A DNA stretch of 17,247 nt from Deltaproteobacteria bacterium (GTDB lineage: Bacteria; Bdellovibrionota_B; Oligoflexia; Oligoflexales; Bog-1112), in contig JACPKR010000045.1 in the NCBI GenBank assembly GCA_016186945.1, positions 1 to 17,247 of the forward strand. The letters run 5' to 3'. Within the stretch, counting starts at the first letter, position 1, and each line of letters starts with the position of its first letter. The position numbers and the translations under genes are program-made. The notes beneath the pieces were generated by a model, which worked only from the letters and a program-made list of their open reading frames with translations, made no database searches and was not told the origin of the DNA. Shown piece by piece: positions 1-17,247 of this stretch.

Positions 1-79
1 AACTTTTTCCGAGGAGTTAACCAGCCTGCAGAGGCTGGTGCTCGAATTGCTGAAAGTCTCACCTGCCGCCTACCACTAA
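1..79 (+). CDS. C-terminal fragment of an unidentified gene (runs off the left edge)
   Basis: The second forward frame is open from the window edge to a TAA at 77-79. It encodes a helical, leucine-rich tail (EELTSLQRLVLELLKV, then SPAAYH) that reads like a genuine protein C-terminus. It stops 8 nt before the stop codon of the opposing gene, a normal convergent arrangement. About 25 residues are too few to assign a family. A 7-bp inverted repeat (20-26 with 33-39) lies inside this coding stretch and is probably incidental. The first forward frame is also open here and runs on to 339, but it would lie antisense across the neighbouring gene and looks less protein-like. Confidence 0.45.
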   Translation, partial: TFSEELTSLQRLVLELLKVSPAAYH

Positions 80-87
80 TAAAGATC

Positions 88-552
88 CTACGACACGGCG
101 GGGGAGAAAAAACTTACACCGCCAAAGTGCGGAATGAGGGCTATAAGAGACTTGAGATTGGTGATGACAACGTGTTTCTTTTGAAGAGCGGAGTCAGACA
201 GAAGATACTGCAATGCTTGTTTGTGAAAGACTTCCATAAGATCAGTCTGCGCAGTCGGCACGACAAACAATGCCCATGGATAATAGTCCTTACTTTGAGG
301 AACAAAAGTGGGAGATTCGTTACCACCCGCATAAACTAGAAATTCGTCTTCCTCAAATCCCATTGCCAACGTCAGAAAGCTTGAGCCCAGAGTGCGAAGT
401 GAGGTGTCGTTTTCAATAGACCCGCTCCGAAAGTAATGATCAATGTTGGATGAACCAGCTTCGTTAGCGACCCTCGATAAAAATTCCAAAAACTGAGGCG
501 CTCTACTTTTCTTGAGTGCATCTTTTTCCGTTATCTTCTTGTTTGCTTTCAT
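88..552 (-). CDS. hypothetical protein, 154 aa
   Basis: I do not recognise this protein. I chose the ATG at 552 because AAGG lies 6 nt upstream; the longer reading would need a TTG at 558. The sequence is soluble-looking, without a signal peptide or membrane helix. It opens with a Lys-rich N-terminus, then a helical stretch (APQFLEFLSRVANEAG), a central alternating part (SFLTLAMGFEEDEFLVYAGG), a hydrophobic strand with aromatic residues (YYPWALFVVPTAQTDL) and a C-terminal part ending in FGGVSFFSP. The mix of predicted strands and one long helix suggests a small alpha/beta fold. It converges on the fragment at the left edge, and about 200 bp separate it from the lipoprotein gene upstream, so it is probably monocistronic. 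Gene reality is fairly sure; function is unknown. Confidence 0.7.
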   Translation of the reverse strand: MKANKKITEKDALKKSRAPQFLEFLSRVANEAGSSNIDHYFRSGSIENDTSLRTLGSSFLTLAMGFEEDEFLVYAGGNESPTFVPQSKDYYPWALFVVPTAQTDLMEVFHKQALQYLLSDSALQKKHVVITNLKSLIALIPHFGGVSFFSPAVS

Positions 553-760
553 AAGCAACCTTCATATCCGTTCCGGGGCCTTCAGTCCGCTTGGAAAACC
601 ATCCACATTTTGTGGTAATGCAATCGGAGCGTGGCAGGATGCTCTTAACCTTAAATAGAAAACACGCCAATATTATTGATGAAAATAAGAAATAGGCAGA
701 TTACGCTAACGATCTAGGGATAAAATAAATTGCCCTACAACTGGAGGGTTCGAAGGAAAG

Positions 761-958
761 TCACTTCCACTTGCAACTTAGCCCTGTGGCCTCAATCTGG
801 TAACAGACGACCTCTTGATTTTCGCATCGGAGGAAGTCCCAGGTGTTGAGGTACCTGCATGACATCTTGTATTCATCGGACTCCGGCTCAACGGCAAAGG
901 ACTTCCCACACGCCTGGGTAAGAGCCATTATTAACAGTGAAAGAATGATCTTTTTCAT
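761..958 (-). CDS. small putative lipoprotein, 65 aa
   Basis: The N-terminus is a compact lipoprotein signal: two lysines, a hydrophobic core (IILSLLIMAL) and a lipobox-like LTQAC at residues 13-17, so Cys17 would be acylated. The mature part is only about 49 residues and has four further cysteines (34, 45, 52, 58), enough for two disulfides in the periplasm. AAGGAG lies about 6 nt before the ATG, so the start is well supported. The gene begins 29 nt after the stop of the secreted nuclease-like gene on the same strand, and the two are probably co-transcribed. No family was recognised. A role as a partner or inhibitor of the nuclease is suggested only by position. Confidence 0.7.
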   Translation of the reverse strand: MKKIILSLLIMALTQACGKSFAVEPESDEYKMSCRYLNTWDFLRCENQEVVCYQIEATGLSCKWK

Positions 959-987
959 CGCTCTCTCCTTTTCTCAAGAATCCTTGG

Positions 988-1476
988 TCAATTCCCTCGT
1001 CCCGTACTCCCCTTCATTCTGCACCAGTCGACCTTTTTCTTTGTGCCACCGTCATAGGGGACTGCATAGCCTTTCGCCAACAGGAGATCGGAAAGGTCGG
1101 CGCCATCCGCAACAACTTTGGCGACGATTCTAAAGTACTTATCCCGCTTCACGTCGATGAGGTCTACCCTTCGCGCGCGGGTTAGAAGCGCTTTGACATA
1201 GTCACGCGCAACTGTCGCCAGTTTCGTTTCACAGGAACTCCCTGTCTTGATTTCAGGAGTATCGGCTCCGTCGAGCCGTACAGCGATGTCGTCTCCAAGC
1301 AAGGGATGGACCCCAGGGATATCAAAGGTCATGGTGTCCCCGTCGTAGTTTTTCACATAGAGCGCACAGGGAAATGATGACTCGGTAGGCGCACAACTGT
1401 TCCCCTCAGCCAGGACAGCCGCAGGCATTAGGACAAAAGCGGTAACGAGGAACATTGAACCAAGGTATTTACTCAT
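988..1476 (-). CDS. secreted staphylococcal nuclease-like protein (SNase/TNase fold)
   Basis: This is a 162-aa protein with a Sec signal peptide (hydrophobic core LGSMFLVTAFVLMPAAVLA, likely cut after Ala23) and one SNase domain. Family landmarks are in order: YDGDT (Asp45, Asp47, Thr48), VRLDGADTPE (Arg67, Asp72, Glu75) and DKYFR with Arg116. These correspond to the calcium-binding and catalytic positions of Staphylococcus aureus nuclease (Asp21, Asp40, Arg35, Glu43, Arg87), so the enzyme is predicted active on DNA or RNA outside the cytoplasm. Four cysteines (28, 37, 82, 152) suggest disulfides, which classical TNase lacks. The start is the ATG with AAGGGGGA about 5 nt upstream. It is followed by the small lipoprotein gene, and the AbiE toxin gene ends 100 nt upstream on the same strand. 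The family call is firm; the substrate is unknown. Confidence 0.88.
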   Translation of the reverse strand: MSKYLGSMFLVTAFVLMPAAVLAEGNSCAPTESSFPCALYVKNYDGDTMTFDIPGVHPLLGDDIAVRLDGADTPEIKTGSSCETKLATVARDYVKALLTRARRVDLIDVKRDKYFRIVAKVVADGADLSDLLLAKGYAVPYDGGTKKKVDWCRMKGSTGRGN

Positions 1477-1577
1477 AGGTTCCCCCTTTTCTCTTTATCA
1501 TGGGTCGGAGGAAGGCGTGTCAGGAGAGGTCACAAAGGAAATTTTTTCAAAATTCAATTGACAAAATTGGAAAAAGT

Positions 1578-2594
1578 TTAGGTGCTATTTATCTGCTTTT
1601 CTAGGCTTTCAAGCCCATTTGCAATCTCAGTGAACGTGGGTCGGGATCCAAAAAACATATCACCCATTTTCTCATAGTCATCTTCAAGCTTCTCTAAAAG
1701 CTCCTTGTTTGGGGCCAACCTCAGCGTTCCTACTTTGGCTTCGTCGTATTCTGCCCACGCTGCATGATAAAAAAGATTCTTGTGTTGAGCTACGGCAGCT
1801 AATAACTCTATCTGTTTAACAGCCGATTTCCCGTATGAGGATTTGGCGAGCATGTAAAGGTCATAATAGTGACGAGATTGATCGGGACGTAGCCTCTTTT
1901 GACCACCATAGAAAATGGAATGCAGGATAGTGGCTTTTTCCCAAAAAGTACGTTCCGCTTTAAGCACAGTGACTTTTGCAACAGCGTCTTTGACGCCCTT
2001 TTGAAGAGCCTTCGATAGATAACTTTCGACCTCAGCGATCTGACTTGGCCAAGTTTCCGCTCTTGCTCCAAATTCGATTCGAACCGCAGGTTGAAAAGAT
2101 GTCCGCCTCCAACCCTTTCCAGTAGTGGGAAATTCGAAAAGTAGCGTCATTGAATCTTTTGAATCAAGCCTCAATTGCCAACGCTTTTGTGCGCCGAGAG
2201 TTCTGTCAAGCTCAGTTTTCAATGTAGGTTGAATGACCTCCTGGATTCTTTTTGCGCAAACCCTGTTTAGTTCCTCGAGCGCTGTTTCCCTCTTGCTGCG
2301 TGATCCTGCCTGCTTAGGGTCGTTGAAACCTTCAAAGCCCAGATGTTTGCGATCTATCGAAAGATCAATATCCTCGGAAAAGCGATCGATAAGCTTGTAG
2401 ACCTTCGATAGAGATGTACCACCCTTAAATGTGAACCACTCGTGCATAGGGGCTTTGGAAAATAGGATCCTGAGGATCAACGTTACCCAGAAGTCCTTTT
2501 CCACCATCGCCACACCCAATCCAGACTCTTGGCTTGCTTGATCAAAATAGACTTGTCTCTCTTGATTTGTTTTTGCAGCTAACTCAAACATCAT
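1578..2594 (-). CDS. abiEii: AbiEii-type nucleotidyltransferase toxin
   Basis: This is the toxin half of a type IV AbiE toxin-antitoxin/abortive-infection system (338 aa). The nucleotidyltransferase hallmarks are visible: FKGGTSLSKVY with the GG(T/S) motif at about 58-61, SEDIDLS with Asp75 and Asp77, the family's ERTFWEK block at 214-220, and RHYYDLYML near 241. Known AbiEii/MenT enzymes transfer nucleotides (for MenT, onto tRNA) and slow growth during phage attack; that activity here is inferred from the family. I chose the ATG at 2594 because it overlaps the end of the antitoxin gene by 11 nt after a purine-rich AAGAAGAAAG. The ORF could extend upstream to 2660, but that adds a basic leader translated entirely inside the antitoxin gene. 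The overlap implies translational coupling. Confidence 0.92.
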   Translation of the reverse strand: MMFELAAKTNQERQVYFDQASQESGLGVAMVEKDFWVTLILRILFSKAPMHEWFTFKGGTSLSKVYKLIDRFSEDIDLSIDRKHLGFEGFNDPKQAGSRSKRETALEELNRVCAKRIQEVIQPTLKTELDRTLGAQKRWQLRLDSKDSMTLLFEFPTTGKGWRRTSFQPAVRIEFGARAETWPSQIAEVESYLSKALQKGVKDAVAKVTVLKAERTFWEKATILHSIFYGGQKRLRPDQSRHYYDLYMLAKSSYGKSAVKQIELLAAVAQHKNLFYHAAWAEYDEAKVGTLRLAPNKELLEKLEDDYEKMGDMFFGSRPTFTEIANGLESLEKQINST

Positions 2595-3204
2595 TTTCTT
2601 TCTTCTTAATAAGATAACGAAAGATGTCAGCGATCCACGCTGGAGATGCGTACCGGACATCTGCTCTTAATTGTTTGATTTGTTCATCCGAAATTCGCTT
2701 CCGGAAGCCAGACAACTCCTTTTTCCCAATATTCCCTTTACCTATATACCGTAAAGCCTGAATCAAGAGACCCGAAAAACGTCCTGCTGTTGCCATGTTA
2801 CGGAGCGTTGTATTCCTTAGCTCGATCGTGATTTTGCCAACTTTAACAATTCGGGCTTTGCGATCGGTTAAGTACACAATTTTCGCCGGAACCTGATTCG
2901 AAAATCCGAGTATGTTCGCAGCATATGCACCCGTCGGCTGAATTTTCGCCTTATCCTTTCTTGCAAGTGCACGAGCTATGTCTTCTGGAGGGGCTGCTAA
3001 TTTTCCAAGTGCTTTGTGAATCCGTGGATAGTCGTAAATTCCCCTTGTGAGTCGTCGAATGATCTTCTTTTCAGTAAGACGTGAAAGTGCTGTATGAATT
3101 GCTATATCACTACCTAAATCGGCAAGATCCGCGGGAGAGAAAACCCAACCCCTTTTGTGGCCATAAACTCTACTTTTTACCTTATTTTCAACAGATTGTG
3201 TCAA
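2584..3204 (-). CDS. abiEi: AbiEi-type antitoxin, DUF6088 family
   Basis: This is a 206-aa partner of the nucleotidyltransferase. The N-terminal third is a winged helix (GWVFSPADLADLGS, then TALSRLTEKKIIRRLTRGIYDYP), the signature of DUF6088/AbiEi-like antitoxins. The C-terminal part (GKITIELRNTT, then YIGKGNIGKKELSG) is the usual antitoxin domain. In studied AbiE systems the antitoxin represses its own operon by binding inverted repeats in front of it. A long palindrome sits 17 nt upstream here (3221-3251), which fits. The start codon is TTG: an in-frame TAG lies two codons upstream and the next in-frame ATG falls far inside the conserved region. Only a weak AGG is available as ribosome binding site, so translation may be deliberately low. 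It overlaps the toxin by 11 nt. Confidence 0.9.
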   Translation of the reverse strand: MTQSVENKVKSRVYGHKRGWVFSPADLADLGSDIAIHTALSRLTEKKIIRRLTRGIYDYPRIHKALGKLAAPPEDIARALARKDKAKIQPTGAYAANILGFSNQVPAKIVYLTDRKARIVKVGKITIELRNTTLRNMATAGRFSGLLIQALRYIGKGNIGKKELSGFRKRISDEQIKQLRADVRYASPAWIADIFRYLIKKKENDV

Positions 3205-3220
3205 TTTCTAAAGCCTATTT

Positions 3221-3251
3221 TTGTAAGGAAAAAGGAGCCTTTTCCTTACAA
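3221..3251. promoter_or_regulatory. long palindrome, candidate AbiEi operator
   Basis: The arms TTGTAAGGAAAAAGG (3221-3235) and CCTTTTCCTTACAA (3238-3251) are complementary over 14 positions with one bulged A and a 2-nt centre. The site fills most of the 63-bp gap between the nuclease gene's stop and the antitoxin's TTG start. It is not a standard intrinsic terminator, because the sequence following it on the minus strand is A-rich rather than T-rich. AbiE antitoxins are known to bind inverted repeats upstream of their own gene, so autoregulation is the favoured reading. A hairpin terminator for the nuclease transcript remains possible. Confidence 0.6.
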
Positions 3252-3267
3252 GGATAACACAGTAGCC

Positions 3268-4743
3268 CTATTCCAGCAAAGCTCGGTAAATCTCGACCAT
3301 CGCAAGGGTGTCGAGTTTGCAGTATTCCCGGAGGTTTTTCCTGAGTGCCTGCTTTTCCGTGGAGTTGATCGTCGGATCACGTAATTTCAGGTAGGCCAGC
3401 AACGCTCCGGTGCCTTCGGCAATCTCCATCCCGTCGTATGTCAATGTTGGCACAAGAGCCGGGAGAACTTTTTTGATCGAAAATGACCCGTTAAAGTCCG
3501 GGTGATAAAGGTGATCGCAAACAAGACGGTAGAGATCGAAAATTCGCGCATTCAGGTTCTGAATTTCCACGGAAAAGTCGGGGAAATGTTCAGCCAGGCT
3601 GCTTAGAATCCCTTTCTCAAACTTCTCAAAATATACGACGATTGTTCCTTCGCCCCGGACAGTGTCAAGCAATGTCGTTACGAATTCTTTACGGGGATCC
3701 TCCATGCCTTCAATCAAAAACTCCCTGTGATCCAGCTTTCCGCTCTTATCCATTCGATGAACCGACAACTGGAACGGAATTTGCTGCCAGGGACGTGATC
3801 CCGGGAAGATCGGAAGGGCAGGGTTGCAAGTTTCGAAGTCCATGAAGTAGAGAGGAAACTCAAGGGTGGAGAGGAGATCTGAGATTTCAGAACTCTTGAA
3901 GATTTTCCCCGACGCTACCGCATCACGAATCCGTGCTTGAATAGGCGTGAGATCGAAATCCACAGGAATATCAGAAATTCGCTCGATCCCCTTCTGCCTT
4001 AATAACGAAAGTTTCTTATCGGAAATCCGAGGAAGCATAGTGATATGTCCTTCCGGAAGTCCAATGCGGCAGAAACCGTAGAAGTCGCATTTATGTGGGT
4101 TCTTGCACTGCGGGCCGATGGGAATTGCGGGCGTGGTATCCTCGGAAAGTACCTTCTTCATCCTACCGATCAGATGCGGAACCTCTGCCATTTTCTTCTC
4201 GACTTCCTCCGTAACATCACTGATCGCAAATAGAGCCTTCAAGTCGTAGCCACCGCCAGGATACACATAGTCAGGGTTAAGGTGCATAAGTGAACAAGTT
4301 CTTACATCGTAACCCAATCCTTTCACAACATGGGCTTGAATCGCAAGGTCAGGAATATGCTCGCGCTTGGGTTGGGTTGATGACTTCACCTCAATCAAAT
4401 CGACAGTCCCATCGGAATTGATTCGCAAGACGTCGACCCGTGTTCGTATGTTGTCGAAAGTAAATGCAGCTTCGAAAATGTGCCTTGCGGAACGATCTTT
4501 TATCTTTTCGGCTGTCCTCATAACAGCCAAATCATGCTCGAAGTAGCTCTCCCCGATTAAAAAACCATCCTCGAAATATTGTCGCGCAAGTTCTCCCACC
4601 TTGGTTCCGGTCTCTATGATGTATTGACCATGCTCGCTTCGCTCATCCATGTCTTTTTTCTGATAAGCGTGAAGATAGAGAGATTTCAGACACTGGACGC
4701 CGTGCATAAAAAGCGATTTCGACAATTGCGGCTTTGTTTTCAT
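3268..4743 (-). CDS. DUF2779 protein: Cas4-like PD-(D/E)XK nuclease fused to DEDD exonuclease-like domain
   Basis: This 491-aa protein has two apparent nuclease domains. Residues 1-230 resemble Cas4/RecB-type PD-(D/E)XK nucleases: Glu91 (FEAAFTF), Asp104 (RVDVL), the core DLIEVKSS with Glu118 and Lys120, and Gln136 in a following helix. Cys18 plus Cys213, Cys219 and Cys225 reproduce the four-cysteine Fe-S arrangement of Cas4/AddB-like enzymes. Residues 295-490 match DUF2779 and look like a DnaQ-type DEDD exonuclease: FMDFET (Asp302, Glu304), IFDLY (Asp403) and YCKLD (Asp478). Both active sites appear intact. The start is the ATG 7 nt after the stop of the WYL regulator, so the two are one operon. 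The biological role is not established to my knowledge. The link to AbiE next door suggests DNA processing in defence or repair, which is inference. Confidence 0.85.
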   Translation of the reverse strand: MKTKPQLSKSLFMHGVQCLKSLYLHAYQKKDMDERSEHGQYIIETGTKVGELARQYFEDGFLIGESYFEHDLAVMRTAEKIKDRSARHIFEAAFTFDNIRTRVDVLRINSDGTVDLIEVKSSTQPKREHIPDLAIQAHVVKGLGYDVRTCSLMHLNPDYVYPGGGYDLKALFAISDVTEEVEKKMAEVPHLIGRMKKVLSEDTTPAIPIGPQCKNPHKCDFYGFCRIGLPEGHITMLPRISDKKLSLLRQKGIERISDIPVDFDLTPIQARIRDAVASGKIFKSSEISDLLSTLEFPLYFMDFETCNPALPIFPGSRPWQQIPFQLSVHRMDKSGKLDHREFLIEGMEDPRKEFVTTLLDTVRGEGTIVVYFEKFEKGILSSLAEHFPDFSVEIQNLNARIFDLYRLVCDHLYHPDFNGSFSIKKVLPALVPTLTYDGMEIAEGTGALLAYLKLRDPTINSTEKQALRKNLREYCKLDTLAMVEIYRALLE

Positions 4744-4750
4744 ATAGCCC

Positions 4751-5761
4751 TTATCCCGTCTTCTTATAAAGATTGATCAGCTTCTCGGTCTCTTCCTTTA
4801 TTCTATCAACAAGTTCAATTGGTTTAAGAACAAGCATCTCGGCTCCGAATCCCATGATCCAGTGGATAAGTTCCGGGGTGATTGCTACATCAAAATGCAC
4901 CTCAACGGAGCCATCCCCTCGCGAAATAACCCGCTGGGAAGGGTGCCACCTTCTTTCCTTGATATAGTTGGCCAGCAATTGCGAAGCTTGCAACACAACA
5001 CTGACGGGATTGGCTCCATGATAAACCCCAAAACTAGACTCGAAGTATTTTTCGGGGTCTTCCAAGACACCATCGAAGGGATCTTCAAGCATCTTCGCGT
5101 CTGTCATGCGAGGTATTGCGTATATCTTGTTGGTCCCACTTTCCAAATCCTCCGCTACGAGATAAAGCGATCCCTTAGCGAAATAAATAAACTGCGGCCC
5201 AACCGTTCGTTCCATGCCGTCTGGTTTGTTTACTGATTTGTAAGAAAATCGAAGCTTCTGTCTCTCAGCACACGCTGAACGCACAGTCTCTAAAGTATCG
5301 GGGTCGATCCCAAGCCCCCAACGGGGACCAGCTTCAAAAATTAGCTCTCGACCAATCTCATCAAGATATTCTTGTCCACTTCCGCTGATCTTCTCTTCGA
5401 TTTTTGTGAACGTAGAAATCAGGTCAGCGTAGAAGGGCGTATCCTTAAGAGGGGACAGCACGTTCCGAGCAAAGTAAAGAGCCAACAATTCTCGGGCTGA
5501 GAAGATCAGATAATTGTTGAGCTTTGTCGTTTTTTCGAGAGTCCACCTTGCTCCATAGCTTTCATCCTTACCCTTTTCCTCAAGGGGAAAGCGCGCGGCA
5601 CGTAGGGCCTCAAGATCCCTGTATACGGTTCTCTTTCCAACGTCGAAGCCTCGATCCTGAAGGCGGATCACTAAATCACCTGCGCTAAGCCCTTGAGGCG
5701 CACCCTCAAGGATCGACAGAATCCTATAAATTCTAGCAACTTGTGTATTTCTTCCCTTCAA
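4751..5761 (-). CDS. WYL-domain transcriptional regulator
   Basis: This 336-aa regulator has the standard order: an N-terminal winged helix (about 8-60, with LSAGDLVIRLQDRGF and GKRTVYRDLEALRAA), a central WYL domain (about 150-230, with the core GSLYLVAED in place of the literal W-Y-L) and a C-terminal WCX domain (about 255-335). WYL domains are ligand- or nucleic-acid-sensing modules that often govern DNA-damage and anti-phage genes. It precedes the double-nuclease gene by 7 nt, so it likely controls that operon. The start is TTG: an in-frame TAA lies eight codons upstream, and a GGGGG run ends 6 nt before the TTG. An inverted repeat GGACA-N7-TGTCC lies about 84 bp upstream of the start codon as a possible operator. 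Confidence 0.9.
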   Translation of the reverse strand: MKGRNTQVARIYRILSILEGAPQGLSAGDLVIRLQDRGFDVGKRTVYRDLEALRAARFPLEEKGKDESYGARWTLEKTTKLNNYLIFSARELLALYFARNVLSPLKDTPFYADLISTFTKIEEKISGSGQEYLDEIGRELIFEAGPRWGLGIDPDTLETVRSACAERQKLRFSYKSVNKPDGMERTVGPQFIYFAKGSLYLVAEDLESGTNKIYAIPRMTDAKMLEDPFDGVLEDPEKYFESSFGVYHGANPVSVVLQASQLLANYIKERRWHPSQRVISRGDGSVEVHFDVAITPELIHWIMGFGAEMLVLKPIELVDRIKEETEKLINLYKKTG

Positions 5762-6279
5762 CCCTCACCCCCAATTTATTTCATTCGGATTTTTTGTCCT
5801 CCATGATTAACAAAAAACGATTCGGGGAAAGGAGCGTCAAAGAAGGACATTCGCACTGTCCCTTTTTTTGAGTTCGGACCTCAGATGACACAAAGTTTAG
5901 CGAACAGAGATTAGAAGGTCAGAGAAGAACAACGACGAGAATCCAATGTTTCTTTTGAAAAATTCTTTTTAAGGAGAGAGAAAGGGAACGGAATACCGGT
6001 GATATCGATTTTTTTTGGGATCAGTTTGTTTTTAGCGTTGACTTTCGTTTGTTACAGAAAAAGCTAGGCATATCATATGTTCAGAATCTGGATGAACAGG
6101 TTCTTGAAGTCGCGTTGAACGACATCATTACTTTCATTTTCACCAATCATGGGACAACAGGCCGCGGCTACAGAATTTGCGAATAATCATGAGCAGCTAT
6201 TCCGTCCTTTTGTTAATCCTATCCTAGATCACATTACTGGCTGTGTCAGAATTGAGCTTTGCCTGTCGGCCCGCTGATG
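5762..6279. other. 518-bp region without a convincing gene
   Basis: The left part is the upstream region of the WYL operon. Two overlapping plus-strand reading frames stand out at the right. One (5959-6186) is open for 75 codons and reads like protein (for example LLQKKLGISYVQNLDEQV, ending GRGYRICE) but has no ATG, GTG or TTG near its beginning, so it may be a decayed gene remnant. Another starts with GTG at 5999 and encodes a 22-residue hydrophobic peptide (VISIFFGISLFLALTFVC, then YRKS). A good AAGGAG at 5971-5976 is too far from either start. Nothing supportable was seen between 6187 and 6279. Confidence 0.4.
5845..5861. promoter_or_regulatory. inverted repeat upstream of the WYL regulator
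   Basis: GGACA (5845-5849) and TGTCC (5857-5861) are separated by 7 nt. With one bulged base the symmetry extends to AAGGACA / TGTCCCTT. Position upstream of an autoregulated-type WYL gene fits an operator for a dimeric regulator. On the plus strand the repeat is followed by seven T, so it also resembles a weak intrinsic terminator, but no plus-strand gene ends here. Confidence 0.4.
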
Positions 6280-6786
6280 TTATCCATCCAGTTCCCACCT
6301 CAATGCGATGTGTTCGCAATCGAGCTTCTTTCTTTTTTGAAAACTGACGCCACCAACTTGATGATAAAAGCCGATTGCATTCGTGTTTGCCTCCAAGACC
6401 CAGAGATAGGTGCTATGACAACCTTGAGATCGTAGCCATCTAAAAGTATCATTCAGGAGTGCTTTGCCGATCCCCTTTTTTTGAACTTCTTTGAGGATGT
6501 TGATTGCGTAAATTTCTGAATCGGCTTCGATATCGTTGTCACGTTTATCTGTCGATGCGAAGATAAAACCGGCTATCCGATCATCGACAACTGCAAGCTC
6601 AATGAACCGGCGATTATCGCATTTCGTTATTGTATTCTTCCACTGCTCAATTCGGCTTTCGAGACTGCGGCCATGAATAACTTCGTCAGAAAGGAGGCCC
6701 GTGTATGTGTCCTCCCAAACTTTCAAATGCAGCTTGGCCAGGTCTTCAGCGTCATCTATCTTCGGTTGTCGATATTGAGTGTTCAT
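6280..6786 (-). CDS. GNAT family N-acetyltransferase
   Basis: This 168-aa protein has the GNAT fold. It begins with RQPKIDDAEDLAKLHLKVW, has strand beta4 and motif A with the acetyl-CoA pyrophosphate loop (INILKEVQKKGIGKALLND, Q-x-x-G-x-G/A type), and ends with the motif B region (NTNAIGFYHQVGGV). Such enzymes transfer acetyl from acetyl-CoA to an amine; the substrate cannot be predicted. Its ATG overlaps the TGA of the membrane-protein gene (ATGA, 4 nt), so translation is probably coupled and the two products may be functionally linked. It is the last gene of that operon and is followed by the 518-bp gap. Confidence 0.88.
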   Translation of the reverse strand: MNTQYRQPKIDDAEDLAKLHLKVWEDTYTGLLSDEVIHGRSLESRIEQWKNTITKCDNRRFIELAVVDDRIAGFIFASTDKRDNDIEADSEIYAINILKEVQKKGIGKALLNDTFRWLRSQGCHSTYLWVLEANTNAIGFYHQVGGVSFQKRKKLDCEHIALRWELDG

Positions 6787-7856
6787 GACTCGGTCCTAAA
6801 AGTTGCCACCAACCGGTGCACAAGCATCATGCACAGAAAGACCAAACCTAATCTATACATCACTTTTAACCACGTTACATGGTTTGTCTGTGCTCTTTCA
6901 AGAAGCTCCGCCTTTTTATCCATCAGATCTTTATTTGCATCTTCATTGTCGGCCCAGGCGGGGTTCAGATGCTTCTTTTTATACCATTCGTTCTTGTAAA
7001 CACGCGAAGCAGGGTCCTCGTAACGAGATTTTGCGTTCAGGTAGGAAGCTCGAGTCCTATCTGCCTTGTCCTGAAGAAAAATCATTTCCACGTTGGTTGA
7101 TGCAGCTTCATACCTTGATGCGAGTTCATCCTCGAAGGTACCTGAAATTACAAAGTAGGTTTCATAAACACCAGCGTAGAGGCAGAGTAATAAAGCCAAT
7201 TTAGACTTTGACCCGGCATATATTCCAGAAAAGCCAATCATCATCAGGATTGAGCCAACGGCGACAAGCGAAGGTTGCGAAAACCCAGCAGAATCGTAGA
7301 GTCCGAGTGACTGCTGCCACAAGAGTCCTGTTGCCATTAGTGTGCCAAACAACGAAAGCACAGCTTTGGGTATCGATCGAGCAAGCCTTTCCCCATCGAC
7401 ACCGGCGATGGCCCGTTTAAATCCTCCGATCAGGTTCCTCCCCGTTGACCAATTAAATGAGCCTGTCTCTTCTGCGCTCAACACCTTCAGCTTCTCCTTT
7501 CTTGAGTTGACGTTTGTGGCAACTGACGGACGGGGGTTCAGACTTTCGGATTGGGAGGTCGGCTCGGATTTGGAACTTGGGTCTGGTCTGGAGATTTGGA
7601 TGGCTCCAGATGTTTGGAATTTCGAACTTCGACGACGATCATAAGCACGCTGCCGGAATCGTTTCAGAAACTGACGCTCGTTGGCTGTGTACTTATTGTC
7701 TCTTAGCAGCGGGTTGAGGGACCCGATGAGCTTTTCCAAATCTGTATAAGAATTGGAACGGTCCAGATATTTTTCCAACTGTTTTTTCAGATCTTGAAAA
7801 TCCAGATTTCCAAATTCAAAATCCGATCCAAATTCCAAAATTCTAGCTCCAGACAC
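6783..7856 (-). CDS. unrecognised four-helix membrane protein with cytoplasmic-like head and coiled coil
   Basis: This 357-aa protein is not one I recognise. Residues 1-80 are charged and helical (QDLKKQLEKYLDRSNSYTDL), with an acidic/aromatic start rich in F, D and E. Residues 80-120 are a low-complexity Ser/Pro/Gln linker. Three hydrophobic helices follow at about 163-181, 195-215 and 218-237, then a charged, probably coiled-coil segment (240-325) and a fourth helix (329-351). The start is GTG with a strong AGGAGG 5 nt upstream. The gene is coupled to a downstream GNAT by an ATGA overlap. Its promoter region and 5' coding part contain many copies of TTCCAAAT, and some of the Phe/Asp-rich and Ser/Lys-rich residues are encoded by these repeats. 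No function is assigned. Confidence 0.8.
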   Translation of the reverse strand: MSGARILEFGSDFEFGNLDFQDLKKQLEKYLDRSNSYTDLEKLIGSLNPLLRDNKYTANERQFLKRFRQRAYDRRRSSKFQTSGAIQISRPDPSSKSEPTSQSESLNPRPSVATNVNSRKEKLKVLSAEETGSFNWSTGRNLIGGFKRAIAGVDGERLARSIPKAVLSLFGTLMATGLLWQQSLGLYDSAGFSQPSLVAVGSILMMIGFSGIYAGSKSKLALLLCLYAGVYETYFVISGTFEDELASRYEAASTNVEMIFLQDKADRTRASYLNAKSRYEDPASRVYKNEWYKKKHLNPAWADNEDANKDLMDKKAELLERAQTNHVTWLKVMYRLGLVFLCMMLVHRLVATFRTES

Positions 7857-7902
7857 TTTAACCTCCTGATCTGATTCAATTCCAATTTTGGAAGTTCGTT
7901 TG

Positions 7903-7927
7903 GATTTGGAAATTTGAATTCCAAATC
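7903..7927. promoter_or_regulatory. inverted repeat GATTTGGAA-N7-TTCCAAATC, candidate operator
   Basis: Two perfect 9-bp arms (7903-7911 and 7919-7927) are separated by 7 nt. This is the most symmetric pair among the TTCCAAAT copies. It would lie immediately downstream of the predicted transcription start of the membrane-protein operon, a good position for a repressor. The small Cro-like protein encoded divergently is the obvious candidate binder, which is inference. Confidence 0.6.
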
Positions 7928-7936
7928 TCTGACTAT

Positions 7937-7966
7937 ATTTTACGAGTAACGAGATTTAAATAGCAA
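7937..7966 (-). promoter_or_regulatory. putative sigma70-type promoter of the membrane protein-GNAT operon
   Basis: On the minus strand TTGCTA (-35, 4 of 6 consensus bases) and TAAAAT (-10, 5 of 6) are 18 nt apart. Transcription would start near 7930, about 74 nt upstream of the GTG start codon and just before the 9-bp inverted repeat. Confidence 0.45.
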
Positions 7967-7977
7967 GCTATTCCAAA

Positions 7978-8006
7978 TAGAATTTTTTCTTCGATACGAG
8001 TACAAT
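7978..8006 (+). promoter_or_regulatory. putative sigma70-type promoter of the Cro-like regulator and arfB
   Basis: TAGAAT (-35, weak) and TACAAT (-10, 5 of 6) are separated by 17 nt. A TTCCAAAT copy (7971-7978) abuts the -35 element, so a protein binding that octamer would be expected to affect initiation. Transcription would start near 8013, about 30 nt upstream of the ATG. Confidence 0.45.
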
Positions 8007-8042
8007 AAAAGCAGCGCGACATTTTTTCGAAGGAGAAAGCTA

Positions 8043-8288
8043 ATGAGTGGGGTCAAGGGAAAGTCTGGAAGGAAAGTTTCAGTGCCCCCACCATGGGGGC
8101 CACTCTACAAATCTATTGGAAGCCAAGAGAAGCTTGCTTTCAAATTGGGTGTATCCAAAGCCACGGTGGGAAAATGGTGCAAAGGCACGCACAGAATTCC
8201 TGAACTTGCCCGCAAGGAGATTTTGAGACTTTGCAAATACTATCGAATTAACGAGGGCCTTGAACAAATTCAAGGATTAGGTCAGTAA
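8043..8288 (+). CDS. small Cro-like helix-turn-helix protein, 81 aa
   Basis: A basic N-terminus (GVKGKSGRKV) and PPPWGPLYKSIG are followed by a helix-turn-helix of Cro/YdaS type: SQEKLAFKLGVSKATVGKWCKGTHRIP, with the recognition helix around SKATVGKWC, then ARKEILRLCKYYRI. The product is all DNA-binding domain with no ligand or protease module. AAGGAG lies 8 nt before the ATG. Its TAA overlaps the ATG of arfB by one base (TAATG), so the two are translationally coupled. It is divergent from the membrane-protein operon, with TTCCAAAT repeats between them, and is the natural candidate to bind those repeats. The HTH call is good; the target is inferred. Confidence 0.8.
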   Translation: MSGVKGKSGRKVSVPPPWGPLYKSIGSQEKLAFKLGVSKATVGKWCKGTHRIPELARKEILRLCKYYRINEGLEQIQGLGQ

Positions 8289-8701
8289 TGAGAATAGGAT
8301 CTATTTATATCCCAGATCGCGAATTTGACTTCCAGTTTGTTCGAAGCCCGGGTGCCGGTGGTCAGAACGTTAACAAGATCAATAGTAAAGCTGTGTTGCG
8401 GTGGAACGTTATAAACACCCCCAGCTTGTCAGAGGCTGCGCGTCAGCGTTTCCTAGCGCGATGGGCAAAGCGGGTTGCCTCTAACGGTGATGTCGTGATT
8501 ACGAGTAGCCGTTTCCGTGACCAGTTGAGAAACAAACAGGATGTTCTCGAAAAGCTCGTTAAATTAATAGAAGCTATCGCTTCTCCCCCGAAAAAACGCA
8601 AAAAGACGAAACCAACTAAAGCGTCCAAAGAAAGGCGCCTTCGGGAAAAAAAGCAACGCTCTGAAATCAAGTCTAGGCGACAAACCAAAGCTTATGAGTG
8701 A
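8288..8701 (+). CDS. arfB: ArfB (YaeJ) ribosome-rescue peptidyl-tRNA hydrolase
   Basis: This 137-aa protein has the release-factor-type catalytic loop SPGAGGQNVNK with GGQ at residues 24-26, then SKAVLRWNV and a long basic C-terminal tail (from about 100, PKKRKKTKPTK onward). This is the ArfB layout: the GGQ domain hydrolyses peptidyl-tRNA in the A/P site of stalled ribosomes, and the basic tail inserts into the empty mRNA channel. Length matches E. coli YaeJ (140 aa). Coupling to an HTH gene is unusual for arfB. The frame stays open for 103 codons beyond the TGA stop, the last third of them antisense to the VOC gene; see findings. Function is confidently assigned from sequence. Confidence 0.95.
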   Translation: MRIGSIYIPDREFDFQFVRSPGAGGQNVNKINSKAVLRWNVINTPSLSEAARQRFLARWAKRVASNGDVVITSSRFRDQLRNKQDVLEKLVKLIEAIASPPKKRKKTKPTKASKERRLREKKQRSEIKSRRQTKAYE

Positions 8702-8903
8702 GGATACCAGGAACAAACAATTCCACCGACAGAACTGCCAGAACTCGCTAAGTACGCTTTATTGCAAGTCTCTCGTAATTTGTTGCAGCTTGTCAAAACT
8801 GCGGCGTGTCGAGCCGATGGCCACTGTAACTCCATATTTTTGAAAGCAAATCGATCGATTTTGTTTTGTCACCTGGGTCAGTTGGAAGAAATGACTCTTC
8901 ACA

Positions 8904-9287
8904 TCATTCCGACAATAGCGCAAAGATATCGACCTGATTGCCGTCAGGATCCAACACGGAACAGTAGCGTTGTCCCCAGAAAGCATCCCAAGGTTCTTTT
9001 ACAGCCTTAAAACCAGCACCGATTAGGTTTGCGTAGACTTTGTTGACCGTTGTTGGAGTTTCTTGCTTGAAACACAAAATAACACCTGACCCCGATGGCT
9101 TCTTCCATTTCGGATTTAGTTTCTTAACCAAGTCAACTGAATCAAGCATGATCCGAACTCCGCTTGGGGTTTGACCTTCTACGTGGTCGCCACTTCCAAT
9201 CTCCTGAAAGCTAACACCCAAGAGTCCATAGAATCGAACAGAATCCTGTATATTTTCGCTGACAATTCCAATTGCGTCTAAACTCAT
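8904..9287 (-). CDS. VOC (glyoxalase/bleomycin-resistance fold) protein
   Basis: This 127-aa single VOC unit pair has a typical beginning (LDAIGIVSENIQDSVRFYGLLGVSF) and the hallmark C-terminal strand region (FWGQRYCSVLDPDGNQVDIFA). Members are metal-dependent lyases, isomerases and dioxygenases, or drug-binding proteins, usually acting as dimers; the substrate cannot be told. I chose the ATG at 9287 because GGAG lies 8 nt upstream. The ORF extends to an ATG at 9326, but that one has no ribosome binding site and adds 13 residues not expected in the family. It converges on arfB and appears to be a stand-alone gene. Confidence 0.88.
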   Translation of the reverse strand: MSLDAIGIVSENIQDSVRFYGLLGVSFQEIGSGDHVEGQTPSGVRIMLDSVDLVKKLNPKWKKPSGSGVILCFKQETPTTVNKVYANLIGAGFKAVKEPWDAFWGQRYCSVLDPDGNQVDIFALLSE

Positions 9288-9389
9288 TTGATTTTCTCCA
9301 GTCCACTGAAGTTTACGTTCTGTCATCTGTTGTCAGTTTTCCGATTGAAACCTCAAAATTCTCGTACAAACCAGATATCACGAGACAAA

Positions 9390-9833
9390 TCACACCATGA
9401 GATGACTTCTGTCAGTTCTGCGGGTGATTTTTGCAGGTAGGCGAGTCCGTTTCAGAAGTCCTTCGATCATTTCAGCCATCCACACCTGTTCTTCTTCGGG
9501 AAGGCTGTTTAGTCTACCCGTAATGTTCTTCATCCTGTCACTTACAGCAGATGGCGCACGGGATAGTTTGTAAAGCTCCAATTCTTTCTCCGCTTCGGTA
9601 ACCACATCTCCCATAGAAACCGGCAGTGCCCTGCAAACCTCATATAGACACCGAAAGGTGATGTCACGAGAAGGATACTTCTCAACCTTTGCGACAATCC
9701 CCTGATTTTTTCCCATGACCTGCGCCAACTGCCTTTGTGTCATTCCTCTTGCCATGCGCACGCGCGCAAGATTTTCACCCATTCGCCTCAACAACGCTTC
9801 GTATTCATCAAATATTCTTCCTGGTTCCGTCAT
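9390..9833 (-). CDS. XRE-family repressor-like protein, 147 aa
   Basis: Residues 20-75 form a classical XRE helix-turn-helix (ENLARVRMARGMTQRQLAQ, recognition helix around KNQGIVAKVEKYPS). A helical C-terminal tail follows (NSLPEEEQVWMAEMIEGLLK), probably for dimerisation. No LexA-like protease residues were seen. The gene is divergent from the prim-pol replication gene across a 122-bp gap containing a perfect dyad, the usual phage or element repressor arrangement. The ATG is preceded by GGGGGG ending 6 nt upstream. A similar SLPE-containing helical tail occurs in the XRE-like protein at the right end of the window. It likely represses itself and the replication gene; inducer unknown. Confidence 0.85.
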   Translation of the reverse strand: MTEPGRIFDEYEALLRRMGENLARVRMARGMTQRQLAQVMGKNQGIVAKVEKYPSRDITFRCLYEVCRALPVSMGDVVTEAEKELELYKLSRAPSAVSDRMKNITGRLNSLPEEEQVWMAEMIEGLLKRTRLPAKITRRTDRSHLMV

Positions 9834-9874
9834 CCCATGCCCCCCAACAAAAAAAAATGCGATCCGAAGCTTGA

Positions 9875-9893
9875 CTCCACTTAGAAAGTGGAG
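9875..9893. promoter_or_regulatory. perfect dyad between XRE repressor and prim-pol genes
   Basis: CTCCACTT-AGA-AAGTGGAG has two perfect 8-bp arms around a 3-nt centre. A weaker outer pair (TGCGAT at 9858-9863, ATCGCA at 9911-9916) brackets it almost concentrically. It is the likely operator for the divergent XRE protein. A TTGACT overlaps its left arm (9871-9876), but I could not find a matching -10. Confidence 0.6.
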
Positions 9894-9955
9894 CGACCAT
9901 CAACATTAGTATCGCACTCAAAACTGAAGAAACACAATCAAAAGCGGAGGCAAGG

Positions 9956-12262
9956 ATGCAAAACGTACGCAAAACCCCCCAAGAATGGGCAACATTGTTT
10001 GCTCGGCGAGGTTGGCCGGTAATCCCCATTCATTACCCTATCGGAAAAGACCAATGTAGCTGCCGCAAGCCCGTATGTGCCAGCACGGCAAAACACCCGA
10101 TGACACCAAACGGACTGAAAAACGCGAGCAGAGGTGCTGCGACTGTGTTGCACTGGTGGGAAGAGACACCGAATGCTAACATCGGCATCCTTACCGGTCA
10201 GGAGTCCGGGCTTGTGGTTCTGGATATTGACCCAAGACACGGGGGAGATGAGTCACTTGCAAAGCTAGAATCTGAGAATAGGAGACTGCCCGAAACCTTG
10301 AAGGTCAAGACTGGTGGCAACGGTTGGCATTATTACTTTCGGCACCCCGGGGGAAAGATTCCCAACAAAGCTAACCTGCGTAGCGGTCTCGATATTAGAG
10401 GCGACGGTGGTTACATCATTGCGCCACCAAGTACCCACGCAAATCTTCAGACCTACATGTGGGTTGAGCCAGACCTGGAACCTGCGCCCCTTCCCGAATG
10501 GCTCCATAGCTTGATGATTAGCCCAGCTAAGTCTGCACCAAAAACGATATCAGCGAATGAACTGCTGACTGTTGGGTTTTCGGAAGGCACTCGTAACGGT
10601 TCGCTCATGAGTGTTGCAGGCTTTCTTAAGTCGAAGGGACTTGACCAGGGTGCTATCACCAAAGCTTTGGCAAGCTTGAACCAAAACCTATGTCATCCCC
10701 CTTTGTCAGCCGACGAGGTTCTTCAGATTGCCACAAGTGTCGGTCGTTACGAGGAGAAGGAATGGTCAGAACCAAGCGATCTTCCCTCTGTCGTTACCGC
10801 TCCGGAAATGAGCCTGGAAATGCTACCTTCGACTTTGCAGGCGTGGTGCTCAGATATTGCCGAGCGCATGCAAGTCCCCCTTGAGTTCGCAGCCGGTCCG
10901 GCAATTGTTACGATCGCATCGCTTTTGGGTCGAAAAGTGGTCATCTACCCAAAAACAAAAGATGATTGGCAAGTGATTCCTAACTTATGGGGATGCTTGA
11001 TCGCTCCCCCTGGGTCCATGAAATCTCCAGCTATGTCTGCTGTACTCAAACCGCTTCATAATCTCGCAGTGAAAGCACGCGGGGAATTCCTGGAAGAAAG
11101 CAAACGAATTGAAGCTGCAAAAGCCGTGGCTAAGGCAGAAATCGACGCCTTGAAAGACGCACTAAAAGCATCGGTCAGACAGGGAAATCAGACAGCAATC
11201 TCACAGAAAAAAGAAGCTCTTGCGAACGCAATCAAGAAGTTCGATGAAACCTGTCAGATAACCGAGCGACGTTATCTGATGAACGATCCAACGATTGAAA
11301 AGCTTCTCACCATCATCCAGGAGAATCCCCAGGGCCTTCTGCTTTATCGCGACGAACTAAGCGGTTGGCTCGAAACGATGTACAAATCAGGCCGCGAAGG
11401 GGATCGGGAATTTTTTCTCGAAGCCTGGAACGGTGACACACCTTACTCGATGGATCGCATCAGCAGGGGAAGCGTCTTCGTTGACGGTCTCTGCCTTTCG
11501 GTTCTTGGAGGACTTCAACCGAGCAAATTTCAGTCTTATGTCGCATCACTGGTAAAAGGTGGTAAAAGTGACGACGGTCTGCTCCAACGATTTCAAATCC
11601 TGCTGTGCCCTGAAAAACGCAAAGTCTGGAAGAAGATCGATCGGGCACCTAACACAGACGCAGCAAAACAGGTGGAAACCATCTTCAACGCATTAGCCAA
11701 GCTCCCCCTCCCCCGACGCAAGGAAGCTGAGATTGAACGCCTAAGCATTCGTTTTACGTCATCCGCTCAGGAGATCGCCGACAGGTGGCGCGAAAACCTG
11801 GAAACCCGTTTGCTATCTGGTACGATTTCGCCCGTACTGGAGTCTCACCTCTCGAAATACCGTTCGCTCATGCCTAGCCTCGCTTTGATCTTTGAAGTTA
11901 CGGACAGTTTATGTGAAGGAGACTTTCCCTGCGAACTCCGTAAGGAGTCAACAGACCTGGCTATTAAATGGTGCGAGTTCCTCGAAAAGCACGCACGCAA
12001 AGCTTATGGGGAATTCCTAGAGCCAGACATCGTTGCTGGCCGGTGTCTGCTCGCCAAAATCAAGGCTGGCGCCGTCAAAGATTTCGACCGTTGCCGAGAC
12101 ATCTACCGTCACGGTTGGAAGGGTCTCGCCACTCAAGAAGAGTTGGAAGGTGGGATCACAACTCTGCGCAACTTTGGGTGGGTGAGAACAGAAATGATAT
12201 TCCCACCCACAGGCCGACGTTTTGAGATCGTCCGCCTTCACCCCTCCTTACGATTGGTCTAG
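9956..12262 (+). CDS. prim-pol / PriCT / DUF3987 replication protein of a mobile element
   Basis: This 768-aa multidomain replication protein starts with a bifunctional primase-polymerase domain (about 5-190): the Cys/His cluster around CSCRKPVC and KHP, LDIDPRHGG with Asp90 and Asp92, HYYFRHPGG with His125, and LDIRGDGGYIIAPPS with Asp146. A PriCT-like helical segment spans about 205-265 (GTRNGSLMSVAGFLKSKG). A DUF3987 ATPase-like domain spans about 290-690, with P-loop APPGSMKS (350-357) and Walker B-like LLLYRDELSGW (Asp466, Glu467), interrupted by a coiled-coil insert (370-430). Such proteins prime and unwind DNA for phages, satellites and integrative elements. GGAGG lies 5 nt before the ATG. 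It is divergent from the XRE repressor; no integrase is in the window, so the element is partial or minimal. Confidence 0.9.
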   Translation: MQNVRKTPQEWATLFARRGWPVIPIHYPIGKDQCSCRKPVCASTAKHPMTPNGLKNASRGAATVLHWWEETPNANIGILTGQESGLVVLDIDPRHGGDESLAKLESENRRLPETLKVKTGGNGWHYYFRHPGGKIPNKANLRSGLDIRGDGGYIIAPPSTHANLQTYMWVEPDLEPAPLPEWLHSLMISPAKSAPKTISANELLTVGFSEGTRNGSLMSVAGFLKSKGLDQGAITKALASLNQNLCHPPLSADEVLQIATSVGRYEEKEWSEPSDLPSVVTAPEMSLEMLPSTLQAWCSDIAERMQVPLEFAAGPAIVTIASLLGRKVVIYPKTKDDWQVIPNLWGCLIAPPGSMKSPAMSAVLKPLHNLAVKARGEFLEESKRIEAAKAVAKAEIDALKDALKASVRQGNQTAISQKKEALANAIKKFDETCQITERRYLMNDPTIEKLLTIIQENPQGLLLYRDELSGWLETMYKSGREGDREFFLEAWNGDTPYSMDRISRGSVFVDGLCLSVLGGLQPSKFQSYVASLVKGGKSDDGLLQRFQILLCPEKRKVWKKIDRAPNTDAAKQVETIFNALAKLPLPRRKEAEIERLSIRFTSSAQEIADRWRENLETRLLSGTISPVLESHLSKYRSLMPSLALIFEVTDSLCEGDFPCELRKESTDLAIKWCEFLEKHARKAYGEFLEPDIVAGRCLLAKIKAGAVKDFDRCRDIYRHGWKGLATQEELEGGITTLRNFGWVRTEMIFPPTGRRFEIVRLHPSLRLV

Positions 12263-12285
12263 GGCTTCTGGTGAGAGAAGCCCTA
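12260..12285 (+). terminator. 10-bp hairpin on the prim-pol stop codon
   Basis: TAGGGCTTCT and AGAAGCCCTA form a perfect 10-bp stem with a 6-nt loop, and the TAG stop codon is its first three bases. There is no T-run after it, so it is not a standard intrinsic terminator. It may stabilise the mRNA 3' end, pause transcription, or be part of the structured element that follows. Confidence 0.5.
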
Positions 12286-12316
12286 AGGACCGAGATACTC
12301 TCAAAATTGTACCATG

Positions 12317-12332
12317 TAACACGCTTGTGTTA
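12317..12332. repeat. small perfect dyad TAACAC-GCTT-GTGTTA
   Basis: Two 6-bp arms around a 4-nt centre lie in the convergent gap, between the stop-codon hairpin and the larger folded region. It could be a protein-binding site or a minor hairpin. Confidence 0.4.
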
Positions 12333-12368
12333 AACGCAATGTGAAATTCAGTCGTAATGCGTAAGCCA

Positions 12369-12491
12369 GTTGGGGCAAGGAAGAGAGTTTGAGAGAAAAC
12401 TACGCAGTTGGTGTCTCTCAAAATCCTTCAGCGAAGGGCTTTCTTCAGGGGAACCATCTGCGAAGTTTCCCCTGAACCCCTCCTTGCCAAC
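12369..12491. ncRNA. highly structured element: closing helix enclosing three hairpins (candidate RNA or DNA site)
   Basis: A closing helix pairs GGCAAGGA (12374-12381) with TCCTTGCC (12481-12488), extended past a two-G bulge by GTT (12369-12371) with AAC (12489-12491). Inside are hairpin 1 (TTTGAGAGA 12388-12396 with TCTCTCAAA 12414-12422), hairpin 2 (CCTTC-AGC-GAAGG, 12425-12437) and hairpin 3 (TTCAGGGGAA 12444-12453 with TTCCCCTGAA 12467-12476). Loop 1 has CGCAG (12403-12407) and loop 3 has CTGCG (12458-12462), which could kiss. A run of six T follows at 12513-12518, overlapping the end of the opposing GNAT gene, so a plus-strand transcript could end there. It lies between convergent genes and so is not a leader of either. 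The pairing is directly visible; whether it acts as RNA or as DNA (origin, recombination site) is unknown. Confidence 0.55.
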
Positions 12492-12509
12492 GCTAGGCTA
12501 TCCTCAAGG

Positions 12510-13067
12510 CTATTTTTTAACAAACAGAGCCATCAGAATGCTATCGACATACTTTTTCTCCGAATACTTTATGTCCCGTTTTATTATTCCTTCTTCAACA
12601 AAACCAAGCTTTTCGTAAAGCACTTTAGCGCGATCGTTGTCGTGGTGAACAGTCAAACATAATTTTTCGATTGTATTGTGATCTGTTGCCCACTCGATTA
12701 CAGTCGTTAGCAAGAATTCCCCGATTCCCAACCCCCTAAATTCTTTGGCGACCCCCAACCCCAAGCGGCCAGTATGGGAAATCCTCCTTCGAGATCCAGC
12801 TTCAAAATCGCAGACTCCGACCAATTTGTTGTCCGTTTCTGCGACCAGTAAGAGGTTGTTGGTATTACTGCTATACTTTTCGATCCATTTTATTTCTTCT
12901 GAAAGATCAGAAGGGATTTCATCAACATCTGTCATGGTATAAATCTTTTCAGCAGCAATCGCTTTCCCCAAGTCTATAAGATGCTTCGCGTCATCTTTTG
13001 AAGCACTGCGGATAGTAACGTTCTCGCCATTCTTGGCTTTTAAGGTTTTGCCCTTGTAAAAACCCAT
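12510..13067 (-). CDS. GNAT family N-acetyltransferase (RimJ/RimL-like)
   Basis: This 185-aa acetyltransferase has a good GNAT sequence: VTIRSASKDDAKHLIDLG at the N-terminus, LLLVAETDNKLVGVCDFEAG for strands 2-4, RLGLGVAKEFRGLGIG with the acetyl-CoA loop RGLGIG (111-116), then NDRAKVLYEKLGFVEEG, the motif B region. Family members acetylate protein N-termini, aminoglycosides or small amines; the substrate here is unknown. I chose the ATG at 13067, 6 nt after a run of seven G. The ORF extends to 13118, but that overlaps the leader and would put the G-run inside coding sequence. It follows the hydrolase gene by 51 nt on the same strand and is probably the last gene of the sensory operon. Its stop codon is next to the structured element. 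Confidence 0.88.
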   Translation of the reverse strand: MGFYKGKTLKAKNGENVTIRSASKDDAKHLIDLGKAIAAEKIYTMTDVDEIPSDLSEEIKWIEKYSSNTNNLLLVAETDNKLVGVCDFEAGSRRRISHTGRLGLGVAKEFRGLGIGEFLLTTVIEWATDHNTIEKLCLTVHHDNDRAKVLYEKLGFVEEGIIKRDIKYSEKKYVDSILMALFVKK

Positions 13068-13118
13068 GATAGACCCCCCCTTTTTCTTTCTTATTGAAGA
13101 GTATTTTGCTTGATTCAC

Positions 13119-13832
13119 TCACGAAAGACTCTTTACAAACGTTTGAATCTCAGAGCGAAATTTCTCCGGCTCTCGTAGCCGAATAAAATGATCCGATTCG
13201 TTAAACGCGACAATCGATGTTTCCTTCTGTCTCTCAAACAAAGCCATATCCGCTTCAGTTAGCAATCCTTTCCCGATGGGGGCGGCCATGACAAGAGTTG
13301 GAAGGCAAAGTTCGGCGTATTCCGGATACAAATTGACTTCCTCAGATTCCCGTTCCATAGCATCCATCGCTGCTCTACGCATTGTTAAGGTTACCGATTT
13401 TCCATCAATCGTTAGCTTTACAAATTCATCTGCCCAACCAACAGAGTACTTTCTAACACGCAAAGGATGATCGACGAACACCACTCCGGATACATTGCCT
13501 GGCTTGCTATTGAGCAAGTACCAAGCCGCATATATTGTGCTAATACTATTAGCGATGAGAAAAACTCGGTTGCACTCGATATCCCTGAGCAAAAGATCAA
13601 TATCCGCTGCATGGTCGGTAAAGGTATAACCCGAATCCGGTGTGCTGCTGCGTCCGCGCCCGCGAAAGCTCAGACTTGCAAGGTTGAATCCCTCTTCACA
13701 GCAAAAGGAAAGAGAGCGAAAACCCTCAACACACTCGCCCGACATACCTGGCAGAAAAACCAAAGTGGGGGCTGTTTTGTTTACGACAATGCTGGCGATA
13801 TGGACGCCCACTCCGTTAGCATGGTATCGCAT
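13119..13832 (-). CDS. alpha/beta-hydrolase-like protein with atypical nucleophile elbow
   Basis: This 237-aa protein has an alpha/beta-hydrolase fold. The oxyanion-loop strand is LVFLPGMSGECVEGF, followed by LASLSFRGRGRSSTP, the nucleophile region FLIANSISTIYAAWYL, VVFVDHPLRV, a cap-like segment, PTLVMAAPIGKG, and the catalytic histidine in NESDHF (His215). The usual G-x-S-x-G elbow is replaced by A-N-S96-I-S, and the acidic residue after PTLVM is not in its normal place (Asp185 is a candidate). Activity may therefore be changed or lost. I chose the ATG at 13832, which overlaps the end of the kinase gene by 17 nt. The ORF runs further upstream to 14087, but that part is antisense-like shadow inside the kinase and has no family resemblance. 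Translational coupling to the kinase is likely. Confidence 0.8.
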   Translation of the reverse strand: MRYHANGVGVHIASIVVNKTAPTLVFLPGMSGECVEGFRSLSFCCEEGFNLASLSFRGRGRSSTPDSGYTFTDHAADIDLLLRDIECNRVFLIANSISTIYAAWYLLNSKPGNVSGVVFVDHPLRVRKYSVGWADEFVKLTIDGKSVTLTMRRAAMDAMERESEEVNLYPEYAELCLPTLVMAAPIGKGLLTEADMALFERQKETSIVAFNESDHFIRLREPEKFRSEIQTFVKSLS

Positions 13833-15138
13833 CTTGCTCTGCTGATGCACGTTTCGGCTCCTCGATTTGTGGGAAATAAACGATAATCTTAAATGTTCTT
13901 TGTTCTCTTGAAAAAACAGCTTTAATTTTTCCCGCATGAAGCTCGACAATATAGCTACACAGACATAATCCAAGCCCCGTCCCGTCAGCTTTGGTGGTAA
14001 ATCCACTTTTGAAAATCTGAGACGTGTCGACTTCAACGCCTTCATCCACGGGATTTTCAATCGAGAGGATAATCTCGCTGGAATCAACAGAGAGGGAAGT
14101 TTTTATCCTCGTCCTGTCGCTACAGGCGTCAATGGCATTGTTGTACAGATTCTGTAACAAGGTCCGAATGAGAGTTTCATCCCCAGCAATGAACACCTTT
14201 GGAAGGTGATCCCTACTATCCTGTTGTCTGATCATGTTTGTCAGATCAATGATCTTCGGATGTTTTGCAAAATCGTCGTTGGCTATCTTTCTCAAAGCAC
14301 CTTCCATCTTTGAAATCAGATCATCCGCGCGCTTCAGCGTTTTTGAAATCAATCGTTTCTGCTTAGCCGGGTCTTTTTCCACAGCAAGACGTTTGAGCTG
14401 GTTGAACTGAAAAAAAGCTGGGGACTTAACTTCGTGATAGTATGCCTTGGTAATCAGCATCCGATTGCGCACCGACAAAAGTTCCTTGTATTCAAGCAAA
14501 GAAATCCAAAGATCATTGATTTCCTTAAGTTCCAGGTTTGGCGGCTTTTTCCCAGACCGCAAACCCTCCCATATTTCATGAATCGGCTCCGAAATACGAC
14601 GCCTTATATTTCCAAGTAAAAAACGTGTGCTAATAAAGTAGCTGATAACCAAAACGATACACACCGCAAGCATAAACATGATGAGGTCACTGCGAATAAA
14701 CCTAGGCCGAACAATGCCACGAACATAAACAGTCGCATCCGCCCAATGAGTTGGGGAGTAAAAAGCCGCTGTAAAATTGGATCGCCAATGGAGTGAGCAA
14801 GTACCGAGGGAATAATGACGCCATCCATAAGACGGAAGTTCCTTCACCACATCAAGAGCCGCCAGTTCATGTTGACGAATAAGTTTACCTACGATGTCCT
14901 GGTAGTAAGGCTCGAAAGAAGCCAGTCGCGATGTTTCAACCAAAATCCGAACACTGGGGAGAACTTCACTACAGACACCCCTCGCGTACCTGTCTGTTGA
15001 AAATTTTACAGACGCTGAAAATACCATCACGCTGATAAAAAAGAGGAGTGCCCCCGTAATAGCAGCATGTTTTGCAACCTCAGAGCTGATATACTGAGCT
15101 ATAGTTCTGTTAAAGGCTTGATTGCGTTGCCTTCCCAT
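13816..15138 (-). CDS. membrane sensor histidine kinase
   Basis: This 440-aa sensor kinase has transmembrane helices at about 26-44 and 151-171 flanking a periplasmic domain of about 105 residues, then a HAMP-like linker. The phosphoacceptor box is AYYHEVKSPAFFQF with His235. The ATP-binding domain has an N-box (LLQNLYNNAIDA, Asn330 and Asn334), FTTKADG and the G2 box DGTGLGL (385-391). The G1 box is degenerate (ENPVDEG instead of DxGxG), as in some NtrB-like kinases. The ATG overlaps the end of the binding-protein gene by 40 nt, with AGGA close upstream. Cognate partners are probably the receiver protein two genes upstream, and the periplasmic binding protein as ligand sensor, by analogy with TorT-TorS and LuxP-LuxQ. 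The ligand is unknown. Confidence 0.92.
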   Translation of the reverse strand: MGRQRNQAFNRTIAQYISSEVAKHAAITGALLFFISVMVFSASVKFSTDRYARGVCSEVLPSVRILVETSRLASFEPYYQDIVGKLIRQHELAALDVVKELPSYGWRHYSLGTCSLHWRSNFTAAFYSPTHWADATVYVRGIVRPRFIRSDLIMFMLAVCIVLVISYFISTRFLLGNIRRRISEPIHEIWEGLRSGKKPPNLELKEINDLWISLLEYKELLSVRNRMLITKAYYHEVKSPAFFQFNQLKRLAVEKDPAKQKRLISKTLKRADDLISKMEGALRKIANDDFAKHPKIIDLTNMIRQQDSRDHLPKVFIAGDETLIRTLLQNLYNNAIDACSDRTRIKTSLSVDSSEIILSIENPVDEGVEVDTSQIFKSGFTTKADGTGLGLCLCSYIVELHAGKIKAVFSREQRTFKIIVYFPQIEEPKRASAEQDAIPC

Positions 15139-16232
15139 TTTCCTAAGTAAATCCTCTTCTTGGTTTTCTTATCGTTCACACGGTACACAGCCGCAGCACC
15201 ACGAAAAGTCAAGGTGGAGTAGTTCGTGTTGAACTCCTCTCTGTTCCCGCTTCGTTCTGCAACATCAAGGGCGATAGAGATCATGTCCTTGAGCACGTAG
15301 ACGACGGGTTCATCCAAAGATTGGCCCTGCAATTCAGGCTCTCTCCCAAGAGCTAACTTAAGATTTGCAAATCGGTTAATGATTTCCTTCTCCTCAGGAA
15401 GCCCGTGAGCTGCAAGCATAGGTGGGTCAAAGTAATCCGATACCACATAAAGTCTGGGTTGCTTGCCAGCCAAACTTGAACTTAGCAAACTAGGACAGTA
15501 ATTCCACTGCGCATGGGCGATCAGATTCACCTTTTCGGCGAAGGGAGATTGACTGAGAAGCTGTACAAGGTCCATTTGCTCGAAGAGAAAACCCGCAAGG
15601 AGAACATTTACCATCCCCTTTTTGCTGAAGGAGCGTAAATGGTCTTCCAGCTTCTCCCAAATGTGATCCGTCGAACCCCGGAAAGTCGCTACGACATCAA
15701 AGGTCTCTTCATATATCCTTGCGTATTCAAAATTCGTCAAAAAGGTCTGTGGCATGACAACAAACGACGGACGATCGAATTCCTTTTGAAGTACGGAAAA
15801 CCCCCTATTTAAATCGTCATGTGAGGAGGCAAGAGAATACGAGTAATCGTTGCGAACGGAGATTAATGGAGAGACAGGTGACAAATAGGGAATCCTTTTG
15901 GACATTGCGATTTGGGAGGCTTCAAAGGATTCGGTCGAGTATAGATAGCCAATCACCCCGAGACCGTCTCGTTTTTCCGCAAGCCCAAAACCTTCGCTCG
16001 GACCATTGTCAAAGCTCATAACCAATTCCACACTTGATTTTGGATTTTGTTGATGATGCTCTTGTAACGCTTGTTTGGCGGCGAAGGTATATTGACGTTT
16101 GATCCGGTCATTGCGCCAGGGATTCGTCTCGATGACCTTTTCGCCAACTACGATCACCTTATGTCCCTCTTTTGCAAAAGCGAGGTGGGATGCCATTGTC
16201 ATTACCCCTATGAACAAGTAGTTTCTAAACAT
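15099..16232 (-). CDS. periplasmic type-I substrate-binding protein, Leu/Ile/Val-binding-like
   Basis: This 377-aa protein has a Sec signal peptide (MFRNYLFIGVMTMASHLAFA, likely cleaved after residue 20). The body has the two-lobed type-I periplasmic-binding pattern: an early region like DRIKRQYTFAAKQALQEH, GVIGYLYSTESFEASQIAM, IPYLSPVSPLISVR (the ligand-facing SPxS loop of branched-chain amino-acid binding proteins) and PSFVVMPQTF in lobe two. There is no ABC transporter nearby, and the following gene is a sensor kinase with a periplasmic domain, so it most likely presents a ligand to that kinase rather than feeding transport. It overlaps the receiver gene before it by 25 nt and the kinase after it by 40 nt. 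The ribosome binding site is weak, in keeping with coupling. The fold is confident; the ligand is unknown. Confidence 0.85.
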   Translation of the reverse strand: MFRNYLFIGVMTMASHLAFAKEGHKVIVVGEKVIETNPWRNDRIKRQYTFAAKQALQEHHQQNPKSSVELVMSFDNGPSEGFGLAEKRDGLGVIGYLYSTESFEASQIAMSKRIPYLSPVSPLISVRNDYSYSLASSHDDLNRGFSVLQKEFDRPSFVVMPQTFLTNFEYARIYEETFDVVATFRGSTDHIWEKLEDHLRSFSKKGMVNVLLAGFLFEQMDLVQLLSQSPFAEKVNLIAHAQWNYCPSLLSSSLAGKQPRLYVVSDYFDPPMLAAHGLPEEKEIINRFANLKLALGREPELQGQSLDEPVVYVLKDMISIALDVAERSGNREEFNTNYSTLTFRGAAAVYRVNDKKTKKRIYLGKWEGNAIKPLTEL

Positions 16233-16582
16233 TGGTCGATCTCGGCTAAACTGAGTAGCTTTTTCGGCAATACCCCATCAAAGCGTTTCCTATATTCTTG
16301 TGGAATATCATCCTCCAGACTCCAAAGAACAAGCTTTCCCTTGTACTGAAGATCTTCGCGTATAAATCCAAGCAAGTCCTTGTCCAGAGCATTAAACGTG
16401 TCGAAACAGTAATCAAGCACAATCAGTGAAACCCCACGGAGATCATCTTGTCTTTTCACATGCTCAGCAAAATCATCCGGAGACTCATAGGCGACAACCT
16501 CAGCTTCGCGTGCCAGAAATTCCTTTAGTCCGTCTTTATAGTCCGGATCGTCGTCAACGATGATGATTTTTCTCTTACGCAT
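16208..16582 (-). CDS. single-domain response-regulator receiver
   Basis: This 124-aa protein is a receiver domain and nothing more. It starts KIIIVDDDPDY (Asp10, Asp11), has LIVLDY with the phospho-accepting Asp57, the switch residue Ser88 in LVLWS, and a conserved Lys107 in LPKK; the usual proline after that lysine is missing. With no output domain it must act by protein-protein contact, possibly on the XRE-like protein encoded just upstream. I chose the ATG at 16582, which overlaps the XRE gene by 8 nt and has AAGGAG about 9 nt before it. The longer reading from TTG at 16603 adds an unlikely leader. It overlaps the binding-protein gene by 25 nt. Confidence 0.9.
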   Translation of the reverse strand: MRKRKIIIVDDDPDYKDGLKEFLAREAEVVAYESPDDFAEHVKRQDDLRGVSLIVLDYCFDTFNALDKDLLGFIREDLQYKGKLVLWSLEDDIPQEYRKRFDGVLPKKLLSLAEIDQCLETTCS

Positions 16583-17063
16583 CAGACACCATCTCCTTGA
16601 CAAGATTAAAGAGTGCCCGACGCTTTGCTTCGGGCAACGACACGATCCGTGTCAGGCAAGTTAAAATCTCCCTTACCTCTTCCTTGGATTTTTCCAGGAA
16701 GCCCTTCAGGAAGCGATTTCGAAGGGGGATGCCTACAAAATCAAACTTGTCGAGTACGTCTCGTTCCCATTCATAAAGGGTTCGTTTCGTTTCGAGCGAC
16801 CCGCTTTCCGTCCGCTGCGTGCGTTCCAGAAACCCAATGAAGGCCGACAATGACATTTTGTTGAGAGAAGCGATCTTCTCAAGGTATTCCAAAACTGAAA
16901 GGACACGATTCGCGGGTTTTCGTCCTTCGAGAATTCTGTAGGTTGCAATTTCAACTTCCAAACGCTCTGCAGCTTGCTCAGCACTCAAATTGTTGCCATT
17001 GCGAAAATCCTTGAGAAACTGTCGAAGCTGGTTTTGTACCCTCTGTTTCGTGACCTTATCCAT
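16575..17063 (-). CDS. XRE-like helix-turn-helix regulator, first gene of the sensory operon
   Basis: This protein of about 162 aa has a helix-turn-helix-like segment in its first 65 residues (LKDFRNGNNLSAEQAAERLE, then EIATYRILEGRKPANRVL). A helical middle follows (RTLYEWERDVLDKFDF) and a C-terminal helical tail (VSLPEAKRRALFNLVKEMV) that resembles the tail of the XRE repressor at 9390-9833. The HTH is more divergent than usual, so the call is moderate. The start is ATG at 17063, or GTG at 17069 with two more residues; a TGA is directly upstream of the latter. The leader holds a tandem 11-nt repeat that creates two tiny upstream ORFs. It may be the DNA-binding output for the receiver encoded next. 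Confidence 0.78.
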   Translation of the reverse strand: MDKVTKQRVQNQLRQFLKDFRNGNNLSAEQAAERLEVEIATYRILEGRKPANRVLSVLEYLEKIASLNKMSLSAFIGFLERTQRTESGSLETKRTLYEWERDVLDKFDFVGIPLRNRFLKGFLEKSKEEVREILTCLTRIVSLPEAKRRALFNLVKEMVSDA

Positions 17064-17084
17064 ACCCACTCATTACCCACTCAT
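17063..17084 (-). repeat. tandem 11-nt direct repeat forming two mini-ORFs in the leader
   Basis: On the minus strand ATGAGTGGGTA occurs twice in a row, directly before ATGGAT. Each copy supplies an ATG. The first reads Met-Ser-Gly-stop and its TAA overlaps the second ATG; the second reads Met-Ser-Gly-Tyr-Gly-stop, ending a few bases inside the XRE gene in another frame. Copy-number change would alter spacing of the GAGTGGG ribosome-binding segment. Confidence 0.6.
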
Positions 17085-17247
17085 TTTTTATCTTTCCAGA
17101 ACTAAATTACTGATGTTACGCACCCTGCAGTTTTTGTAGCTGAAAATAAGCCTGCTGAGTTGCTGTAAGCAACAGTTTTACCCTCAAAGCAAAATGATTC
17201 ATCTTGTGTTTTATTTTCAGGCATTCGAGTTTAAAAACAGCGCAAAT
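17085..17247 (-). promoter_or_regulatory. upstream region of the sensory operon with two dyads
   Basis: A 10-bp inverted repeat CTGAAAATAA (17140-17149) / TTATTTTCAG (17211-17220) brackets a hairpin GTTGCT-GTA-AGCAAC (17159-17173). The symmetric placement suggests a binding region for a regulator, possibly the XRE-like protein itself. Only a poor -35/-10 match (TTGCTT, TATTTT, 18 nt apart on the minus strand) was found, so promoter position is uncertain. Confidence 0.35.

Follow-up and report, generated by a model that had tools for sequence, protein, structure and literature searches.

A multi-hairpin segment behind a prim-pol gene is probably a degenerate copy of a dispersed mobile element that combines REP-like units with MITE-type ends

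The closest described relatives of the repeat reported here are the REPs, short and abundant extragenic imperfect palindromes of 20–45 nt with an unpaired conserved head, which fall into GTAG and CGTC families and are associated with RAYT proteins (PMC2817692, PMC3733652). They occur in hundreds of copies, as single units and as inverted dimers, are mostly intergenic with a bias towards gaps between convergent genes, and have a narrow host range. In REPINs the mobile form is an inverted doublet able to adopt either a long hairpin or a clover fold, and singlets are decayed remnants (PMC3116915). Bacterial MITEs such as RUP, NEMIS/Correia, Nezha and ERIC are non-coding elements of 70–300 bp with inverted ends of 15–30 bp, a target duplication and a stable fold.

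The window analysed here is a stretch of 17,247 nucleotides from a bacterium of the order Oligoflexales, and contains a strongly folding segment between two genes. We consider that this segment is probably a decayed copy of a mobile element that is dispersed and non-coding, with two REP-like units placed heads outward inside a MITE-type element bounded by 25-bp terminal inverted repeats (TIRs).

The window copy and its family

The segment is 123 bases long (12369–12491, GTAATGCGTAAGCCAGTTGGGGCAAGGA...TCCTTGCCAAC). It had been described in an earlier note as lying between convergent genes, and this is borne out by its neighbours: a Prim-Pol/PriCT_1/DUF3987 gene on the left (9956–12262, plus strand) and a GNAT acetyltransferase gene on the right (12510–13118, minus strand). 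The closing helix and three hairpins drawn in the same note are all present. In the closing helix, as identified from sequence and folding, the left TIR end and head box (12369–12381) face an inverted head box (12481–12491): GTT at 12369–12371 pairs with AAC at 12489–12491, and after a GG bulge GGCAAGGA (12374–12381) pairs with TCCTTGCC (12481–12488). The enclosed hairpins lie at approximately 12388–12422, 12425–12437 and 12445–12475. The predicted folding energies of the 123 bases are −49.7 kcal/mol on the plus strand and −52.4 kcal/mol on the minus strand (z −3.6 and −4.5), which none of 200 dinucleotide shuffles reached on either strand.

The element itself begins upstream of the segment as first drawn, with a left TIR, GTAATGCGTAAGCCAGTTGGGGCAA, at 12354–12378 on the plus strand; aligned with the consensus of full-length copies, it shows one difference. 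REP-like unit 1 (12375–12420, plus strand) has a GCAAGGA head box and an imperfect hairpin with apex AACTACGCAGTTGG, in which one stem pair is broken (GTGTC instead of GTTTC). A small hairpin in the spacer, CCTTC-AGC-GAAGG, is seen in the sequence at 12425–12437, and is followed by unit 2 (12445–12487, minus strand), inverted with respect to unit 1 and consisting of GCAAGGAGGGG and a hairpin with apex AACTTCGCAGATGG. The covariance model R1 gives 51.6 bits (E 1.5e-11) for unit 1 and 66.2 bits (E 4e-15) for unit 2; both units were in the model's own building set, so the scores locate the units rather than prove their membership. The right TIR, expected at 12488–12512, is eroded or replaced, as judged by eye against the consensus TTGCCCCAAGTGGCTTACGCATTAC, and no target duplication is visible around the copy. 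The window copy is therefore old.

The closing helix is the pairing of the two head boxes, and stems 1 and 3 are the hairpins of the two units. These are features of the family, while the middle hairpin is a feature of the spacer: it is missing from the nearest copy (L002) and has a variant form in one other old copy (L003). As in a REPIN, the two units form an inverted pair, spanning about 113 bp, for which both a long hairpin and a clover are possible folds; the clover-like layout is what an inverted pair of units gives, and a similar form was drawn for REPINs by Bertels and Rainey (PMC3116915). The window copy is one of an older subfamily whose members have the canonical apex in both hairpins. 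The copies closest to it are L002 and the old element at L003, and among these a compensatory change of T-A to C-G distinguishes the right stems.

Copies were counted in the source genome (G000; 2.66 Mb in 76 contigs, 91% complete), using pattern counts over the whole genome and copy statistics from about 15% of it, read as stretches (400 kb). A blastn search with 12300–12520 as query gave 53 matches in this genome, and the loop motif ACTNCGCAGNTGGTNNC, allowing at most one mismatch, occurs at 205 + 219 = 424 sites, compared with none for the reversed pattern; the 400 kb contain 72 strict copies. The window element thus belongs to a large family spread over the genome. With open reading frames of 100 codons or more taken as a proxy for genes, 51 of the 72 copies are intergenic, though intergenic space makes up only 15% of the bases. 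Nineteen of 46 copies in gaps lie between convergent genes, where 21% of the gap bases are found. Siting in convergent gaps is thus a general habit of the family, and the same preference has been reported for REPs (PMC3733652).

A covariance-model search of 58 genomes of the phylum found at least 110 unit matches in the source genome, at least 105 in G005 and at least 102 in G007, the latter two being MAGs of a sister family. The other 55 genomes gave none, including G001, the sole other genome of the genus (75% complete). Among 84,980 GTDB species, the version of the unit with a GGGG stem was found only in the MAGs JAGNWK (Oligoflexales) and CANIBL (Deltaproteobacteria in its title), and the unit was not found in viral contigs. 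The window element has no match in Rfam, either at the gathering threshold or at relaxed thresholds, and no tRNA or tmRNA was found in it. In the open-access literature no description of such repeats in this bacterial group was found, which is weak evidence of absence. The earlier note knew no family with this architecture next to prim-pol/DUF3987 genes, and none turned up in the papers searched; the hairpin type is previously unrecorded.

The inverted-repeat element and what may move it

Both 25-bp TIRs, GTAATGCGTAAGCCACTTGGGGCAA and its inverse, are present in 43 copies. Forty of these measure 143–169 bp, and the three longer matches are neighbouring or nested copies. Exact target duplications of 8 bp flank 12 of the 43, exact duplications of 9 bp flank four, and three more agree at 7/8; swapped flanks agree at 7/8 or better in 0.19% of cases. 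Half of the copies with both ends have no duplication. One nested insertion was observed directly: a young element lies inside an older unit with GATGGCAA on either side, and removing it in thought restores the older unit, GATGGCAAGGAGGGG. In the commonest subfamily the canonical apex is found in the left hairpin but not in the right. In the common 146-bp element of the source genome, the right-hairpin apex is replaced by one of two versions, GCGACGGTTCCCTCGC or GCGACGCTTCACTCGC.

These elements are thus short, non-coding and stably folded, with inverted ends and target duplications of fixed size, as in the bacterial MITEs named above; the window copy keeps the left end only. They differ from those MITEs in that the interior is an inverted pair of hairpins, whose units are also found alone, and in that no parent IS was found. 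The duplications and inverted ends together point to insertion by a DDE-type transposase, either cut-and-paste or replicative. An autonomous parent IS would carry the ends GTAATGCGTAAGCC. No autonomous element with the same ends was found: in the source genome, IS256-type and DDE_Tnp_1 genes occur only as fragments without MITE ends, and the stretches read contain no long element with inverted ends and a duplication. This result is not final, because the genome is only 91% complete. The family resembles IS66 in its GTAA start and 8-bp duplications (checked on the IS66 of a relative, L160), but the resemblance goes no further: some duplications are of 9 bp, and beyond its start the inverted repeat is unrelated. 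IS66 was rejected as the parent, since its gene is absent from the source genome and the IS66 genes of relatives do not have these ends. Unusual inverted-repeat ends at L179, considered as a trace of an autonomous element, were also rejected, being a mere variant of the normal end at one site.

A different mover would be implied if the units were classical REPs, mobilized by a RAYT that is missing from the assembly. The units are indeed short, abundant and extragenic imperfect palindromes with a head box, occurring singly and as dimers, and G005 has several Y1 genes of RAYT size (about 252 aa). However, the conserved head is GCAAGGA, neither GTAG nor CGTC; G000 and G007 yielded no Y1 gene of that size; and in all three genomes the Y1_Tnp genes, including those of G005, are not flanked by units, whereas a RAYT belonging to REPs would be expected between two inverted copies. 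In addition, many units are part of elements flanked by target duplications, and RAYT/REP movement is not known to produce duplications of 8–9 bp. A missing RAYT is therefore a rather unlikely explanation. Because there is no link to a RAYT, we call the unit REP-like and do not assign it to the GTAG or CGTC families.

The hairpin unit

In copies from three genomes, the unit of about 45 nt has a constant order: GCAAGGA, a purine tract, and a hairpin with apex AAC-T-n-C-GCA-G-n'-T-GGTT. Covariation was analysed in 31 distinct units against 500 shuffles. The hairpin cells are 98.2% paired (81.6% in shuffles), 60 cells are compensatory (14.5 in shuffles) and the covariation score is 0.443 (0.125 in shuffles), with no shuffle reaching either of the last two values. 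The stems are thus kept by compensatory changes, which was the test of pairing set by the earlier note. Sliding the 3' partner by one column leaves a pairing of only 51–63%, and slides of 1–3 columns collapse the signal. The n/n' pair shows all four Watson–Crick forms. These counts are inflated by the common descent of the copies; nevertheless, the presence of different stems in three genomes is hard to explain without selection for pairing. An alternative pairing, between the purine tract and the 3' arm, is a small effect that is significant only in the source genome and over the pooled set.

Selection could have acted on the hairpins as RNA, in the form of bidirectional terminators or mRNA-stabilising ends, with their dispersal incidental. 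The strength of the hairpins and the enrichment between convergent genes would suit such a role, and in other genomes most REPs lie downstream of a gene (PMC3733652). RNA pairing should tolerate wobble, but among 1078 cells G.T (20 cells) is not commoner than A.C (25 cells), which suggests that pairing is selected in DNA rather than in RNA. Moreover, no U-tract follows the units in the source genome, the two orientations relative to codirectional genes are about equal (12 and 8 copies), the head box is conserved although it lies outside the hairpin, and terminator-like sites in this region are not above shuffles. We regard a function as RNA as unlikely. Two specific identities were also rejected. 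Rho-independent terminators, with a GC stem and a T tract, gave two weak sites where 1.5 were expected. An integron attC site requires RYYYAAC at the outer left and GTTRRRY at the outer right, which is the opposite of the GTT on the left and AAC on the right seen here.

Strict Watson–Crick compensation without wobble intermediates could also be produced by template switching at quasi-palindromes, that is, by mutational correction and not by selection on the hairpin. Such correction would be expected to remove mismatches in the middle of the palindrome, but these persist, A.G in 93 of 98 units and T.T in 96 of 98, making template switching a very unlikely source of the pattern. The unit probably works as a DNA hairpin that is recognised by a protein.

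The sampled stretches contain 27 units without recognisable terminal repeats. Within the unit their identity to the consensus is 94.7%, with 21 of the 27 matching 44 or 45 of 45 consensus positions, whereas over the 21 bases directly upstream only 34% match the inverted repeat. Because of these sharp edges and near-perfect cores, the solitary units are not simply worn MITEs; it seems that a unit can be copied, or maintained, independently of the larger element. Some of the 27 retain downstream family sequence, so somewhat fewer are truly isolated. This is unlike the situation in REPINs: single units here are about as conserved as those in full elements, and doublets of canonical units are rare, the 400 kb with their 77 units containing three tail-to-tail pairs. 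In G007, nine pairs of units with heads inward, the opposite of the arrangement in the window, lie 127–486 bp apart and flank another repeat, so that the unit again looks like a portable part.

At five G007 loci (L120, L123, L126, L127 and L128), the second repeat between the units is rich in hairpins (AAAATCGCAG...CTGCGATTT, GGCCCGACGGGTCACAAATC), and it is possible that these pairs and the second repeat make up a separate composite mobile element. At four loci of the source genome (L101, L103, L104 and L105), whole units are directly preceded by short tandem pieces of the unit's 5' part (for example GGCACGGAGGTGGTTTGGAG, followed by a full unit), a possible footprint of unit copying.

The prim-pol locus and a proposed origin

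That the segment is instead a structured RNA specific to this locus, or a replication or single-strand origin used by the prim-pol protein, was suggested by its stable fold on both strands and by the nearby gene, but can hardly be maintained, given hundreds of copies elsewhere in the genome, the absence of the element and its paired arms downstream of the prim-pol orthologues in G001 (68% identity), G006 (62%) and G005 (59%), the last of which has many copies elsewhere, and the presence of at least 100 units in G007, where no prim-pol homologue was found at E 1e-20. The earlier note had itself stated that homologous loci lacking the arms would speak against a locus-specific role; a link with prim-pol/DUF3987 genes is thus not sustained, and both a small RNA and an origin are unlikely. 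Its remaining suggestion, a recombination site, comes closest in spirit, as the element is mobile DNA.

A perfect palindrome, AGGGCTTCT-GGTGAG-AGAAGCCCT, lies at 12261–12284, directly on the prim-pol stop codon. The orthologue in G001 has a similar palindrome (AGGGCTT...AAGCCCT) at the same place, so the structure conserved at the 3' end of prim-pol is this palindrome and not the repeat element. Further prim-pol/DUF3987 homologues, with 37–50% identity and in some cases fragmentary, are present on contigs C3, C14, C50, C24 and C16 of the source genome, and at L229 and L234 the frame downstream of the homologue resembles a tyrosine integrase by eye, which hints that several related elements, or remnants of them, are integrated in this genome. 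Also by eye, two overlapping minus-strand genes at 1578–3204 of the window resemble an AbiEii/AbiEi toxin–antitoxin pair.

We therefore return to the mobile element as the best explanation of the segment. The elements with inverted repeats would have been spread by a DDE transposase acting in trans and making 8–9-bp duplications. A putative protein would recognise the unit as a hairpin of DNA, probably in single-stranded form, and through this protein the unit may spread or be kept alone, as RAYT proteins do for REPs. The copy behind prim-pol would have landed in a convergent intergenic gap, where it would be harmless.

More tentatively, the unit may represent a third tagged class of REP-like sequence, defined by a GCAAGGA head, A.G and T.T mismatches and a GCA triloop, and so far confined to a few Oligoflexales-type bacteria. 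In this proposal, a single hairpin of about 45 nt would be mobile by means of a non-RAYT enzyme, and would in addition have been taken up by a MITE, which would also serve as its carrier.

The locus is a caution that a striking fold beside an interesting gene may be a dispersed repeat. The absence of wobble pairs makes the family a clear case for telling selection on DNA hairpins from selection on RNA. If a single unit does move without a RAYT, this would bear on what mobilizes those REP families, such as the CGTC REPs, that lack a dedicated transposase.
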